From assembly GCA_026392355.1 (NCBI GenBank), contig JAPLCF010000029.1, forward strand, positions 1-64,000: 64,000 bases of DNA, read 5' to 3'. Under the pieces are notes generated by a model. The model had not been told where the DNA came from and searched no databases. It saw only the letters and a list, made by a program, of their open reading frames with translations. This document shows positions 1 to 64,000 of the stretch, piece after piece. The position numbers were made by a program, and so were the translations under genes. Within the stretch, counting starts at the first letter, position 1; each line of letters starts with the position of its first letter. The DNA comes from Actinomycetota bacterium. GTDB lineage: Bacteria; Actinomycetota; Thermoleophilia; Gaiellales; F1-60-MAGs149.

Positions 1-809
1 AGCAGCATGGCGATCGTCATTGGCCCGACGCCACCCGGCACGGGCGTAATCAGACGAGCCTTCGGCTGCACGGCGTCGAAATCGACGTCGCCACAGAGAC
101 CCTCAGGCAGACGATTGATACCAACGTCGATCACGACGGCGCCATCCTTGACGTGCTGGGCACCAAGCATCTTGGGGCGGCCGACGGCGGCGACGAGAAT
201 GTCGGCCTGCTGGCAGATCCCCTCGAGGTCCTTCGTGCGCGAGTGGCAGATCGTCACGGTGCAATCTTCCTTCAACAGCAGGTGCGCCTGCGGCTTGCCG
301 ACGATCTCGGAGCGGCCAACGATGACAGCGTGCGCGCCCTTCATGTCGACGTCGTACGCCTTCAGCAGCTCAATCACACCCGCAGGGGTGCACGGCAGCG
401 GGCCAGGCTGGAGCGTCATCAGCCGCCCCATCGCGTCGGCGGTCAGGCCATCGGCGTCCTTGTCAAACGGAATGCGGTTGAGCGCGGCATCGGTGTCGAG
501 GTGATCCGGCAGCGGCATCTGCACGATCATTCCGTGGATCGCCGGGTCGTTCGCGACCTCGTCGATCTGCGCGTGGAGCTCGTCCTGCGTGGTCTCCCGC
601 GGCATCACGATCTCCAGGGAATGCATCCCGGCCTCGTGGCACGCCTTGTGCTTGTTGGCGACGTAGACCTGCGATGCAGGGTCCTCGCCAACGATGATCA
701 CCGCGAGTCCGGCGAGGATGCCGGTCTCGTCGTGGAGCTTCTTCGTGCGCTCCGCTACCTCGGCGCGAACCTTCGCCGCCACTGCCTTGCCGTCGATCAG
801 ATTGTCCAT
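1..809 (-). CDS. folD: Bifunctional 5,10-methylenetetrahydrofolate dehydrogenase / cyclohydrolase, partial
   Basis: FolD makes formyl-THF for purine and formyl-methionine synthesis by oxidising methylene-THF with NADP and hydrolysing the methenyl product, in the cytosol. Reading the minus strand from the ATG at 807-809 gives [18 protein letters not shown], then the [13 protein letters not shown] active-site helix with its lysine, the QMPLPDHL and PCTPAG segments, the dinucleotide-binding [12 protein letters not shown] and the [10 protein letters not shown] signature. About 269 residues are visible. FolD is usually 280-300, so only the last few residues are lost at the window edge. No inactivating change is seen. 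The assignment is firm from the signature blocks. Confidence 0.96.
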
Positions 810-843
810 GGGCTTAGGGTACCGACGCAGGTCGCCGCGCGAC

Positions 844-1245
844 TCAGTCGCCCGTGCGGATGAACTGGATGCGCCCGACCGAGGTGGTCTTCTCGGGCGC
901 ATCCCACGGCGCCACCGTGACATCGCAGACCGCGAGCGTACGCCCCGCGCGGAGGCAGCGGCCCGTCACCTTGAGCGGCGCGAGATCGGCCATGCGCAGA
1001 AAGTCGCTGCGCAGGTCGACCGCCACCCATGTCGCGGGCGCCTTGGCCATCACGGCGTACCAGCCGGCGGTGTCCACGAGCGTGGCGAGCGTGCCGCCGT
1101 GCAGCATCGGCGGCTCGACGTAGCCGAGCGCGGCGTGGGTCGGATCGAGGCGCATGACGATGTCATCGCCCTCACGGCCGACATAGGACAGGCCGATCGC
1201 GTCGTCGAGGGGTGAGTTCTCGTGGTCCTTCAGCGGGTCATCCAT
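844..1245 (-). CDS. PaaI-family hotdog-fold acyl-CoA thioesterase
   Basis: This 133-residue protein has the size of a single hotdog domain. The [18 protein letters not shown] stretch (about residues 48-65) matches the family's HGG...D/E active-site helix, and [12 protein letters not shown] matches the following strand. Such enzymes hydrolyse acyl-CoA thioesters and work as dimers or tetramers in the cytosol. The substrate cannot be read from sequence. Start is the ATG at 1243-1245. It lies 34 bases from the folD start on the same strand, so it probably heads a short transcript with folD. The family is clear, the substrate unknown. Confidence 0.85.
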
Positions 1246-1301
1246 GGGTGCAGTCTAGCCGTCGGCATGGCAGACTCTGCACCAGTACCCAGGAGGATCA
1301 G

Positions 1302-1664
1302 ATGGCGCACAACTCGACCGCATTCAACGACCCGCTCACCATGGAGCTCGACGTCGTGGGCCCCAAGCCCAATCCGACGCAAGGTGAGCCTGTGGAGTCC
1401 GTCAAGGTGCTGTTCGAGGACGCCCAGATCGAAGCCGGCGTGTGGGAGTGCACCCCTGGCATCTTCCCGTCCAAGCGCGAGGGCTTCCGCGAGGCCGTCA
1501 CGATCATCAAGGGCAAGGGCATCCTGCGCGATGCCGACGGCAACGAGACGCCGTTCGCCGCCGGCTCCGCCGTCGCCATCCCTGAGGGCTGGTCGGGCGA
1601 GTGGGACATCGAGGAGACGACGCGGAAGGTCTACGTCGTCTCGTTCACCGAGCCGCGCACGTAG
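1302..1664 (+). CDS. Cupin-domain protein (ureidoglycine-aminohydrolase-like cupin)
   Basis: A 120-residue single-cupin protein. The start ATG at 1302 follows an excellent AGGAGG Shine-Dalgarno sequence at 1291-1296. The core GVWECTPGIFPSKREGFREAVTIIKGKG followed by IPEGWSGEWDIEET resembles the cupin_3 / DUF861 group. That group includes ureidoglycine aminohydrolase domains and many uncharacterised small proteins. The usual metal-binding histidines of classical cupins are not evident, as in much of this group. It is divergent from the thioesterase, and its 3' end overlaps the convergent DCC gene by 34 bases. Function is not assignable beyond the fold. Confidence 0.75.
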   Translation: MAHNSTAFNDPLTMELDVVGPKPNPTQGEPVESVKVLFEDAQIEAGVWECTPGIFPSKREGFREAVTIIKGKGILRDADGNETPFAAGSAVAIPEGWSGEWDIEETTRKVYVVSFTEPRT

Positions 1665-2020
1665 CGGCTCGGGAGCGGGCACGCCGCGCCCTCGGGCCGG
1701 CGGCGCTTCGCCAGTTGCGCGTACCCGCGTGCGCCCAGGCCGTGCAGACCGGGCAGGTAAAGCACCCACGCCCCGAGTGCGCCGAGCGGCGTGCGGATGG
1801 CGATCGCCCGAACGGCATCGATCCCGAGTGCCACGTCACCGTCGGGATAGCGCACGCGTAATCCGTCGCCGAGCTGCCCCCGCCCCACCTCCGGGTAGCG
1901 CTCGACGGCCACGGAGTAGCCCAAGTCGTCGAGGCGCCGCAGCCAGTCGAGGCGGCGCACCCAGCGCACGCTGTTGCGGCACATGCCGCAGGTGTCGTCG
2001 TAGACCACGATCGGTCGCAT
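1631..2020 (-). CDS. DCC-family (DUF393) thiol-disulfide oxidoreductase-like protein
   Basis: A 129-residue protein starting at the ATG at 2018-2020: MRPIVVYDDTCGMCRNSVRW. The N-terminal D-x-C-x-x-C (DDTCGMC, residues 8-14) is the DUF393/DCC hallmark, a CxxC redox motif in a thioredoxin-like fold. Later text includes ALGIDAVRAIA and PLGALGAWVLYLPG, the usual membrane-proximal part of the family. Biological partners are not known. It starts 5 bases after the stop of the Mur-ligase-like gene upstream, so the two are probably co-transcribed. Its last 34 bases overlap the convergent cupin gene. Confidence 0.8.
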   Translation of the reverse strand: MRPIVVYDDTCGMCRNSVRWVRRLDWLRRLDDLGYSVAVERYPEVGRGQLGDGLRVRYPDGDVALGIDAVRAIAIRTPLGALGAWVLYLPGLHGLGARGYAQLAKRRRPEGAACPLPSRYVRGSVNETT

Positions 2021-2025
2021 AATCG

Positions 2026-3366
2026 TCAGTTCGCGGCAGCGGGCGTGGGAGCCCACTCGAGCCCCGCGGTCCGCGCCGCCGCCGCAACGAGCTCGCCGAA
2101 CCGCTCCCGGTCCTGCAGCTCGACGGGAAAGGCCGGCACCCACGCGATCCGCTCGACCCCGTGGAGGTCGCGCAGCGCCTCCGCGGTTGCCCAGTGCAGG
2201 TCGGGGCCGATGCGCACGTCCTTGGCACCGGCCTGCGAGAGCAGCGGTGCGACCTGGGCGGCAGCCGGTCCGACCAGCACGATCCGACGCCCGGCCCGCG
2301 CGAACTCGACGCACGCCTCACGCAGGAGCCGTTGCTCACCCGGGGCGGCGTGCAGCTGGCCGGCCTCGGCCTCGGCGACGCCTCCCATGATCAGCACGGC
2401 CGACTGGTCCGGCAGCGCGCGCACGAAGGCGGCCGCCTTGCCCGGAGTCGCGGCCATCCCGTCGTGGTGCACCGCCACCGTCCCGACCTGACCGATGCAC
2501 TCCCCACGCCAGCTCGGTGTGCGGAAGGCGTCGATGTCCTCCTGCTCAATCTCCACACCGAGCGCATCGCGCACGAGGGTGACCGCGCAGGCGACGTTGC
2601 CCCGATGGTGTGGTGCGACCGTGCTGTTCTGCGCGAGCGGCTCGTCGGCGTCGAAGCGGAAGACCTGCACGTCCTGCCGCGGCACGAGGGCCGTGGCATC
2701 CACGGGCAGCACGGCGGTGTCGCCGGGTCGCTGATGGATCAGGATGCGCTGCTTCGTCGCGAAGTACCGGCCCTCACCGCCGTGCAACTCGGCGTGGTCC
2801 GGGCTGAGCGACGTCACGGCCGCGATCGGTGGGCTCGCCGACATGTAGGCCAGATGGGTGCTGGTCAACTCCAGTACGAGGGCGTCGGGCGCGCGGCCGT
2901 CGATGAGGTCGGCCAGCGTGTCGGCGCTCGGCCAGGCGTTCTCGGCCCGACCGGTCGGCGGCACGAGCACGTCCCAGCCGGCGGCCTCGAGGAGGTGCGC
3001 GATCAGACGCGTGGTCATGGTCTTCCCCGCCGTGCCCGTCACGCCGATCACCGGTGTCGGCCACTCGTGCAGCACGAGGTCGGCGAGACAGCCGACGTGA
3101 ATGCCCCGCTCGCGCGCCTGCACGACGTGGGCTGCCGTCTCGGCCGTCCAGCAATCGACCAGCAGCATGTCGGCGCGCTGGGCGGCTGCTGCGCGCTCGT
3201 GCACCAGCGTGCAACCCTCGGGCAGGTCGGCGTCGGGAGCGTGATCGGCGATCCACACGTCCGCGGCGCGATCGCGCAGGAGCGCCGCGAGCGCCGCGCC
3301 GTCACGGTCGAGCCGGTCGAGGACGACCCGCCGGCCGGCAACCTGCTCCGCGGCGTAGGGATTCAC
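2026..3366 (-). CDS. Mur-ligase-family protein (MurD/MurC-like) of uncertain substrate
   Basis: About 446 residues from a GTG at 3364-3366. The reading frame stays open further upstream, but that part overlaps the tRNA-Cys gene and is unlikely to be coding. The central domain has the ATP-binding loop VIGVTGTAGKTMTTRL, the ELTSTHLAYMSASPPIAAVTSLSPDH segment (Mur-type Mg and substrate region) and HHRGNVACAV before the C-terminal domain. These are MurD-like features of an ATP-dependent amide ligase acting on UDP-MurNAc peptides or related acids. It is not in a dcw cluster and pairs instead with a DCC protein, so it may be an accessory ligase rather than murD itself. Substrate unassigned. Confidence 0.7.
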   Translation of the reverse strand: MNPYAAEQVAGRRVVLDRLDRDGAALAALLRDRAADVWIADHAPDADLPEGCTLVHERAAAAQRADMLLVDCWTAETAAHVVQARERGIHVGCLADLVLHEWPTPVIGVTGTAGKTMTTRLIAHLLEAAGWDVLVPPTGRAENAWPSADTLADLIDGRAPDALVLELTSTHLAYMSASPPIAAVTSLSPDHAELHGGEGRYFATKQRILIHQRPGDTAVLPVDATALVPRQDVQVFRFDADEPLAQNSTVAPHHRGNVACAVTLVRDALGVEIEQEDIDAFRTPSWRGECIGQVGTVAVHHDGMAATPGKAAAFVRALPDQSAVLIMGGVAEAEAGQLHAAPGEQRLLREACVEFARAGRRIVLVGPAAAQVAPLLSQAGAKDVRIGPDLHWATAEALRDLHGVERIAWVPAFPVELQDRERFGELVAAAARTAGLEWAPTPAAAN

Positions 3367-3424
3367 CGTGGCGCCGTCTGGATGTCGAGCTGATGGATGC
3401 GGGCCTCCTGAAGGTGGGCTCGAA

Positions 3425-3449
3425 CCCGGAGACCACTGGGGTCTCCGGG
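3425..3449 (-). terminator. Hairpin just downstream of tRNA-Cys
   Basis: A perfect 10-bp stem (CCCGGAGACC with GGTCTCCGGG) closes a 5-base loop, 8 bases after the 3' end of tRNA-Cys on the minus strand. No run of U follows, so it would be an atypical intrinsic terminator or a processing barrier between the tRNA and the Mur-ligase gene. Confidence 0.5.
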
Positions 3450-3456
3450 GTGCGAG

Positions 3457-3527
3457 AGGCGACGACCAGAATCGAACTGGTGTGGACGGCTTTGCAGGCC
3501 GCTGCCTAGCCACTCGGCCACGTCGCC
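3457..3527 (-). tRNA. tRNA-Cys (anticodon GCA)
   Basis: The minus strand folds as a 71-nt cloverleaf. The acceptor stem pairs GGCGACG (from 3527) with CGTCGCC (3458-3464). The anticodon loop is CTGCAAA, giving GCA, and the T loop is TTCGATT. Position 73 is U, the identity base expected for cysteine. CCA is not encoded. The body is intact, and it lies 14 bases from the duplicated holA end at 3541, the left boundary of the island described here. Confidence 0.95.
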
Positions 3528-3540
3528 GGACCGGGACAGA

Positions 3541-3588
3541 CTACAGCGACTCGGCCAGGGCCCGTTCCAGAACTAGGCTCGGTGGCAT
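3541..3588. repeat. Left 48-bp direct repeat: displaced copy of the holA 3' end (att-like)
   Basis: Read on the minus strand this segment encodes MPPSLVLERALAESL followed by TAG. That is exactly the C-terminus of the intact HolA at 6848-6895. The two 48-bp copies differ at seven bases, all synonymous or within the stop codon. Similarity ends at the ATG codon on the inner side. A direct repeat that reproduces a target gene's 3' end is the usual footprint of a site-specific integrative element. The ATG of the HTH gene (3587) lies in the edge of this repeat. Confidence 0.85.
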
Positions 3589-3862
3589 GCTCAACACTCC
3601 GGGACATCTACCGAACCAACGGGATTCGCGCGCGTCCACTGTCGACACCGACGAACCAAAGGACATCATCGCCTCCGCGATTGCAGAAGCGATGAATAGT
3701 GCTGTTCCGAAGGCTGCGGTCGGTCCGAAAGAGGTCGCGAAGATGCTCGGCGTGTCCCGCTCCTACTTCGACGTGCATATCCTGCCGCGCTTGAAGATCC
3801 GTCGCGCAGGCGGACGTATCCTGATTCCCGTCCGCGAAATCGATCGGTTTCTGCTCTCCTAG
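3587..3862 (+). CDS. Small excisionase-like / MerR-type HTH DNA-binding protein
   Basis: A 91-residue protein beginning at the ATG at 3587, inside the left repeat. The C-terminal half reads GPKEVAKMLGVSRSYFDVHI, then LKIRRAGGRILIPVREIDRFL. This is the winged helix-turn-helix plan of excisionase/AlpA-like proteins (HTH_17): an 'x-EVA-LGVS' recognition helix and a 'RIPVREIDRFL' end. The first 45 residues are polar and probably flexible. Such proteins bend DNA at attachment sites or act as small regulators, which fits its place at the edge of an island. No integrase is visible in the island. It is convergent with the methyltransferase remnant, whose stop abuts at 3863. Confidence 0.72.
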   Translation: MLNTPGHLPNQRDSRASTVDTDEPKDIIASAIAEAMNSAVPKAAVGPKEVAKMLGVSRSYFDVHILPRLKIRRAGGRILIPVREIDRFLLS

Positions 3863-5163
3863 TTATGCCGAGAGGCGCGCGTACTCGTCGAACAATCGTT
3901 CAAGGATGATGCCGTCGGTCGCATCACGCGTTAGTCCGAGCGCATCCAAGACGACAACGTCAAGGGCCGCATGCGCACTCCTCAAGGTCGGTGGCATCAC
4001 TCGTGGGTCGTACATACTCGCAAGCGTCGAATCCGCGCTACGAGCCTCCAGAACGCTCTCTGCGGCGTGCCGAATCGCGTCCGCGCTGGCTTCGGAGATT
4101 TCTGGGACGGGGAACGTGTTGTACGTCGTCTTGATCCCTACGTTGTAATCGCTCTTCAGGCGACCGGAGATTGACCGATTCCACACCATGAAGGCCCGAG
4201 AGCTGAGTAGCCCGAAAGTCACGAGGTCCCCACCGGTAATCACTCCGAGCTTGTTGTTCGCGATTACATCTGGCGAAGGATTTCAATCGCTAGGTACTCG
4301 CGATTCTCACTCGAGATGAGGGGGACAGCGAGAAACTCAGATGAGGGCTGGCGATTCTCGCCGAAGAGCCATGAAGTCTGGGCGAGTTTCCTAGTCGCTT
4401 CTCGCTTTGAAGCAAGCCGCGTTTCACGGATCAGTCGGACGCGTTCAGACAAGATTCGACTTGACTGAATCTCGTCAGGTGTCGCGTCCACGAGCCACAA
4501 GCACCACCGCAGGTCACCGTGAAGGAGCTCTTGGCCCCCAACAATCCGACGGAGAAACTTTGCTGCGATGGGATCGTCACGTCGAATCTCATTGGCGTTC
4601 TCGTCGGTGAGGCTCGAAATGTGCCCGCCGTCATTCGGCATGCTGCCGAACTCCATACGTGGCAACCAAGTCAGAGGCCTCGTGCAAGGTTCAACCAACA
4701 CGTCAGCGGCATCGAGAAGGTATGCATTGATGTTCTTTGCTGCCTGGAGCACCGGGACGCTCGTTGGCTTTGCGTAGTCCCACAAGCGAAGCGTTGGAGG
4801 CTTCGGATTCGCGCTGAAACCAATGATTACCGTATGAACGGCGGCACTCCCGGATGCCTCGTTAGACCACTTGAACGTCCGGTGGGCGAAGTCTATGTGT
4901 ATGCCCAGTGGGGTCAGTTCCCGCCAGATGATTGCTGGCTGAATGCCCTGAGTGATGCTTGACGTCGATACGAACGCTGCGCGCGCTCCGGTGGACGCAA
5001 TGTAGCGACTTGTGACGATGTACCAGTTCGCGACGAAGTCTAGATCCCCGACGCCACGCGCACCTCTCCAAACGCTTTCCGTGTCGTTCTTCTGCTCTGC
5101 GGACTGCCAACGAGCCCCGTTGAATGGCGGGTTTCCCATGACGATCGTCTGCACGTTACGGAA
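3863..5163 (-). pseudogene. Decayed MmeI-type class I DNA methyltransferase (type IIG R-M), N-terminally truncated and frameshifted
   Basis: Two minus-strand reading frames together give the C-terminal half of an MmeI-like enzyme. The first frame (from about 5154 down to 4264) starts right at the catalytic motif IV, QTIVMGNPPFNGARW, and continues through HRTFKW, PRMEFGSMPNDGGHI and SSENREYLAIEIL. An in-frame TAG lies at 5164-5166 just upstream, so the SAM-binding motif I and any nuclease domain are missing. The frame is then lost near 4270-4275. Reading in the next frame gives PDVIANNKLGVITGG, then GRLKSDYN, YNTFPVPE and a family-typical end MYDPRVMPPTLRSAHAALD. One missing base would rejoin them. 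The remnant cannot make a working methylase. Base composition is less G+C-rich than the flanks, consistent with transfer. Confidence 0.82.
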
Positions 5164-5176
5164 CTAGGCGACGAGC

Positions 5177-6697
5177 TTAGCGATGCCCAAGATGGGCATC
5201 TCTCCCAGCACCGCCACCACTACCACCACCACCACCACCACCACCACCGCTGCTACCGCTGCCGCCACTACCCCCATTGCCCGAGTTACTTCCGTTGCCT
5301 CCGTTGCCGCCCGAGTTCGTACCCCAGGCGACGGCCGAGCCGTTAAGGCCGGCGGCGGTCGTGACGAGCTTGGAGCCCTTCTTCAGGCGGATCGTGACGG
5401 AGTAGGGCGCCCCCTTCTTCAACTTCGCCTTGGGAAAGGAAAGGCTCATCGAACCGTCAGCCGCCGAGACGATCGTTGCAATCTTTTTGGACTTGCCCGA
5501 GACGGCCGTCCCGGTCGTGTAAACCGTCGCTGTGCAGAGAGCTTTGCGGCAGGCCGCAAGCGCCTTGACAGAGACCGTCGTCTTGGCACCACTGGTCTTG
5601 ACGGCGGTCTTCGCGGCCACGGTCTTGCGCTTGACCTTGTACGTCGGTGCGCTGAAGGTGATGTCTGGAACGGTAATCAGGAGACCATCAGTGCCTTCGC
5701 TGCCCGCACTCCACACGGTGTAGGTCGGGGCACCATTGGTGCCGGCCGAGCCGGATCGGGTTGCGCTGAAGAACGTAGCGGCGTCCGCCGGAAGCACACC
5801 ATAGATATTGAGCAGCGTCTGCGCGGGCAGGACAGCCTTCATCTGACCGGTCTGAATCGAGCCGTCGGCCCTGAAGTGAGCCGCAGCCATCTGCAGGTCG
5901 AGCACGGGGGCCGATGCCGTCCCCGTTGGATTGAGAAAGCCGAAGATCGCGCCCTGAGTGGCGAAGATCGCGCCGGTCAGCGCCAGGTTGACGGTGTCAT
6001 CGAGACTGAAGACGATGTTGGCCGAGAGCACCTGCAGGGCCGCCCGCTGAATGTCACAGTCGCGGATCGGGGTCGCAGTGCAGCCCTGGCCACCAGTGAA
6101 GTCGCTGACGAACTGGGTGGCAACCGGGCGGAAGCGAATCCGGATCTGCGCATCGGCCGTGCCGAGCCCGGTCGCGCTCCAATAGAGCAGGTCGAGGTTC
6201 GCCCACGACCAGCGCAACGACTGGCCCAGCGTGTTCATGCGTACGGTCATGTCGAAGATCGTCTCGGTGGTGGCAGAGCCGGTCAAATCCGTATTGACGT
6301 TGTCAGTGGCGGGCACGCCGAGCGCGAGCGCAATACGATTTGGAGTCGCATAACAGATGCCCTGCGCCGGCGCCTGCCCAGCCTGACAGAGATTGAGGGG
6401 CGAAATCACCGCCGTCGGGATACCTGCCGTCACGGCCGGCGGGGTCGTCGACCCACCCTCGATGAGCACGGTCTCCACGCCAGCGTTCGTTGCTGTCAGG
6501 CGGGACACGAACGGACGCGCCGCCACCCCTCCTGCCAACGAACCCCAGCCTGCGCCCGTCGTCGAACCAACGGTCACTCCGTCGGTCTGGGCCTGAGTTG
6601 GCGTGGAAACACCCTGCGCCGCGGCGCCTGCTGGGATCAGGGCAAGCTGCGCGACAGCAACGACGACTAAAGCTAGAAAACCATGGGTTTTACGCAT
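5177..6697 (-). CDS. Secreted protein with glycine-rich C-terminal tail, function unknown
   Basis: A 506-residue protein from the ATG at 6695-6697. Residues 1-28 form a signal peptide (MRKTHGFLALVVVAVAQLAL...AAAQG). The middle has alternating small/hydrophobic stretches typical of beta-rich extracellular proteins, with paired cysteines (LCQAG...GICYA; GCTATPIRDC; CRKALC). A lysine-rich segment (KVKRKTVAAK, KAKLKKG, IRLKKGSK) suggests binding to anionic wall polymer or DNA. The tail is almost pure Gly/Ser/Asn from about residue 465, with an unbroken run of Gly codons encoded by a GGT/GGC microsatellite (5213-5280). No known domain is recognised. It lies inside the holA-flanked island, and the methylase remnant collides with its 3' end. 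Confidence 0.7.
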   Translation of the reverse strand: MRKTHGFLALVVVAVAQLALIPAGAAAQGVSTPTQAQTDGVTVGSTTGAGWGSLAGGVAARPFVSRLTATNAGVETVLIEGGSTTPPAVTAGIPTAVISPLNLCQAGQAPAQGICYATPNRIALALGVPATDNVNTDLTGSATTETIFDMTVRMNTLGQSLRWSWANLDLLYWSATGLGTADAQIRIRFRPVATQFVSDFTGGQGCTATPIRDCDIQRAALQVLSANIVFSLDDTVNLALTGAIFATQGAIFGFLNPTGTASAPVLDLQMAAAHFRADGSIQTGQMKAVLPAQTLLNIYGVLPADAATFFSATRSGSAGTNGAPTYTVWSAGSEGTDGLLITVPDITFSAPTYKVKRKTVAAKTAVKTSGAKTTVSVKALAACRKALCTATVYTTGTAVSGKSKKIATIVSAADGSMSLSFPKAKLKKGAPYSVTIRLKKGSKLVTTAAGLNGSAVAWGTNSGGNGGNGSNSGNGGSGGSGSSGGGGGGGGGSGGGAGRDAHLGHR

Positions 6698-6847
6698 CAG
6701 AAGATGGTACAGAAAATAAATGTTCTGTCAACGCTACCGCCGATTTTCTCTGGCTCGAAACAACCGGCAATCTACGGCCCGACCGGGCTGGCCGTTAGCT
6801 GTCTTTGGTCACTGGCTCGACCGCAGCCATGGTGCTCCGTCAGGAGA

Positions 6848-6895
6848 TCAGAGCGACTCGGCCAGAGCCCGTTCCAGCACCAGGCTCGGCGGCAT
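6848..6895. repeat. Right 48-bp direct repeat: holA 3' end (att-like)
   Basis: The functional copy of the repeat, forming the last 15 codons and stop of holA. It matches 3541-3588 at 41 of 48 positions by eye, and every difference keeps the protein sequence. The 3.26 kb between the copies carries the HTH gene, the methyltransferase remnant and the glycine-tailed protein. Confidence 0.85.
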
Positions 6896-7831
6896 CCGCG
6901 ACATGCCCTTCATCGCGGCGTCCGCCTCGTGCATGCAGCTCATCGCGCGGCTCGCATCGGCGGGGGTCCAGTGGCCCACGGCGACGAGCATCTTCTGCGC
7001 GCGGAACGGTGCGACGCCGAGCTGCTTGGCGAGCGCCTCCTTGCTGGGCCGGCCGTCCTCCGCCAGCTCGACTGTGCGGCGGACGAGCTCGACATGGCGC
7101 GTGATCTGCGGCAGCACCCGGTGTGGCTCAACGTCGCCGGCAAAGAGCTTGGTCAGCTCGCGCACCGCACTGCGGCGATCGCGTTGGGTGATCGCATCGA
7201 GCAGCGCCCACGGGGCGTCGTCGTGCCGCGCAGCGACCATCGTCTCGACGATCGTCACGTCGATCTGCTCGCCATTGGCGAACGTCGACAGCTTCTCGAA
7301 TTCGCCGGTGATCTCCTCGGGGTGGTCGCCCACGAGCTCCGTGAAGCGCATCATCGCCTCGGGGTCGAGCTTGACGCCCATGCGCTCGGCCTCTTGGCGC
7401 GCGAAGACTGCGCTCTTCGGAGCTTCGAAGAGCAGGATCGCGTTCTTGCCGCCCGCCTTCGCGACAGCCTTGAACAGCGGATCGTCCTTCGGCCAGACGG
7501 GCTTCCTCGGATCGCTCGGGGCGTCGATCACAATCACGAGCGTCGTCGACGGGCTCGCGTTCTCGACGTAGGCCACGAGGGGATCGAGACGACCGGCCCG
7601 GCGCGGCTTGACCCACGCGTCGCAGCTCTCGACGATCACCAGCCGCTGATCGACGAACAGCCCCTGCTGCTGGCACGCATTGGCAACATCGGCTGGATCG
7701 CAAGCCGAGGCGTCGAAGTGCTCGATCGCGTCGGTACCGAAGCGCTCCTTGAGGCGCTCGAGTGCGCGGCGGACCTTGCCGCGGTCGGTGCCGCCGAGCA
7801 GGTAGACAGGAGCGAGGGCGGTCTCGGACAC
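6848..7831 (-). CDS. holA: DNA polymerase III delta subunit (clamp-loader)
   Basis: A 327-residue protein from a GTG at 7829-7831. HolA opens the beta sliding clamp as part of the clamp loader at the replication fork. The N-terminus APVYLLGGTDRGKVRRALERL matches the delta 'YLL-G-D' strand and helix. IEHFDASACDPADVANAC and RLVIVESCDAWVKP follow the family pattern, and the C-terminal helical collar carries the EITGEFEKLS segment typical of delta subunits. Length is normal. Its last 48 bases are duplicated at 3541-3588, so this 3' end has served as an insertion site. It follows comEC on the same strand (9-base gap), the usual bacterial order comEA-comEC-holA. Confidence 0.92.
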   Translation of the reverse strand: MSETALAPVYLLGGTDRGKVRRALERLKERFGTDAIEHFDASACDPADVANACQQQGLFVDQRLVIVESCDAWVKPRRAGRLDPLVAYVENASPSTTLVIVIDAPSDPRKPVWPKDDPLFKAVAKAGGKNAILLFEAPKSAVFARQEAERMGVKLDPEAMMRFTELVGDHPEEITGEFEKLSTFANGEQIDVTIVETMVAARHDDAPWALLDAITQRDRRSAVRELTKLFAGDVEPHRVLPQITRHVELVRRTVELAEDGRPSKEALAKQLGVAPFRAQKMLVAVGHWTPADASRAMSCMHEADAAMKGMSRMPPSLVLERALAESL

Positions 7832-7840
7832 CTCTCCATC

Positions 7841-9256
7841 CTAGTGCCGCCGCCGCACGGCGAGGACCGCGACCCCGCCCGCGAGCAGAAGTGGCAGTAG
7901 CCAGGCAGGCGTTGCCGCCGCCAGCCCCTCTCCAATCCACGCGCAACGCAGGATCCATGCGGAGGGCCAACGCGAGCACCAGGCGAGTCCTGCGCCGGCC
8001 GCGGGGGCAACCGGTGTGACGACCGTGGCGAGCAACGCACTCCAGAGTGCGAGTGGTACGGCCGGGGCGGCCAGCAGGTTGGCCGGTACGGCAGCGAGGA
8101 TCGTGGCGCGACCGAAGTGCCACCACGAGATCGGTGCCGTCGCGATCGTCGCCGCCGTCGTGACGGCAACGGCGCCCACCACGAGCTCGGGCAGGCCGCT
8201 CGCAGCCGACCACGGCCGGATGCGAGGGACGATCAGGAGGATGCCCGCCACCGCTGCGAACGAGAGCTGGAGACCCGGATCGAAGATGGCGTAGGGATTC
8301 CACGCCAGCAGAAGACCGAGCCCTAACCCCAAGGCGCGCCATGCGTCGCGCGGCCGCCCGAGCAGCCAGACAAGACAGCCCACGATTCCCGCCAGCCCCG
8401 CCCGCAGGACGCTTGGCGAGCACCCCACCACCCCGACGTAGAGCACGATCACACCCAGCGCGCACCAGAGTGCCTGCCGCCGGGTGCCACCGGCGACCCA
8501 CGCCACCACGACGACCATCGCCACGAGCAGGGCGATGTTGCCGCCGCTGACTGCCAGCAGATGCGCGAGCCCCGAGGCTCGAAAGGCCTCAACCGCGGGC
8601 TGACTCATGCCAGCGCTGCCCCCAAAGGCCAAGCCGATGTCGACCTGTGCGGCGTCGTCGCGCCCCGCCGGTGCGAGCGCGTTGAGTGCAGATGCTCGGG
8701 CGCGATCAGCGATACCCCACAGGCCTCCGCGGTGTCCGACCACGCGATAGTCGCGCAGCCGGAAGATGGCGTGCACGCCTTGATGCGCGAGCCATGCGCG
8801 CTCGTCGAAGCCGTTGCGTGGGCCGCGCGGTCGCTCGAGCGACCCACTCGCGACCAGCGTGCTGCCGCGTTGTGGGCCCTGCCGCTCGGAGATGCGCAGC
8901 AACACCGGTCCACCTCCCGTGCCGAGTACGCGTCCCAGCGCGATGCGACCGTAGCCGCCGCCGTGCCACGGCTCGTTGATCACTACCTGTGCATCGACCA
9001 GGGCGTGGCCAACACGACCCGCCAAGGGATCTGCGTCGAGCACCCGCAGCCTGAGCTCACCGGCGACCCAGCCCACCAGCACGACAGCCACAACGAGGGC
9101 CACCAGCCATCGACGATGAGGGGCGCGCGCAAGCCAGCACCCGCTCCCCACCACTGCCAGTGCCGCGCTGCCACCACTAGGGACCAGCGCAAGGAGTGCC
9201 CCAGCAGCCAGGAGTGGCCCAATCAGATCGGGTGCGGCCGGCCGGGGTAGCGTCAC
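7841..9256 (-). CDS. comEC: ComEC/Rec2 competence channel, short form without the metallo-beta-lactamase domain
   Basis: ComEC is the inner-membrane channel through which single-stranded DNA enters during transformation. The GTG start at 9254-9256 overlaps the comEA stop (GTGA), giving 471 residues. The N-terminal part has two hydrophobic hairpins and the DUF4131 region. The competence domain contains FGGSAGMSQPAVEAFRASGL and AHLLAVSGGNIALL, the ComEC signature, then several helices including GCSPSVLRAGLAG and DPGLQLSFAAVAG. The protein ends at VLAVRRRH right after the last helix. Typical ComEC proteins of 700-800 residues carry a C-terminal metallo-hydrolase domain that is absent here, and no candidate for it lies next door. 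Confidence 0.88.
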   Translation of the reverse strand: MTLPRPAAPDLIGPLLAAGALLALVPSGGSAALAVVGSGCWLARAPHRRWLVALVVAVVLVGWVAGELRLRVLDADPLAGRVGHALVDAQVVINEPWHGGGYGRIALGRVLGTGGGPVLLRISERQGPQRGSTLVASGSLERPRGPRNGFDERAWLAHQGVHAIFRLRDYRVVGHRGGLWGIADRARASALNALAPAGRDDAAQVDIGLAFGGSAGMSQPAVEAFRASGLAHLLAVSGGNIALLVAMVVVVAWVAGGTRRQALWCALGVIVLYVGVVGCSPSVLRAGLAGIVGCLVWLLGRPRDAWRALGLGLGLLLAWNPYAIFDPGLQLSFAAVAGILLIVPRIRPWSAASGLPELVVGAVAVTTAATIATAPISWWHFGRATILAAVPANLLAAPAVPLALWSALLATVVTPVAPAAGAGLAWCSRWPSAWILRCAWIGEGLAAATPAWLLPLLLAGGVAVLAVRRRH

Positions 9257-9849
9257 GGTGCAACGAGATCGCGCAGCGCATCGAGCTTGGCTGGACCGAT
9301 GCCAGGCACCTGCTCGAGGTCGTCCACCGTGCGGAACCCGCCGTTCTGATCGCGCCAATCGACGATGCGCTGAGCCGTGGCCGGCCCGACGCCGGGCAGG
9401 GCGTCCAACGCCGTGACGTCGGCACTGTTGAGATGAACGAGCCCGACCGTCGCCGGCCCCGCACCGGTTGGTGCCGCCCCCGCCCCGGGCGCGTACGCCT
9501 CGGGAACCAGAATCTGCTGGCCGTCGATCAGGAGCGCTGCCAAGTTGACGGTGACGGCGTCGGCCTTCGGCGTCACCCCACCTGCTTTCGTGATCGCATC
9601 GACGATCCGCTTGCCATCGGGCAGCTGGTAGACACCTGGCCGACGCACGGCTCCCGTGACGTAGACCACGAGTTGCTCTTCAGCCGGCGGCACGACACCG
9701 CCGGCGCCGTCGGCCGTGGCGGCAGCCACGGAGACCGGCGCCGGCGGGCGCGCATCGCCACCGCGACCGCGAATGAACGTGACGGTCGCCGCGAGGAGGA
9801 GGACGGCGGCGAGCCCGAGGAGCAACGTTCGGCGATCAAGCAGTGGCAT
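9253..9849 (-). CDS. comEA: ComEA competence DNA-binding protein
   Basis: A 198-residue membrane-anchored DNA receptor. Residues 8-25 form the anchor (LLLGLAAVLLLAATVTF). An SLBB domain follows (QLVVYVTGAVRRPGVYQL ... VNLAALLIDGQQILVP). The C-terminus is the double helix-hairpin-helix (HLNSADVTALDALPGVGPAT ... FRTVDDLEQVPGIGPAKL) that binds DNA without sequence preference. It hands incoming DNA to ComEC, whose start overlaps this stop. The start is the ATG at 9847-9849. All expected parts are present. Confidence 0.93.
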   Translation of the reverse strand: MPLLDRRTLLLGLAAVLLLAATVTFIRGRGGDARPPAPVSVAAATADGAGGVVPPAEEQLVVYVTGAVRRPGVYQLPDGKRIVDAITKAGGVTPKADAVTVNLAALLIDGQQILVPEAYAPGAGAAPTGAGPATVGLVHLNSADVTALDALPGVGPATAQRIVDWRDQNGGFRTVDDLEQVPGIGPAKLDALRDLVAP

Positions 9850-9931
9850 GCCGCCAGCCTGCTGTGCCGCACCGCACCGGCGAGCGCCTCATGCGCACCG
9901 AAAACGCGCGGACCTGCGCGCGGCTGAGGTG

Positions 9932-12433
9932 CTACTTGACGACGATGTTGACGAGCTTGTCCGGAACCACGATCTCTTTGACGAGTTCGCGACCCTCCAG
10001 CTGCTCCGCAATCTTGGGCAGTGCCTTGACGGCGGCCAGCACCTCGTCCTTGGGCAGCCCGCAGCCGAGCTGCACGCGCTCGCGCAGCTTGCCGTTGATC
10101 TGCACGACGCACTCGAACGTATCGGCGATGAGCAGCGCCGGATCCGCGACCGGCCACGGCGTCTCCCACAGCCGCGACCCACCAAGCGCCTCCCACAGCT
10201 CTTCGGCGATGTGCGGCGCAAACGGCTGCACGAGACAGACGAGCGTGCCGGCGGCATGGCGCAGCGCCTGCCCGCCGATCGGGTCGCCCAGCAGGGCGTC
10301 GCGCTGCTTCTCGATGCCGTTGAGCAGCTCCATCGCCGCGGCAATCGCGGTGTTGAACTGCAGGCGGCGATCAATGTCTTCGGTGACGCGCTGGATCGAG
10401 TGATGCGTGAGGCGCAGGAGATCGAGCGCACTCCCCTCTGCCCCGCTCGGCGCGACGGGCAGGGGGTCGCCCGACGTCTCGGCGGCGATGCGGTCGACGG
10501 CCTTCCAGAGTCGGTCGAGGAAACGCGAGGGGCCGAGCACGCCGCTGTCGGACCACTCCTTGTCCTGCTCGGGCGGCCCCATGAACAGCACGTACATGCG
10601 GAGGGCATCGGCGCCGTAGCGGTTGACGATCTCGTCCGGGGCGACGACGTTGCCCTTGGACTTGGACATCTTCGCGCCGTCCTTGTAGATCATCCCCTGC
10701 GTGAAGAGGTTCGCGAACGGCTCCTCGAAACCGAGGTACCCCGCATCGAACAGCACCTTCGTGAAGAAGCGGCTGTAGAGCAAATGCAGGATCGCGTGCT
10801 CAACACCGCCGATGTACTGACCGACGGGCAGCCACCAGTCGACATCGCCCTTGGCGAAGGCCTCCATATCGTCGTGCGCGTTGACGTACCGCAGGTAGTA
10901 CCAGGAGGAATCGACGAACGTGTCCATCGTGTCGGTCTCGCGCTGGGCGGCGGCGCCGCACGACGGGCACGGCACGGCACGCCACTCCTCGGCGGCGGCC
11001 AGGGGCGAGCGGCCCTTGGGTGCGTAGTCCTCGATCTCCGGCAGGCGCACCGGCAAATCCGCGTCGGGCACGGGCACGAGGCCGCACGAGGGGCAGTCGA
11101 TGATCGGGATCGGCGCACCCCAGTAGCGCTGGCGCGAAACGAGCCAGTCACGCAGGCGATAGGCAGTCTTCTGCTCGCCCCGTCCGTCCTCGGCGAGCCA
11201 GGCGGGCACCGCATTCTTGGCGTCGGCGACCGTCATGCCATCGAACTGGCCCGAGTTGACGAGCACGGCGTCATCACCGGTCCCCGTGAAGGCCTGCGCC
11301 TGCACATCCACGTCGGCGCCATCGGTGGCGGCGACGACCTGGCGAATCGGCAGACCGAACGCCAACGCGAAGGTGTGGTCGCGCTCGTCGTGCGCGGGCA
11401 CGGCCATGATCGCGCCGGTGCCGTACTCCACGAGGACGTAGTCGGAGACCCAGATCGGGATCTCCTCGTTCGTGACGGGGTTGAGCACACGGCGGCCGGT
11501 GTCGACGCCCGTCTTGGGGCGATCGTCGCGCATGCGATCAGCGACCGACTCAGCACCGCGACGGCGCACGTAGTCCGTCACCTCGGCTTCGGCAGCGGTG
11601 CCACGCACGAGGTCGTTGATCATCGGGTGTTCGGGCGCCAACACGAAGAACGTCGCGCCGAACAGCGTGTCGGGACGCGTCGTGAAGACCGGGATCGCCT
11701 CGTCGCCGCCAACGACAGAGAACTGCACCTCGGCACCATGCGAGCGGCCGATCCAGTTGCGCTGCATCGTGAGGACGCGCTCGGGCCACTGCTCGAGCTT
11801 CTCCATGTCGTCGAGCAGACGATCGGCGTAGTCGGTGATACGGAAGAACCACTGCTCGAGATCGCGGGCCTCAACCTCGGTGCCGCAACGCTCGCAGTGA
11901 CCATCAACGACCTGCTCGTTCGCCAGCACGGTCTGGTCCTGCGGACACCACTTGACAGCAGCGCCGCGCTTGTAGGCCAGCCCGCGCTCGAACATGCGCA
12001 GGAAGATCCACTGCGTCCACTTGTAGTACTCGGGATCCGACGTCGAGAGCTCGCGGCTCCAGTCGATCGACCAGCCCATGCGAAGCATCTGCTCGCGGAT
12101 GCGCGCGATGTTGCGGGCGGTCACCTCGGCGGGCTTACCACCGGTTTTGATCGCAGCGTTCTCGGCGGGTAGGCCGAACGAGTCGTAGCCCATCGGATGC
12201 AGGACCTTATGGCCTGTGCGCCGACGAAAGTGCGAGACGACATCGCCCATCGTGTAGTTGGTGACGTGCCCCATGTGCAGATCACCGGACGGATACGGCA
12301 GCATTTCCAGCACGTAGGCGCGCGGCGAATCATCCGCCGCCGGATCAGCCGGGTTCGGCGTCTCGAACGCCTTCTCGTCGGCCCACACCTTCTGCCAGCG
12401 GGCCTCGACGGCCTGGGGGTCATAGCGCTCCAC
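9932..12433 (-). CDS. leuS: Leucyl-tRNA synthetase
   Basis: Charges tRNA-Leu in the cytosol. A GTG start at 12431-12433 gives VERYDPQAVEARWQKVW, the standard LeuS opening, and 833 residues, which is normal. A longer frame upstream adds residues without family support. Visible parts are the HIGH-type motif YPSGDLHMGH, the zinc-ribbon-like CPQDQTVLANEQVVDGHCERC, the CP1 editing domain with TTRPDTLFGATF and GTGAIMAVPAHDERD, a second cysteine cluster (CPSCG twice), the KMSKSKGN catalytic loop and the C-terminal anticodon domain ending in VPDKLVNIVVK. It is a separate transcript from comEA. Confidence 0.97.
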   Translation of the reverse strand: MERYDPQAVEARWQKVWADEKAFETPNPADPAADDSPRAYVLEMLPYPSGDLHMGHVTNYTMGDVVSHFRRRTGHKVLHPMGYDSFGLPAENAAIKTGGKPAEVTARNIARIREQMLRMGWSIDWSRELSTSDPEYYKWTQWIFLRMFERGLAYKRGAAVKWCPQDQTVLANEQVVDGHCERCGTEVEARDLEQWFFRITDYADRLLDDMEKLEQWPERVLTMQRNWIGRSHGAEVQFSVVGGDEAIPVFTTRPDTLFGATFFVLAPEHPMINDLVRGTAAEAEVTDYVRRRGAESVADRMRDDRPKTGVDTGRRVLNPVTNEEIPIWVSDYVLVEYGTGAIMAVPAHDERDHTFALAFGLPIRQVVAATDGADVDVQAQAFTGTGDDAVLVNSGQFDGMTVADAKNAVPAWLAEDGRGEQKTAYRLRDWLVSRQRYWGAPIPIIDCPSCGLVPVPDADLPVRLPEIEDYAPKGRSPLAAAEEWRAVPCPSCGAAAQRETDTMDTFVDSSWYYLRYVNAHDDMEAFAKGDVDWWLPVGQYIGGVEHAILHLLYSRFFTKVLFDAGYLGFEEPFANLFTQGMIYKDGAKMSKSKGNVVAPDEIVNRYGADALRMYVLFMGPPEQDKEWSDSGVLGPSRFLDRLWKAVDRIAAETSGDPLPVAPSGAEGSALDLLRLTHHSIQRVTEDIDRRLQFNTAIAAAMELLNGIEKQRDALLGDPIGGQALRHAAGTLVCLVQPFAPHIAEELWEALGGSRLWETPWPVADPALLIADTFECVVQINGKLRERVQLGCGLPKDEVLAAVKALPKIAEQLEGRELVKEIVVPDKLVNIVVK

Positions 12434-12573
12434 GCAGGCAGGATACGAGTTCGGTCCGCGGGGCCGACGCACCATGACAAGGCGAACGTCTGGCGATGCC
12501 CGGACCGGGAGCGGCACGATGCGTGCCGGACGTGCCGTGCACAGCCGCGCCGGACAGCCGGATGGCGTTGCTT

Positions 12574-12587
12574 ACGACAGATGTCGT
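12574..12587. promoter_or_regulatory. Candidate operator upstream of the rhodopsin gene
   Basis: A perfect inverted repeat ACGACA-GA-TGTCGT lies about 140 bases upstream of the rhodopsin start. A possible -35 (TTGCTT, 12568-12573) sits directly before it, and an AT-rich stretch AATTTACA (12591-12598) after it. An operator placed inside the spacer is the arrangement used by MerR-type activators such as LitR, but no regulator gene is adjacent. The remaining 292-base leuS/rhodopsin gap shows nothing else clear. Confidence 0.35.
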
Positions 12588-12725
12588 CTCAATTTACACG
12601 TGTTGTTTCCTGACGTTCCAAGACATGGATGACGGGATTCACCTATTTCGGAATCGCCACCACCTGCGAACATGCTGGTAACCGGATTCCTCCGGTGCAG
12701 ATTCGCGAAAAAGGAGCAGGTGGAT

Positions 12726-13436
12726 ATGGAACTCACCTCCACGCAGGAACTCATCCTCTGGCTAGGTACAGCAGGCATGGCAATTGGCGCTGTGATCATC
12801 GCCGCAATCGGCTTTAGCCTGCCGAACAACGAGCGGCATCACGTCACGGCGAGCTTCTTCGTCTGCGCGATTGCCGCATGTGCCTACCTCGCGATGGCAA
12901 CCGGCACCGGCGTCGTCGAAATTGCCGGGGAGCAGATCTTCTACGCCCGCTACATCGACTGGGTCGTGACCACGCCGCTGCTCCTGCTGGGCCTGCTCAC
13001 GGTCGGACTCGCTCCGTTGGCGGGTGGCGGCGACGCTGCGCGCGCGCGCAACGGCCTCATCGGCTGGGTTATTGGCGCCGACGTCCTGATGATCGCCACT
13101 GGCCTGATCGCCTCGCTCCGTGGCGACAACAGCGACAAGTGGATCTGGTACGCCATCAGCTGCGTGTTCTTCCTGCTCGTCCTGTGGGCGCTGTACAGCC
13201 CCGTCAAGGCCCATCTCGATGCCGCATCGAAGCCGCTGTTCACCAAGCTGCTCGGCGTCCTGACGATCCTGTGGCTCATCTACCCGGTCCTCTGGGTGCT
13301 CGGCACCGAGGGCACGGGCGCGCTCAGCCTGACCGGTGAGATCCTGGTCTTCGCCGTCATCGACGTGCTTGCGAAGGTCGGCTTCGGCATCATCCTCGTG
13401 ACGGGCGTCAAGAGCTCGCACAAGGCTGCGGCCTAG
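12726..13436 (+). CDS. Microbial (type I) rhodopsin, putative light-driven proton pump with DTG motif
   Basis: A 236-residue, seven-helix retinal protein. The ATG at 12726 follows AAGGAG (12711-12716). Helix C reads YARYIDWVVTTPLLLLG: the Schiff-base counterion Asp78, Thr82 and Gly89 fall at bacteriorhodopsin positions D85, T89 and D96. The motif is therefore DTG, with no carboxylic proton donor. Helix G reads VIDVLAKVGFG, with Asp213 and the retinal lysine Lys217. Leu86 at the colour-tuning site predicts green absorption. Glu195 (GTEGTG) and Glu205 (GEILVFAVID) match the two bacteriorhodopsin proton-release glutamates. The proteorhodopsin-type histidine in helix B is absent. Tyr142 occupies the site that is Gly in carotenoid-binding rhodopsins, so an antenna is unlikely. 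No retinal or carotenoid genes are nearby. The gene is monocistronic, ending at a strong hairpin. Confidence 0.96.
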   Translation: MELTSTQELILWLGTAGMAIGAVIIAAIGFSLPNNERHHVTASFFVCAIAACAYLAMATGTGVVEIAGEQIFYARYIDWVVTTPLLLLGLLTVGLAPLAGGGDAARARNGLIGWVIGADVLMIATGLIASLRGDNSDKWIWYAISCVFFLLVLWALYSPVKAHLDAASKPLFTKLLGVLTILWLIYPVLWVLGTEGTGALSLTGEILVFAVIDVLAKVGFGIILVTGVKSSHKAAA

Positions 13437-13454
13437 CTCTTCGCTGGTTCTGCA

Positions 13455-13486
13455 GGGGGTTGCCGACCACAGTGTCGGCAACCCCC
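13455..13486 (+). terminator. Strong hairpin terminator after the rhodopsin gene
   Basis: A perfect 13-bp stem (GGGGGTTGCCGAC pairing with GTCGGCAACCCCC) around a 6-base loop begins 18 bases after the rhodopsin stop. No T-tract follows, as is common in high-G+C genomes. It separates the rhodopsin from the ABC genes. Confidence 0.75.
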
Positions 13487-13510
13487 GCCAGCACCGCGTA
13501 CGCTGTGGGC

Positions 13511-14425
13511 GTGACGACAGCCCCCGCGATTGAGGTGCACGGCGCGCGGCGCGCCTATGGCAACGTCGTCGCCCTCAATGACGTCAGCCTGCGCATCGAT
13601 GCCCGCGCCACCGGTCTGCTCGGTCGCAACGGCGCAGGCAAGTCCACGCTGATGAAGGCGATTCTCGGACTCGTCCGCCTTGATGCCGGCGAGATCGACG
13701 TACTCGGCGAGAACACGCGCACCGCCGGCGATCGCATTCGCCGTCGCATCGGCTACGCCCCCGAGCACGAGTGTCTCCCCCCCGAGCTGACGGCCGCCGA
13801 TCTTGTGCGGCATCTCGCCGAGCTGCGTGGCCTCTCGCGCACCGATGCCATCCGCCGCGCCTCTGAGGTGCTGTTCGCCGTGGGCCTCGAAGAAGAACGC
13901 TCGCGCGTGATCGGCTCGTTCTCGCTCGGCATGCGCCAGCGCGTGAAGCTCGCACAGGCGCTCGTGCACGCGCCCGAACTGATCATCCTCGACGAACCGA
14001 CGAACGGCCTCGATCCGATCCAGCGAGGCGAGATGCTCGAAGTGATCCGCCGCGTGTCGCACGACCTCGGGGTGCGCGTGCTGATCTCGTCGCACATCCT
14101 CGATGACATCCGCCGCACCTGCGACCACGTCGTCGTTCTGCGTCAGGGCTCGGTCACGCTCGACCGCCCGCTCGCCGCGGCCGCCGGTGAGAGCGACGTC
14201 CTGCGCATTGAAACCGTCGAGCCCGTCGCACCGCTTGCCGCGGGTCTTAGCGCCGCTGGCCTGACCTGCGAGACCATCGACGACTGCACTGCGCGTGTCG
14301 CGATTCGAAGCGAGGTCGATCGTGATCTCGTCCGAGACATCGCAGCCACGACGGGTGTCGGCCTGCGCCGCCTGCATCCTGATGGCCCTTCGATCGAGCA
14401 GCAGCTGCTGGAGGCAATCGGGTGA
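13511..14425 (+). CDS. ABC-2 type exporter, ATP-binding subunit
   Basis: About 304 residues from a GTG at 13511. GTG 13505 is possible. The longer upstream frame runs into the rhodopsin terminator and is not credible. It has Walker A GRNGAGKST, the Q/E-loop region IGYAPEHECLPPELT, signature SLGMRQRVKLAQAL, Walker B LIILDEPTNGLD and the H-loop LISSHIL. The C-terminal 70 residues form the accessory domain common in ABC-2 exporters. It powers the permease encoded next, whose GTG overlaps this stop by four bases. The five genes 13511-16857 form one operon. The exported substrate is not predictable. Confidence 0.9.
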   Translation: MTTAPAIEVHGARRAYGNVVALNDVSLRIDARATGLLGRNGAGKSTLMKAILGLVRLDAGEIDVLGENTRTAGDRIRRRIGYAPEHECLPPELTAADLVRHLAELRGLSRTDAIRRASEVLFAVGLEEERSRVIGSFSLGMRQRVKLAQALVHAPELIILDEPTNGLDPIQRGEMLEVIRRVSHDLGVRVLISSHILDDIRRTCDHVVVLRQGSVTLDRPLAAAAGESDVLRIETVEPVAPLAAGLSAAGLTCETIDDCTARVAIRSEVDRDLVRDIAATTGVGLRRLHPDGPSIEQQLLEAIG

Positions 14426-15324
14426 GTCAGGCCAAGATCCATGACGTGCGGTATCGCCCCTACGAGGGCGAGATCAAGGGCAGCACGCGGCGGGCCGTCG
14501 CGTCGATGGCGCGCTGGAGCGCGCTCCGTGCGTTGGGTGCGCGTCGTCCCTGGACTGCGAAGATCGTGCCCGTTGGGCTCGCCCTCGTTGCCTTCGGGCC
14601 GGCCATCACCGTGCTCGGAATCAAGGCGCTGCTCGGTTCTGACCTGTCCGATCGACTACCCGGCGACATCATCCCGTTCGCCACGTACTACCAGTTGGTC
14701 GCCTTCGCCATCCTGGCGTACGCCGCGATCGTGATTCCGGAGACGCTCTGCCCCGACCGCCGCAGCCGCGTGCTCGATCTCTATCTCTCGACCGCCATGA
14801 GCCCGCGCGAGTACGTGCTCGGCAAGGTGCTCGCCTCTGCAGTCCCCCTCTTGGCGGTCACTACGCTGCCGCTCCTGTTCCTGTACGTCGGCAACGTGTT
14901 CTTCTCTGACACGCCGCTTGGGTATATCGAGACCCACCTGCGCGAGTTACCGACGTTGTTCATCGGCGGGATTCTGATTGCGTTCGTCTACACCCTGATG
15001 GGGCTCACGATTGCGTCGCTGACCAGTAGACGCGCGTTCGCCACCGTCGGCTTCGTGCTGTTTCTGCTCGTGACCGGGCTGATTGGTGGCCTGCTGCGCG
15101 GCCCGCTCGATCTGGGGCCGAACGCAGACCTCGTCAACATGCAGTTCCAGCCGGTCTGGCTGGCGCAGAAGATCATCGGCGAAGCTCCCGCCGACGCGAT
15201 CCAGAACGGCCCGCTCCAGCGGATGGAAACGCCCGATACGGCGCTGCTGATCATCTCCAACGCGTTGATCGTCTTGGTCTGCGTCGGCGTCCTCGCGCTG
15301 CGGTATCGCAGGAGCGACGCATGA
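14422..15324 (+). CDS. ABC-2 type exporter, membrane subunit
   Basis: A 300-residue polytopic protein with about six hydrophobic helices (for example IVPVGLALVAFGPAITVL, LVAFAILAYAAIVIP, LLAVTTLPLLFLYVG, FVLFLLVTGLIGGLL, ALLIISNALIVLVCVGVLAL). The cytoplasmic DRRSRVLDLYLSTAMSPREYVLGKVLA follows the first helix pair, the standard ABC-2 coupling loop 'LY-ST-MSP-EYVLGK'. It starts with GTG in a GTGA overlap with the first ATPase, and its stop overlaps the second ATPase start. It is probably the translocation partner of the first ATPase. Confidence 0.85.
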   Translation: MSQAKIHDVRYRPYEGEIKGSTRRAVASMARWSALRALGARRPWTAKIVPVGLALVAFGPAITVLGIKALLGSDLSDRLPGDIIPFATYYQLVAFAILAYAAIVIPETLCPDRRSRVLDLYLSTAMSPREYVLGKVLASAVPLLAVTTLPLLFLYVGNVFFSDTPLGYIETHLRELPTLFIGGILIAFVYTLMGLTIASLTSRRAFATVGFVLFLLVTGLIGGLLRGPLDLGPNADLVNMQFQPVWLAQKIIGEAPADAIQNGPLQRMETPDTALLIISNALIVLVCVGVLALRYRRSDA

Positions 15325-15953
15325 CGCCGCTGCTGGAGTTTGATCGCGTCTCGAAATGGTTTCGCGACACCGTCGCTGTGGGCGACATGTCGTTTGCGCT
15401 CACACCGGGTGTGACCGGACTCTTGGGACACAACGGTGCCGGCAAGTCGACAGCGATTCGTCTCGCGACCGGGCTGGCGCGACCCGACGAAGGCACCGTG
15501 CGCATCAACGGGCTTGATCCGCGCCGCAGCGGGGTGGCTCGCGCCGCGATTGGCCTCGTGCCCGACGGCGACGGGCTGTGGCCGGGACTGACTGCGCGGG
15601 GACTCGTCGAGGCCTGTGCGCGCCTCCGTGGTGTGTCCGATGCGCGCGGCGCAGCCGCAGCAGCGCTGGCGACGGTCGATCTTACCGACGTGGCTGAGCG
15701 CGACGTCAAGGGCTTCTCACAGGGCATGCGCCAGCGCGTCAAGATCGCCCAAGCGCTGGTCCACCGCCCGCAGGTGCTGATCCTGGACGAGCCGCTAAAT
15801 GGCCTTGACCCGCAGCAGCGCGAGACGGTCATCGCACTGCTTCATCACCTTGGGACGGAGGGTGTCGCGACGCTGTTCTCGAGCCACGTCTTGGGAGAGG
15901 TCGAGCGCGTCGCCGACAACGTGCTGGTGCTCGTCAACGGTCGCCTCGTGTGA
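15321..15953 (+). CDS. ABC exporter ATP-binding subunit, nucleotide-binding domain only (split from its C-terminus)
   Basis: A 210-residue nucleotide-binding domain: Walker A GHNGAGKST, signature SQGMRQRVKIAQAL, Walker B VLILDEPLNGLD and switch FSSHVL, ending at VLVLVNGRLV and TGA. Related ATPases continue past 'NGR-V' for 70-100 residues. Here that continuation is read in another frame (15950-16147), with a GTGA overlap at the junction. Either one base has been lost (mutation or sequence error), or the C-terminal piece is made separately by translational coupling. The NTPase core is intact and should pair with the following permease. Confidence 0.85.
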   Translation: MTPLLEFDRVSKWFRDTVAVGDMSFALTPGVTGLLGHNGAGKSTAIRLATGLARPDEGTVRINGLDPRRSGVARAAIGLVPDGDGLWPGLTARGLVEACARLRGVSDARGAAAAALATVDLTDVAERDVKGFSQGMRQRVKIAQALVHRPQVLILDEPLNGLDPQQRETVIALLHHLGTEGVATLFSSHVLGEVERVADNVLVLVNGRLV

Positions 15954-16147
15954 CGGGCGTGGAGCAGTTGGAGATCGCAGACGGTTCGCTCACGGTTGAA
16001 ACGAGCGATCCGGTTGGTCTCGCGCGCGCCCTGCCGCAACTCGCCGTCGAGTGCGGAGCAAGCATTGCCGCCATCGAATCGACCGACGAGGATCTGGAGA
16101 GCGTCTACGGCTATCTGACGCAGCGCGCACGAGGTGTGCGGCGATGA
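15950..16147 (+). CDS. Detached C-terminal segment of the preceding ABC ATPase
   Basis: A 65-residue frame beginning VTGVEQLEIADGSLTVETSD and ending ESVYGYLTQRARG. This is what normally follows the nucleotide-binding domain of ABC-2 exporter ATPases ('G-VEQLE...LE-VY-LT'). Adding one base before the TGA at 15951 would join it to the upstream frame as ...NGRLV-x-TGVEQLE. It could still be translated from its own GTG through the GTGA overlap, or by ribosomal frameshifting. Its stop overlaps the start of the next permease (ATGA). Confidence 0.6.
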   Translation: MTGVEQLEIADGSLTVETSDPVGLARALPQLAVECGASIAAIESTDEDLESVYGYLTQRARGVRR

Positions 16148-16857
16148 CCGTGACCCTGCTGACGATTCGCGCACTGCTGTTCCGGCGGCGGTCGCTGGCG
16201 CTGCTCTTGCCCGTGCTGAGTGTGCCCGTCTTTGTCGCCATCGCCATCGTGCGCGGTGATGTCTCCCCGGACAGCCAGGCGATCATCGCGGGGCGCCTGC
16301 TGATCACCACGGTCGCTCCGCTCGTCGCGCTCGTGCTCGCCGTGACGGCAATCGGCGACGAACGGGAGTCCGGAACGATTGTCTACCTCGCGACAGCGCG
16401 AATCTCGCGCCTGCAGATCGTGCTGGAAAAGGCGCTTGCGGGCGTCGTGTGCAGCATCGTGCTCTTGCTGCCCGCGCTGATCGCGATCGGGATCCTCGGC
16501 TCACACCTCGGCATCGGCTCGAGCAACATTATGCGCGGCATTGCCGGCACCGTGCTCGTCGCCGCTGTCTACACCTGCGTGTTCATCACCGTCGGCCTGC
16601 TCCTCAAGCGAGCGCTCGTAGCCGGCATCGTCTACATCCTGATCTGGGAGGGCGCCATTGCCACCGTCGCCCCCTCGGCGGAGCGCGTGAGCATGACGGC
16701 ATGGGCGCGAGCCATCAGCGACGGTGGGCTCTACGGCCTCCAGCGAGACCTTATGCCGACGCAGTCGGCGATGTCTGCCGTTGTCGCCTTGCTGATCGTG
16801 TCGGCGTTTGCGGTGGCGCTCGGCGCGTGGCGACTAAACCGCATGGATCTGCCCTAG
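16144..16857 (+). CDS. ABC-2 type exporter, second membrane subunit
   Basis: A 237-residue protein with six predicted helices, starting at the ATG at 16144 in an ATGA overlap. After the first helix (LALLLPVLSVPVFVAIAIV) and the second (VAPLVALVLAVTAIG) comes the coupling loop DERESGTIVYLATARISRLQIVLEKALAG. The last helix (AVVALLIVSAFAVALGAW) ends in RLNRMDLP. This is the ABC-2 plan ('DERE-GTI-YL...I-R---V--K'). It completes the second exporter module with the split ATPase. Substrate unknown. Confidence 0.82.
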   Translation: MTVTLLTIRALLFRRRSLALLLPVLSVPVFVAIAIVRGDVSPDSQAIIAGRLLITTVAPLVALVLAVTAIGDERESGTIVYLATARISRLQIVLEKALAGVVCSIVLLLPALIAIGILGSHLGIGSSNIMRGIAGTVLVAAVYTCVFITVGLLLKRALVAGIVYILIWEGAIATVAPSAERVSMTAWARAISDGGLYGLQRDLMPTQSAMSAVVALLIVSAFAVALGAWRLNRMDLP

Positions 16858-16871
16858 CTGGGAACGCGCGC

Positions 16872-18302
16872 ATGCGGCTCCCATACGATCAGACCGTGAC
16901 GCAGCTCCCCCATCGCGCTCGCGACTCGCATACTGATGCGTTGCGCGTCCGCTACCTCGGGCCGGCCATCGTCCTCCTGCTCGTCGCCGGCTACGCGCTC
17001 TTGTGGCTACTCGCTCGACCCGCCGATCCCGTCGTGGTGATGCCCGCGCCTGATGGGGATCACGAGGGCGGTGGCACCGCCAGCTACATCGGACAGTTCC
17101 TCGGCGCCGAGTCCATCCTCCTGCTGTCGATCTCGCTCGTGCTGATCAGCACCCTGCAATGGGTCGACGCGTGGTTCGACGGAATCGATCGCGCGGCCAT
17201 CTGGCATCGACGTACGGCGATTGCTGGCTGTCTGCTGTTGATTCCGCACATGCTGCTGTCGCACGGCGAGGTTGAGTCGGCGCTCAGCGGCCCGCTCGCC
17301 ACGATCGGCGTGATCGGCCTGTTCGGTCTGGCCGTCTGGGCACTGCTGCCGCGCTGGCGTTTCTTCGTGCCGTCGCGCCTTCGCGCTCCGATCGTGGCAG
17401 TGCTTGCGACCGCACCCGTGCGGTTCGTCGACCGGTACGTCGGCGGCTACGACCTCTGGCGCTCCCTCCATCGGCTCGTAGGCATCTTCGTTGCCGCGGG
17501 CTTCCTGCACGGCCTGCTGGTCGGCACGATGTTCGGCGGTTCCCCGCTCCTGCGCTGGACGTACGTCGCCATCGGCGGCATTGGCATCGCGTTCTACGTC
17601 TATCGCGAGCTCCTCGCGCGGCGACTGAACGGCCTCAAGGACTACCAGGTGGAGGCAGTCCGGCCTCTGGCAGACGGGTTGACGGAGGTGGAACTGCGCC
17701 CGCTCGGCCCTCCCCTCGTCTTCACGCCCGGCCAGTTTGCGTTGATCTACATCGAGACCAAGGAAGGCTGGCGCCGCCACCCCTTCTCGATTGCGAGCGG
17801 CGCAGCTGAACGCAATCTGCGGTTCACGATCAAGGCGCTGGGCGACTACACCGAGCGCGTGCCCGACCTGGTTGAGCGGGGCATGCCTGCCATCGTCGAC
17901 GGTCCGTACGGTCGCTTCGATCGGCGCCGAGGTACCCGCCGACAGATTTGGATTGGCGCGGGCGTCGGTGTGGCGCCCTTCATGAGTTGGGTGCGCTCAC
18001 TCGAACCCGATGTCGAGCGTGAGGTGGAGTTCTTCCACGTCTATCAGGGGCCGTCCCCCTTCGCCGACGAGATCGCCGCAGCGGCAGCGGAGCACCCCGA
18101 CTTCCATCCATACGTGATTGACTCGACGACGGGCGACCGCCTGACGCCCGAGCAGGTCCTCGCGGAGATCGATGTCCCCTGCGACGAGGTGACCGTCTTC
18201 ATGTGCGGACCGACGCCGATGGTCCAGCAGTTCGAGACGGCATTTCGCCGTGCCGGCGTGCGCCGACAGCGCATCCATCGCGAGCACTTCGACTGGCGCT
18301 GA
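16872..18302 (+). CDS. Ferric-reductase-like transmembrane flavocytochrome (NOX/FRE type)
   Basis: 476 residues from the ATG at 16872. Six helices include two histidine-bearing ones: RRTAIAGCLLLIPHMLLSH and SLHRLVGIFVAAGFLHGLL. These give the four expected haem ligands of the ferric-reductase/NADPH-oxidase family. The C-terminal half is a ferredoxin-NADP reductase module: FAD-binding RRHPFSIASG, DGPYGRFDRR, nucleotide-binding GAGVGVAPFMSW and the end motif MCGPTPMVQQF. It would move electrons from cytosolic NAD(P)H through haem to the outer face, for ferric iron or oxygen reduction. It precedes an EfeB-type peroxidase gene, which supports an iron role, although a NOX-like function cannot be excluded. 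Confidence 0.85.
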   Translation: MRLPYDQTVTQLPHRARDSHTDALRVRYLGPAIVLLLVAGYALLWLLARPADPVVVMPAPDGDHEGGGTASYIGQFLGAESILLLSISLVLISTLQWVDAWFDGIDRAAIWHRRTAIAGCLLLIPHMLLSHGEVESALSGPLATIGVIGLFGLAVWALLPRWRFFVPSRLRAPIVAVLATAPVRFVDRYVGGYDLWRSLHRLVGIFVAAGFLHGLLVGTMFGGSPLLRWTYVAIGGIGIAFYVYRELLARRLNGLKDYQVEAVRPLADGLTEVELRPLGPPLVFTPGQFALIYIETKEGWRRHPFSIASGAAERNLRFTIKALGDYTERVPDLVERGMPAIVDGPYGRFDRRRGTRRQIWIGAGVGVAPFMSWVRSLEPDVEREVEFFHVYQGPSPFADEIAAAAAEHPDFHPYVIDSTTGDRLTPEQVLAEIDVPCDEVTVFMCGPTPMVQQFETAFRRAGVRRQRIHREHFDWR

Positions 18303-18320
18303 CGCCGGTGGAGACGACTG

Positions 18321-18343
18321 CTTCCTGAGAAACCCTCAGGAAG
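18321..18343 (+). terminator. Hairpin after the ferric-reductase-like gene
   Basis: A 9-bp perfect stem CTTCCTGAG / CTCAGGAAG with a 5-base loop begins 19 bases after the stop codon. It has no U-run. It probably ends the 16872-18302 transcript before the peroxidase gene at 18405. Confidence 0.5.
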
Positions 18344-18404
18344 TGATCGTGAGATTTCGGGTGCGCGACCGTCTCCGGTGTAGTCAATCCACCTGGAGTC
18401 GTCC

Positions 18405-19823
18405 ATGGACATCCCGCACATCACTCGCCGCAGCCTGATCGCGTCCGCCGTCACCGGCGGCGCAGCAGCCCTGCTCGCACAGCCCGCAGGCCTGATCGAG
18501 AAGGCCAACGCCGCCGCTAACCCGGCCTGCGACCCGCACAGCAGCGTCGACCCGTACGGCGTCCACCAAGCCGGCATCACCACGAGTGCACCCGAGCACC
18601 TGCAGCTCGCCGCCTTCGATCTTGCCCCCGGCACGACGCGCCCGCAACTCGTGGAGCTCCTCCAGACGTGGCAGGGTGCGATCGGCCTGCTGACCCGCGG
18701 CCTGCCGCTGCCCGACGCCGGCGAACCCGACAAGGCGCCTGCGGATACCGGCGAGGCGCTCAGCCAGCGCGCCGACCGGCTGACGATCACGATCGGCTTC
18801 GGCCCATCGCTGTTCGATACGCGCTTCGGCCTCGCCGACCAGCGGCCAACCGCACTCGTCGACCTCCCTGCCTTCACGGGCGATGCGATCGACCCGGCGC
18901 GTTCTCATGGTGATCTGTCGGTGCAGTGCTGCGCTGAGACACGGCTGGTCGCCGAGCATGCGCTGCGCACGCTTGCGCGAATGGCGACCGGACGCGCAAC
19001 GGTGCGCTGGACGCAGGCGGGCTTCAACGAGCCGCCGTCCAATCCGGCTGACGGAGCGGGCCGCAACCTGTTCGGCTTCAAGGACGGCACCGCCAACCTT
19101 GACGCCAACGATCCGGCGCGCATGGCACGCAACGTGTGGGTGGACCCTGCCGATGGTCCTGCCTGGCTGGCCGGCGGCACGTATCAGGTCTACCGCCGTG
19201 TGCTGATGATCGTCCGTACGTGGGACGAGAGCGTGCTGTCGGAGCAAGAGGATGTAATGGGCCGTCGCCGATTGAGCGGCGCACCGTTTGGTGGCACCCG
19301 CGAGTCGGATCCCGTCAACAACGCACTGATGCCACTGACGGCACACATCCGCGTGGCCAACCCGCGCACGGGAGCCGACAGTGAAAACGAGCGCATCCTG
19401 CGTCGCGGGTACTCGTTCCACGACGGCATCGCGGCCGACGGCACGTTTGACGCCGGCCTGGCCTTCGTGGCCTATCAGCGCGACGCGCGCCGCCAGTTCA
19501 TCACGATGCAGACCCGCCTGGCGGCCAACGATGCCCTCAACGAGTACATCGCCCACACCGCGTCGGCCATCTTCGTGATCCCGCCCGGGACGACAGCCAA
19601 CGGCTACGTCGGCGAGACGTTGCTCGGGGCAGCGCCACCACGCGTCACGGTTCCAAATCCCGCTGCGGACCTCACGCTCCCGGGAGCGCCCGGCGCTGTG
19701 GCGCCAACCCCGCCCGCTACGCCAACTCCTGGCGCCCCAGCGACACCGTCGCCGACGGCGCCAAAGCCGCCGAAGCGACGCGCGCCGGCTCGCCGCAAGC
19801 GCCCCCGCCGCCCCCGGGCCTGA
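18405..19823 (+). CDS. Tat-exported DyP-type haem peroxidase (EfeB-like)
   Basis: 472 residues from the ATG at 18405. The N-terminus has a twin-arginine signal (ITRRSLIASAVTGGAAALLA). The DyP hallmark GFKDGTANL (about residue 224) supplies the catalytic aspartate. PLTAHIRVANPR supplies the proximal haem histidine in the form seen in EfeB, and RILRRGYSFHDGI and GLAFVAYQRDARRQF complete the fold. After about residue 420 comes an unusual tail rich in Pro/Thr/Ala ending in a K/R-rich stretch. It probably reaches across or binds the cell wall. EfeB-type enzymes act in ferrous iron uptake with EfeU and EfeO, but neither gene is in the window. The upstream ferric-reductase-like gene is the likely functional neighbour. 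Confidence 0.9.
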   Translation: MDIPHITRRSLIASAVTGGAAALLAQPAGLIEKANAAANPACDPHSSVDPYGVHQAGITTSAPEHLQLAAFDLAPGTTRPQLVELLQTWQGAIGLLTRGLPLPDAGEPDKAPADTGEALSQRADRLTITIGFGPSLFDTRFGLADQRPTALVDLPAFTGDAIDPARSHGDLSVQCCAETRLVAEHALRTLARMATGRATVRWTQAGFNEPPSNPADGAGRNLFGFKDGTANLDANDPARMARNVWVDPADGPAWLAGGTYQVYRRVLMIVRTWDESVLSEQEDVMGRRRLSGAPFGGTRESDPVNNALMPLTAHIRVANPRTGADSENERILRRGYSFHDGIAADGTFDAGLAFVAYQRDARRQFITMQTRLAANDALNEYIAHTASAIFVIPPGTTANGYVGETLLGAAPPRVTVPNPAADLTLPGAPGAVAPTPPATPTPGAPATPSPTAPKPPKRRAPARRKRPRRPRA

Positions 19824-19845
19824 GCTCCGGCCGGTGGCGACGGGA

Positions 19846-19876
19846 TTGACGAAATACGAGCATTAGGGTAGCCTAA
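19846..19876 (+). promoter_or_regulatory. Promoter of sbtAB with an inverted repeat resembling a DtxR/IdeR box over the -10
   Basis: TTGACG (19846-19851), a 17-base spacer and TAGCCT (19869-19874) form a good sigma-70-like promoter. The inverted repeat TTAGG-GTAG-CCTAA (19863-19876) covers the -10. It matches the left two thirds of the actinobacterial iron-regulator box (TTAGGTTAGSCTAA...). The ATG follows at 19885, so the leader would be only a few bases long. The operator call is inference from sequence resemblance. Confidence 0.5.
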
Positions 19877-19884
19877 GGCGATTC

Positions 19885-20850
19885 ATGGAGATCCTTCGCC
19901 TCGCCCTCGATAACCTCCTTTCGCCGCCGGTGCTCGGCTTTGCGCTGGGCTTGGTTGCCGTGCTCGTCGGTGGCGATCTACGTCTTCCCGACGCCGTCTA
20001 CCAGGGCCTGTCGATGTATCTGCTCCTCGCGATCGGCATCAAAGGTGGCGTGGCCCTGCGCGCATCCAGCGTTGGCGACGTGATCCTGCCGACGATCGCG
20101 GCCATCGGACTCGGGGTGCTGATACCCGTACTCGCCTATCTCATTCTCAGGCGCGCCACGCCACTGAGTGGGCTGGATCGCGGCGCCATCGCCGCGCACT
20201 ATGGATCGACGTCGCTCGTCACCTTCACCGCCGCCTTGGTGTTTCTCGAGGCCTCCTCGATTGCCGTCGAGGGCTTCGTGACCACGCTACTCGCCGTGAT
20301 GGAAATTCCCGGAATCGTCGTCGGGCTCCTCCTCGCTGGTCGTGCCGCCGACCGATCGCTCTCGTGGGGCGCATCGCTCCATGAGATCCTCGTCGGCAAG
20401 TCAATCCTGCTGCTCGTCGGCGGACTCGTGCTTGGCGTACTGACCGGCGCCTCTGGCTATGAGCGGGTCGAGCCCTTCTTCGGCGCCCTGTTCGTTGGCA
20501 TCCTCACCCTGTTTCTCGTTGAGCTCGGCACGCTCGCCGGCCGTCGACTTCCCGATCTCAAAACGGCCGGCATTGGGCTGCCGATCTTCGCCATCCTGTT
20601 CCCGATCCTCGCCGGCACGATGGGTGTGACTGCGGGCTCACTCGCCGGTCTGTCTGTCGGTGGTGCCACCATCCTGGGTGTGCTCAGCGCCAGCGCCTCG
20701 TACATCGCGGCACCCGCCGCGGTTCGTCTCGCCCTACCGGAGGCCAACCCGGGCTACTACCTGACCGCCAGCCTCGGCATCACGTTCCCGTTCAACCTCG
20801 TGATCGGCATTCCGCTCTACCTTGAGATCGCGCAGGTGGTCGGCGGATGA
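19885..20850 (+). CDS. sbtA: Sodium-dependent bicarbonate transporter, SbtA family
   Basis: 321 residues with about ten helices in two inverted halves, matching the SbtA family in length and layout. The opening LLSPPVLGFALGLVAVLVGGDLRLP, the substrate-site region LAIGIKGGVALR, and the central IAAHYGSTSLVTFTAALVFLE with MEIPGIVVGL are characteristic. The C-terminal half has GGATILGVLSASASYIAAPAAVRLALPEANPG. SbtA imports bicarbonate with sodium across the inner membrane. It is translationally coupled (ATGA overlap) to an SbtB-like regulator, the pairing best known from cyanobacteria. Confidence 0.93.
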   Translation: MEILRLALDNLLSPPVLGFALGLVAVLVGGDLRLPDAVYQGLSMYLLLAIGIKGGVALRASSVGDVILPTIAAIGLGVLIPVLAYLILRRATPLSGLDRGAIAAHYGSTSLVTFTAALVFLEASSIAVEGFVTTLLAVMEIPGIVVGLLLAGRAADRSLSWGASLHEILVGKSILLLVGGLVLGVLTGASGYERVEPFFGALFVGILTLFLVELGTLAGRRLPDLKTAGIGLPIFAILFPILAGTMGVTAGSLAGLSVGGATILGVLSASASYIAAPAAVRLALPEANPGYYLTASLGITFPFNLVIGIPLYLEIAQVVGG

Positions 20851-21164
20851 GCACCACGCCACCAACGCACGGCCACGTTGCTCTGCTGACCATTGTGGCG
20901 GAGTCGATTCTTGAACCACGCCTCGAGCGCGAACTGCGCGCGTGCGGGGCTAGCGGTTGGACCGTCACCGCGGCACGCGGCGAGGGCTCGCGCAATCGCC
21001 GCGTCGGCGATCTCGACGGAGGCAACGTACGCATTGAGTCACTCGTCTCCAACGACACCGCGGCGGCAGTCATGCAACGACTCGCAGACGACTACTTCAC
21101 GCACTACGCCATCGTGGCGTGGGTCGCCGACGTCGCCGTGCACCGCTCTGAGCGGTACATCTAA
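20847..21164 (+). CDS. sbtB: SbtB-like PII signalling protein
   Basis: A 105-residue PII-like protein overlapping sbtA by four bases. HVALLTIVAESILEPRLERELRACGASGWTVTAARGEG corresponds to the first beta-alpha-beta unit and T-loop region of SbtB ('LL-IV-E--L---L---L---GA-G-T'), and RIESLVSNDTAAAVMQRL to the second half. SbtB binds adenine nucleotides, notably cAMP, and gates SbtA. The C-terminal redox loop with paired cysteines found in some cyanobacterial SbtB is absent; this protein ends at HRSERYI. The context makes the assignment firm despite the short length. Confidence 0.88.
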   Translation: MSTTPPTHGHVALLTIVAESILEPRLERELRACGASGWTVTAARGEGSRNRRVGDLDGGNVRIESLVSNDTAAAVMQRLADDYFTHYAIVAWVADVAVHRSERYI

Positions 21165-21173
21165 CCTCGAAAG

Positions 21174-21246
21174 TGGAGCCAAGCGGGATCGAACCGCTGA
21201 CCTTCTGGCTGCCAGCCAGACGCTCTCCCAGCTGAGCTATGGCCCC
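21174..21246 (-). tRNA. tRNA-Ala (anticodon GGC)
   Basis: A 73-nt minus-strand cloverleaf. The acceptor GGGGCCA (from 21246) pairs with TGGCTCC with one G-U, the D arm is GCTCAGCTGGGAGAGC, the anticodon stem TCTGG/CCAGA holds loop CTGGCAG, and the T arm has GGTTCGATCC. Discriminator A73. CCA is not encoded. The G3-U70 pair is the alanine identity element. Confidence 0.96.
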
Positions 21247-21287
21247 GGGAATCCGCAGGATAGCAACGTCCTGCGAACGTGCCGCCG

Positions 21288-21653
21288 CTACGCCTCTGCG
21301 GGCATCTCCGCGACCTCGCTATGCGGCACCTGGCCCCACAGCTCGTCAAGGCGATACAGCTCGCGGGCCTCGGGATCAAAGACGTGCACGACGATGTCCA
21401 CGAAGTCGATCAGCACCCACTGCCCCTCCTTCATCCCCTCCGTACGAATCGGCAGGAGACGGTGCTCCTTTTTCAGCTTGAAGGAGACCTCTTCGGCGAT
21501 GGCCTGGACTTGCCGCGTATTGCGGCCGCTCATCACCACGAAGAAGTCGGTGTAGTCGACAACCCCACGCATATCGAGCAGGACGATGTCCGTCGCGAGC
21601 TTCTCGGCGCCGTACTCGGCAGCCAGCTCGGCGAGCTTCGCGCTATCGCTCAG
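21288..21653 (-). CDS. rsfS: Ribosomal silencing factor RsfS, apparently with a CTG start
   Basis: RsfS binds L14 (uL14) and blocks subunit joining when nutrients are scarce. The first ATG (21570-21572) would begin at MRGVVDYTDFF and drop the conserved first helix and strand. Upstream in the same frame the sequence reads LSDSAKLAELAAEYGAEKL followed by ATDIVLLDMRG, just what the family needs. The only plausible initiator there is CTG at 21651-21653, preceded at 6 bases by AGGA. That gives 121 residues, a normal length. Core motifs DYTDFFVVMSG, RTEG and WVLIDFVDIVVHVFDPEARELYRLDELW are intact. It follows nadD in the obgE-nadD-rsfS order. Confidence 0.88.
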   Translation of the reverse strand: MSDSAKLAELAAEYGAEKLATDIVLLDMRGVVDYTDFFVVMSGRNTRQVQAIAEEVSFKLKKEHRLLPIRTEGMKEGQWVLIDFVDIVVHVFDPEARELYRLDELWGQVPHSEVAEMPAEA

Positions 21654-21718
21654 CGGATGTCCTCAACGCGCGTCATGCCATGAGGGTATCACCGGACGCG
21701 TCTGCCGCAACCGGTTGT

Positions 21719-22288
21719 TTACGCTCGATAGAGGCCAAGCTCCGCGATCAGTGCGGCCACGCGGCGCGAAACGAGGCCGTCGATGGGCTCGCCGGCCGCA
21801 ACGCGCCGCCGGATCTCCGTGCTGGAGACATCGACGACATCCATTGCGATCTCCTCAACGCCAGGATCGAGGTCGAGTACCGAGCCAGCGCGCGGCGCCA
21901 CGGCGATTGACGCCAGCTGACGGATTCCCGCTGGGTCATGCCACGTATCGAGCGCCGCGTACTGATCGGCTCCGAGCAGCAGCACGAGCTCGGCCGCCCC
22001 TACCTGCAACGCCAGGAGCGAGAGCGTCTCGGCCATGAAGGACGGTCCCGGGCGATCCACCTCAATAGCGGAGACTTCGAGCATCGGCTCGTCGGCAGCG
22101 GCGGCCTCTGCGAGCCACAGACGCGTACGCGGATCGACGGCCGGCTCCTCGCGATGCGCGGGCGTCCCTGTGGGGATCAGCAAGACGTGCGACAGACCCA
22201 GCTGCTCGGCCGCGCTGCGCGCCAGCGTCGCGTGCCCGAGATGCGGCGGGTTGCAGATCGAGCCGAGCACACCAATGCGGTTAGACAC
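21719..22288 (-). CDS. nadD: Nicotinate-nucleotide adenylyltransferase
   Basis: Converts nicotinate mononucleotide and ATP to deamido-NAD. The GTG at 22286-22288 overlaps the obgE stop by eight bases and gives 189 residues, normal for NadD. The nucleotidyltransferase signature is GVLGSICNPPHLGH; usual forms are GGTFDPIH-GH, so the T-F-D positions are changed while both histidines are kept. IPTGTPAHR, LLLGADQYAALDTWHD and the C-terminal DVSSTEIRRRVAAGEPIDGLV (ISST-IR) are present. Confidence 0.93.
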   Translation of the reverse strand: MSNRIGVLGSICNPPHLGHATLARSAAEQLGLSHVLLIPTGTPAHREEPAVDPRTRLWLAEAAAADEPMLEVSAIEVDRPGPSFMAETLSLLALQVGAAELVLLLGADQYAALDTWHDPAGIRQLASIAVAPRAGSVLDLDPGVEEIAMDVVDVSSTEIRRRVAAGEPIDGLVSRRVAALIAELGLYRA

Positions 22289-23609
22289 GGAACGGCACCT
22301 CGCGGTCACCGATCTTCACGATGATGCCCTTCTTCGCCCCAGCACGCACCATCAGCGGCAGCAGGCGACGCTCCTCGATGTACTCCGCCAGGAGCTGCTG
22401 CGCGTAGTCGTCGGTGGCCTTCTGCACGGCGTCCTCGATCGGCGTACCGACGATGCGCACGCCTGTCTCATCGCGCAGCACGCGCACCTGCGATCCCCCG
22501 GCACGTCCCGGGCGATACACGAGGTACTGGGCGAGCTGTTCCTCAGCCTCGGGCTCGGCGTCCGGCTCGGGCACCACGCGACCGAGCGTGCTGGTCAACT
22601 CCGGAACGCCCTCCCCCGTGGCGCAGGACACGGGCACGAGCACGAATGCGCCCGTCTCCTCGTCCCGCATCACATTGCGCATGGCGGGCACATCACCGAG
22701 CGCGTCGAGGGCGTTGGTGAAGGCCTCAATGTGCGCAGCGCGGTCGGCATCGGGAATCAGATCGATCCGGTTGAAGACGATGATGCGCGGCCGTAGCGCG
22801 AGCGCCTCCTGATATTTGGCCAACTCGGTGTGGATCGCCACGAACCCGGCGGCGGCCTCCTCCACGTCGAGACTGGCGTCGACCACGTGCAGCAGCAGAC
22901 GCGCGCGCTCAAGGTGGGCGAGGAAGTCGAGACCGAGTCCGTGCCCCTCCGCCGCTCCCTCGAGTAGGCCCGGCACGTCGAGGACGGTGATCTGGCGGTC
23001 GACGGCGAGATCCACCACTCCGAGCACCGGCTCGATCGTCGTAAACGGATAGTCGGCGACTTTCGGCTTGGCGTTTGAGATGCGACGTAGGAGCGACGAC
23101 TTGCCGATGTTGGGAAAGCCGAGCAGCGCGGCATCGGCCAGCAGCTTGAGTTGGAGCGTCAGCGTGAGTTCCTCGCCGAGACCGCCGAGCTCTGCTGTGC
23201 GCGGCGCCTGGCGAACGGCAGTACGGAAGCGGCGGTTGCCCGCACCACCGCGACCACCGTGCGCGATGATGGCGGTCGCTCCCGGCTTGGCGAGATCGAC
23301 GATCAGCATCTCCTCGTCGTCCAGCACCTGGGTGCCGACAGGGACGGGGACGATCAGATCGACGCCCATCGAGCCCGTGCGGTTCGACCCCTCGCCACCG
23401 TGGCCGTCATCGGCCGTCAGGTGCGGGTGATGTCGTACGGCCGTCAGGTCGCGCAGCGAGCCATCGGCAACCAGCACCACACTGCCGCCGTTGCCGCCGT
23501 CACCACCGGACGGGCCGCCACGTGGCACGAACTTCTCGCGCCGGAACGCAACAGCGCCATCGCCACCGCGTCCCGCTGCGACGTAGATCGTCGCCCGGTC
23601 GGAGAACAC
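22281..23609 (-). CDS. obgE: GTPase ObgE/CgtA
   Basis: 442 residues from a GTG at 23607-23609. The Obg domain has the glycine-rich start VAAGRGGDGAVAFRREKFVP and GGPSGGDGGNGG. The G domain has GFPNIGKSSLL (P loop), DYPFTT (switch), VLDVPGLLEGA (DxxG) and FNRIDL (NKxD variant, here NRID). The C-terminal OCT domain reads YVIYRP-like (LVYRPGRAGGSQVRVL). Obg takes part in large-subunit maturation and the stringent response. It follows rpmA by 15 bases and overlaps nadD, forming rplU-rpmA-obgE-nadD-rsfS. Confidence 0.96.
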   Translation of the reverse strand: MFSDRATIYVAAGRGGDGAVAFRREKFVPRGGPSGGDGGNGGSVVLVADGSLRDLTAVRHHPHLTADDGHGGEGSNRTGSMGVDLIVPVPVGTQVLDDEEMLIVDLAKPGATAIIAHGGRGGAGNRRFRTAVRQAPRTAELGGLGEELTLTLQLKLLADAALLGFPNIGKSSLLRRISNAKPKVADYPFTTIEPVLGVVDLAVDRQITVLDVPGLLEGAAEGHGLGLDFLAHLERARLLLHVVDASLDVEEAAAGFVAIHTELAKYQEALALRPRIIVFNRIDLIPDADRAAHIEAFTNALDALGDVPAMRNVMRDEETGAFVLVPVSCATGEGVPELTSTLGRVVPEPDAEPEAEEQLAQYLVYRPGRAGGSQVRVLRDETGVRIVGTPIEDAVQKATDDYAQQLLAEYIEERRLLPLMVRAGAKKGIIVKIGDREVPFRV

Positions 23610-23624
23610 GGGCGGCTACCCGGC

Positions 23625-23882
23625 TTAGGCCTCGGCCGAGACGACCGAGATGATGCGCTTGCCGCGCCGCTGGCCGAACTCGACGATGCCGTCCTGCGTC
23701 GCGAAGATGGTGTGATCCACGCCGAGGCCAACACCGGCACCAGGATTGAACTTGGTGCCACGCTGACGGACGATGATGCCACCGGCACGAATCGTCTGAC
23801 CGCCGAAGACCTTCACGCCAAGCCGCTTCGACTGGGAGTCGCGGCCGTTCTTGGAGGAGCCGAGGCCCTTCTTATGCGCCAC
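23625..23882 (-). CDS. rpmA: Ribosomal protein bL27
   Basis: 85 residues: [20 protein letters not shown], then [21 protein letters not shown], the highly conserved bL27 core. It starts with GTG at 23880-23882 and overlaps the rplU stop by eleven bases. The N-terminus begins directly with A-H-K-K, so the cleavable extension found in Firmicutes is absent. Sits at the tRNA acceptor ends in the peptidyl-transferase centre. Confidence 0.98.
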
Positions 23883-24219
23883 TGTCAGCCTCCTTGGCCG
23901 GGGTGCTCTTGCCGAAGGCGATCGACTCGATCTCGATCACGCTCTGCCGCGAACGGTAACCCATGCGGCGCGAGCTGCTCTTCTTGGCCTTGTACGTGCG
24001 GATGTTGATCTTCGGGCCGAGCTTGTGCTCGCGAACGCGCGCCGAGACCTTGACGCTCTTGCAGGCATCGGCCGTAGCGGCGGTCGTCTTGCCATCGGAG
24101 GCGAGGACCACGTCAGGAGCGAACGTGCCACCCTCATCGACCGCGAGGCGATCGACAACGAGGTACTCACCCTTGGTTACGCGGTACTGCTTACCGCCAA
24201 CTGCGATGACTGCGAACAT
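23872..24219 (-). CDS. rplU: Ribosomal protein bL21
   Basis: 115 residues from the ATG at 24217-24219: [20 protein letters not shown] is the standard bL21 opening, then [33 protein letters not shown], the rRNA-binding K-rich part. A longer upstream frame adds eight residues without family support. First gene of the rplU-rpmA-obgE-nadD-rsfS run. A 90-base gap to the RNase G gene holds a small GCCGCA-GGT-TGCGGC hairpin about 20 bases before the start. Confidence 0.97.
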
Positions 24220-24309
24220 GCTTGACCTTCGGACGGGCCGCAACCTGCGGCAACGGGCGGGAACGTAGCAGAGAAGCGGGGCGCAAGGCTCCGCTCCCCT
24301 GCCACCTGA

Positions 24310-26841
24310 TTACTCGTCTTTCCCGAGGATCCTGCCCAGCAGGCCCTTCTTCTTCCTGGCAGGGGCCTTGGGCTTCGCCTCGGCAGCCGGCTTCTCTGCG
24401 GCAGGCTTCCCCTCAGCAGCGGGCGCGTCGGCCCGCGGAGCGCGCGGCGCACGTGGTGCGCGTGGCTTCGGCTCTGCCTTCGGCGCGCCATCACTCGGGG
24501 CATTCTCGCCACCCTCAGTGCTGGCACCTGCAGCGCTGCGGCTACCCGACGAGCGACCACGCCCGCCACGGCTGCGACGTCGCTTTGGACGGGCCGGGGC
24601 GTCGCCATCGGCCGGTGCGGCATCCGCACCCGCTTCGCTGGCCTCGCCGGCTGCCTGATCGGCACCGCCATCGCCAGCGGTGGTCTCCCCCGCTTCGCCC
24701 GTACCGGCGCGACGACGGGCACCACCGCGACGTCCGCGGCGGCGACGCTTGCGCGGCGCCCCATCGGCCGTCGGCTCGCCATCGTCCTCGTCGCCGTCTT
24801 CGTCAGCATCGGCGTCAGCATCGACGGTCTCATCACCCTCGCCTGCGGCAGCGCGCTCAGCGGCCGGCTTGCGACGGCTGCGGGGACGCTTCGGCTTGAC
24901 GACCGGATTGCCGTCCTCGTCGAGCAGAACTGCCTCCTCGACAACTTCGGGCTCTTCGGGCTTGTCGAGCGGCTCGGTCTCCTCACCCACGCTGGCAGTC
25001 ATGTCGCCCGTCGGCGTATCGATCGTGGCCGACGGTGTGCGGCTGCGCTTGCCCTTGCGCTTCTTGCCCTCCAGGTCGACACGCTCGCCGACGAGGCGCG
25101 GCGGCTCGTGCACGTCGGAGCGAGGATCGACCATCTTGATCATCTCCTCCTCCGTGATCGGCGTGGCGTCGAGCAGGACGGCGTGCGCCTCGAGGCGCCC
25201 CACGCGCTCGATCTTGATCTTGTGGGTCTCACCCAGGTACGGGCCGGCACCGGCGACCACGACGCGGTAGCCACCTTCCATGACAGTGACCGCATCGGCG
25301 GCCTGGTACATGTGCGGCTCGCTGAGGGCGACCTCAAGCTCCTGGCCGATCTCGACCGGAATCGCGTCTTCAAGCACCTCGCTGATCTTGCCGTGCTTGA
25401 CGAACTCGCAGCGCTCGCGCGGGACGTCATCGCGCGCCACGATCGAGAAGTGCTTACTGGTGTCCTTCTCCAGCTCCTCCAGGCGTGTGCCGCCGGGGCC
25501 GATCATGCGCGCGGCGACCTGCGCGTTGACCTCCACGAGGAAGGCCTCCGAGCTGGACAGCGTCGCCTGGCGACGTAGCGTGCGCAAGTTGTCGAGGGCG
25601 ATCGTCTCATCGCTGAGCACACGACCCTCACCGGCACAGCACGGGCACTCGGTGGTCATGATCTCGCGGACGCCGTCGGTGACGTTCTGACGCGTCATCT
25701 CGACGAGGCCGAGCGGGCTGATCGAGACGAGGTAGACCTTGGAGCGATCCTTCGCCAGCTCTTCCTTGAGCGCGGCGATCACCTGATCGCGATTCGTCTT
25801 CGACTCCATGTCCACGAAGTCGATGACGATGATGCCACCGAGATCGCGCAGGCGCAGCTGGCGGACGACCTCGCGAGCGGACTCGAGGTTGTTGTGCAGA
25901 ATCGTGTCCTCGAGCCGGCCCTTGCCGACGAAACGGCCGGTGTTGACGTCGACGATCGTGAACGCCTCGGCGTAGTCGAACAGGAGGTAGCCGCCGGACG
26001 GCAGGTCAACACGGCGCTTGAGGGTGCTCTCGATCGCCTCATCGACGCCGTAGCGGCGCAGGAGCTCGGTCTGAGCGGTGTGGCGCTTGACGCGCTCGGC
26101 GAGCTCGGGGCTGCGCTCCTGGACGTACGAGACGATGCGGTCGTGCATCTTCTCGTCGTCGACGATCAACTCGTCGACGTCCTGACGAAAGTCGTCGCGG
26201 ACGAGGCTGAGGGCGATATCGACCTCGGCGTGGATCAGGCTCGGAGCCTTCGCCGTCTCGACGCGCGACAGGATCGCCTCCCACTGGTCCTCGAGCAGCG
26301 CGAGGTCGCGCTCCAGTTCGGCCAGCTCGGCGCCCTTGGCGGCCGTGCGGACGATTAGGCCGCCGCCGAGGCGCGGCTTGAGCTGCTTGACGAGATCGCG
26401 CAGGCGATCGCGCTCGCCGTCGGGCAGCCGCTTGGAGACGCCACCGCCCTCACCGTCCGGCACGTAGACCAGAAAGCGGCCGGCCAGCGAGATGTCCATT
26501 GTGACGCGGGCGCCCTTGGTCTTCATCGGGTCCTTCGTTACCTGGACGAGCAGCGACTGCCCGCCCTTGACGAGGTCCTGGATGCGCTTGGAGCGTCGCG
26601 CACGCTGGTCGAGGCCGTCGATGCGAATCTCGGCGACGTGCAGGAAGGCGTTCTTGTCCATGCCGGCGTCGACGAAGGCCGCCTCCATGCCGGGCAGGAC
26701 GGTGTCGACCTTGGCGAGGTAGATGTTGCCGAGCAGCGAACGGCGCTCTTCGCGCTCGATGTACGTCTCGACGACGCGATCGTCTTCGATCAGCGCCGCT
26801 TTCGTTTCGTACGCGTCGGCGGATATCAGGATCTTCTTCAT
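24310..26841 (-). CDS. rng: Ribonuclease G/E
   Basis: 843 residues. The catalytic half carries the S1 domain (LGNIYLAKVDTVLPGMEAAFVDAG), the DNase-I-like region with FTIVDVNTGRFVGKG and GGIIVIDFVDMES (Mg-binding aspartates), and the CPCC zinc-link (TECPCCAGEG). RNase E/G cleaves single-stranded RNA in rRNA and tRNA maturation and mRNA decay. From about residue 580 the chain becomes a low-complexity tail of alternating acidic (DADADADEDGDEDD) and arginine-rich (RKRRRRGRRGGARRR) blocks, as in actinobacterial RNase E scaffolds. Its ATG overlaps the DUF2344 stop (ATGA), so it is coupled to the radical-SAM pair upstream. Confidence 0.95.
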   Translation of the reverse strand: MKKILISADAYETKAALIEDDRVVETYIEREERRSLLGNIYLAKVDTVLPGMEAAFVDAGMDKNAFLHVAEIRIDGLDQRARRSKRIQDLVKGGQSLLVQVTKDPMKTKGARVTMDISLAGRFLVYVPDGEGGGVSKRLPDGERDRLRDLVKQLKPRLGGGLIVRTAAKGAELAELERDLALLEDQWEAILSRVETAKAPSLIHAEVDIALSLVRDDFRQDVDELIVDDEKMHDRIVSYVQERSPELAERVKRHTAQTELLRRYGVDEAIESTLKRRVDLPSGGYLLFDYAEAFTIVDVNTGRFVGKGRLEDTILHNNLESAREVVRQLRLRDLGGIIVIDFVDMESKTNRDQVIAALKEELAKDRSKVYLVSISPLGLVEMTRQNVTDGVREIMTTECPCCAGEGRVLSDETIALDNLRTLRRQATLSSSEAFLVEVNAQVAARMIGPGGTRLEELEKDTSKHFSIVARDDVPRERCEFVKHGKISEVLEDAIPVEIGQELEVALSEPHMYQAADAVTVMEGGYRVVVAGAGPYLGETHKIKIERVGRLEAHAVLLDATPITEEEMIKMVDPRSDVHEPPRLVGERVDLEGKKRKGKRSRTPSATIDTPTGDMTASVGEETEPLDKPEEPEVVEEAVLLDEDGNPVVKPKRPRSRRKPAAERAAAGEGDETVDADADADEDGDEDDGEPTADGAPRKRRRRGRRGGARRRAGTGEAGETTAGDGGADQAAGEASEAGADAAPADGDAPARPKRRRSRGGRGRSSGSRSAAGASTEGGENAPSDGAPKAEPKPRAPRAPRAPRADAPAAEGKPAAEKPAAEAKPKAPARKKKGLLGRILGKDE

Positions 26842-27491
26842 GTGGTCTCCGTTGTCGCCATGCGCGCCGGTTTCGGCGCCATGGCAACGGCTAGTCGAGT
26901 GACTCCGGCCAGCGGAAGATCGGTGTTCGCGCAGCTCGCGAGCGCGCGGACGACCTCATCCGGCTTGGCAGAGCCATCCTCGAGGATGGCGATGTCGACG
27001 ATCACGCTGCTGCCGTCGAGCTGGGGCTCGGGGGCGAAGCGCTTCACGTCAACCGTGCGCCGCTGCTTGGGGCTGCGGCGATCGATGGGTAGTTCCGGCG
27101 ACGCGAGGTACGCGTCGACAGCCTGGGCGAGAACTTCGCCCGGTGCATCGAAGGTGATGCGGTAGGTGGCGCCAACGGCGATGGTCTTGGGACCAGCGAG
27201 TTGGGCATCCAGTGGAACGACGCCCCGCGGACAGGTCGCGGTGAGTCGAGAGATCAGGTCACCGAGATCGTGGCTGTCGCCGACGAGCTCGATCGTGCAG
27301 TGCTCGTCCTCGGACGCCGTGCCGACGCCGCGCGCGAGCGCGAGGCTGATCACGGGCTTCGGACGCATGCCGTTGGACAGTGCGATCTCGTAGCCAGCAC
27401 GCCGGAACGCGGCCAGCAGGAGGTCGACCATTTCGAGATGGCTGAGGAACCGCGCGCGGTCGCGCACGGCAAGGCGGAGCTCGATCCTCAA
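26838..27491 (-). CDS. DUF2344 (TIGR03936) radical-SAM-linked protein
   Basis: About 217 residues from a TTG at 27489-27491 (LRIELRLAVRDRARFLSHLE). The open frame continues into the radical-SAM gene but lacks support there. The family core is clear: FLSHLEMVDLLLAAFRRAG, then ALSNGMRPKPVISLALARGVG and PKTIAVGATYRITFDA. In many bacteria this domain is fused to, or encoded directly after, the TIGR03960 radical-SAM protein, as here. The pair's reaction is unknown. The constant neighbourhood with RNase G and rplU suggests a link to RNA or ribosome maturation. Confidence 0.8.
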   Translation of the reverse strand: MRIELRLAVRDRARFLSHLEMVDLLLAAFRRAGYEIALSNGMRPKPVISLALARGVGTASEDEHCTIELVGDSHDLGDLISRLTATCPRGVVPLDAQLAGPKTIAVGATYRITFDAPGEVLAQAVDAYLASPELPIDRRSPKQRRTVDVKRFAPEPQLDGSSVIVDIAILEDGSAKPDEVVRALASCANTDLPLAGVTRLAVAMAPKPARMATTETT

Positions 27492-27519
27492 CGCGGTGGC
27501 ATCTGCGGAATGCGTGGCA

Positions 27520-29289
27520 TCAGGCCTCCACCAACCGGTTCCGCACGGGGCCGACGCAGGCGCCGCAATCGCTGCAGCCATCCCATCGACAATCCCCGGT
27601 CGGCCGTTCGGCGCGACTCTGCCACCACTCATCCAGCAGAAACTCCTTGGACACACCGCTGCGCACGTGATCCCACGGCAGCGGGTCAAGGGGATCGCGC
27701 TCGCGCGTCGCCTCCACCTCGAGGTCGCGTCCGGCGGCGGCAAATGCGTCGCGCCAGAACTCCTCGCGGTGGTGCTCCGACCAGGCATCAAAGCGCGCAC
27801 CTGCGCGCCAAGCTGCCTCGAGCACATCCCCGGTGATCGAATCTCCACGACCGAGCGCACCTTCGAGCATGCTCGTTCGGACGTCGTGGAGGGAAAGCTT
27901 GAGCTGGCGCCCCTTCAGCGCACGCCGCAGGTAGTCCTGCTTCACGCGCAGCTGATCCGGGGGTGCCATGCCGCTCCATTGGAACGGCGTGTGCGGCTTC
28001 GGCACGAAGTTCGAGGCGGACACGTGGACGGTGAATTTCCCGCCCTCGCCGTAGTGCTTACGCCCGATCTCGCGCGCCTTAAAGCCCAGATCGACGATGC
28101 CCTGTACCTCTGCGAAGGTCTCGAGCGGTAGGCCGATCATGAAATACAACTTGAGGCTGGTGTAGCCCGCTGCGAACGCAGAATCGATCGCGTTCTCGAT
28201 CATCTCGTCGGTGATCGTCTTGCAGATGATGTCCCGCATGCGCTGCGTTGCCGCCTCGGGGGCCATCGTGATCGAACGCTGACGCGTGTTCGCCGCGGCA
28301 GCCAACGCCACCGGACCCGTGTCGACGCGGTTCGAGGGCAGCGACAGGTGCAGGTCGGGCTTGACTTCCTTGATTTCGCGGATGGCCCGCGAGACGCCGG
28401 AGTAGTCGCTCGTGGCCAGCGACGTGAGCGACAATTCGTCGTAGCCCGTGCATTCGAGCTGTGCGAGACCAGCCGTCACGACGTCTTCGACCTTGCGCTC
28501 GCGCACCGGGCGATACCACGTGCCGGCATGACAGAAGCGACAACCACGCGTGCACCCGCGCATGACCTCAACCGAGGCACGCGAGAAGATTGCGCTGGCA
28601 TACGGAACAACGGGCTTCGTCGGCGCAGTGTCGATCGAGAAGTCGGCGAAGATCGCCCGCTCGACCGGCTGCTCACCGCGCGCCGGCAGGTACAGGAACG
28701 GCAACTCGTTGAGGCGATCGAGTCGTTCCTCACGCGTCTTGACCTCGTCGAGGATGGCGATGATCTGCTGCATCCCCTCCTCGGCTTCGCCCATGAAGAA
28801 GGCGTCGACGAAGTGTGCGAGTGGCATCGGGTTCGACGCACTCGGACCGCCAGCGAGGATGATCGGGTCGGCGTCGGTGCGGTCGGCGCTGCGGACCGGG
28901 ATCTGCGCGAGATCGATCAGCTCGAGCACGTTCGAGTACGTGAGCTCGGCCTGCAGCGTGATGCCGAACAGGTCGACATCGCGTACGGGGCGCCACGTCT
29001 CGAGCGTAAACAGCGGCACGTTGTCGCGACGCATGGCGTCGGCCATGTCGGGCCACGGGCAGTAGACGCGCTCGGCCGCGGCCTCGGTGCGGTCGTTGAC
29101 CAAGCCGTACAGAATCTGGAGCGCCTGATTCGAGATGCCGACCTCGTACGCATCGGGGTACGCAAACGCGACGCGAACGGTCGCATCAGGCTTGACGGTC
29201 TCGTTCGTCTCGCCGCCGATGTAGCGCGACGGCTTCTCGACCTGCGTCAGGAGGCGCTCGATGCGCGGCTGGAGGGAGGACTGCTCCAC
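27520..29289 (-). CDS. TIGR03960-type radical-SAM protein
   Basis: 589 residues from a GTG at 29287-29289. After a B12-binding-like N-terminal part (VRVAFAYPDAYEVGISNQAL, ILAGGPSASNPMPLA) comes the radical-SAM cluster RGCTRGCRFCHAG, with cysteines binding a 4Fe-4S cluster that cleaves SAM. Family motifs ELSLTSLATSDYSG, SLPSNRVDT, TMAPEAATQRMRD and KLYFMIGLP follow. The C-terminus ends in a further cysteine cluster (CRWDGCSDCGAC). Substrate unknown. It stands just upstream of DUF2344 and rng, a pairing conserved across several phyla. Confidence 0.9.
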   Translation of the reverse strand: MEQSSLQPRIERLLTQVEKPSRYIGGETNETVKPDATVRVAFAYPDAYEVGISNQALQILYGLVNDRTEAAAERVYCPWPDMADAMRRDNVPLFTLETWRPVRDVDLFGITLQAELTYSNVLELIDLAQIPVRSADRTDADPIILAGGPSASNPMPLAHFVDAFFMGEAEEGMQQIIAILDEVKTREERLDRLNELPFLYLPARGEQPVERAIFADFSIDTAPTKPVVPYASAIFSRASVEVMRGCTRGCRFCHAGTWYRPVRERKVEDVVTAGLAQLECTGYDELSLTSLATSDYSGVSRAIREIKEVKPDLHLSLPSNRVDTGPVALAAAANTRQRSITMAPEAATQRMRDIICKTITDEMIENAIDSAFAAGYTSLKLYFMIGLPLETFAEVQGIVDLGFKAREIGRKHYGEGGKFTVHVSASNFVPKPHTPFQWSGMAPPDQLRVKQDYLRRALKGRQLKLSLHDVRTSMLEGALGRGDSITGDVLEAAWRAGARFDAWSEHHREEFWRDAFAAAGRDLEVEATRERDPLDPLPWDHVRSGVSKEFLLDEWWQSRAERPTGDCRWDGCSDCGACVGPVRNRLVEA

Positions 29290-29323
29290 GGCCGCAGTCT
29301 ACCGGGAGCGGGCCCTTCGTCCG

Positions 29324-30517
29324 TCAGGCGACGTCATTCGGCGACGACAGCGCCTTGCTGACGTAGCGGCGAGGCCGTTCCTGCCACCCCGCCACGGTCG
29401 GCTCTTCGCGCGTCTGGCGGATGCCAACAGCGATCGCGAGCCCGATGGCGGTGAGGTTCGTCACGGTGTTCGAGCCGCCGTAGGTCATGAAGGGAAGCGG
29501 AATGCCGGTGGTTGGTGCGATCCCGAGGTTCATACCGACGTTGACGCCCACCTGCAGCATGATCAGGCCGAACACGCCGGCGGCGATGAAGGCCTCCTCG
29601 AGGTTGCGGGCGCGCGGAATCATCCGCCCGATCCGCCACAGCACGAGCAGGTAGAGCATGAGCACGATCGCGGAGCCCACGAAGCCGCGATTCTCCCCGA
29701 CGACGGCGAACACGAAATCGGTGTGGTGCTCGGGCAGGAAGTTACCGGCCGTCTGACTGACGCCCTGGCCGCGTCCGGCGAGCCCGCCGGAACCGATCGC
29801 GATCATGGACTGCTCCGCCTGATATGCCGCCGGGCTGCCGCCCTCGGGATCAAGGAAGGCCGTGATGCGCTCAGTCTGGTACGGACGCAGCAACGGTAGG
29901 CCGACGGTCGGCAGGATGCCGAGCACCAGGATGACGATGGCGATGCCGACGCCGCCGATCACCGCCACGTTGCGCCCGGGCAGCCCGGCTACGACGAGGA
30001 TCGCGAGCGTGATGGCCACGTACACGATCGAGGTACCAAGGTCGGGCTGAATGAACACGAGCGTGAACGGCGGCAGCATCAGGAGGCCTGCACGGATGGC
30101 CATGTTCCAGCCCGTGATCCCGCGCCGTACGCAGTCGGCAACGATGATCGACAGGCAGACGAGCATCGTCACCTTGCCAATCTCTGACGGCTGCAGGGTG
30201 AAAAACGGCAAGGGGATCCAGCGCTGCGACCCGCGTGCCGCGGAGAACCCGAGCACGATGACCAGCAGGCCGATGGTGCTCCCGTAGATGAACCAGAAGA
30301 GGCGCCGGTAGATGCGTGGATCCACGAACGCGGCGACCGCAGCAAAGCCAAGTCCGGCCACGATGTAGATGATGTGACGCCGAACGAAGAAGCCGGGGTC
30401 GCCCGCAACATCGTTAACCGTGGCGACCCTGACGGCGTGCTCGCCGATGTACAGGAGCAGGAGCACGGCGACGACCAGGAGCCAGTCCACCCGGCGGAGC
30501 AGTGCGGTGCGGCTCAT
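29324..30517 (-). CDS. rodA: RodA, SEDS-family peptidoglycan glycosyltransferase
   Basis: 397 residues and about ten helices from the ATG at 30515-30517 (overlapping the mrdA stop, ATGA). SEDS motifs are visible: SQRWIPLPFFTLQPSEIGK, the FIQPDLGTSIVY segment with the catalytic-region aspartate, QAEQSMIAIGSGGLAGRG, FLPEHHTDFVFAVVGENRGF and GIPLPFMTYGGSNTVTNL. RodA polymerises lipid II along the lateral wall together with its class B PBP, encoded immediately upstream. Length and motifs are normal. Confidence 0.94.
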   Translation of the reverse strand: MSRTALLRRVDWLLVVAVLLLLYIGEHAVRVATVNDVAGDPGFFVRRHIIYIVAGLGFAAVAAFVDPRIYRRLFWFIYGSTIGLLVIVLGFSAARGSQRWIPLPFFTLQPSEIGKVTMLVCLSIIVADCVRRGITGWNMAIRAGLLMLPPFTLVFIQPDLGTSIVYVAITLAILVVAGLPGRNVAVIGGVGIAIVILVLGILPTVGLPLLRPYQTERITAFLDPEGGSPAAYQAEQSMIAIGSGGLAGRGQGVSQTAGNFLPEHHTDFVFAVVGENRGFVGSAIVLMLYLLVLWRIGRMIPRARNLEEAFIAAGVFGLIMLQVGVNVGMNLGIAPTTGIPLPFMTYGGSNTVTNLTAIGLAIAVGIRQTREEPTVAGWQERPRRYVSKALSSPNDVA

Positions 30518-32802
30518 CCGGCGTTCGCCTCTGTCGTCGAGGGGAAGAGCGGTCCACCATCCTGCTGCTGGACCTGCTGGGCGGGATCGACGCCGAGTGC
30601 CGGTCCCGAGTAGACACCAGCCTGCTCGGCGCTCGAGATCTGCCCGATCGTCGCCTCGTTGATGCCGAACGCCTTGGCCATCACCTGACGCACGGCCGGC
30701 GCGGCGGTCACGCCGCCGAATCCGCCCTGCTCGATCACGCACACAACAACGAGCTTCGGATCGTTGGCAGGCGCATAGCCTGCGAACCACGCGAAGTCGC
30801 GCTTGCCGAGTTTCTCTGCGGTGCCGGTCTTGCCAACCACGTCGATCGGAAAGCCCTTGAACGCGGCGTAGGCGGTGCCATTGATGTCCTGCGTGACGCC
30901 CTCGAGGCCCTTACGTACTGCGGCGAGCATGTACGGGTCGACCTGAACACGAGTCCCGGGCTCGGGGGTCAGCTTCTCGCGCAGGGTGCCATCCTGGCCG
31001 TAGACCGAGGCGCCCACGTGCGGCTGCACGAGCGTGCCGCCATTGGCGATGAGTGCGTAGAGGCGCGCAATCTGCAGCGGCGTGACCTCGAGATCACCCT
31101 GGCCAATCGACTGCAGGATCGCATCGCCCGACGTCCATCGATTTTGGACCTTGTCGTCGCCGAAGCGCCGCTTCTTGTACCCGTAGTCCGGCACGTTGCC
31201 CGGCGAATCGGCGCCGATGTCAATGCCGGTCGGCGCGCCGAAACCGAGCCGCTTGGCCCAGAGCGGCTGCGGCTCGAACTGGCCCGATTTGGGCGTGGCG
31301 TCGTAAAGGCGCTTGCCCAGCTCGTAGAAGTACGTATCGCAGGAGGCCGTGAGCGCCTGCATCATGTTCATCGGCTCGTCGACGCCGGATTCGAAGTTGC
31401 GATAGATCTGGCCATCAATCGTCACGTCCGGCGAGCACTGGATCTGCCCATCAGCGCGCACGAGACCAGTGGCACCAGCGGCGAACGCCGTGACGGGCTT
31501 GAAGGTCGAACCTGCCGGGTAGAGACCGTTGAGCGCGCGATTGAGCAGCGGCGACCGCTTGCCTTCGCCCGCGAGCTCGTTCCAGTACTTCTGTCCCTTG
31601 GGCCCGGCGAGGATAGCCGGATCGAAGCCCGGGTTTGATGCCATGGCGCGAATGGCGCCGGTCCGCGGATCCATCGCGATGATGGCGCCACCATCGGCTG
31701 AGGGATGACCATGCGTGCGGGCGTACGTAATCGCCTCGCGCAGTGCGTTCTCGGCAGCGGCTTGCACACCAGAATCGATCGTCAGGCGGATGTTGTCGCC
31801 CGCCTTCGCCGCGCGGGATCGCACGATCGGGCCGACGGGATCACCAAAGGCATCAACACGCCGCTGCAGCGACCCGTTGGTGCCGCGCAGGTAGCGATCG
31901 AAGTACTGCTCGACGCCGCGCTGACCGACAACGTCGCCAGCAGTCGCGTTGCGATACGTCACCTGGTCCTTGACCTGCTCCGACGACACCTCGCCAAGTT
32001 CGCCCCAGAGATGCGGGGCCATCGGGTAGAGGTTGCCGCTCTGCCCGCGAGTGGAGCGGTACGAGCGCGCTGTCCCTTCGACGATACGAACCCCGGGGAA
32101 CTGGCCGGCGCGCTCCTTGAGATAGAAGAGAACGTCGCGATCGACGTCCTTGGCGATCACGATCGAATCGAACGGGGCCTTAATGGCTGCGGTATGGATG
32201 TCGTCCTCGACCTCTGCGACCGAGACGCCGACAATTTGTGCCAGCTCGCGCAGCTGGGGATAGGTCTTCGTGCAGCCTGCCCAGGCGCGCACGGTCTGGC
32301 CACCCTCGAGCTGCTGGTTGATTGCGATGAGGCGGGCCGTGCGACGCTCCTTGGGCAGGGCATTCGCACGTTCGATCGCCTCGCTGATGCGCCGCGCTCG
32401 CTCATCCGAGCTGCGAGCGTCAACCGGCCCCTCGACATCGCGACCACACCCGGTCAGCAGATCAGGAAAGCGCGTCGGATCAATCGCCACGGAGTTCGAT
32501 GGTCGACTCCCGACCAGCACCTTGCCGGTGTTGTCGAGAATCTGCCCGCGCGCGGCCGGAACATCGATGCTGCGAAGACCGTTCGAAATCGCCTGTGCTC
32601 GATAGGTCTGGACGTCGAGCACCTGCAGCGACCAAAGGCGCAGGATCAGGATGACGACGATGACCGCGGCCACGATCGCGAGAATCGCCACGCGCTTGCC
32701 GATGCCGTCACGATCGAACCCCTCGTTGCCTGCTGGCTGCTGCGGCCTCGGGGGCGGCGGTGGATACGCGAGCGTGGGCTCGTCGGTACGCGGCGTACTC
32801 AT
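30514..32802 (-). CDS. mrdA: Penicillin-binding protein 2 (class B transpeptidase)
   Basis: 762 residues. One N-terminal membrane helix (VAILAIVAAVIVVILILRLW) is followed by the PBP dimerisation domain (AARGQILDNTGKVLV). The transpeptidase carries its three motifs: STFK (YPAGSTFKPVTAF) with the nucleophile serine, SCD (ALTASCDTYFYELG) and KTG (DVVGKTGTAEK). It cross-links new peptidoglycan for elongation and partners RodA. The C-terminal 60 residues after the domain are polar with a Q-rich stretch. It overlaps mreD upstream and rodA downstream by ATGA, so the four genes are translationally coupled. Confidence 0.95.
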   Translation of the reverse strand: MSTPRTDEPTLAYPPPPPRPQQPAGNEGFDRDGIGKRVAILAIVAAVIVVILILRLWSLQVLDVQTYRAQAISNGLRSIDVPAARGQILDNTGKVLVGSRPSNSVAIDPTRFPDLLTGCGRDVEGPVDARSSDERARRISEAIERANALPKERRTARLIAINQQLEGGQTVRAWAGCTKTYPQLRELAQIVGVSVAEVEDDIHTAAIKAPFDSIVIAKDVDRDVLFYLKERAGQFPGVRIVEGTARSYRSTRGQSGNLYPMAPHLWGELGEVSSEQVKDQVTYRNATAGDVVGQRGVEQYFDRYLRGTNGSLQRRVDAFGDPVGPIVRSRAAKAGDNIRLTIDSGVQAAAENALREAITYARTHGHPSADGGAIIAMDPRTGAIRAMASNPGFDPAILAGPKGQKYWNELAGEGKRSPLLNRALNGLYPAGSTFKPVTAFAAGATGLVRADGQIQCSPDVTIDGQIYRNFESGVDEPMNMMQALTASCDTYFYELGKRLYDATPKSGQFEPQPLWAKRLGFGAPTGIDIGADSPGNVPDYGYKKRRFGDDKVQNRWTSGDAILQSIGQGDLEVTPLQIARLYALIANGGTLVQPHVGASVYGQDGTLREKLTPEPGTRVQVDPYMLAAVRKGLEGVTQDINGTAYAAFKGFPIDVVGKTGTAEKLGKRDFAWFAGYAPANDPKLVVVCVIEQGGFGGVTAAPAVRQVMAKAFGINEATIGQISSAEQAGVYSGPALGVDPAQQVQQQDGGPLFPSTTEANAG

Positions 32803-33383
32803 GCGCCGGACCTCTCAGACACGCCCGCGACACGGCGGAGGAGTGGCAGCACGATGATGCCCGCGAGCAGCGTGAAGGCGAGCCCGGCAATAGCGTGGAT
32901 GACCATGGTCCCCCACGCCACGTTCTGACCGTCCACTGCGATGGTGACGATGACATCGCCGATCATCACGACGACGGTGGCCACCGCGAGCACGCAGAGT
33001 GCCATGCCAAGCGAGACACGACGGCGGCGCTCCCCCCACAGGCCCGCGGCCCAGCCGACCGGCGTGAGTACGAGGGCCGAGGCGCCGAGCGGCGTCTGCA
33101 CGGCGATGTCGATGAGCAAGCCGGCGACGAACCCGGCGAACGCACCCCAGCTGGCTCCGAACCGCAGTGCGATGGCCACGATCACGATGGCGGCAAGGTC
33201 AGGCACCGCGCCGAGCACACGCGCGTCGATGGCCAGTGCGACCTCGAGGTAGATGGCGGCCACCAGCGCCACGCCGAGCACGATTCCACCCAGCGGTGAT
33301 GTGCGCTCGGGGCGTGGCACCTCGCCGGTGTCTTCGTCCTCCAACAGGTCGTCATCGAACGGTGCGAAATCGGCGGTGCTCAT
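32799..33383 (-). CDS. mreD: Rod-shape protein MreD
   Basis: 194 residues from the ATG at 33381-33383. After an acidic N-terminal tail (FDDDLLEDEDTGE) there are five to six helices: IVLGVALVAAIYLEVALA, DLAAIVIVAIALRFG, AFAGFVAGLLIDIAV, ALVLTPVGWAAGLWG and VLAVATVVVMIGDVIV. The GLLIDIAVQTPLGASAL segment is the MreD signature ('G---D----GP-G'). Part of the elongasome membrane module. ATGA overlaps link it to mreC and mrdA. No mreB is seen in this window. Confidence 0.87.
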   Translation of the reverse strand: MSTADFAPFDDDLLEDEDTGEVPRPERTSPLGGIVLGVALVAAIYLEVALAIDARVLGAVPDLAAIVIVAIALRFGASWGAFAGFVAGLLIDIAVQTPLGASALVLTPVGWAAGLWGERRRRVSLGMALCVLAVATVVVMIGDVIVTIAVDGQNVAWGTMVIHAIAGLAFTLLAGIIVLPLLRRVAGVSERSGA

Positions 33384-34294
33384 GACGTCCCGCCACCCGT
33401 CAGGATGACGACATTGGCAAACGAGCCGAGGTCGACCCACGGCACGACGAGCACGTTTTTGTACGTATTGGAGTCGCTCTGCCGTGCCTCGCTCACCACG
33501 CCGATCGGCAGGCCGCGCGGATAGGCGGAGGCCAGGCGACCCGTCGTATCAAGGAACCCGCTGGTGACCACACGGTCAGCGGGCTGCACGACGCTCGAGC
33601 CGCGCACGAAGCCGAGCACGAGCACCGAGGGATCCGCAGCGCTGGGCTGGAGGATTCCGTCGGCACCGCGCCGTCCAGCAACCGTCGCGCCCACCGCGAC
33701 GTCTGCATTGGACAGGAGCGCAACCGTCGCCGTCCCCGCTGTGATCCGGCTGACCTTGCCGATCAAAGCGGCGCCGCCGATATCGGCGCTCGCGGCCACG
33801 CCCGCCAAGACGGGGTCACCTACCTGCACGCCGGCGTTCTCACCGGCATCGACGATGACAGAGCTCGACGTCAACGAGGGCGAGCGCGCGACGACACGGG
33901 CAGCGCGTGGCATGTAGGCCTTCGTCTCGGGGAAGGCCGGCGACTTGATGTAGTTGAGGAGCCCACGCAGCTCGTCTGCGTCCTGCTGGTTGACCTCGGC
34001 GCGGGAAAGCTGGGCACGCAGCGTGGCGTTTTCTGCAGCCAAGCTATCGCGCTCTGTCTGCGCCGAGCGGATGTCGCCAAACCAGGCGATCAGGTCGCGC
34101 ACCGGCTGTGTCGCGCGCTGCGCGACCTGCTGGATCGCCGACGTGGTGTCGGCGGCCCTGCCCTGTGCGGTCACGACATCGGCCTGCGCTCGAATCGAGA
34201 AGGTCACGAGCAGCAGCGCGGCCGCAATCAGCACAGCCGGCACGAGGCGGCGGATGAGGCGGGTGCGGGCGGTGGGCGTCCGGGTACGGGCCAT
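33380..34294 (-). CDS. mreC: Rod-shape protein MreC
   Basis: 304 residues: a short cytoplasmic N-terminus, one membrane helix (LVPAVLIAAALLLVTFSI), a coiled-coil with SAQTERDSLAAENATLRAQLSRAEVNQQ cut by the usual heptads, then the beta-rich periplasmic-type domain (ARVVARSPSLTSSSVIVDAG, NAGVQVGDPVLAG, GLPIGVVSEAR). MreC activates PBP2/RodA. First gene of the mreC-mreD-mrdA-rodA transcript. The 102 bases upstream (34295-34396) separate it from the rhodanese gene. Confidence 0.9.
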   Translation of the reverse strand: MARTRTPTARTRLIRRLVPAVLIAAALLLVTFSIRAQADVVTAQGRAADTTSAIQQVAQRATQPVRDLIAWFGDIRSAQTERDSLAAENATLRAQLSRAEVNQQDADELRGLLNYIKSPAFPETKAYMPRAARVVARSPSLTSSSVIVDAGENAGVQVGDPVLAGVAASADIGGAALIGKVSRITAGTATVALLSNADVAVGATVAGRRGADGILQPSAADPSVLVLGFVRGSSVVQPADRVVTSGFLDTTGRLASAYPRGLPIGVVSEARQSDSNTYKNVLVVPWVDLGSFANVVILTGGGTS

Positions 34295-34396
34295 AAGCGG
34301 CGTTTGGCGCAGGAATGCGCGGTGCTGAGCGGGTTCAGCAGGTCGAAGTCTACCGTCCGGCCGGGGCGCGGTCAGTAGGGCGGCTTCCCGAACGCC

Positions 34397-34732
34397 TCAG
34401 GCCACCCGCCCCTCAAACGGCAGACCTGCCTGCACCCAGCCCTGACAGCCGCCAGCCAGATTCGCGCACCCAGCGCGTCCGGCCGCGGTAAAGGCGTCTG
34501 CCGCGGCGCGCGAACGCCCGCCAGAGCGGCAGATGAAGACGGTCTGATCCGCGTCGGGCAACTCCTGCCAGCGATCGGCAAGCTCGCTCAACGGCAGGTG
34601 CAGAGAACCAGCAATGTGCCCCGCGTCCCACTCATCGCCTTCCCGCACATCGACCAGCAGCGCACGTCCTCGCTGCCACTCCTGTGCCTCGACCGGCGTC
34701 AGATCCGGCGCATCATCGGGTTCGAGTTCCAT
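34397..34732 (-). CDS. Single-domain rhodanese-like sulfurtransferase
   Basis: 111 residues. The rhodanese layout is complete: VEAQEWQRGRALLVDVREGDEWDAGHIAGSLHLPLSEL is split by the standard 'D-R---E---GHI-GA' motif, and the active-site loop is FICRSGGRSR with the sulfur-carrying cysteine. The C-terminal WVQAGLPFEG matches 'W---G-P'. It may act in sulfur transfer or thiol maintenance; the donor and acceptor are unknown. It lies 9 bases after the CCA-adding enzyme gene on the same strand. Confidence 0.9.
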   Translation of the reverse strand: MELEPDDAPDLTPVEAQEWQRGRALLVDVREGDEWDAGHIAGSLHLPLSELADRWQELPDADQTVFICRSGGRSRAAADAFTAAGRAGCANLAGGCQGWVQAGLPFEGRVA

Positions 34733-34741
34733 GGCGTCTCC

Positions 34742-36142
34742 TCAGTCGTCGAGCTGCGTGCCGCGTGCGAAAGCGATGGCAGCCGCCGCATCGGTGATGG
34801 TGCCGGCCGCCTGCTCCTCGGCGATCAGCGCCAGCAGTCGCCCGATGCGCGGTCCTGTCTCCTCGTTCAGCGCCGCAGCCAGCTCATCACCACGGATCAG
34901 CGGCGGTAGCGTCGGCTCGGCCAAGGCCAGCACCATCGCCGATGCCAGCTGCTCATGACGCCGAATCCAGCGCTGACGGGCACGAGTGCCGCGCGTGGAC
35001 CAGCGGTCTGCGAGCGAGACGACGACGCTGGCGATAGCCCACGGGTCGGTCTCGACGCGATACCGGTGCACGGCACGGGGGTCGAGCTCGCCCTCAGGCA
35101 CGAGGAACCCGAGGCGCAGGTGCTCGCGCACGAGCACTGCGACACACCGCTGCATCGCGGTGCTGTAACGCAGTCGCGCAAGGATGGCTATGGCCGTCTC
35201 CGCTCCCTGCTGCGCATGCCCAGGAAAGCCGATGTGGCCGTTGTCGAACTCTCGACGCGTGTCCGGCTTGGCGATGTCGTGGAGCAACGCACCCCAGCGG
35301 ACGGCAATGGCGACATCCGTGTCGGCATCCAGCTCCTCCGCGAGTGCCGCGGCGACGGCCGGCGTTGCCGATCCGAACGCGAACTCCGGGTGCTCGATCA
35401 GGTCGACGGCCGCGTCGAGCACCTGCAACGTGTGATCGAGCACATCGAAGTGGTGATAGCGATTCTGCTCGACGCCCTCGAGCGCCTTCACCTCCGGCAG
35501 CACGACCGCGAGCAGGCCCAGCTCATCCAGGCGCCGCAGCCCATCAACCGGATCGCGCGACAGCAGGATGCGCTCCAACTCTGCACGCTGTCGCTCGCCC
35601 GCCGGCTCCGCGGCGTGCGACGCATCGCGGCGAGCCAGCGCGATGGTGTCGTCGTCGATCTCAAGCTCGAGTTCGGCGGCGAGACGCACGAGGCGCAAGA
35701 GGCGCAGGGGGTCGTCCAAAAAGGACTGATCCGACACGGTGCGCAGCACGCGCGCCTCGATGTCGTCGAGCGCACCCGGCACCGCCATCACCTCGCCATC
35801 CGTGAGGCGCACCGCGATTGCGTTGATCGTCAGATCGCGGCGCAGGAGATCGGCCGTGATGCCATCCGGGGCGCCGGTGACGTCCACTTCGTGCTCGTCT
35901 CCCATGACACGCCAGGCACCGTGGCGCTCGGACAGCGGAAAGACTGGTGCGCCGACGGCGGTGGCGTACGCGCGCGCCGTGGCCTCGGCGTCGCCCGTGG
36001 TGACGAGATCCCAATCGGTCAGTGGGCGGCCGAGCAGGACATCGCGGACCGCGCCGCCGACAAGCCAGACGTCGTCGCCCGGAAAGGCATCGCGGACCGG
36101 CGCAATGGCTCGGGTGAGGCGCGGATCCGAGTCGTCGGTCAT
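34742..36142 (-). CDS. cca: CCA-adding tRNA nucleotidyltransferase / poly(A) polymerase family with HD domain
   Basis: 466 residues. The class II nucleotidyltransferase head has VWLVGGAVRDVLLGRPLTDWDLV with the two metal-binding aspartates, DLLRRDLTINAIAVRL and VSDQSFLDDPLRLLRLVRLA. The later HD domain reads HHFDVLDHTLQVLD and RWGALLHDIAKPDT. Both tRNA genes here lack an encoded CCA, so this activity is required. It overlaps alr by ATGA. Whether it is a full CCA enzyme or a poly(A) polymerase cannot be told by eye; the genome context favours CCA addition. Confidence 0.88.
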   Translation of the reverse strand: MTDDSDPRLTRAIAPVRDAFPGDDVWLVGGAVRDVLLGRPLTDWDLVTTGDAEATARAYATAVGAPVFPLSERHGAWRVMGDEHEVDVTGAPDGITADLLRRDLTINAIAVRLTDGEVMAVPGALDDIEARVLRTVSDQSFLDDPLRLLRLVRLAAELELEIDDDTIALARRDASHAAEPAGERQRAELERILLSRDPVDGLRRLDELGLLAVVLPEVKALEGVEQNRYHHFDVLDHTLQVLDAAVDLIEHPEFAFGSATPAVAAALAEELDADTDVAIAVRWGALLHDIAKPDTRREFDNGHIGFPGHAQQGAETAIAILARLRYSTAMQRCVAVLVREHLRLGFLVPEGELDPRAVHRYRVETDPWAIASVVVSLADRWSTRGTRARQRWIRRHEQLASAMVLALAEPTLPPLIRGDELAAALNEETGPRIGRLLALIAEEQAAGTITDAAAAIAFARGTQLDD

Positions 36143-37245
36143 CCCACTACCTCACGGTCGCCGCGCTCCACGGTGGCGCGCACGCCGCAGATAATCTCGT
36201 ACGGCACCGTCCCGACATGACGGGCAATCTCTTCGGCCGAGACAAGGCTCGTGCCGTCCTTGCCGAGCAGCACGACCTCATCGCCCTCGACGACCTCAAG
36301 GTCATCAGGGAGGATCACGCCGAACTGATCCATCGAGACCGTGGCCGACGCCGGACAGCGACGACCCTTGATCAGCACCTCGCCAATACCCGAGAGGCGG
36401 CGCGGATACCCGTCGGCGTAGCCGATCGGGATCAGGGCAATCCGCGTCGGACGGTCGGCGACAAACCGCCGGCCGTAGCCCGTCGACTCGCCCGGCTCCA
36501 ACGTGCGGACGCTGCGCACCGTGCTGGTCCAGCGCATCACCGGCTGCAGGCCGTGATCAAGTCCGGAGATTCCCATCGGATCGATACCGTAGACCGCCAG
36601 CCCGGGCCGAATGGCATCGAAGGCGAGATCGGGGTACCGCAGCGCGGCGGCAGAGTTCGACAGATGGCGAGGACACGGCGGGAAGACCTCGGCGATCGCG
36701 CGGAAGCGGTCGGCCTGCCGGTCCACGAAAGCGCGGTCCGGCTCATCGGCCGTCGCCAGATGGCTCATCAGCCCAGCGAGACGCTCGGGCCGTGGCCCGC
36801 TGGCGAGTTCCTCGCCGATTCGTAGGGCGGTCTCGGCATCCAGGCCCCAGCGCCCCATGCCGGTATCGACCTTCACGTGCACGTCGATGTCGTGGCGCTC
36901 GCGCAGCCGCACCCAGGTCTCCGGCGTGCTGACGGTGACGGCGATGCTGCCGACCGCGGTAACACCATCCTCCTCGCCTGCCGACAGTGGTGACAGCACG
37001 AGCAGCGGGACATCGGGGAGTTCCAGCCGCACCGCACGTGCCTCGTCAAGCGTTGCGGTGCAGAGCTTGCTCGCACCCGCCTCGATCGCGGCCAGGCCCG
37101 TGTCGACCGCGCCGTGGCTGTACGCGTTGGCCTTGATGACAGGCCAGACCTCAGCTCCACCAGCCGCCTCAAGCAGCCGCTGCACGTTCGCCGCGACGGC
37201 AGCGCGGTCGATCTCGACCAGGCTGCGCTGCCGGGACGGAGCTAT
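36139..37245 (-). CDS. alr: Alanine racemase, apparently with an ATA start
   Basis: Makes D-alanine for peptidoglycan. The first standard initiator (GTG at 37185) would remove the essential first strand. The same frame upstream reads SLVEIDRAAVAANVQRLLEA, the normal Alr start. The only initiation signal there is a GGGGGAGG Shine-Dalgarno six bases before an ATA codon (37243-37245), which overlaps the preceding TAG stop as ATAG, mirroring the ATGA overlaps of its neighbours. That start gives 368 residues with the PLP lysine at 38 (VIKANAYSHG), typical of Alr. GYADGYPRR carries the catalytic tyrosine; ASATVSMDQ is the substrate loop. Either a real near-cognate start or a G-to-A change in ATG. 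Confidence 0.9.
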   Translation of the reverse strand: MAPSRQRSLVEIDRAAVAANVQRLLEAAGGAEVWPVIKANAYSHGAVDTGLAAIEAGASKLCTATLDEARAVRLELPDVPLLVLSPLSAGEEDGVTAVGSIAVTVSTPETWVRLRERHDIDVHVKVDTGMGRWGLDAETALRIGEELASGPRPERLAGLMSHLATADEPDRAFVDRQADRFRAIAEVFPPCPRHLSNSAAALRYPDLAFDAIRPGLAVYGIDPMGISGLDHGLQPVMRWTSTVRSVRTLEPGESTGYGRRFVADRPTRIALIPIGYADGYPRRLSGIGEVLIKGRRCPASATVSMDQFGVILPDDLEVVEGDEVVLLGKDGTSLVSAEEIARHVGTVPYEIICGVRATVERGDREVVG

Positions 37246-37727
37246 TCGGAGCCTCCCCCGAACTCGAGCCGGTCCAGCGCCGCAACCACATGACCGCGCG
37301 TGATTACACCGGCGTACGCGTCACCGTCGAGCACGGGAAGCATGGAGACGTTCTCCTTCGCCATCGTCTTGGCGGCGTCGTGGAGCGACTCGCTGACCAC
37401 TGCGGGGTGCACGTGGTTCTTGGTCATCAGGTCCGACACGGTCACGGCGAAGGCCTTCTCCACGTGACGCTCCCACGAACCGAGGCTCTGCACGTAGACG
37501 ACCCAGTCGAGAAACGGCGCGACGTACGGCACGTGCTCGTCGGCCTCGACCTCTTGGTACAGGAGGTCCTGATCGGTCACGACACCCACGACCTTGCCGT
37601 TGTCCACCACTGCCACGCAGTCGAGATCATGCGACGCGAGCAGGTGAACGAGGTCCTTGATCGTCGTGGTCGACGCCACCGTCGGGCGGTCGCTATCCAT
37701 AAATTCGCTGACGGGACGATCGATCAC
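37242..37727 (-). CDS. CBS-domain-pair protein
   Basis: 161 residues starting at a GTG (37725-37727) that overlaps the nnr stop. The two CBS domains are VSEFMDSDRPTVASTTTIKD ... VVDNGKVVGVVTDQDLL and VSDLMTKNHVHPAVVSESLHDAAKTM ... VLDGDAYAGVITRGHVV. Between them is an insert of about 30 residues with aromatic content. CBS pairs bind adenine nucleotides and regulate a partner, but none is identified. It sits between the NAD(P)HX-repair gene and alr, and its stop codon overlaps the proposed alr start. Confidence 0.85.
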   Translation of the reverse strand: MIDRPVSEFMDSDRPTVASTTTIKDLVHLLASHDLDCVAVVDNGKVVGVVTDQDLLYQEVEADEHVPYVAPFLDWVVYVQSLGSWERHVEKAFAVTVSDLMTKNHVHPAVVSESLHDAAKTMAKENVSMLPVLDGDAYAGVITRGHVVAALDRLEFGGGSE

Positions 37728-39241
37728 AATGCGCTCCCAGGTTGGGCGAGCACGTCGAGGTGCTCGATCAGGTCTCCGGCAATGATAGCCCTGCCGGGCC
37801 GCGTGGCCGCCGCCGACCGCCCAGCAGCGACGTGTGCGGCCGCGCCCGCGATCGCCGCCGTCCACGGATCCGCACCCCGAGCGACGCAGGCGCCGATGAG
37901 GCCGGCGAGGACATCGCCGGAGCCGGCCGTAGCCAGCGCAGCGCAATCATCAAGGCGCACACCGAGCCGCCCATCGGGCGCCAGCACGAGCGTGTCAGCG
38001 CCCTTCAACAGGGCAACCGCGCCCGTCAACGTGACGAGAGCCTGGGCAGTCGCCAGCCGGTGCTGCGCAATGTGCTCGGCATCGATGTCCAACAGTCGGG
38101 CAGCCTCACCGGCGTGCGGGGTGATCACCGTCGGCGCCGTCCGGCCTGCGATGGCAGCCGGGTCGCGGGCCACCCACCACAGCGCGTCGGCATCGACAAC
38201 GAGCGGTCGGTCGAGGGCCAGCGCAGCGCGCACGATCACCTCGGCCGCGGGCTCGCGACCAATCCCGGGTCCGAGCACGATGCAGCGCGCGCGCTCCGCG
38301 TAGCGCTCGATCTCGAGGTCCGGGCGCTGGGAGGACAGCGGTCGCACCATCGCCTCGCGCAGCGCACTTGCGACGGTCGGCTGAATCTCTTCGGGCACGA
38401 GCACGGTGACCACACCTGCACCGGCACGCAACGCCGCGGCCGCGACGAGGCCAGGCGCGCCGGCCATACCAACCGAGCCGCCGATCACCAGGACGGCGCC
38501 CGCGTCGTACTTCGATCCGCCCACAGAACGCCCCGGTAGGAGCGCGCGTCCGTCGCGGACGCCCACTGCTGCAGCGGCGACCGCGGTATCTGCGGGAATA
38601 CCGATCGGTGCGACGAAAATCCTGCCCGCCAGATTGCGCCCAGGTGCGATCCGCAGGCCAAGCTTGTCGCCGTGGAACGCAACCGTGGCGTCGGCATGCA
38701 CCGCCACGCCGGGCACCTCGCCGGTCGAGGCGTCCACGCCGCTCGGCACATCAAGCGAGACGACTGGAAGCCCCGAGTCGAGCACGGCCGTGATCGCTTG
38801 CTCGATGGCGCCCGTCGGTGCTCCAGAGGCCCCCGTGCCGAGCAGTGCGTCGATTACGAGGTCTGCGTCCGCGAGGAGATCAGCCACCTCGCCATCTGGC
38901 CGTTCAATCAGCTCAACGCCCCCAGCGAGCGCATCGGCCAGCGTCGTAGCCGCATCGCCGGCAGCCGGTCTCGATGCGACCTGCACCACACGGGCCTCTC
39001 GCCCGTGCAGTAGGAGGAGCCGGGCTACCTCGAACCCGTCACCTCCGTTATTGCCCGCGCCACAGATGACCACGATGCGCCGCGCGGAGGGAAAGCGCCC
39101 GCGGACCACGCGTTCAGCCGCGGCGGCCGCCGCACGCATCAGGTCGATGCCGGCGATACCAAGGTCGTCGATCGCGTGCGCATCGATGGCGCGCGCGCCG
39201 GTGGCGTCGTAGAGCGGCGTCTGAGCGGGGGCACTGCGCAT
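37724..39241 (-). CDS. nnr: Bifunctional NAD(P)H-hydrate epimerase / ADP-dependent NAD(P)H-hydrate dehydratase
   Basis: 505 residues with two repair domains for hydrated NADH/NADPH. The N-terminal epimerase part (about 1-215) has GIDLMRAAAAAAERV, VICGAGNNGGDGFEVARLL and SLDVPSGVDASTGEV. The C-terminal ribokinase-like dehydratase has KYDAGAVLVIGGSVGMAGAP, VLGPGIGREP, VITPHAGEAARLL and the end motif ATAGSGDVLAGLIGA. Start ATG at 39239-39241. It is divergent from the antiporter gene. The 115-base intergenic region between them is occupied by the palindrome pair 39261-39324. Confidence 0.95.
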   Translation of the reverse strand: MRSAPAQTPLYDATGARAIDAHAIDDLGIAGIDLMRAAAAAAERVVRGRFPSARRIVVICGAGNNGGDGFEVARLLLLHGREARVVQVASRPAAGDAATTLADALAGGVELIERPDGEVADLLADADLVIDALLGTGASGAPTGAIEQAITAVLDSGLPVVSLDVPSGVDASTGEVPGVAVHADATVAFHGDKLGLRIAPGRNLAGRIFVAPIGIPADTAVAAAAVGVRDGRALLPGRSVGGSKYDAGAVLVIGGSVGMAGAPGLVAAAALRAGAGVVTVLVPEEIQPTVASALREAMVRPLSSQRPDLEIERYAERARCIVLGPGIGREPAAEVIVRAALALDRPLVVDADALWWVARDPAAIAGRTAPTVITPHAGEAARLLDIDAEHIAQHRLATAQALVTLTGAVALLKGADTLVLAPDGRLGVRLDDCAALATAGSGDVLAGLIGACVARGADPWTAAIAGAAAHVAAGRSAAATRPGRAIIAGDLIEHLDVLAQPGSAL

Positions 39242-39260
39242 GCCTGCAGCCTACCGCTGC

Positions 39261-39324
39261 CAATTTGGATCCGGATCCAAATTGTCCGCAGATTGGACAA
39301 TATGGATCCGGATCCACATTGTCC
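39261..39324. repeat. Pair of REP-like palindromes (GGATCCGGATCC family), copy 1
   Basis: Two palindromes separated by 10 bases. Unit one (39261-39284) is a perfect 24-bp palindrome. Unit two (39295-39324) is a 30-bp near-palindrome bounded by GGACA and TGTCC. Both are centred on GGATCCGGATCC. The first unit with flanks (GCC...TTGTCC, 29 bases) is identical to the unit at 56540. The pair lies between two divergent gene starts and so fills their promoter region. No transposase is adjacent, so it looks like a mobilised non-autonomous copy of the element around the RAYT at 56.6 kb. Confidence 0.85.
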
Positions 39325-39356
39325 GAAGCTGGACCTCGCCGGGTACAGTCCCCGCG

Positions 39357-40583
39357 ATGGAACTCACGCTCACCGGCCTCTTCTACGTGTTTGTCGCGGC
39401 CACGCTAGCGCCCGTGGCACTGTCGCTCGTGCCGTGGCTGCCACTGCCAGGCGTGGTGCTGGAGATCCTGCTCGGCGTCGCGCTTGGCCCGCTCGCGCTC
39501 GGCCTTGTGGACCCCGGTGATGAGGTCATCTCGGTGCTCGCACTGCTCGGTGTCTCCATGCTGCTCTTCTTTGCCGGGCTCGAGCTCGACCTGCGCGCAA
39601 TCGTCAATCCGCGAATTGTCCGCCTCGCGCTTGCCTACGTCCTCTCTCTGGCCCTGGCCCTGCTCGTCGGCACGGCCTTGTCCGTCGCCGGTGTGGACCT
39701 CTCTCCGCTGTTTTTGATGGTGCTGCTCACGGCGACCGGCCTCGGTGTGCTGTTGCCGATCATGAAGGACGCCGGGTACCTCGACACCGAGCTGGGGCAG
39801 GTGATCTTCGGAGCCTGCGCGATTGCCGAAGTCATCCCACTCGTCTTGCTTTCGACGTTGTTCCCACCCGCGGACTCCACCGTTCTCCAGCAGGCGGGCA
39901 AGATCGTCATCCTGATCATCGTTGCCGCCGTCGCCGCGTTCGTGATTCTGCGGAGCAGCGACAACCCGAGCATCAGCGGGCGACTGCAGCGCCTCGAAGA
40001 CACCACGGCACAGCTGCGTGTCCGCGCCACGTTCCTGATCCTGCTCGGCCTTGCCGCTCTGGCGACGCGTTTCGAGATCGAGGTGATCTTCGCGGCGCTC
40101 GCCGCGGGCCTCGTGGTCGGAGCCAGCCGAAAGGACGCGCTCGCCCATACCGTCCAGCTGAAGAAGCTCGAGGGCGCCGCCTTCGGCATTTTCATTCCCG
40201 TGTTCTTCGTGTCAACCGGGATCAACCTCGATCTCTCGCTGCTCGATGACAGCCTCGAGGCAGCGCTGCTTGTGCCGATCCTGCTCCTCGCACTGCTCCT
40301 GGTGCGCGGCCTGCCCGTGGTGCTCTACCGCGGGCTGATGACGCCCCGCGAATCACTTGGCACGGGACTGTTCCAGGCGACGTCGCTCTCGCTCCTGATC
40401 GCCGCCGCCCCCGTCGGATTGGCCGCCGGCGCGATCACCGAGAGCACGTCCACCGCCCTGATCACCGCGGGCATGCTGAGCGTGATCCTTTACCCGGCGC
40501 TGGGCAAAGCCGTGCTGGGGCGCGGCGACAACGAACTCGTGGATGGCCGGCACACGCCGGCCGGTCAGGACCAGCCGGTCTAG
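39357..40583 (+). CDS. Cation:proton antiporter, CPA2 (KefB/NapA) family
   Basis: 408 residues with 12-13 helices, from the ATG at 39357. The opening ELTLTGLFYVFVAATLAP, the PLPGVVLEILLGVALGP segment (unwound helix), VLALLGVSMLLFFAGLELDL and the core LLTATGLGVLLPIMKDAG...LGQVIFGACAIAEVIPL match the CPA2 Na+/H+-exchanger domain. The second acidic position of the ion site is A-E here (CAIAE) rather than N-D/D-D. No C-terminal TrkA-N domain is present. Exchanges Na+ or K+ for protons across the membrane. It is convergent with coxS, the stops sharing CTAG. Confidence 0.85.
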   Translation: MELTLTGLFYVFVAATLAPVALSLVPWLPLPGVVLEILLGVALGPLALGLVDPGDEVISVLALLGVSMLLFFAGLELDLRAIVNPRIVRLALAYVLSLALALLVGTALSVAGVDLSPLFLMVLLTATGLGVLLPIMKDAGYLDTELGQVIFGACAIAEVIPLVLLSTLFPPADSTVLQQAGKIVILIIVAAVAAFVILRSSDNPSISGRLQRLEDTTAQLRVRATFLILLGLAALATRFEIEVIFAALAAGLVVGASRKDALAHTVQLKKLEGAAFGIFIPVFFVSTGINLDLSLLDDSLEAALLVPILLLALLLVRGLPVVLYRGLMTPRESLGTGLFQATSLSLLIAAAPVGLAAGAITESTSTALITAGMLSVILYPALGKAVLGRGDNELVDGRHTPAGQDQPV

Positions 40584-41047
40584 GCAGTCGCCTTCGCGGC
40601 GGCCATCACGGCCTCCGCGATCTTCGCGTACCCGGTGCAGCGGCAGAGGTTGCCGCTGAGCGCTATGCGGACTTCCTCCTCCGACGGATCGGGATTGCGA
40701 CGCAGCAGTGCGTGCGCTGAGACCAGCATGCCCGGCGTGCAGTACCCGCATTGCACGCCGCCCTTGTCGAGGAATGCGGACTGCATCGCGCTGAGGTCCT
40801 CGCCATCGGCAAGACCTTCGACGGTAGTGATCTCGGATCCCTCCGCCTGGAGCGCGAGGTACGTGCACGAGTTCACGGGGCGACCATCGACCATGACCAT
40901 GCAAGCGCCGCACTCACAATCGTCGCAGCCGGTCTTGGTACCCGTGAGTCCGATGTCTTCACGGATCGCGTTGAGGAGGGTGGCGTCCCCCTCGAGTTCG
41001 ACGGGATAGGCCATCCCATTGACGTTCAACGTGGCGGCGTGCTTCAT
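40580..41047 (-). CDS. Molybdenum hydroxylase small [2Fe-2S] subunit (CoxS/XdhC-type)
   Basis: 155 residues with the two 2Fe-2S clusters of xanthine-oxidase-family enzymes. The plant-type cluster is TGTKTGCDDCECGACMV...NSC and the second, helical cluster is GVQCGYCTPGML...GNLCRCTGY. It carries electrons from the molybdenum subunit to the FAD subunit. The stop overlaps the FAD gene's neighbour start in the usual order M then S. No large molybdopterin-binding subunit is encoded in the window, so the substrate (CO, purine, aldehyde, other) cannot be stated. Confidence 0.9.
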   Translation of the reverse strand: MKHAATLNVNGMAYPVELEGDATLLNAIREDIGLTGTKTGCDDCECGACMVMVDGRPVNSCTYLALQAEGSEITTVEGLADGEDLSAMQSAFLDKGGVQCGYCTPGMLVSAHALLRRNPDPSEEEVRIALSGNLCRCTGYAKIAEAVMAAAKATA

Positions 41048-41982
41048 CGTCCAGAACCTTCCATGAAGACCGGCGTGGCCGGGATCGGGAACTCCTCGCC
41101 GCGGGCGCGACGAACGGCAACCGAGACGGCGCGCTTGGCGATCACGCCGATCATGGCGCGACGATAATCTTCGTTCGCGCGCAGATCAGAGATCGGCGTG
41201 GCGTCGGCGGACGCGCCGGTGGCGACGGCCTCGAGCGCAGCGTCATCGCCGGTCGTGCCGATGACGGCCGCCTCGGCAGCGGGGCTGCGCAGGAGCGTCG
41301 GACCAACGGCGGTGAGGGCAACGCGCGCGGCGGTGACGGTGTCGCCGTCGAGCGTGACAGAGGCAGCGGCGCCGACGATCGCGATCTCCATCGCGCGGCG
41401 GTACTCGAGGCGCACGTAGGCGCTGCCCGAGTGAGCCGGGAGCGACGGGACGACGACATCGACGAGCAGCTCGCCGGGCTTCGCGGAGGTTTTGCCCGGG
41501 CCGGTCCACAGTTCCTCGACCGGCACCGTGCGATCGCCGCCTGCGGCCGAGCGCAGCGTGGCGGACGCGTCAAGAACGATCAGCGGGGCGCCCGTCTCCA
41601 TGGCGGGCGAGGCGTTCATCACGTTGCCACCGATGGTGCCAACGTTGCGGGTGGCATGCGAGCCGACGATCGCGGAGGCGTCGGCGAGCGCGGTCCACGT
41701 ACTGCGGATCGCGTCACTCGCGACGATATCGGCGTGGGTGACGAGTGCGCCGAGCGTCAGATCACCGGAGGCGTCGAGGCTGCGCAGCGCTTCGATGCGA
41801 TGAATCGCGACGACGTTGCCAGGCAACTCCCGACCACCACGCGCCTGCACGATCAAGTCGGAGCCACCGGCCACAACCTTGACGTTCGAGCCATCGCCGA
41901 CGAGGCTCAGCGCCTCATCGACGGTCGTGGCCGTATGGAATGCAACGTCTCCCACCGAAAACACCTCCCTGCGCGACGCCAT
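41044..41982 (-). CDS. Molybdenum hydroxylase medium FAD-binding subunit (CoxM-type)
   Basis: 312 residues. The PCMH-type FAD domain shows VKVVAGGSDLIVQARGG (first FAD loop), LGALVTHADIV, ASAIVGSHATRNVGTIGGNVMNASPAMET (second FAD motif) and APLIVLDASATLRS. The CO-dehydrogenase flavoprotein C-terminal domain follows. It overlaps coxS by four bases. Upstream is the divergent zwf gene, so this two-gene unit stands without its catalytic partner. An alternative start is the GTG ten codons in (VGDVAFHTA). Confidence 0.9.
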   Translation of the reverse strand: MASRREVFSVGDVAFHTATTVDEALSLVGDGSNVKVVAGGSDLIVQARGGRELPGNVVAIHRIEALRSLDASGDLTLGALVTHADIVASDAIRSTWTALADASAIVGSHATRNVGTIGGNVMNASPAMETGAPLIVLDASATLRSAAGGDRTVPVEELWTGPGKTSAKPGELLVDVVVPSLPAHSGSAYVRLEYRRAMEIAIVGAAASVTLDGDTVTAARVALTAVGPTLLRSPAAEAAVIGTTGDDAALEAVATGASADATPISDLRANEDYRRAMIGVIAKRAVSVAVRRARGEEFPIPATPVFMEGSGR

Positions 41983-42092
41983 CCGTCGCGCTCACTAACG
42001 GGAAGCGTACGCGCAAAGGCGGCGGAGTGGTAGCCGCCACGCGTGTCTCGAACGGACGGGGTAGTGTTCTCCGTCAGGAGGCCACCCAACTG

Positions 42093-43607
42093 ATGACCGA
42101 ATCCGCCGAGCCCGAAGACAACCCGTTCGCCGCCGACGTGCCAGGCGTCGAGGTGCAGCCCGCGACGTATGTCCTGTTCGGCGCTTCGGGCGACCTCGCA
42201 GCGAAGAAACTGCTGCCGGCCGTCTACAACCTGTACGCCGAAGGGCGTCTGCCCGAACGGTTCCGTCTACTCGGCGTCGGCTCGCGGATGCCAGAGCACA
42301 ACTTCCGGGATCACATGATCAACGCAGTGCGTCAGCACTCCCGGACCATCGTGGACGAGCAGGTGCTCAATGCGCTACTCGAACGCGTCGACTACATCCA
42401 AGGTGACTTCACCAAGCCGGCGCTGTTCACGAAGCTGAAGGAGAAGTTGGCCGCGGGTGACAAGGCCATCGGCGGCCCCACTCGCCGTCTCTTCTACCTT
42501 GCCGTCGCCCCACGCTTCTTCGGTCCGATTGCACAGTCGCTCCACGACGTCGGGCTTGCGCGCGGCGCCGATCCTGAGTCGGTCCTGATGATCGAGAAGC
42601 CGTTTGGCCACGATCTGCACTCGGCGATCGCGCTGAATGAGGAAGTGACAGCCGCCTTCGACGAGTCGCACATCCTGCGCCTCGACCACTACCTCGGCAA
42701 AGAGACGGTGCAGAACCTGCTCGTCTTCCGCTTCGCCAACGGCATCTTCGAGCCGCTCTGGAACCGCCGCTACATCGACCACGTCCAGATCACGGCGGCC
42801 GAGGATCTCGGCACCGGCGGACGTGCCGGCTACTACGACCAGTCGGGCGCGATCCGCGATGTCATCCAGAACCACGTGATGCAGCTGGTCGCCCTGACGG
42901 CCATGGAGCCGCCCGCTGTCTTCGACGCTGATTCGATTCGCGACGAGAAGGAGCGCGCGCTCAAGTCGATTCGTTGCGTGGCTTCCGCCCGCGGCCAGTA
43001 CACGGCGGGCAACGTCGATGGTGGTCCGGTGCCCGGATATCTCGAGGAGGACGGCGTGCCGCCGACCTCGACGACCGATACGTTCGCCGCACTCAAGCTT
43101 GAGGTCAATAACTGGCGCTGGGCGGGCACCCCGTTCTACATCCGGGCTGGCAAGCGTATGCCGCGACGCTCGACGGAGATCACGATCGCCTTCCGCCCTG
43201 TGCCGCACAAGCCGTTCTCGGATCCGCGCGTTGCGCAGAGCATCCGCCCGAACCTGCTGACGCTCTCGATCCAGCCGAACGAGGGCGCATCGCTCCGCAT
43301 CGAGGCCAAGGCCCCTGGTGCCGAGACCGAGCTGCGCCCCGTCCGGATGGACTTTCTCTACGGCGAGACGTTCACACGCGACACGCCCGAGGCCTATGAA
43401 CGGCTGATTCTCGACGCGCTCCGCGGTGACGCCACGCTGTTTACCCGCGCGGACGAGGTCGAGCAGGCCTGGCGGATCGTCGACCCGGTGATCGACGCGT
43501 GGACCAAGAACGAGGTGCCGCTTGAGCCGTACGTCGCCGGCACGCCCGGCCCGACGTCCGCCGACGACTTGATCCGCGCCGATGGCCGTAAGTGGCGGCG
43601 GCTATGA
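42093..43607 (+). CDS. zwf: Glucose-6-phosphate 1-dehydrogenase
   Basis: 504 residues from the ATG at 42093, with AGGAGG at 42076-42081. Catalyses NADP-dependent oxidation of glucose-6-phosphate, the entry to the oxidative pentose phosphate pathway. Motifs: coenzyme loop LFGASGDLAAKKLLPA, IEKPFGHDLHSA, catalytic RLDHYLGKETVQN and the substrate-region RWAGTPFYIRAGKRMP. First gene of zwf-opcA-glk-cupin, linked by ATGA overlaps. Divergent from the Cox-type genes. Confidence 0.97.
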   Translation: MTESAEPEDNPFAADVPGVEVQPATYVLFGASGDLAAKKLLPAVYNLYAEGRLPERFRLLGVGSRMPEHNFRDHMINAVRQHSRTIVDEQVLNALLERVDYIQGDFTKPALFTKLKEKLAAGDKAIGGPTRRLFYLAVAPRFFGPIAQSLHDVGLARGADPESVLMIEKPFGHDLHSAIALNEEVTAAFDESHILRLDHYLGKETVQNLLVFRFANGIFEPLWNRRYIDHVQITAAEDLGTGGRAGYYDQSGAIRDVIQNHVMQLVALTAMEPPAVFDADSIRDEKERALKSIRCVASARGQYTAGNVDGGPVPGYLEEDGVPPTSTTDTFAALKLEVNNWRWAGTPFYIRAGKRMPRRSTEITIAFRPVPHKPFSDPRVAQSIRPNLLTLSIQPNEGASLRIEAKAPGAETELRPVRMDFLYGETFTRDTPEAYERLILDALRGDATLFTRADEVEQAWRIVDPVIDAWTKNEVPLEPYVAGTPGPTSADDLIRADGRKWRRL

Positions 43608-44539
43608 AACGCGTCGCCACCGCTATCAAGGAACTCGAGGGAACAGGTCTCCACTGGCACGCGGAGGGCACGTCGACTGACGTCGTCGCTGATTCTCTCG
43701 CCAAACTCCTGCGCGAAGCTGAGCACCTTGGCGGGGATCACGTCTCGCTGCGCACGATGAACCTGATCGTGGCGCCCGACCCGCACAAGGACAACGGGCA
43801 CAGCGCGTCGATGCACGAGACGGCGCTGCACCCGGCCCGCATGATTCGCCTGGTCGAGCACAAGCCCGATCGTCTCGATGCCGATATTCGCGTGCGTCTC
43901 ATCGAGCTGGGCGATGCGGGCATGAATGTCGTCGTCGAGGACATCACGATCACCGCCAATCGTTCCCGCTTGGACCACGCCACGTCGCTGCTGGCGCCAC
44001 TGCTCGCGCGTGGGCTGCCGACCGTTGCCTGGCTGCCAGGATATGACCACGGTCGCATCGAGGATGAGCTTTCGGTGACCGCACACGTGACGGTGTTCGA
44101 TAGCGATCGCGACCCAGACCCAGCACGCGCGATCGCGTTCGCGCATCACACCGCGCTCGCGCATCCGTCGCGCGACCTCGCGTGGTTGCGCACGCTCAAT
44201 TGGCGCCGCCGCATCAGCGCTGCGTTCTCGTCCGAGCACGCGCAGGGTACGCTCGCGTTCGCACCCTCGGGCGACGTGGTCGGCAACGTCGACTCGCCTG
44301 CCGCGATGCTGCTCGCCGCTTGGATTGCCGTGCGTGCCGACGTCAACGTCACGTTGCGTCCCGGTACCGGCACCGAGGTCGTGGAGGCGGTCACCGTCGC
44401 TGGCATCGCGATTCCCCCTGGGAGCGGGGCTGCCTGCAGCGTCGGCATGCTCGGAGAGGCGCTCGACACCGTCTATTCGGCACCGCTCGGCTACGAGGAC
44501 GCGCTCCAGTCGCTCGATCGTGTCGCGATTGTCGGATGA
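43604..44539 (+). CDS. opcA: OpcA-family glucose-6-phosphate dehydrogenase assembly/activator protein
   Basis: 311 residues overlapping zwf by ATGA. Segments RTMNLIVAPDPHKD, HPARMIRLVEHKPDR, ADIRVRLIELGDAGMNVVVEDITI and LARGLPTVAWLPGYD fit the OpcA/glucose-6-phosphate dehydrogenase subunit family. The family is typical of Actinobacteria and Cyanobacteria and promotes assembly and redox control of Zwf. No conserved catalytic residues are expected. The position directly after zwf is diagnostic. Confidence 0.92.
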   Translation: MKRVATAIKELEGTGLHWHAEGTSTDVVADSLAKLLREAEHLGGDHVSLRTMNLIVAPDPHKDNGHSASMHETALHPARMIRLVEHKPDRLDADIRVRLIELGDAGMNVVVEDITITANRSRLDHATSLLAPLLARGLPTVAWLPGYDHGRIEDELSVTAHVTVFDSDRDPDPARAIAFAHHTALAHPSRDLAWLRTLNWRRRISAAFSSEHAQGTLAFAPSGDVVGNVDSPAAMLLAAWIAVRADVNVTLRPGTGTEVVEAVTVAGIAIPPGSGAACSVGMLGEALDTVYSAPLGYEDALQSLDRVAIVG

Positions 44540-45540
44540 GTCAACCGGCTGTTCTGGCAGGCGACATCGGGGGAACACACGCGCGCTTCGCGCGTGTCGT
44601 CCCCGGCACGGGGCCCGTCGTCCTCGAGCAGGAACAGACCTACGACGTCCCTGGATCGGCATCGCTCGAAGCGTTGGTACGGCAGTACCTCGCCGATCAC
44701 CCCGGCCCGGTCGCGGCGGCCGCCATCGGCATCGCGGCCCCAATCGTGGGGGGCAAGGCGAACCCCATCAACCTACCGTGGGCCGTTGACGAGGCCGAGG
44801 TGCAAGCGGCGATCGGTGGCGGCTCGGCCAGTCTCCTGAACGACCTCCTCGCGAACGCGTGGGGCATCGGGGAACTCGGGCCCGAACAGTTCGAGGAGCT
44901 CCAGCCCGATCGCATCGGTCTAGGCGGTAATCGCGCGGTGTGCTCGGCTGGCACAGGGCTCGGGATCGCGGGCATGGTTGCGATCGGCGACAGCTGGCAC
45001 CCGTTTTCGAGCGAAGGCGGCCACATCGACTACGGCCCGCGCGATGCGGACGAGGATGCGCTGCTGGTCTGGCTGCGCGCGCACCAACCCGACTGGGAAC
45101 ACGTCAGCGCCGAACGGATCGTGTCTGGCCCCGGTATCCACGCTATCTGGACGTTCCTCACGGCCACCGGTCGAGCAACCGCGACGTCGAACCTGCTCGC
45201 GGCGATGGAGGCGGGCGACCCAAGCGCCGCGATCTCGCACGCCGCCCTTGCCGATACCGACAAGAGCGCAGTCCTCACGCTGGAGTACTTCGCCCGCGCC
45301 TACGGTGCGCAGGCGGGGAACCTCGCGCTCGTGTTGCTGTCGACCGGTGGGATGTACATCGGCGGCGGTATCGCACCGCGCATCCTGCCGATCCTGCGCC
45401 GTGGCGGCTTTCTCGATGCCTTTCAAGCAAAGGGCCGCTACGACGGTCTCCTCGAGCAGATGGCCGTGCGTGTGATCCTTGACGACCAGTGTGCTTTGCG
45501 CGGCGCAGCGCGGTACGCGATCACCTCGCTCGACGACTGA
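44536..45540 (+). CDS. glk: Glucokinase (hexokinase-fold, Glk family)
   Basis: 334 residues from the ATG at 44536, which overlaps the opcA stop. Phosphate-1 motif AGDIGGTHARFARV, IGIAAPIVGGKANPINLPWAV, LLNDLLANAWG with the catalytic aspartate, adenosine loop SAGTGLGIAG and EGGHIDYGPRD mark the E. coli-type Glk family rather than the ROK type (no CXCGXXGC zinc motif). It makes glucose-6-phosphate for Zwf, matching its place in the operon. Confidence 0.94.
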   Translation: MSQPAVLAGDIGGTHARFARVVPGTGPVVLEQEQTYDVPGSASLEALVRQYLADHPGPVAAAAIGIAAPIVGGKANPINLPWAVDEAEVQAAIGGGSASLLNDLLANAWGIGELGPEQFEELQPDRIGLGGNRAVCSAGTGLGIAGMVAIGDSWHPFSSEGGHIDYGPRDADEDALLVWLRAHQPDWEHVSAERIVSGPGIHAIWTFLTATGRATATSNLLAAMEAGDPSAAISHAALADTDKSAVLTLEYFARAYGAQAGNLALVLLSTGGMYIGGGIAPRILPILRRGGFLDAFQAKGRYDGLLEQMAVRVILDDQCALRGAARYAITSLDD

Positions 45541-45542
45541 CG

Positions 45543-45899
45543 ATGGAGATCCGTAACCGTGATCGCGACGCCGCGCCGTTCACCACGGCCGACGGCTCCA
45601 CGATTCGCGAACTGATTCACCCCAACGACACGGGCGCTCGCAATCAGAGCCTCGCGGAGGCATCGCTTGCGGCGGGTGCAGCCACCGAGCGCCACTTCCA
45701 CCGCGCGTCCGAGGAGCTGTATCTGATGCTCGAGGGCACCGCCGTGATGGAAATTGATGGCGAAGTCCGCGACGTCGGCCCGCAGGACGCAATCCTGATT
45801 CCGCCGGGTGCGTGGCACCAGTTGCGTGCCACGACTGACGTGCGGCTGCTCTGCTGCTGCGCGCCGCCCTATCAGCACGAGGACACGTTCTTCGCCTAA
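45543..45899 (+). CDS. Small cupin-domain protein
   Basis: 118 residues starting two bases after the glk stop. A classical cupin 1 motif, [19 protein letters not shown], gives H-x-H...E metal ligands. The second motif, [18 protein letters not shown], gives the fourth histidine. The metal site therefore looks complete. Small cupins of this kind include sugar-phosphate isomerases and mannose-6-phosphate-isomerase-like proteins. Its position between glk and fba suggests a role in sugar phosphate metabolism, but that is inference. Confidence 0.82.
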
Positions 45900-45984
45900 C
45901 GCTGGCGACCGTGTTCTGCGGAGAAGCGCCCGCGCCAGTGGGGCCGACGCGGTATCGTTTTCGCATCTCAACGGAGGAACAACC

Positions 45985-47058
45985 GTGGCAGCAACGGGCA
46001 TCGATGGAATCAGCGAGATCCTCGGCGATAAGGCCGACTATCTCCTCGGACACACCTGCACGACGATCGACAAGGGTCGCCTGCATCTGCCGGGCAACGA
46101 CTTCGTCGATCGCGTGGTGCGCGAGAGCGATCGCCCGAACCCCGTCCTGAAGAGCCTGCAGGCCATGTACAACCATGGCCGTCTTGCCGGCACGGGCTAC
46201 CTGTCGATCCTGCCGGTCGACCAGGGCATCGAGCATTCGGCGGGTGCCTCCTTCGCGAAGAATCCTGACTACTTCGATCCGGCCAACATCGTCGAGCTGG
46301 CGATCGAGGGTGGCTGCAACGCCGTCGCCTCGACCCTCGGCGTGCTCGGCTCCGTGTCGCGCAAGTACGCGCACCGCATCCCGTTCATGCTCAAGCTCAA
46401 CCACAACGAGTTCCTGAGCTACCCGAACGGCTACGACCAGATCATGTTCGCCTCGATCCAGCAGGCGTACGAGATGGGCGCCACGTCCGTCGGCGCGACG
46501 ATCTACTTCGGCTCCGAGGAGTCGAAGCGGCAGATCATGGAGGTCTCTGATGCCTTCCAGGCCGCGCACGAGCTCGGCATGGCGACGGTTCTCTGGTGCT
46601 ACCTCCGCAACTCGGCGTTCTCGCCCAAGGATGGCGGCCCCGATTACCACACGGCCGCCGACCTGACGAGCCAGGCCAACCATCTCGGCGTCACGATCCA
46701 GGCCGACATCATCAAGCAGAAGGCGCCGGAGACGGCAGCCCCCGGCTTCCTCGACATCAACTTCGGCAAGACCGACAAGCGTGTCTACGAGAACCTGATG
46801 ACGGATCACCCGATCGACATGACCCGCTACCAGGTTGCTGGTTGCTACATGGGTCGCTCCGGCCTGATCAATTCGGGCGGCGCGTCGGGCGACAACGACC
46901 TGCACGACGCGGTCTACACCGCCGTCGTCAACAAGCGCGCAGGCGGCATGGGCATGATCTCGGGCCGCAAGGCGTTCCAGCGTCCGCGCAACGAGGGCAT
47001 CGCGCTCCTCAACGCGATCCAGGACGTCTACCTCTGCGACGACGTCACGATCGCCTAG
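45985..47058 (+). CDS. fbaB: Class I fructose-bisphosphate aldolase (FbaB/DhnA type)
   Basis: 357 residues from a GTG at 45985 with GGAGG at 45973-45977. Motifs: [19 protein letters not shown], the Schiff-base lysine in [24 protein letters not shown], and [15 protein letters not shown] (phosphate site). It interconverts fructose-1,6-bisphosphate with the two triose phosphates through a lysine imine, without metal. It continues the sugar-metabolism run after an 85-base gap. Its stop codon is followed after one base by a giant hairpin (47060). Confidence 0.94.
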
Positions 47059-47059
47059 A

Positions 47060-47123
47060 CGACGTGATGTCCGCGAGGTGGCTCGGTCGGAAGCGACCGA
47101 TTCACCTCGCGGACATCACGTCG
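47060..47123. repeat. Long palindromic hairpin, family 2, first copy
   Basis: A 64-bp inverted repeat: 21-bp perfect outer arms (47060-47080 with 47103-47123), one wobble, one mismatch, then seven more pairs to a GAAG loop, making a stem of nearly 30 bp. It starts two bases after the fba stop. No T-run follows. It may terminate both convergent genes, but its homology to the next hairpin suggests a repeated element rather than a plain terminator. Confidence 0.8.
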
Positions 47124-47181
47124 CCGGGTATCGAGAGCCTCGGCAGCCGCAGCGTCTTCGCACGCGGGTGATCAACTTTGG

Positions 47182-47245
47182 CGACGGGATCACCTCGAGG
47201 TGAATCGGCCCATTCGGACCGAGCCACCTCGAGGTGTTCCCGTCG
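47182..47245. repeat. Long palindromic hairpin, family 2, second copy (inverted)
   Basis: 27-base arms (47182-47208 and 47219-47245) pair at 24 of 27 positions around a 10-base centre and contain the palindrome CACCTCGAGGTG in each arm. Its inner 34 bases match the reverse complement of the hairpin at 47060-47123, including the same asymmetric AA/GC mismatch. The two are therefore inverted copies of one repeat. It ends three bases before the POT transporter's stop codon (47249). Confidence 0.8.
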
Positions 47246-47248
47246 TCA

Positions 47249-48718
47249 TCAGTCCGGCACAAGCCGGCCGAGTGGCTTGGCAATCGCGAGCACCACGATC
47301 GCAGCCACCAGCGCGATCACGCCAAGCAGCCCGAAGAACGCCTGCTGGCCGAGTTCGTCGTAGTAGACGGCGATTCGGCCCCCGATCGCGTCGCCCACGC
47401 TGGTCGCGAGGAACCACACGCCGAGCGTCTGCGAGACCCGATCCGGTGGTGAGAGTCGGGTCGCTGCGGCCATGCCGACCGGGCTCAGCATCAACTCGCC
47501 GACCGTCTGAATGGCGAACACCGCCACCAGCCAGAGCGCAGCGACCTTGCCGTCGATGGCCGCGTGCGCCGCAAACACCATCACCAGCATCGACACGGCG
47601 ACGAGGAAGAGCCCGCCGCAGAACTTGTACGGCGTGCCCGGCTGCTTGCCGCGCGCGCCGAGTGCCGTCCAGATGACCGCCATCACCGGTGCGAGCGCGA
47701 TGATCAGCAGCGGGTTGACGGACTGGAACCAGCTCGAGGGGAACGCCCAACCGAACAGCGTGTTGTTCGTGTCCTCCTGGGCGAAGATCGCAACTGTCGA
47801 TCCGGCCTGGTCGTAGACGAGCCAGAACACGGCGGCCGCGACGAAGAGCACGAGCAGGACCAGCACCTTGTTGCGGCTCTCGGTGTTGCCTCGCTCGGCG
47901 CGCAGCGTCCGGGCAAACCAGGCAATCGGGATCAGCACAATCACGATCGTGATCAGCAACTCGATTGCCTCAGAGGACAGGTGCAGGAAGCGCAGGTCGA
48001 CAATGACGAGCGCGACGGCTGCCGCGGCCGCGATGATCACGCCAATGCCGAAGCGGCGCCGCTCGGCACCCACGAGCGGGTTCTCTGGCTTCGCCCCGAT
48101 CGGGCCGAGCCCGCGGATACCGATGGCGTACTGCACGAGCGCGATGAGCATGCCGAGCGCGGCAACGCCAAACCCGAGCTCCCAGGACACCTGCTGCCCG
48201 AGATACCCGCAGACGAGCGGCGCCAGAAAGGCACCAAGATTGATGCCCATGTAGTAGATCGAGAAGCCGGCATCTCGAAGATCGGGCTTATAGGTGTAGA
48301 TCCCACCGACCATGGCAGTCATGTTCGGCTTCAACAGCCCCGTGCCCACGATGATCAGAGCTAGCGCCGGAAACAGACCTGCCCCACCAAAGATGGCGAG
48401 CACGATGTGCCCACCGGCGATGATCGCGCCGCCCACGAAGACGGTGCGCCGTGCGCCCAGCAAGCGGTCGCCGATCCAGCCGCCAGGCAGAGGCGTCAGG
48501 TAGACGAGCGCGACGTAGATCGCGTAGATGCCGGCGGCCTTCGGTGCGCTGAACCCCATGCCGCCGTCGCTCGTCGGCGTGATCATGAAGAGCACGAGGA
48601 GTGCGCGCATCCCGTAGTACGAGAACCGCTCCCACATCTCCGTCATGAACAACGTGGCGAGAGCGCGCGGCTGACCGACGAGCGTGCGGTCAAACGGGTT
48701 GTACGGAATCGCGCTCAT
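47249..48718 (-). CDS. POT/PTR-family proton-coupled oligopeptide transporter
   Basis: 489 residues, 14 predicted helices. Family signatures: EMWERFSYYGMRALLVL (the E-x-x-E-R-F-x-Y-Y motif of helix 1, here with M-x-E-R), GGWIGDRLLGARR between helices 2 and 3, and IYYMGINLGAFLAPLVCG (PTR2 signature F-Y--IN-G). It takes up di- and tripeptides with protons. It is co-transcribed with the small lipoprotein gene just upstream (TGATG junction). Substrate range cannot be told from sequence. Confidence 0.92.
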   Translation of the reverse strand: MSAIPYNPFDRTLVGQPRALATLFMTEMWERFSYYGMRALLVLFMITPTSDGGMGFSAPKAAGIYAIYVALVYLTPLPGGWIGDRLLGARRTVFVGGAIIAGGHIVLAIFGGAGLFPALALIIVGTGLLKPNMTAMVGGIYTYKPDLRDAGFSIYYMGINLGAFLAPLVCGYLGQQVSWELGFGVAALGMLIALVQYAIGIRGLGPIGAKPENPLVGAERRRFGIGVIIAAAAAVALVIVDLRFLHLSSEAIELLITIVIVLIPIAWFARTLRAERGNTESRNKVLVLLVLFVAAAVFWLVYDQAGSTVAIFAQEDTNNTLFGWAFPSSWFQSVNPLLIIALAPVMAVIWTALGARGKQPGTPYKFCGGLFLVAVSMLVMVFAAHAAIDGKVAALWLVAVFAIQTVGELMLSPVGMAAATRLSPPDRVSQTLGVWFLATSVGDAIGGRIAVYYDELGQQAFFGLLGVIALVAAIVVLAIAKPLGRLVPD

Positions 48719-49089
48719 CAGAGACAGCCCTTCAGATCGTTCGCAGCCGAAAGGTCACCCAACGGGTTCGTGGCGGTGCCCGCGCCGAGCACGACAACGC
48801 GGCGCGCGTCGGCCGTCCAGCAGCCGTCTGCACCCACGGTGACGGCGAAGCGAACCTGCACGACGGTGTTGCCCACACCGAGCGACGCCAGACAGTCGAG
48901 CGTTGGTTCCTCGCCGGTACACGCAACCGCGCGCAGCTCCACGAGCGGCGCCCGTTCGTCGATCACGGTCTTGATCGACGTCGACAGCGATTGCTCGACC
49001 CGCGCGTTCGCTCCGTCGCCATACGAACCGCATGCGGTGACACCCAGCGCTGCCAGCACGACGACCACGATGAGGGGCGCAAGGCGCAT
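48718..49089 (-). CDS. Small putative lipoprotein
   Basis: 123 residues. The signal peptide LIVVVVLAALGVTACGS ends in a lipobox (V-T-A-C), so Cys20 would be lipidated and the protein anchored on the outer membrane face. The mature part is unassigned. Three further cysteines (VACTGE, LDCLAS, DGCWT) could form disulfides. The region GNTVVQVRFAVTVGADGCW suggests a small beta-sandwich. It lies upstream of, and one base into, the POT gene, hinting at a joint role in peptide uptake (inference). Confidence 0.7.
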   Translation of the reverse strand: MRLAPLIVVVVLAALGVTACGSYGDGANARVEQSLSTSIKTVIDERAPLVELRAVACTGEEPTLDCLASLGVGNTVVQVRFAVTVGADGCWTADARRVVVLGAGTATNPLGDLSAANDLKGCL

Positions 49090-49173
49090 TGCGCGAGAAT
49101 ACCCCGTTCGGACCGGTGAACTCCCGCGAAACGCACGCTAGGATGCGTCGGCACGCGACGACGAGGATCACCG

Positions 49174-49953
49174 ATGGCCGACAACGCAAAGACCCCGCCC
49201 CCGCCGAAGAAGGCGCCGCAGAAGAATGCTGGCGGCTCCAAGCGCAGCCTCTGGACGATCATCATCGTCGCTGGCATTGCGGCTGTCATCGTCGCTGGCG
49301 GCCTCATCTACCTGTCGCAGCGCAGCGGAGACACGAGCTCCAGCGAGTCGAGTGCGGCCGACGTCGAGGCCGGCAAGCTGAAGGACGTCAAGCAGGTCAC
49401 CGAGTTCTTCGCTGGTGTGCCCCAGAACGGCAACACGCTTGGCGATCCGGCGGCCCCCGTGACGATCACCGAGTTCGCCGACCTGCGCTGTCCGGTCTGC
49501 AAGACCTTCGCGCTCGAGACGGCGAACCAGATGGTCGGAACGTTCGTGAAGCCCGGCAAGGCCAAGTACGTCTACCGCCTCTGGCCGATCCTCGGTCCCG
49601 ACTCTGTCAGCGCCACGCAGTGCGCGATCGCGGCCCAGCAGCAGAACAAGCTGTTCGAGTACCAGGACCTCTGGTACTACAACCAGCAGGACGAGGCGAT
49701 CGAGTACGCCACGCCGGCGTACTGCGACGGCATCGCCAAGGCACTGGGCCTCGACATGGCGCAATTCCAGCAGGATCGGCAGGACGAGGCCCTCTGGACC
49801 CCTGAGGTGCAGGAGGTGCAGGTGATTGCCGCGCAGGAGGGATTCGGCGGCACGCCGTCCTTCATCGTCGAGGGCCCGAACGGCACGAAGGTGCTGACCG
49901 GGTCGCTGCCTGACATCGCTGCGATCACAGACGCCGTCAAGTCGGTGCAGTAG
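49174..49953 (+). CDS. Membrane-anchored DsbA-like thioredoxin-fold protein
   Basis: 259 residues from the ATG at 49174. A proline/lysine-rich cytoplasmic start, one helix (LWTIIIVAGIAAVIVAGGLIYL) and an extracytoplasmic thioredoxin_4 domain: VTITEFADLRCPVCKTFA (CPVC redox pair), LGPDSVSATQCAIAAQQQNKLFEYQDLWY and the cis-proline loop EGFGGTPSFIVEG. Likely catalyses disulfide formation in exported proteins. It is followed after 4 bases by xseA and may share its transcript, though the functions are unrelated. Confidence 0.88.
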   Translation: MADNAKTPPPPKKAPQKNAGGSKRSLWTIIIVAGIAAVIVAGGLIYLSQRSGDTSSSESSAADVEAGKLKDVKQVTEFFAGVPQNGNTLGDPAAPVTITEFADLRCPVCKTFALETANQMVGTFVKPGKAKYVYRLWPILGPDSVSATQCAIAAQQQNKLFEYQDLWYYNQQDEAIEYATPAYCDGIAKALGLDMAQFQQDRQDEALWTPEVQEVQVIAAQEGFGGTPSFIVEGPNGTKVLTGSLPDIAAITDAVKSVQ

Positions 49954-49957
49954 CCGG

Positions 49958-51307
49958 GTGGAGTCCCGCCCCGCCGAGACGGTTGCGGAGTCGCCTAGCG
50001 CGCTCTGGCGCCGCATCGGCGGTGCGCTCGGCTCGCTCGGCGGCGGGATCATCGAAGGCGAGGTACAGCAGGTCACGGTCGCGTCGTCGGGCCACCTGTA
50101 CTTCACGCTGAGCGATGGCGAGGCAACGATCCGCTGCATCATGTGGCGCTCGGCCGCGGCCACCCTGACCGACCCGCCCGTGCAGGGGCGGCTGATCCAG
50201 GCGCGCTACACGAAGATCGATCACTACGCCAAGAGCGGCACGGTGTCGCTGATCTGTAGCGCCATTCGGTCGGCCGGCGAGGGCGAGTTGCTCCAGCGCG
50301 TCCTCGATGTGCGCGACCGGCTGCGCGCGGAGGGATTGACGGAGCCCGAGGCGAAGCTGTCTCTGTCCCGCTTCCCTCGCCGCGTCGGTCTCGTGACCGG
50401 CCGCGACTCCGATGCCGAGGCCGACGTGATCCGCGCGCTGCGCGACCGCTTCCCCCCGACCCGCATCACCGTGTGCCATTCCCTCGTACAAGGCGTTGGT
50501 GCCGTCAACGATCTGATTGAGGCGCTCGCCACCGTTGCGGCGGTCCCCGACGTTGACGTGATCATTCTCGCGCGTGGCGGCGGCAGCGTCGAGGATCTCC
50601 TGCCGTTCTCCGACGAGGCTCTGTGTCGGGCGATCTCAGCGCTCGGCACGCCCGTGATCACCTCGATTGGCCACACCCGCCAACGACCCAACTGCGACGA
50701 GGTTGCGAGCGCGGCGGCCGAAGTGCCGGCTCGGGCCGCCGAGCACGCCGTACCCAGCGCAGCCGAGCTGCTCGCGCTCGTCGATCGAATGGCAAGCGAT
50801 GCCGGCGGCTACGCGGCCGCGAACGTCGGCGACGCCAGCGCCCGGGTCGAGCTTGCCGCCATGCGCCCGGCCGGTCAGGCCGCACTGGTTGCTCGCGCCA
50901 GTCGCATCGACCTCGCCCGCCAGTCCCTGCGTCATGCCGCGGAGCTGGCGACCGGTGCGGTGCGTGAGCGCGTCGCAGCTGGTGCCGTTGCGCTGCAACG
51001 TTCCCTCAGCGACCTTCCTCGCGCATCGTCGCTCGACGTCCCGCGCGAGCGTCTCGCCGCCGCCACGGCCGCAGTGCAACACGGACTCGCGCTGCGCACA
51101 GCCGCCCTGACCGCGGCGGAGGACCTGATCCGCGCGCGCGACTGGCGTGAGCGCGGCTTCGCCCTCGTGCACCTCCCCGACGGGACGCTGCTGCGCGATG
51201 GCACCGCGCTGTCGGCTGGCCAGACTGTGGCGATCCAGATGAAGGGCGCTACGCTCGACGCCACGATTGCTGCAATCCACCCCGATCCGACGGAGGGCGA
51301 CACGTGA
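49958..51307 (+). CDS. xseA: Exodeoxyribonuclease VII large subunit
   Basis: 449 residues from a GTG at 49958. An OB-fold N-terminal domain (GGIIEGEVQQVTVASSGHLYFTLSDGEATIRCIMW) is followed by the catalytic domain: FPRRVGLVTGRDSDAEADVI, ILARGGGSVEDLLPFSDEALCRAI and TPVITSIGHTRQRPNCDEVA. The family usually reads GHE-D at this site; here it is GHTRQRPNCDE, a small substitution/insertion next to the catalytic aspartate. A long helical segment and KGAT--A C-terminus follow. It trims single-stranded DNA with XseB, whose GTG overlaps this stop. Confidence 0.93.
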   Translation: MESRPAETVAESPSALWRRIGGALGSLGGGIIEGEVQQVTVASSGHLYFTLSDGEATIRCIMWRSAAATLTDPPVQGRLIQARYTKIDHYAKSGTVSLICSAIRSAGEGELLQRVLDVRDRLRAEGLTEPEAKLSLSRFPRRVGLVTGRDSDAEADVIRALRDRFPPTRITVCHSLVQGVGAVNDLIEALATVAAVPDVDVIILARGGGSVEDLLPFSDEALCRAISALGTPVITSIGHTRQRPNCDEVASAAAEVPARAAEHAVPSAAELLALVDRMASDAGGYAAANVGDASARVELAAMRPAGQAALVARASRIDLARQSLRHAAELATGAVRERVAAGAVALQRSLSDLPRASSLDVPRERLAAATAAVQHGLALRTAALTAAEDLIRARDWRERGFALVHLPDGTLLRDGTALSAGQTVAIQMKGATLDATIAAIHPDPTEGDT

Positions 51308-51540
51308 GTGAGCCGCAGAAGGTGTCGTTCGAGCACGGACTCGAGCGACTTGAGGAAATCGCCGCGAAGCTGGGAGAGGCCGAGCTGAGCGTTGAGGAAA
51401 CCATCGCGCTGCTGCGGGAGGGCAAGGGACTCGAGAAGGCCCTGCGCACCTATCTCGAGACAGCCGAGAAGGATCTGCAGGAGATCGAAAAGGGCAAAGG
51501 ACTCACGGAGTTCGTGATCGAACGCCCCGGCGATTCCTGA
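51304..51540 (+). CDS. xseB: Exodeoxyribonuclease VII small subunit
   Basis: 78 residues: VSFEHGLERLEEIAAKLGEAELSVEET, split by the family's helical hairpin, then ALLREGKGLEKALRTYLETAEKDL. Starts with GTG in a GTGA overlap with xseA, so both are made in a coupled way. Several XseB copies coat the XseA helices. Confidence 0.94.
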   Translation: MSEPQKVSFEHGLERLEEIAAKLGEAELSVEETIALLREGKGLEKALRTYLETAEKDLQEIEKGKGLTEFVIERPGDS

Positions 51541-51577
51541 CGGTCGCGCCGCGGGGCACACGTAAGGACCACCGCCC

Positions 51578-59109: not shown

Positions 59110-59793
59110 ATGCCGAATACGCTGATCGCCGCGCTCGTGATTGCCTTGGCGTGCATCGTGGTGGCTGAGCCACGGCTGCTTGGCCGAACATGGCCGATCT
59201 ACATCCTCGCGGCGGGCGCTGGCATCGGCATCGCCTACGTCGTTGTGCACCTGCTCCCGGAAATCGCAGTTGGTGCTGAGGTTGTGCGGCGCTCGACGGA
59301 AGGGAGACTGCCGTACGCGGAACTGCATGCGTACATCTTGGTCCTGATCGGGATCATCGGCACGTTGCTGCTCCGTGCTGCGCAAAGCGGCCTGCATGGG
59401 ATGGCTCCGCACCCGCGTGTGCGCATCGTGCAGCCGGCACTCTCTGCTCTGATCGTCGGCTATTTGCTCGCCGTGCGCGACAACACCGACATCGGGCCCA
59501 TTCTGCTCTTTACGCTCGCCATCGGCCTGCACATTGCGCTGAATGCGCATGGCCTCGCCGTCAAACTCAAGTCGCCTCAGGGTGGCACGGTGCTCGCAGC
59601 CGCTATTGCCGTGGGGTACATGGCGGGTCTTGGGTGGGAGGCCCCTCCCGTGGTCGTCGCCGGCCTACTCTCGCTGCTCGCAGGCGGTGTGATGACGCGC
59701 ACGATCCACGAGATCCTCGATGAGGAGAGCCACCTCGTCGCCTTGACGATCGGGGCGAGCCTCGAGGCAGCGCTTCTGCTCGGCGTGACTTAG
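59110..59793 (+). CDS. Polytopic membrane protein with a ZIP-like HLLPE motif
   Basis: 227 residues with about seven helices from the ATG at 59110. Notable polar motifs inside helices are AYVVVHLLPEIAVGAE (His-Leu-Leu-Pro-Glu, as at the edge of ZIP metal transporters), FTLAIGLHIALNAHGLAV and MTRTIHEILDEESHLVALTIGAS. Histidine and acidic residues at these places could bind metal or move protons. The canonical ZIP HN--DG / HE-PHE pair is not complete, so ZIP membership is only suggested. It is convergent with the lipase gene, the stops sharing four bases. Confidence 0.6.
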   Translation: MPNTLIAALVIALACIVVAEPRLLGRTWPIYILAAGAGIGIAYVVVHLLPEIAVGAEVVRRSTEGRLPYAELHAYILVLIGIIGTLLLRAAQSGLHGMAPHPRVRIVQPALSALIVGYLLAVRDNTDIGPILLFTLAIGLHIALNAHGLAVKLKSPQGGTVLAAAIAVGYMAGLGWEAPPVVVAGLLSLLAGGVMTRTIHEILDEESHLVALTIGASLEAALLLGVT

Positions 59794-61055
59794 GTTCCGA
59801 AGTTGGCCGCGTCACTCAGTCGCGAGCCGGTGACGGCGACCGGTGGCACGAAGTTGCAGTGCGGCTGCGGCTTGGCACCGTCGTAGAGCGCTCGCAGCCA
59901 GGGAATGCCGAGTGTGCCGATGATCGGACCAGCGGGAATGTGATTGATGCCGCCAAGCCACTGCATCGTCAGATTCGACCCCGCGGCGCACCACTCCAAC
60001 TGTGTAGCTGCATTTGATGCGGGCGGTACGACGGTGTCGGCAGTCCCCTGCGCCATCAGCACCGGCATACTCGGTGGCAGCGGTGCGGGCGTCTGGCGCT
60101 CCACGATTGCCGCGAGCTGCGGGTCGCGCAGCGGATTCTCGTCGAAGAACGGCAGACCGATGCCTGCGGCGACGAACCCGAGCAACGGCGGCACGGGGAT
60201 GCCTTCCCCGATGCACGCGTCGGCGACCGGACCGGCGTAGCGCTGGCCGAGCCACGAGACTGCCCGGCTGAAGTCCACGTTCGGATAGGCGACGGGCCAC
60301 GATTGGTACATCTCGGCCCCTACGGCCCAGCCGATGCCCGCGTTCCACTGCTGCGCCACGATGGCATCGAGGTTGAGCGCCGGGGCGCCGACGGCCACAC
60401 CGAGCAGCGGGCGATCCGCCATCTCGATCGGCGCGAGCTCTGCTGCCCACACTGCGGCATGACCGCCCTGCGAGTGGCCGAGTACTGTCCACCGTCGACT
60501 CGGTTGCGCCTCGGGTACGAAGTCAAGGGCGCGCACGGCATTGAGCACATCGCGGGCTTCGGCCCGCCCGAGCAGGTAGCCGTTGGGGCCTGCCGTGCCG
60601 AGACCGGCGTAGTCAGGTGCGATGACAGCAAATCCGTTGGCGATTGCATCCTCCACCCACGGCGTGGCCTGCAGGGGGTGGGATCGACGTGACGGTGCGC
60701 AGCCACGCCCGAGTCCGATCGTGCCGTGCGCCCATGCGAGCACGGGACGACCATCGGCGGGTGCCGCAGCGATCGGGACGATCGCGATCGCACCAGAGAC
60801 TGCTGCCTCGCCATTGGCGCGCTCGGTGCGGTACAGCAGCCGATACGCAGTGCCCCCTGCCACGTCGGCGCTGGGCAGTCGCTCCGTCCGGAAGACGGTG
60901 CCTGGCGGTGCCGCTTCGACTCCTTCGGGCGTCGCGTAGAACGCGTCGAGCGCATCTTGACGGCGCTCAGCCGCAACGCGATGGACGACGGTGGTCAGCA
61001 GGATGGCGGCCGCGATGATGCCAATACAAGCGAGGAGAGCCTTCTTCGCGGTCAT
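59790..61055 (-). CDS. Secretory lipase-like alpha/beta hydrolase (LIP family)
   Basis: 421 residues. One N-terminal hydrophobic segment (ALLACIGIIAAAILLTTVV) serves as signal or anchor. The alpha/beta-hydrolase core shows PVLAWAHGTIGLGRGCAPS, VIAPDYAGLGTAG, the nucleophile elbow WTVLGHSQGGHAAVW (Ser), VLMAQGTADTVVPP (Asp) and GGINHIPAG (His): a complete triad. The pattern is that of the secretory lipase (LIP/PF03583) group, which is frequent in Actinobacteria and acts on acyl glycerides or esters outside the membrane. Divergent from ppa. Confidence 0.88.
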   Translation of the reverse strand: MTAKKALLACIGIIAAAILLTTVVHRVAAERRQDALDAFYATPEGVEAAPPGTVFRTERLPSADVAGGTAYRLLYRTERANGEAAVSGAIAIVPIAAAPADGRPVLAWAHGTIGLGRGCAPSRRSHPLQATPWVEDAIANGFAVIAPDYAGLGTAGPNGYLLGRAEARDVLNAVRALDFVPEAQPSRRWTVLGHSQGGHAAVWAAELAPIEMADRPLLGVAVGAPALNLDAIVAQQWNAGIGWAVGAEMYQSWPVAYPNVDFSRAVSWLGQRYAGPVADACIGEGIPVPPLLGFVAAGIGLPFFDENPLRDPQLAAIVERQTPAPLPPSMPVLMAQGTADTVVPPASNAATQLEWCAAGSNLTMQWLGGINHIPAGPIIGTLGIPWLRALYDGAKPQPHCNFVPPVAVTGSRLSDAANFGT

Positions 61056-61108
61056 GCGACGAGACTACCAATGCGTCCCGACCTATCTGAGTGTGAGACG
61101 ATCTTTGT

Positions 61109-61639
61109 GTGAAGCACACTCCGAAGACCATTCCCGTCGCGTACATCGAGATCCCCAAGGGGAGCCGCAACAAGTACGAGTACGACGAGACCTATGGCAC
61201 CGTGGTGCTCGACCGCACGCTGCGTGGCAGCACCCACTATCCGACCGACTATGGCTTTCTGATTGACACGCTCGGTGAAGACGGCGACCCACTCGACGTC
61301 CTGGTGCTGCTGACGGAGCCGACGTTTCCCGGCTGCCTGATCCCCTGTGATCCCGTCGGTGTGCTGCACATGCACGACGAGGCCGGTGACGACCCCAAGC
61401 TACTGATGATTCCCCACGACGATCCCTCGTGGTCGCACAACGAGCACCTGTCGGACATCAATCCGAACCTGCTCGAGGAGATCGCGCACTTCTTCTCGGT
61501 CTACAAGGACCTCGAGGAGCACAAGGTGGTGACGATCGGCGACTGGGAGGACCGCGAGGCGGCCGAGGCGCTGATCCTCGCCGGCCGCGCACGGTTCGAC
61601 GCCGCCAAGCAGGCGGGCGCCGGCGGCACTAAGCCGTAG
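61109..61639 (+). CDS. ppa: Inorganic pyrophosphatase (family I)
   Basis: 176 residues from a GTG at 61109. Motifs: VAYIEIPKGSRNKYEYDE, THYPTDYGFL, and the metal-binding EDGDPLDVLVL with three aspartates. Ends with HFFSVYKDLEEHKVV and a short Gly-rich tail. It pulls biosynthetic reactions by hydrolysing pyrophosphate in the cytosol. Its 3' end overlaps the convergent sugar porter by 11 bases. Confidence 0.96.
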   Translation: MKHTPKTIPVAYIEIPKGSRNKYEYDETYGTVVLDRTLRGSTHYPTDYGFLIDTLGEDGDPLDVLVLLTEPTFPGCLIPCDPVGVLHMHDEAGDDPKLLMIPHDDPSWSHNEHLSDINPNLLEEIAHFFSVYKDLEEHKVVTIGDWEDREAAEALILAGRARFDAAKQAGAGGTKP

Positions 61640-63089
61640 CAGCCTCGTCGAGGTCGATGCCCTCGAGCTGCTCCATCGACTCGAGCTCGGCGCCGCGGGT
61701 CTCTTGGACCCACTTCCAGACGAAGAAGAACGAGAGGACCGCAAACAGGGTGAAGAGCCCGTAGGCGAGGCCGAGTGAGACGTGCACGAGCTCGGGGAAC
61801 GTCTCAGAGACGATGAAGTTCGCGATCCAGTTGGCCATCACGGTGACGCTCATCGCGGCTGCGCGGATCGAGTTGGGGAACATCTCCGACAGCAGCACCC
61901 AGACAATCGGGCCCCACGTCGACGCGAAGAAGGCAACGAAGCCGCAGAGGGCGACGACGGCCACGTAGCCCTGGGTCGATGAGAGGTCGGGCGTGCCGTT
62001 GGCGCTCTGCGGCGCCATCACGAACACCCACGCGATGATCGCGAGCGTGATCGCCATACCGACGGAGCCGACCAAGAGCAGCGGCTTGCGGCCGACGCGA
62101 TCGACGAGCAGAATCGCCACGACGGTGAAGACGACGTTGACGACGCTGATGATGGTCGAGGTCGTGAACGCCTCGGCCGGCGGGTAGCCGACGGCCTCCC
62201 AGATCAGGTTGGAGTAGTAGAACACCGCGTTGATGCCGACGAACTGCTGGAAGATGGCAAGCGCCAGGCCGACCCAGACGATCGGCAGAAAGAACGAGCG
62301 CTTGCCGCGCAGGTCGGCGAACGACGGCTTGGCCTCGGCGTCGAGCGACTGGCGGATCGCCTCCACCTTGGCCCCGACGGGCTCGATGAAGATCGACTCG
62401 AGGACCTGCTTAGCGCGATCCCCGGCATTGATGGAGACCAGGTACCGTGGCGACTCGGGCAGGGTGAAGGCGAGCAAGAAGTAGATCGTCGCGGGCACAG
62501 CCATGAGGATGAACATCCACTGCCACGCCTCGATCGGGCCGAGGGCGTTGGACGCGCTACCGCCAGCGGCGTTCAATACGACCTGGTTGACGACCTGCGT
62601 GGCGAAGATGCCGATCACGATCGCAAACTGGAAGAGCGACGACAGTCGTCCACGCATGTGTGCCGGGGCGATCTCGGCGATGTACATCGGTGACACGATC
62701 GCGGCGAGGCCGATCGCAAAGCCGCCGACGAGCCGCCAGCCCATGAAGTCGTAGATCGCGAAGGGGAAGGCTGATCCGACGCCAGCGATCAGGAAGAGCA
62801 CGGCGGCGATGAGCATCACGCGCTTGCGACCGTACTTCTCGGCGAGCCGCCCGCCGACGAACGCACCGACGGCGGATCCAAGCAGCGCGACCGATACGAC
62901 GAAGCCTTGGAAGAACCCGTCGGTGATGTCAAAGCGCTCGTAGATCGCCTTGTTGGCGCCGTTGATCACGGAGCTGTCGTAGCCGAACAGAAAACCGCCA
63001 AGCGCGGCAATCACGGCCAGCGCCGTGACCTTGCCGACATGAACAAGCTCGGGTGCTGCGTTGTTATCGGAGGCGGCGGGGATGTTCAT
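61629..63089 (-). CDS. MFS sugar porter (SP family)
   Basis: 486 residues with 12 helices. Sugar-porter signatures: ALGGFLFGYDSSVINGA in helix 1, GGRLAEKYGRKRVML after helix 2, SPMYIAEIAPAHMRGRLSS in helix 4-5, LPESPRYLVS, QQFVGINAVFYYSNLI in helix 7, LVDRVGRKPLLL and FPNSIRAAAMSV. It imports a hexose, pentose or polyol, probably with protons. In context it could feed the glk/zwf route 17 kb away, but that is speculative. Normal length and no broken motif. Confidence 0.94.
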   Translation of the reverse strand: MNIPAASDNNAAPELVHVGKVTALAVIAALGGFLFGYDSSVINGANKAIYERFDITDGFFQGFVVSVALLGSAVGAFVGGRLAEKYGRKRVMLIAAVLFLIAGVGSAFPFAIYDFMGWRLVGGFAIGLAAIVSPMYIAEIAPAHMRGRLSSLFQFAIVIGIFATQVVNQVVLNAAGGSASNALGPIEAWQWMFILMAVPATIYFLLAFTLPESPRYLVSINAGDRAKQVLESIFIEPVGAKVEAIRQSLDAEAKPSFADLRGKRSFFLPIVWVGLALAIFQQFVGINAVFYYSNLIWEAVGYPPAEAFTTSTIISVVNVVFTVVAILLVDRVGRKPLLLVGSVGMAITLAIIAWVFVMAPQSANGTPDLSSTQGYVAVVALCGFVAFFASTWGPIVWVLLSEMFPNSIRAAAMSVTVMANWIANFIVSETFPELVHVSLGLAYGLFTLFAVLSFFFVWKWVQETRGAELESMEQLEGIDLDEAATA

Positions 63090-63155
63090 GGACGGCGGGC
63101 GTGGCCTGGTCGGGCTGCGCTGCGCGGAGCATAGTCGGTGGACTACGGTACGCCT

Positions 63156-63788
63156 ATGCCCCAGCTCACGCCCGACCAGCTCCTCTCCACCACCCGTGCC
63201 GTCCGCAAGCGCCTCGACTTCGATCGTCCGGTGCCGCGGGAGCTCATTGAGGAGTGCATTGCTCTGGCGTTGCAGGCTCCGACTGCCTCGAATTCGCAGC
63301 CCTGGACGTTCGTGGTGGTCACGGATCCTGCGCAGAAGACCGCGCTCGCCAAGTGGTACCTCAAGTCCTACGACGACTACGCTGGCGCACGCTACGACGA
63401 CGCGGGCGGCGAGCTCGATTCGGCGACCGAGCGCATGGCGTCCTCAGCGCGCTACCTGGCCGACCGGATGCACGAGGTGCCGGCGATGGTGATCCCGTGT
63501 GTCGCCGGGCGCCTCAACGATTGGTCGCCCGAGTCGCAGGCGGCCGGTTGGGGTTCGATCGTGCAGGCCGGCTGGAGCTTCTGCCTGGCCGCGCGCGCCC
63601 GTGGCCTTGGTACGTGCTGGACGACGCTGCACCTCACGTACGAGCGCGAGTGCGCCGAGATCCTTGGCATCGACTACGACGCGGTCACGCAGTCGTGTTT
63701 GATCCCGACGGGCTTCTACACGGGCGAGACCTTCAAGCCCGCGCCACGCGGCGACATCTCCAGCCTGATCCGCTGGGACCGCTGGTAA
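63156..63788 (+). CDS. Nitroreductase-family FMN oxidoreductase
   Basis: 210 residues from the ATG at 63156 (a GTG at 63138 is possible). It has the N-terminal LLSTTRAVRKRLDFDRPVPRELIEECI, the FMN-phosphate site (R-A-V-R-K-R), ALQAPTASNSQPWTFVVV, and the C-terminal half AARARGLGTCWTTLHL, ending TFKPAPRGDISSLIRWDRW. The family reduces nitro compounds, quinones or other electrophiles with NAD(P)H, or acts in specialised dehydrogenation. Substrate unknown. Divergent from the sugar porter. Confidence 0.85.
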   Translation: MPQLTPDQLLSTTRAVRKRLDFDRPVPRELIEECIALALQAPTASNSQPWTFVVVTDPAQKTALAKWYLKSYDDYAGARYDDAGGELDSATERMASSARYLADRMHEVPAMVIPCVAGRLNDWSPESQAAGWGSIVQAGWSFCLAARARGLGTCWTTLHLTYERECAEILGIDYDAVTQSCLIPTGFYTGETFKPAPRGDISSLIRWDRW

Positions 63789-63970
63789 CGCCGCGCGCGC
63801 TGCGGTGACGAACCGAAACACCGCGGTGCCACCCACCCGTGCAGTCATCATTTGATTCGCAAGGCGAAGGGTAGTTTTCCGTAGCGCGTTACTGTGTGGA
63901 GGGGATACGGTCAGTATCAGCGTCGTTTGCACGCGCCCCACTCGCGTCTGGACGACGCAGGCAGGTATCG

Positions 63971-64000
63971 ATGAGCAACTCGGTTGACGAAGGCGGCCCA
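63971..64000 (+). CDS. Possible start of a gene cut by the window edge
   Basis: An ATG at 63971 opens MSNSVDEGGP and stays open to the end of the window. About 180 bases without other coding signal precede it, holding a weak GCGGTG/CACCGC hairpin at 63802-63824 after the nitroreductase gene. Ten residues are too few to assign anything. Confidence 0.3.
   Translation, partial: MSNSVDEGGP

What the first reader, a model, noticed from the sequence alone, without database searches (positions are those of the whole stretch)
3541..6895. A 3.3-kb island bracketed by a duplicated holA 3' end
The last 15 codons plus stop of holA (6848-6895) occur again at 3541-3588 as a direct repeat. The seven base differences are all silent (the stop changes TAG/TGA). 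Between them lie an excisionase-like HTH gene whose ATG sits in the left repeat, a decayed MmeI-type methyltransferase and a secreted Gly-tailed protein, next to tRNA-Cys. This is the footprint of an element that integrates into the 3' end of a replication gene and restores its coding sequence. holA as an attachment site would be unusual. No integrase is left, so it is either a remnant or mobilised in trans.
Basis: partly seen in the sequence, partly recalled or inferred. Interest (0 to 1): 0.78.

Follow-up and report, generated by a model that had tools for sequence, protein, structure and literature searches.

The report
Decayed island at holA 3' end
An uncultured actinobacterium carries the worn-down remains of a mobile DNA element that landed at the very end of a replication gene and supplied that gene with a replacement ending, with a foreign gene segment from a related species stitched into it.

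Summary
The repeat is real: 48 nt, 41/48 identical, every codon difference silent, next-best 48-mer match in the window 28/48. Six of nine same-genus genomes with a readable locus have holA directly beside tRNA-Cys, i.e. an empty site. The copy beside tRNA-Cys (3541-3588) continues into the same sequence as the nearest empty site, so it is the displaced original end. The copy now on holA has a TGA stop where 8 of 8 other genus holA genes have TAG; it is the newcomer. Sister genome G001 has a second insert at the same point, again with a displaced native holA end. The island holds the lowest-GC 1.5 kb of the window: an excisionase-like HTH gene and an MmeI fragment lacking about 500 N-terminal residues. 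New here: 5146-6832 is a transplanted segment, 91% identical to G010, from the last 11 codons of ispH through the secreted-protein gene to the last 6 codons of glycerate kinase. G000 has only Xer-type tyrosine recombinases and no resolvase-type serine recombinase. Best reading: a composite, integrase-less remnant of an element that integrated at the holA 3' end and restored it. The kind is known; the holA target was not found in my paper searches.

The parts
3456..3527 (-). tRNA-Cys (GCA); directly follows holA in empty relatives
3541..3588 (-). displaced native 3' end of holA (left repeat, tRNA-proximal; attR-like), TAG stop; its last 29 nt and what follows up to the tRNA are identical to the empty site of G011
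3587..3862 (+). HTH_17 gene, excisionase-like; ATG lies in the left repeat
   Evidence: HTH_17 E 3.3e-5, 24.5 bits, below the 27-bit cut-off; distant relatives in two other genomes lie beside tyrosine integrase genes
3863..5148 (-). MmeI-type methyltransferase/restriction fragment: N-terminal ~500 residues missing, frame broken near 4270
5146..5167 (+). last 6 codons plus TAG of glycerate kinase, captured with the segment; junction to MmeI at about 5146
5177..6697 (-). secreted-type protein gene with Gly-rich tail, 506 aa; 92% identical at protein level to G010
6795..6830 (-). last 11 codons plus TAA of ispH, captured with the segment
6848..6895 (-). replacement 3' end now attached to holA (right repeat; attL-like), TGA stop
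6848..7831 (-). holA (DNA polymerase III delta subunit), frame intact

Best explanation
An integrative element once recombined into the 3' end of holA. It carried its own copy of that end, so holA kept an intact frame: the element-borne end (TGA) is now on holA, and the native end (TAG) was pushed next to tRNA-Cys. The element then lost its integrase and most of its body. What remains is the HTH (excisionase-like) gene, a 5'-truncated and frameshifted MmeI gene, and the two att-like repeats. A 1.68-kb segment of another species' ispH-secreted gene-glycerate kinase locus is joined to the truncated MmeI. Shown: the repeat, the silent differences, the empty sites, the foreign cargo, the missing integrase, the origin of the segment, a second occupied site in G001. 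Inferred: that a site-specific recombinase made the insertion, where the crossover lay, and the order of events. The secreted segment probably came in by an illegitimate joining, before or after transfer; how is not known.
For: Empty holA/tRNA-Cys junctions in 6 of 9 same-genus genomes with a readable locus (G003, G004, G005, G008, G010, G011) and in G013 of the same family. The left copy continues into TAG TCTGTCCCGGTCCGG as in G011, and its last 29 nt are identical to G011 (0 of 29 differences against 4 of 29 for the right copy). TAG stop in 8 of 8 other genus holA genes against TGA on the G000 holA. All codon differences silent. HTH and MmeI foreign: HTH in 0 of 12 other genus genomes, MmeI in 6 of 399 class genomes and only G000 in the genus, and the lowest-GC 1.5 kb in the window, 0.58 against a mean of 0.666. 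G001 has a separate insert with the displaced native end CCGAGGCGCTGTAGTCT beside tRNA-Cys. HTH relatives beside tyrosine integrases in 2 of 6 loci read.
Against: No integrase in the island or, beyond Xer, in the genome. No intact relative of the element at holA anywhere: no viral contig match, no tyrosine integrase within about 3-8 kb downstream of holA in 40 order genomes, using 9 seeds. The crossover cannot be placed: the first 19 nt of the right copy look more native than those of the left copy, the last 29 nt the reverse. In G001 the exact repeat is only 14 nt; by length alone this is reached in 2 of 300 shuffles and also elsewhere in GC-rich DNA. G006 has cargo at the same place without any visible repeat. 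All sequence is from draft assemblies.
Confidence: 0.74

Rival explanations
1. No site-specific recombinase was involved. A piece of DNA from a relative, starting with that relative's holA end, was taken up and joined in by homology at holA on one side and by illegitimate joining on the other, giving the duplicated end.
For: No integrase; the island contains other scraps of chromosomal genes bounded by illegitimate joints; the right copy could simply be another species' holA end.
Against: The duplication is limited to the last 48 nt of the gene and the second copy ends at the native stop; G001 has a second insert with a displaced holA end at the same point; the HTH gene has integrase-linked relatives.
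Confidence: 0.17
2. Chimeric metagenome assembly: pieces of different organisms were joined by the assembler.
For: The named close relatives are uncultured MAGs and G000 is in 50 contigs; the ispH and glycerate kinase scraps look like foreign joints.
Against: Contig of 226 kb; both edges continue into genus-type flanks; G000 has its own ispH directly facing glycerate kinase elsewhere; the inserted gene is 9% diverged from G010, so it is not simply G010 DNA; an analogous insert exists in G001.
Confidence: 0.06
3. Tandem array of two units at one site, [secreted gene] and [HTH+MmeI], with a third att-like core at 5151-5169 between them.
For: The 5151-5169 site matches the left repeat 16 of 19, reached by 4 of 200 shuffles, and lies at the junction.
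Against: The site is the 3' end of glycerate kinase, present in G010 at its native locus, so the likeness is probably chance; the joint to MmeI lies just beyond it.
Confidence: 0.1

Closest known systems
Genomic islands/integrative elements that target protein-coding genes and rebuild them (TIGER/Islander class; PMC12424338 read whole, PMC12884075 passages)
   Same: Direct repeat of the gene's 3' end, restored frame, empty sites in relatives, foreign cargo
   Different: No integrase left; only 3.3 kb; target gene holA not met in my literature searches
Integrase-less derivatives flanked by att sites, such as CIMEs (name recalled, no call)
   Same: att-like repeats flanking cargo with no recombinase
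   Different: No helper element with the same att site was found in this genome, so mobility is unsupported
MmeI-family restriction-modification proteins (Pfam MmeI_Mtase, MmeI_TRD, MmeI_C)
   Same: C-terminal half, 44-45% identical to homologs
   Different: N-terminal ~500 residues lost and frame broken, so very probably not functional

Membership tests
Integrative element in a protein-coding gene | Flanking direct repeat of the target gene's end | tested here: met
Integrative element in a protein-coding gene | Uninterrupted site in relatives | tested here: met
   6 of 9 genus genomes with a readable locus, plus G013
Integrative element in a protein-coding gene | Target gene restored in frame | tested here: met
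   holA 327 aa, no stop inside
Integrative element in a protein-coding gene | Sporadic foreign cargo | tested here: met
Integrative element in a protein-coding gene | Own integrase | tested here: not met
   none in the island; only Xer-type tyrosine recombinases and no PF00239 match in G000. It is filed as a remnant, not as an intact member
Integrative element in a protein-coding gene | Recombination at the repeat shown | not testable with these tools
   needs PCR or an assay
Trans-mobilisable (CIME-like) element | Helper integrase with the same att core available | tested here: not met
   none in G000, 93.7% complete; no second island with the holA-end repeat seen among the 13 genus genomes by pattern

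The most novel reading that the evidence does not exclude
The 3' end of holA beside tRNA-Cys is a repeatedly used, frame-restoring integration hotspot in this uncultured actinobacterial genus. Small integrase-less islands carrying secreted-protein genes arrive there (G000 and G001 carry distantly related ones), moved by an unseen helper whose integrase also acts on look-alike sites such as the glycerate kinase 3' end.
Probability: 0.13. Interest if true: 0.55.

Novelty: new member of a known kind. Interest (0 to 1): 0.36.

Why it matters
It adds holA, a replication gene, as a likely insertion target of frame-restoring elements. It also gives a case where silent differences and a changed stop codon tell which end is original and which was imported. 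The captured ispH-to-glycerate kinase segment records gene transfer between species of one genus through a composite island.

Tried and rejected
A third att core at 5151-5169: looked promising (16/19), but it is the natural 3' end of glycerate kinase.

A mobile secreted-gene cassette: rejected as main reading. The gene sits at the ispH/glycerate kinase locus in G005, G008 and G010, beside glycerate kinase in G009, and a short remnant lies there in G004. It is thus old at that locus in that subclade.

G006's second holA end: not a duplication. Contigs C59 and C32 overlap by about 320 nt. G006 has an alkylsulfatase and a small AOC-like protein gene between holA and tRNA-Cys, no repeat seen.

Viral contigs: 0 matches for the holA-end pattern and no relatives for HTH, holA or the secreted protein. 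Plasmids: none for 3550-5150. Phages: none for HTH.

A wider use of holA: 40 order genomes, about 3-8 kb downstream each, no tyrosine integrase with 9 seeds. Serine recombinases were not sought there. The repeat scan in that call used an approximate stop position and serves as background only.

Papers: four searches gave no holA attachment site. In one search the term was matched as the beginning of longer words in all three papers I opened from it (passages). One search gave nothing. One search listed the TIGER/Islander papers; I read PMC12424338 whole and passages of PMC12884075.

A first blastp of the G001 protein used a wrong frame and was redone. A fold of the joint after the holA stop showed nothing special.

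Not readable at the locus: G002, G007, G009, G012 and G014 (holA cut or absent).

Full report
Observation. The repeat is as described: 48 nt, 41 identical, same 15 residues and a stop in both copies. No other 48-mer in the window comes above 28/48. Five of five codon differences are silent, chance 0.002-0.004 under random change.

Which end is original. Across the genus, 9 of 13 genomes show both holA's end and tRNA-Cys (G006 through two overlapping contigs). In 6 (G003, G004, G005, G008, G010, G011) the two are adjacent, as in G013 of the same family. G000, G001 and G006 are occupied. G015 of the family has a gene with a ParA-like motif there (motif read by eye). The left copy in the window runs into the same sequence as G011's empty site, so it is the native end. 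The copy on holA has TGA where 8 of 8 other genus genes have TAG, so it is the import. Where the crossover lay is open: by comparison with relatives the first 19 nt look more native in the right copy, the last 29 nt in the left copy. This would place it in the shared CTGGAACGGGC, but the numbers are small.

A second case. In G001 the insert between holA and tRNA-Cys ends with CCGAGGCGCTGTAGTCT beside tRNA-Cys, the native end as in empty sister G003. The exact repeat with holA is 14 nt, reached by 2 of 300 shuffles of the insert. Its cargo is a secreted-type protein distantly like the window's (31% over 101 residues, E 1e-7). G006 carries an alkylsulfatase and a small AOC-like protein gene there without a repeat.

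The cargo. The HTH gene has weak HTH_17 support, below the curated cut-off. One search found it in 8 of 61 genomes, G000 included, and in no other genus member; of its 8 places outside G000 I read six, and two lie beside a tyrosine integrase gene. The MmeI piece lacks about 500 N-terminal residues and is frameshifted; relatives at E up to 1e-20 occur in 6 of 399 class genomes, G000 included. This stretch is the lowest-GC 1.5 kb of the window.

The transplanted segment. Window 5146-6832 aligns at 91% to G010 (1571 bp piece, plus 72 bp at 85%), although holA of the two genomes is only 73% alike in DNA. In G005, G008 and G010 the secreted gene lies between ispH and glycerate kinase; in G009 it lies beside glycerate kinase. 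The window segment keeps just the last 11 codons of ispH and the last 6 of glycerate kinase. G000's own ispH directly faces glycerate kinase with nothing between. So this segment is an import from a G010-like species, joined to MmeI at about 5146. That both breaks fall so near gene ends is unexplained.

Recombinases. G000 has two PF00589 proteins; both score as Xer-type, one over the general cut-off and one just under it, neither over the specific XerC/XerD cut-offs. Similar pairs occur in most of the nine genomes searched. There is no PF00239 match. The genome is 93.7% complete, so an integrase in the missing part is not excluded.

Novelty. Islands in protein-coding genes are common: 43.4% of 1.76 million in the TIGER/Islander resource (PMC12424338, whole text), and many rebuild the gene (PMC12884075, passages). 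I found no paper naming holA as such a target, in a library that lacks most subscription journals. The finding is therefore a decayed member of a known kind at a target that may be new, with an odd composite make-up.

Noticed in passing
window 39258-39324 and 56538-56567: Interspersed palindromic repeat (core GGACAATNTGGATCCGGATCCANATTGTCC), 3 matches in the window against 0 expected; many similar copies in G000, G002, G006, G011; strong fold, z -7. MITE- or REP-like.
   Followed up: partly
L113, L115 (G001, G012 ispH loci): Another small secreted-type gene follows ispH in these genomes, so the ispH 3' side is also a variable spot.
   Followed up: no
L104 (G000:C27, match 31378-32430): A second, distant homolog of the secreted protein (35%) in the window's own genome.
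   Followed up: no
L033 289-2924 (G006): Alkylsulfatase and small AOC-like protein genes between holA and tRNA-Cys in G006, with no holA repeat.
   Followed up: partly

What the first reader, a model, noticed from the sequence alone, without database searches (positions are those of the whole stretch)
12726..13436. Bacteriorhodopsin-like proton pump with a DTG motif in an actinobacterium-like genome
The triplet is D78-T82-G89, so the cytoplasmic proton donor carboxylate (D96 in bacteriorhodopsin, E in proteorhodopsin) is missing. Yet both extracellular release-group glutamates (E195, E205) are kept, and the helix-B histidine of proteorhodopsins is absent. A DTG motif on a bacteriorhodopsin-like frame is an unusual combination. 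It predicts slow Schiff-base reprotonation with fast release, or use of another donor. Leu86 predicts green absorption and Tyr142 argues against a carotenoid antenna.
Basis: partly seen in the sequence, partly recalled or inferred. Interest (0 to 1): 0.72.

Follow-up and report, generated by a model that had tools for sequence, protein, structure and literature searches.

The report
Lake actinobacterium's histidine-type light-driven proton pump
A lake actinobacterium carries a retinal-based light-driven pump that has lost the usual acidic residue for reloading its proton and keeps a pair of histidines near the inner opening instead; it belongs to an apparently untested branch of a known family and gives a simple test of how such pumps reload.

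Summary
Window 12726-13436 encodes a 236-aa type-1 rhodopsin with D78/T82/G89 (DTG), E195/E205 (BR E194/E204), D213 and K217. It is not a one-off: 11 of 13 genomes of the genus carry it, and it sits in a supported clade of Thermoleophilia rhodopsins (98/99; 100/99; not recovered whole with a proteorhodopsin outgroup). The genome encodes Blh beside a lycopene cyclase, plus CrtI-like and SQS_PSY genes, so it can plausibly make retinal. H39 is invariant in 45 of 45 DTG+EE loci, H38 in 43 of 43 resolved, while the third SpaR histidine (H37, BR T46) is Ser in 44 of 45. Best reading: an outward proton pump whose Schiff base is reprotonated through Ser43, water and the histidine pair, with BR-type release. 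DTG rhodopsins are known, and a Rubrobacter DTG rhodopsin absorbing at 541 nm is published (PMC7979833). New variant of a known kind; no function shown.

The parts
12726..13436 (+). rhodopsin gene, 236 aa, DTG motif
   Evidence: Pfam PF01036 181.9 bits; AlphaFold2 pLDDT 93.7, seven helices
12711..12716 (+). AAGGAG, probable ribosome-binding site of the rhodopsin gene
   Evidence: read from the sequence; inference
12837..12842 (+). codons of H38-H39, cytoplasmic end of helix B, candidate proton-donating pair (SpaR H32/H33 positions)
   Evidence: invariant in 43 of 43 resolved / 45 of 45 DTG+EE loci; register with SpaR
12852..12854 (+). codon of S43 (BR T46, SpaR H37 position)
12948..12950 (+). 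codon of R75 (BR R82)
12957..12959 (+). codon of D78 (BR D85, primary acceptor)
12969..12971 (+). codon of T82 (BR T89)
12981..12983 (+). codon of L86 (BR L93; green-tuning residue)
12990..12992 (+). codon of G89 (BR D96, lost donor)
13149..13151 (+). codon of Y142 (BR W138 position, where antenna-binding rhodopsins have Gly; recalled)
13308..13310 (+). codon of E195 (BR E194, release pair)
13338..13340 (+). codon of E205 (BR E204, release pair)
13362..13364 (+). codon of D213 (BR D212)
13374..13376 (+). codon of K217 (retinal Schiff-base lysine, BR K216)

Best explanation
A light-driven outward proton pump. Retinal on K217 isomerises; the Schiff-base proton goes to D78; a proton is released through the R75/E195/E205 network as in bacteriorhodopsin. 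The Schiff base is then reprotonated from the cytoplasm without a helix-C carboxylate: the most likely route is water next to G89 and S43 to the imidazoles of H38/H39, one turn below S43 on helix B, which take up protons from the cytoplasm. Shown: the residues, their conservation, their register with SpaR, and co-presence in the genome of Blh, a lycopene cyclase and further carotenoid-type genes. Inferred from homologues: pumping, direction and release. Inferred, with moderate weight: that the histidines are the donor or proton-collecting group. Expected behaviour by analogy with SpaR: slow, pH-dependent M decay that lengthens above the histidine pKa, and block by zinc.
For: All residues needed for outward pumping are invariant in the clade (R75, D78, D213, K217, E195, E205 in 45 of 45 loci). 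H39 (45 of 45) and H38 (43 of 43 resolved) are, with R106 and R108, the only invariant D/E/H/K/R residues on the cytoplasmic side (side assigned from the helix map). Helix-B His tracks loss of the carboxylate: 70 of 76 non-carboxylate loci have His at 39 or 43, 1 of 68 carboxylate loci does. H38/H39 align exactly with SpaR H32/H33, which line the cytoplasmic cavity of SpaR, an outward proton pump with no carboxylate donor (PMC10154332, passages). Blh beside a lycopene cyclase plus CrtI-like and SQS_PSY genes in the same genome; a rhodopsin-cyclase-Blh gene row in two loci of the clade, L031 and L086 (possibly the same genome, as their alignment rows read alike). No transducer gene next to it; its neighbours are LeuRS and an ABC transporter.
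Against: Nothing functional was measured. In SpaR the H32A/H33A double mutant pumped only slightly less and H37 was proposed as the donor (PMC10154332); here that site is Ser, so the pair may be only a proton collector and reprotonation may come straight from bulk water. The His/carboxylate association rests on 3 changes on the tree and 2 independent pairs, far from significant. The sequence set was collected by similarity to this clade. The nearest solved structure is a rhodopsin titled glycilhalorhodopsin (8xx8, TTG), whose name suggests an anion pump, though it has Thr for the acceptor Asp. The phytoene-synthase assignment is not specific: its best NCBIfam hit is HpnD, below cut-off, and the cyclase is below NCBIfam cut-offs though above Pfam's.
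Confidence: 0.68

Rival explanations
1. Outward proton pump with no internal donor: the Schiff base is reprotonated directly from bulk water through an open cytoplasmic channel, and H38/H39 serve structure or proton collection only. Photocycle slow at all neutral and alkaline pH.
For: G89 and S43 leave room for water (inference); SpaR H32A/H33A still pumped and SpaR reprotonates from bulk at higher pH (PMC10154332).
Against: Strict conservation of both histidines in the clade suggests more than structure.
Confidence: 0.2
2. A photosensor rather than a pump, like rhodopsins that lack a donor and have slow photocycles (Anabaena sensory rhodopsin is DTS, per PMC10154332).
For: No cytoplasmic carboxylate; sensory rhodopsin II structures align well with the model, though a shared fold shows no function.
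Against: No transducer-like gene adjacent in the window; release pair and D213 invariant; two loci of the clade have a rhodopsin-cyclase-Blh gene row.
Confidence: 0.08
3. A light-driven Na+/Li+ pump like the claimed function of the Methylobacterium DTG rhodopsin MpR.
For: Shares the DTG motif (PMC10154332, citing Cho et al. 2021; that paper was not seen).
Against: The carboxylate pattern E32/E33/D35 said to mark the MpR-like group is not present around H38-H39, and the tree keeps the MpR-like rows in another supported group.
Confidence: 0.04

Closest known systems
Mirror proteorhodopsins / DTG rhodopsins SpaR (8anq) and PspR (7w74)
   Same: D-T-(G/S) motif, no carboxylate donor, and in SpaR two adjacent histidines at the same helix-B positions; outward proton pumps in print (PMC10154332)
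   Different: They carry His at the BR T46 site (H37), here Ser; in SpaR the second release residue is Ser rather than Glu; joining both groups in one clade is rejected or borderline (p-AU 0.011; 0.0496; groups chosen after seeing a tree)
MpR-like DTG rhodopsins of Methylobacterium
   Same: DTG motif
   Different: Ala-Asp instead of His-His, His at the T46 site, release pair Asp with Ala or Gly
Rubrobacter aplysinae DTG rhodopsin (WP_084709429.1; 541 nm, PMC7979833)
   Different: Whether L046 is the same protein could not be checked; L046 sits with a DTT protein outside the Thermoleophilia clade
Rubrobacter xylanophilus rhodopsin RxR (6kfq) and bacteriorhodopsin
   Same: Acceptor, Arg, both release glutamates, fold
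   Different: They keep the Asp donor and Thr partner and lack the histidine pair
Glycilhalorhodopsin of Salinarimonas soli (8xx8)
   Same: Gly at the donor site; best match by sequence and fold
   Different: Thr for the acceptor Asp, no histidine pair

Membership tests
Type-1 (microbial) rhodopsin | Seven helices, Schiff-base Lys in helix G, Pfam PF01036 | tested here: met
Outward proton pump of the BR type | Asp acceptor, Arg82, Asp212, Lys216 | tested here: met
Outward proton pump of the BR type | Carboxylate donor on helix C (BR D96) | tested here: not met
   G89
Outward proton pump of the BR type | Light-driven outward proton transport | not testable with these tools
   needs expression with retinal
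Mirror proteorhodopsin (SpaR/PspR clade) | DTG/DTS/DTT motif | tested here: met
Mirror proteorhodopsin (SpaR/PspR clade) | H32-H33 pair | tested here: met
   H38-H39 in register
Mirror proteorhodopsin (SpaR/PspR clade) | His at BR T46 position (H37) | tested here: not met
   S43
Mirror proteorhodopsin (SpaR/PspR clade) | Placement inside the clade on a tree | tested here: not met
   separate 15-row clade 98/99, joint clade p-AU 0.011; borderline 0.0496
MpR-like DTG rhodopsins | E32/E33/D35 pattern | tested here: not met
Xenorhodopsin | Pro at BR D212 (recalled) | tested here: not met
   D213. One locus with Pro there, Metabacillus L127, stands apart, where it is flagged as a long branch
Carotenoid-antenna rhodopsins | Gly at the fenestration site (recalled) | tested here: not met
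   Y142

The most novel reading that the evidence does not exclude
A separate subclass of actinobacterial proton pumps uses a histidine pair at the channel mouth alone, without a carboxylate and without the T46-site histidine, as its cytoplasmic proton donor, coupled to an intact bacteriorhodopsin-type release group.
Probability: 0.4. Interest if true: 0.62.

Novelty: new variant of a known kind. Interest (0 to 1): 0.45.

Why it matters
DTG rhodopsins raised the question of how a pump reloads its Schiff base without a carboxylate. In SpaR three histidines are candidates and the T46-site one was favoured. This clade is a natural variant that lacks that one and keeps the other two, with the BR release group intact, so it separates the contributions of the two sites. 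It also adds light-driven energy capture to lake Thermoleophilia, a group for which I found no rhodopsin study in the open-access library (listings only).

Tried and rejected
Close viral relatives: none in viral contigs. Xenorhodopsin, antenna rhodopsin and MpR-like membership: rejected on residues (see Membership tests). Operon with retinal genes in this genome: rejected; Blh lies on another contig, and around the window gene LeuRS and an ABC transporter are neighbours in the genus but not, in the same arrangement, in other families; in some genus members an enolase-like and a phosphotransferase-like ORF, named from reading the translations only, lie between the rhodopsin and the ABC genes on the other strand. 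A statistical case for His compensating carboxylate loss: not reached, too few independent changes. A tree with a proteorhodopsin outgroup left L002, L023 and L026 outside the 12-row clade (98/88); holding all 15 rows together was not rejected (p-AU 0.266), and after removing long rows and the outgroup they form one clade. In some searches the DTD and non-carboxylate rows are two sides of one branch (100/95, 100/96), but the Rubrobacter-type pair goes with the DTD side (93/86), so whether the carboxylate was lost once is open. Joining this clade with all 12 H43-type DTG/S/A rows was not rejected (p-AU 0.217). A paper on 8xx8 was not found. Harris 2015 and Cho 2021 were not read; they are cited through PMC10154332. 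Rows dropped: 3 fragments (L011, L012, L074) of 147 before counting; 144 thinned to 85 at 88% identity, then to 62, 55 and 57 with two added.

Full report
Observation. The gene at 12726-13436 (+) encodes 236 aa and matches Pfam Bac_rhodopsin at 181.9 bits. D78, T82 and G89 stand at BR D85, T89 and D96; E195 and E205 at the release pair; D213 and K217 are kept. The AlphaFold2 model is confident (pLDDT 93.7, pTM 0.89) with seven helices. Its best PDB matches are 8xx8, titled glycilhalorhodopsin, then bacteriorhodopsins and RxR in Foldseek; in the second look Z values of about 30-32 are tied over many rhodopsins.

Distribution. In 101 relatives searched (own genome included), 12 genomes have a rhodopsin: 11 of 13 in the genus, including the window's own, and one of the 88 others. 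The order search gave the same 12 of 129. In the class 47 of 399 and in the phylum 46 of 396 match, some only weakly (42 and 41 over the family cut-off). The named scan kept 80 of 175 confirmed loci; the closest bear titles such as Actinobacteria bacterium, Thermoleophilia bacterium, Gaiellales bacterium and Solirubrobacterales, largely from lake samples (habitat read from sample names, my inference). Several titles reading 'Bifidobacterium breve' are probably mislabelled MAGs (inference).

Residues across relatives. Of 147 loci, 144 were complete enough to score. Of 76 without Asp/Glu at site 89, 70 have His at site 39 or 43; of 68 with it, one does. Exceptions without such His are three Ktedonobacter DTN proteins, one NDQ, one TTQ and a Metabacillus DTA protein. 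In the 45 loci with G89 and both release glutamates (L046 set aside), H39 is present in 45, H38 in 43 of 43 resolved, R106 and R108 in 45, C47 in 43. Some of these are the same genome under two handles; thinned at 88% identity the set has 19 such sequences, L046 included. Site 43 is Ser in 44 of 45 and Gly in one. The association of His with carboxylate loss is not statistically independent: 3 changes each, 2 independent pairs on supported branches.

Comparison with SpaR. SpaR H32, H33 and H37 align with sites 38, 39 and 43. PMC10154332 (passages read) reports H37 at the T46 position as the proposed donor, a cavity lined by H32, H33 and E92, slight loss of pumping in H32A/H33A, pumping only at acid pH and inhibition by zinc. 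Here the first two histidines are kept, H37 is Ser43, and the E92 position is Pro97.

Phylogeny. With motif columns removed and long rows left out, the 15 Thermoleophilia rows form one clade (98/99; 100/99). The Sphingomonas/Pantoea, Methylobacterium-type and Acidobacteriota rows form another supported group of 12 (96/97). Joining the window's clade with the SpaR-type rows is rejected at p-AU 0.011 or borderline at 0.0496. With a proteorhodopsin outgroup the 15 rows are not recovered together, nor is their clade rejected.

Retinal. The genome encodes a Brp/Blh dioxygenase above its NCBIfam cut-off, next to a lycopene cyclase-like gene, on contig C16, and an SQS_PSY gene and a CrtI-family desaturase side by side on C22. 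The SQS_PSY protein scores best, below cut-off, to HpnD, so phytoene synthase is an inference. Blh was found in 7 of 61 genomes searched, all in the genus. Two loci of the clade, L031 and L086, have rhodopsin, cyclase and Blh in a row; the two may be one genome under two handles, since their alignment rows read alike.

Mechanism and novelty. The invariant acceptor, counter-ion and release residues argue for an outward proton pump; the invariant histidine pair is the best candidate for the cytoplasmic side. Whether the pair donates or merely collects protons cannot be told from sequence. DTG rhodopsins are known, and a Rubrobacter aplysinae DTG protein absorbs at 541 nm (PMC7979833, passages). 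I found no paper on Thermoleophilia rhodopsins in the searches made (listings only). The finding is a new variant of a known kind.

Noticed in passing
window 9932-12517 (-): Leucyl-tRNA synthetase-like gene (named from reading the translation) diverging from the rhodopsin gene; a match to it was also found at the genus loci with readable upstream flank.
   Followed up: partly
window 16584-18302 and 18405-19823 (+): FAD-binding reductase-like protein with an apparent membrane part next to a Dyp-type peroxidase of the deferrochelatase kind (TIGR01412 424 bits, just under the 428 cut-off).
   Followed up: no
L064 6763-8031 and L066 1411-2682 (-): An enolase-like ORF and a neighbouring phosphotransferase-like ORF lie between rhodopsin and ABC genes in some genus members but not in the window (named from reading the translations).
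   Followed up: no
L087 3845-4540: A rhodopsin with DTS and Tyr-His at sites 38-39 in a contig labelled Saccharibacteria, placed near the Thermoleophilia clade but on a long branch.
   Followed up: partly
L104, L106, L108: Ktedonobacter rhodopsins with DTN, Thr at the T46 site and no His at 39 or 43: carboxylate loss without the histidines.
   Followed up: no
L110: A halobacterial DTD rhodopsin with His at site 39, the one exception among carboxylate rows.
   Followed up: no
window 12864-12866 (codon 47) and the clade alignment: Cys replaces the helix-B proline of bacteriorhodopsin (P50 by the helix-B register) in 43 of 45 clade loci.
   Followed up: no
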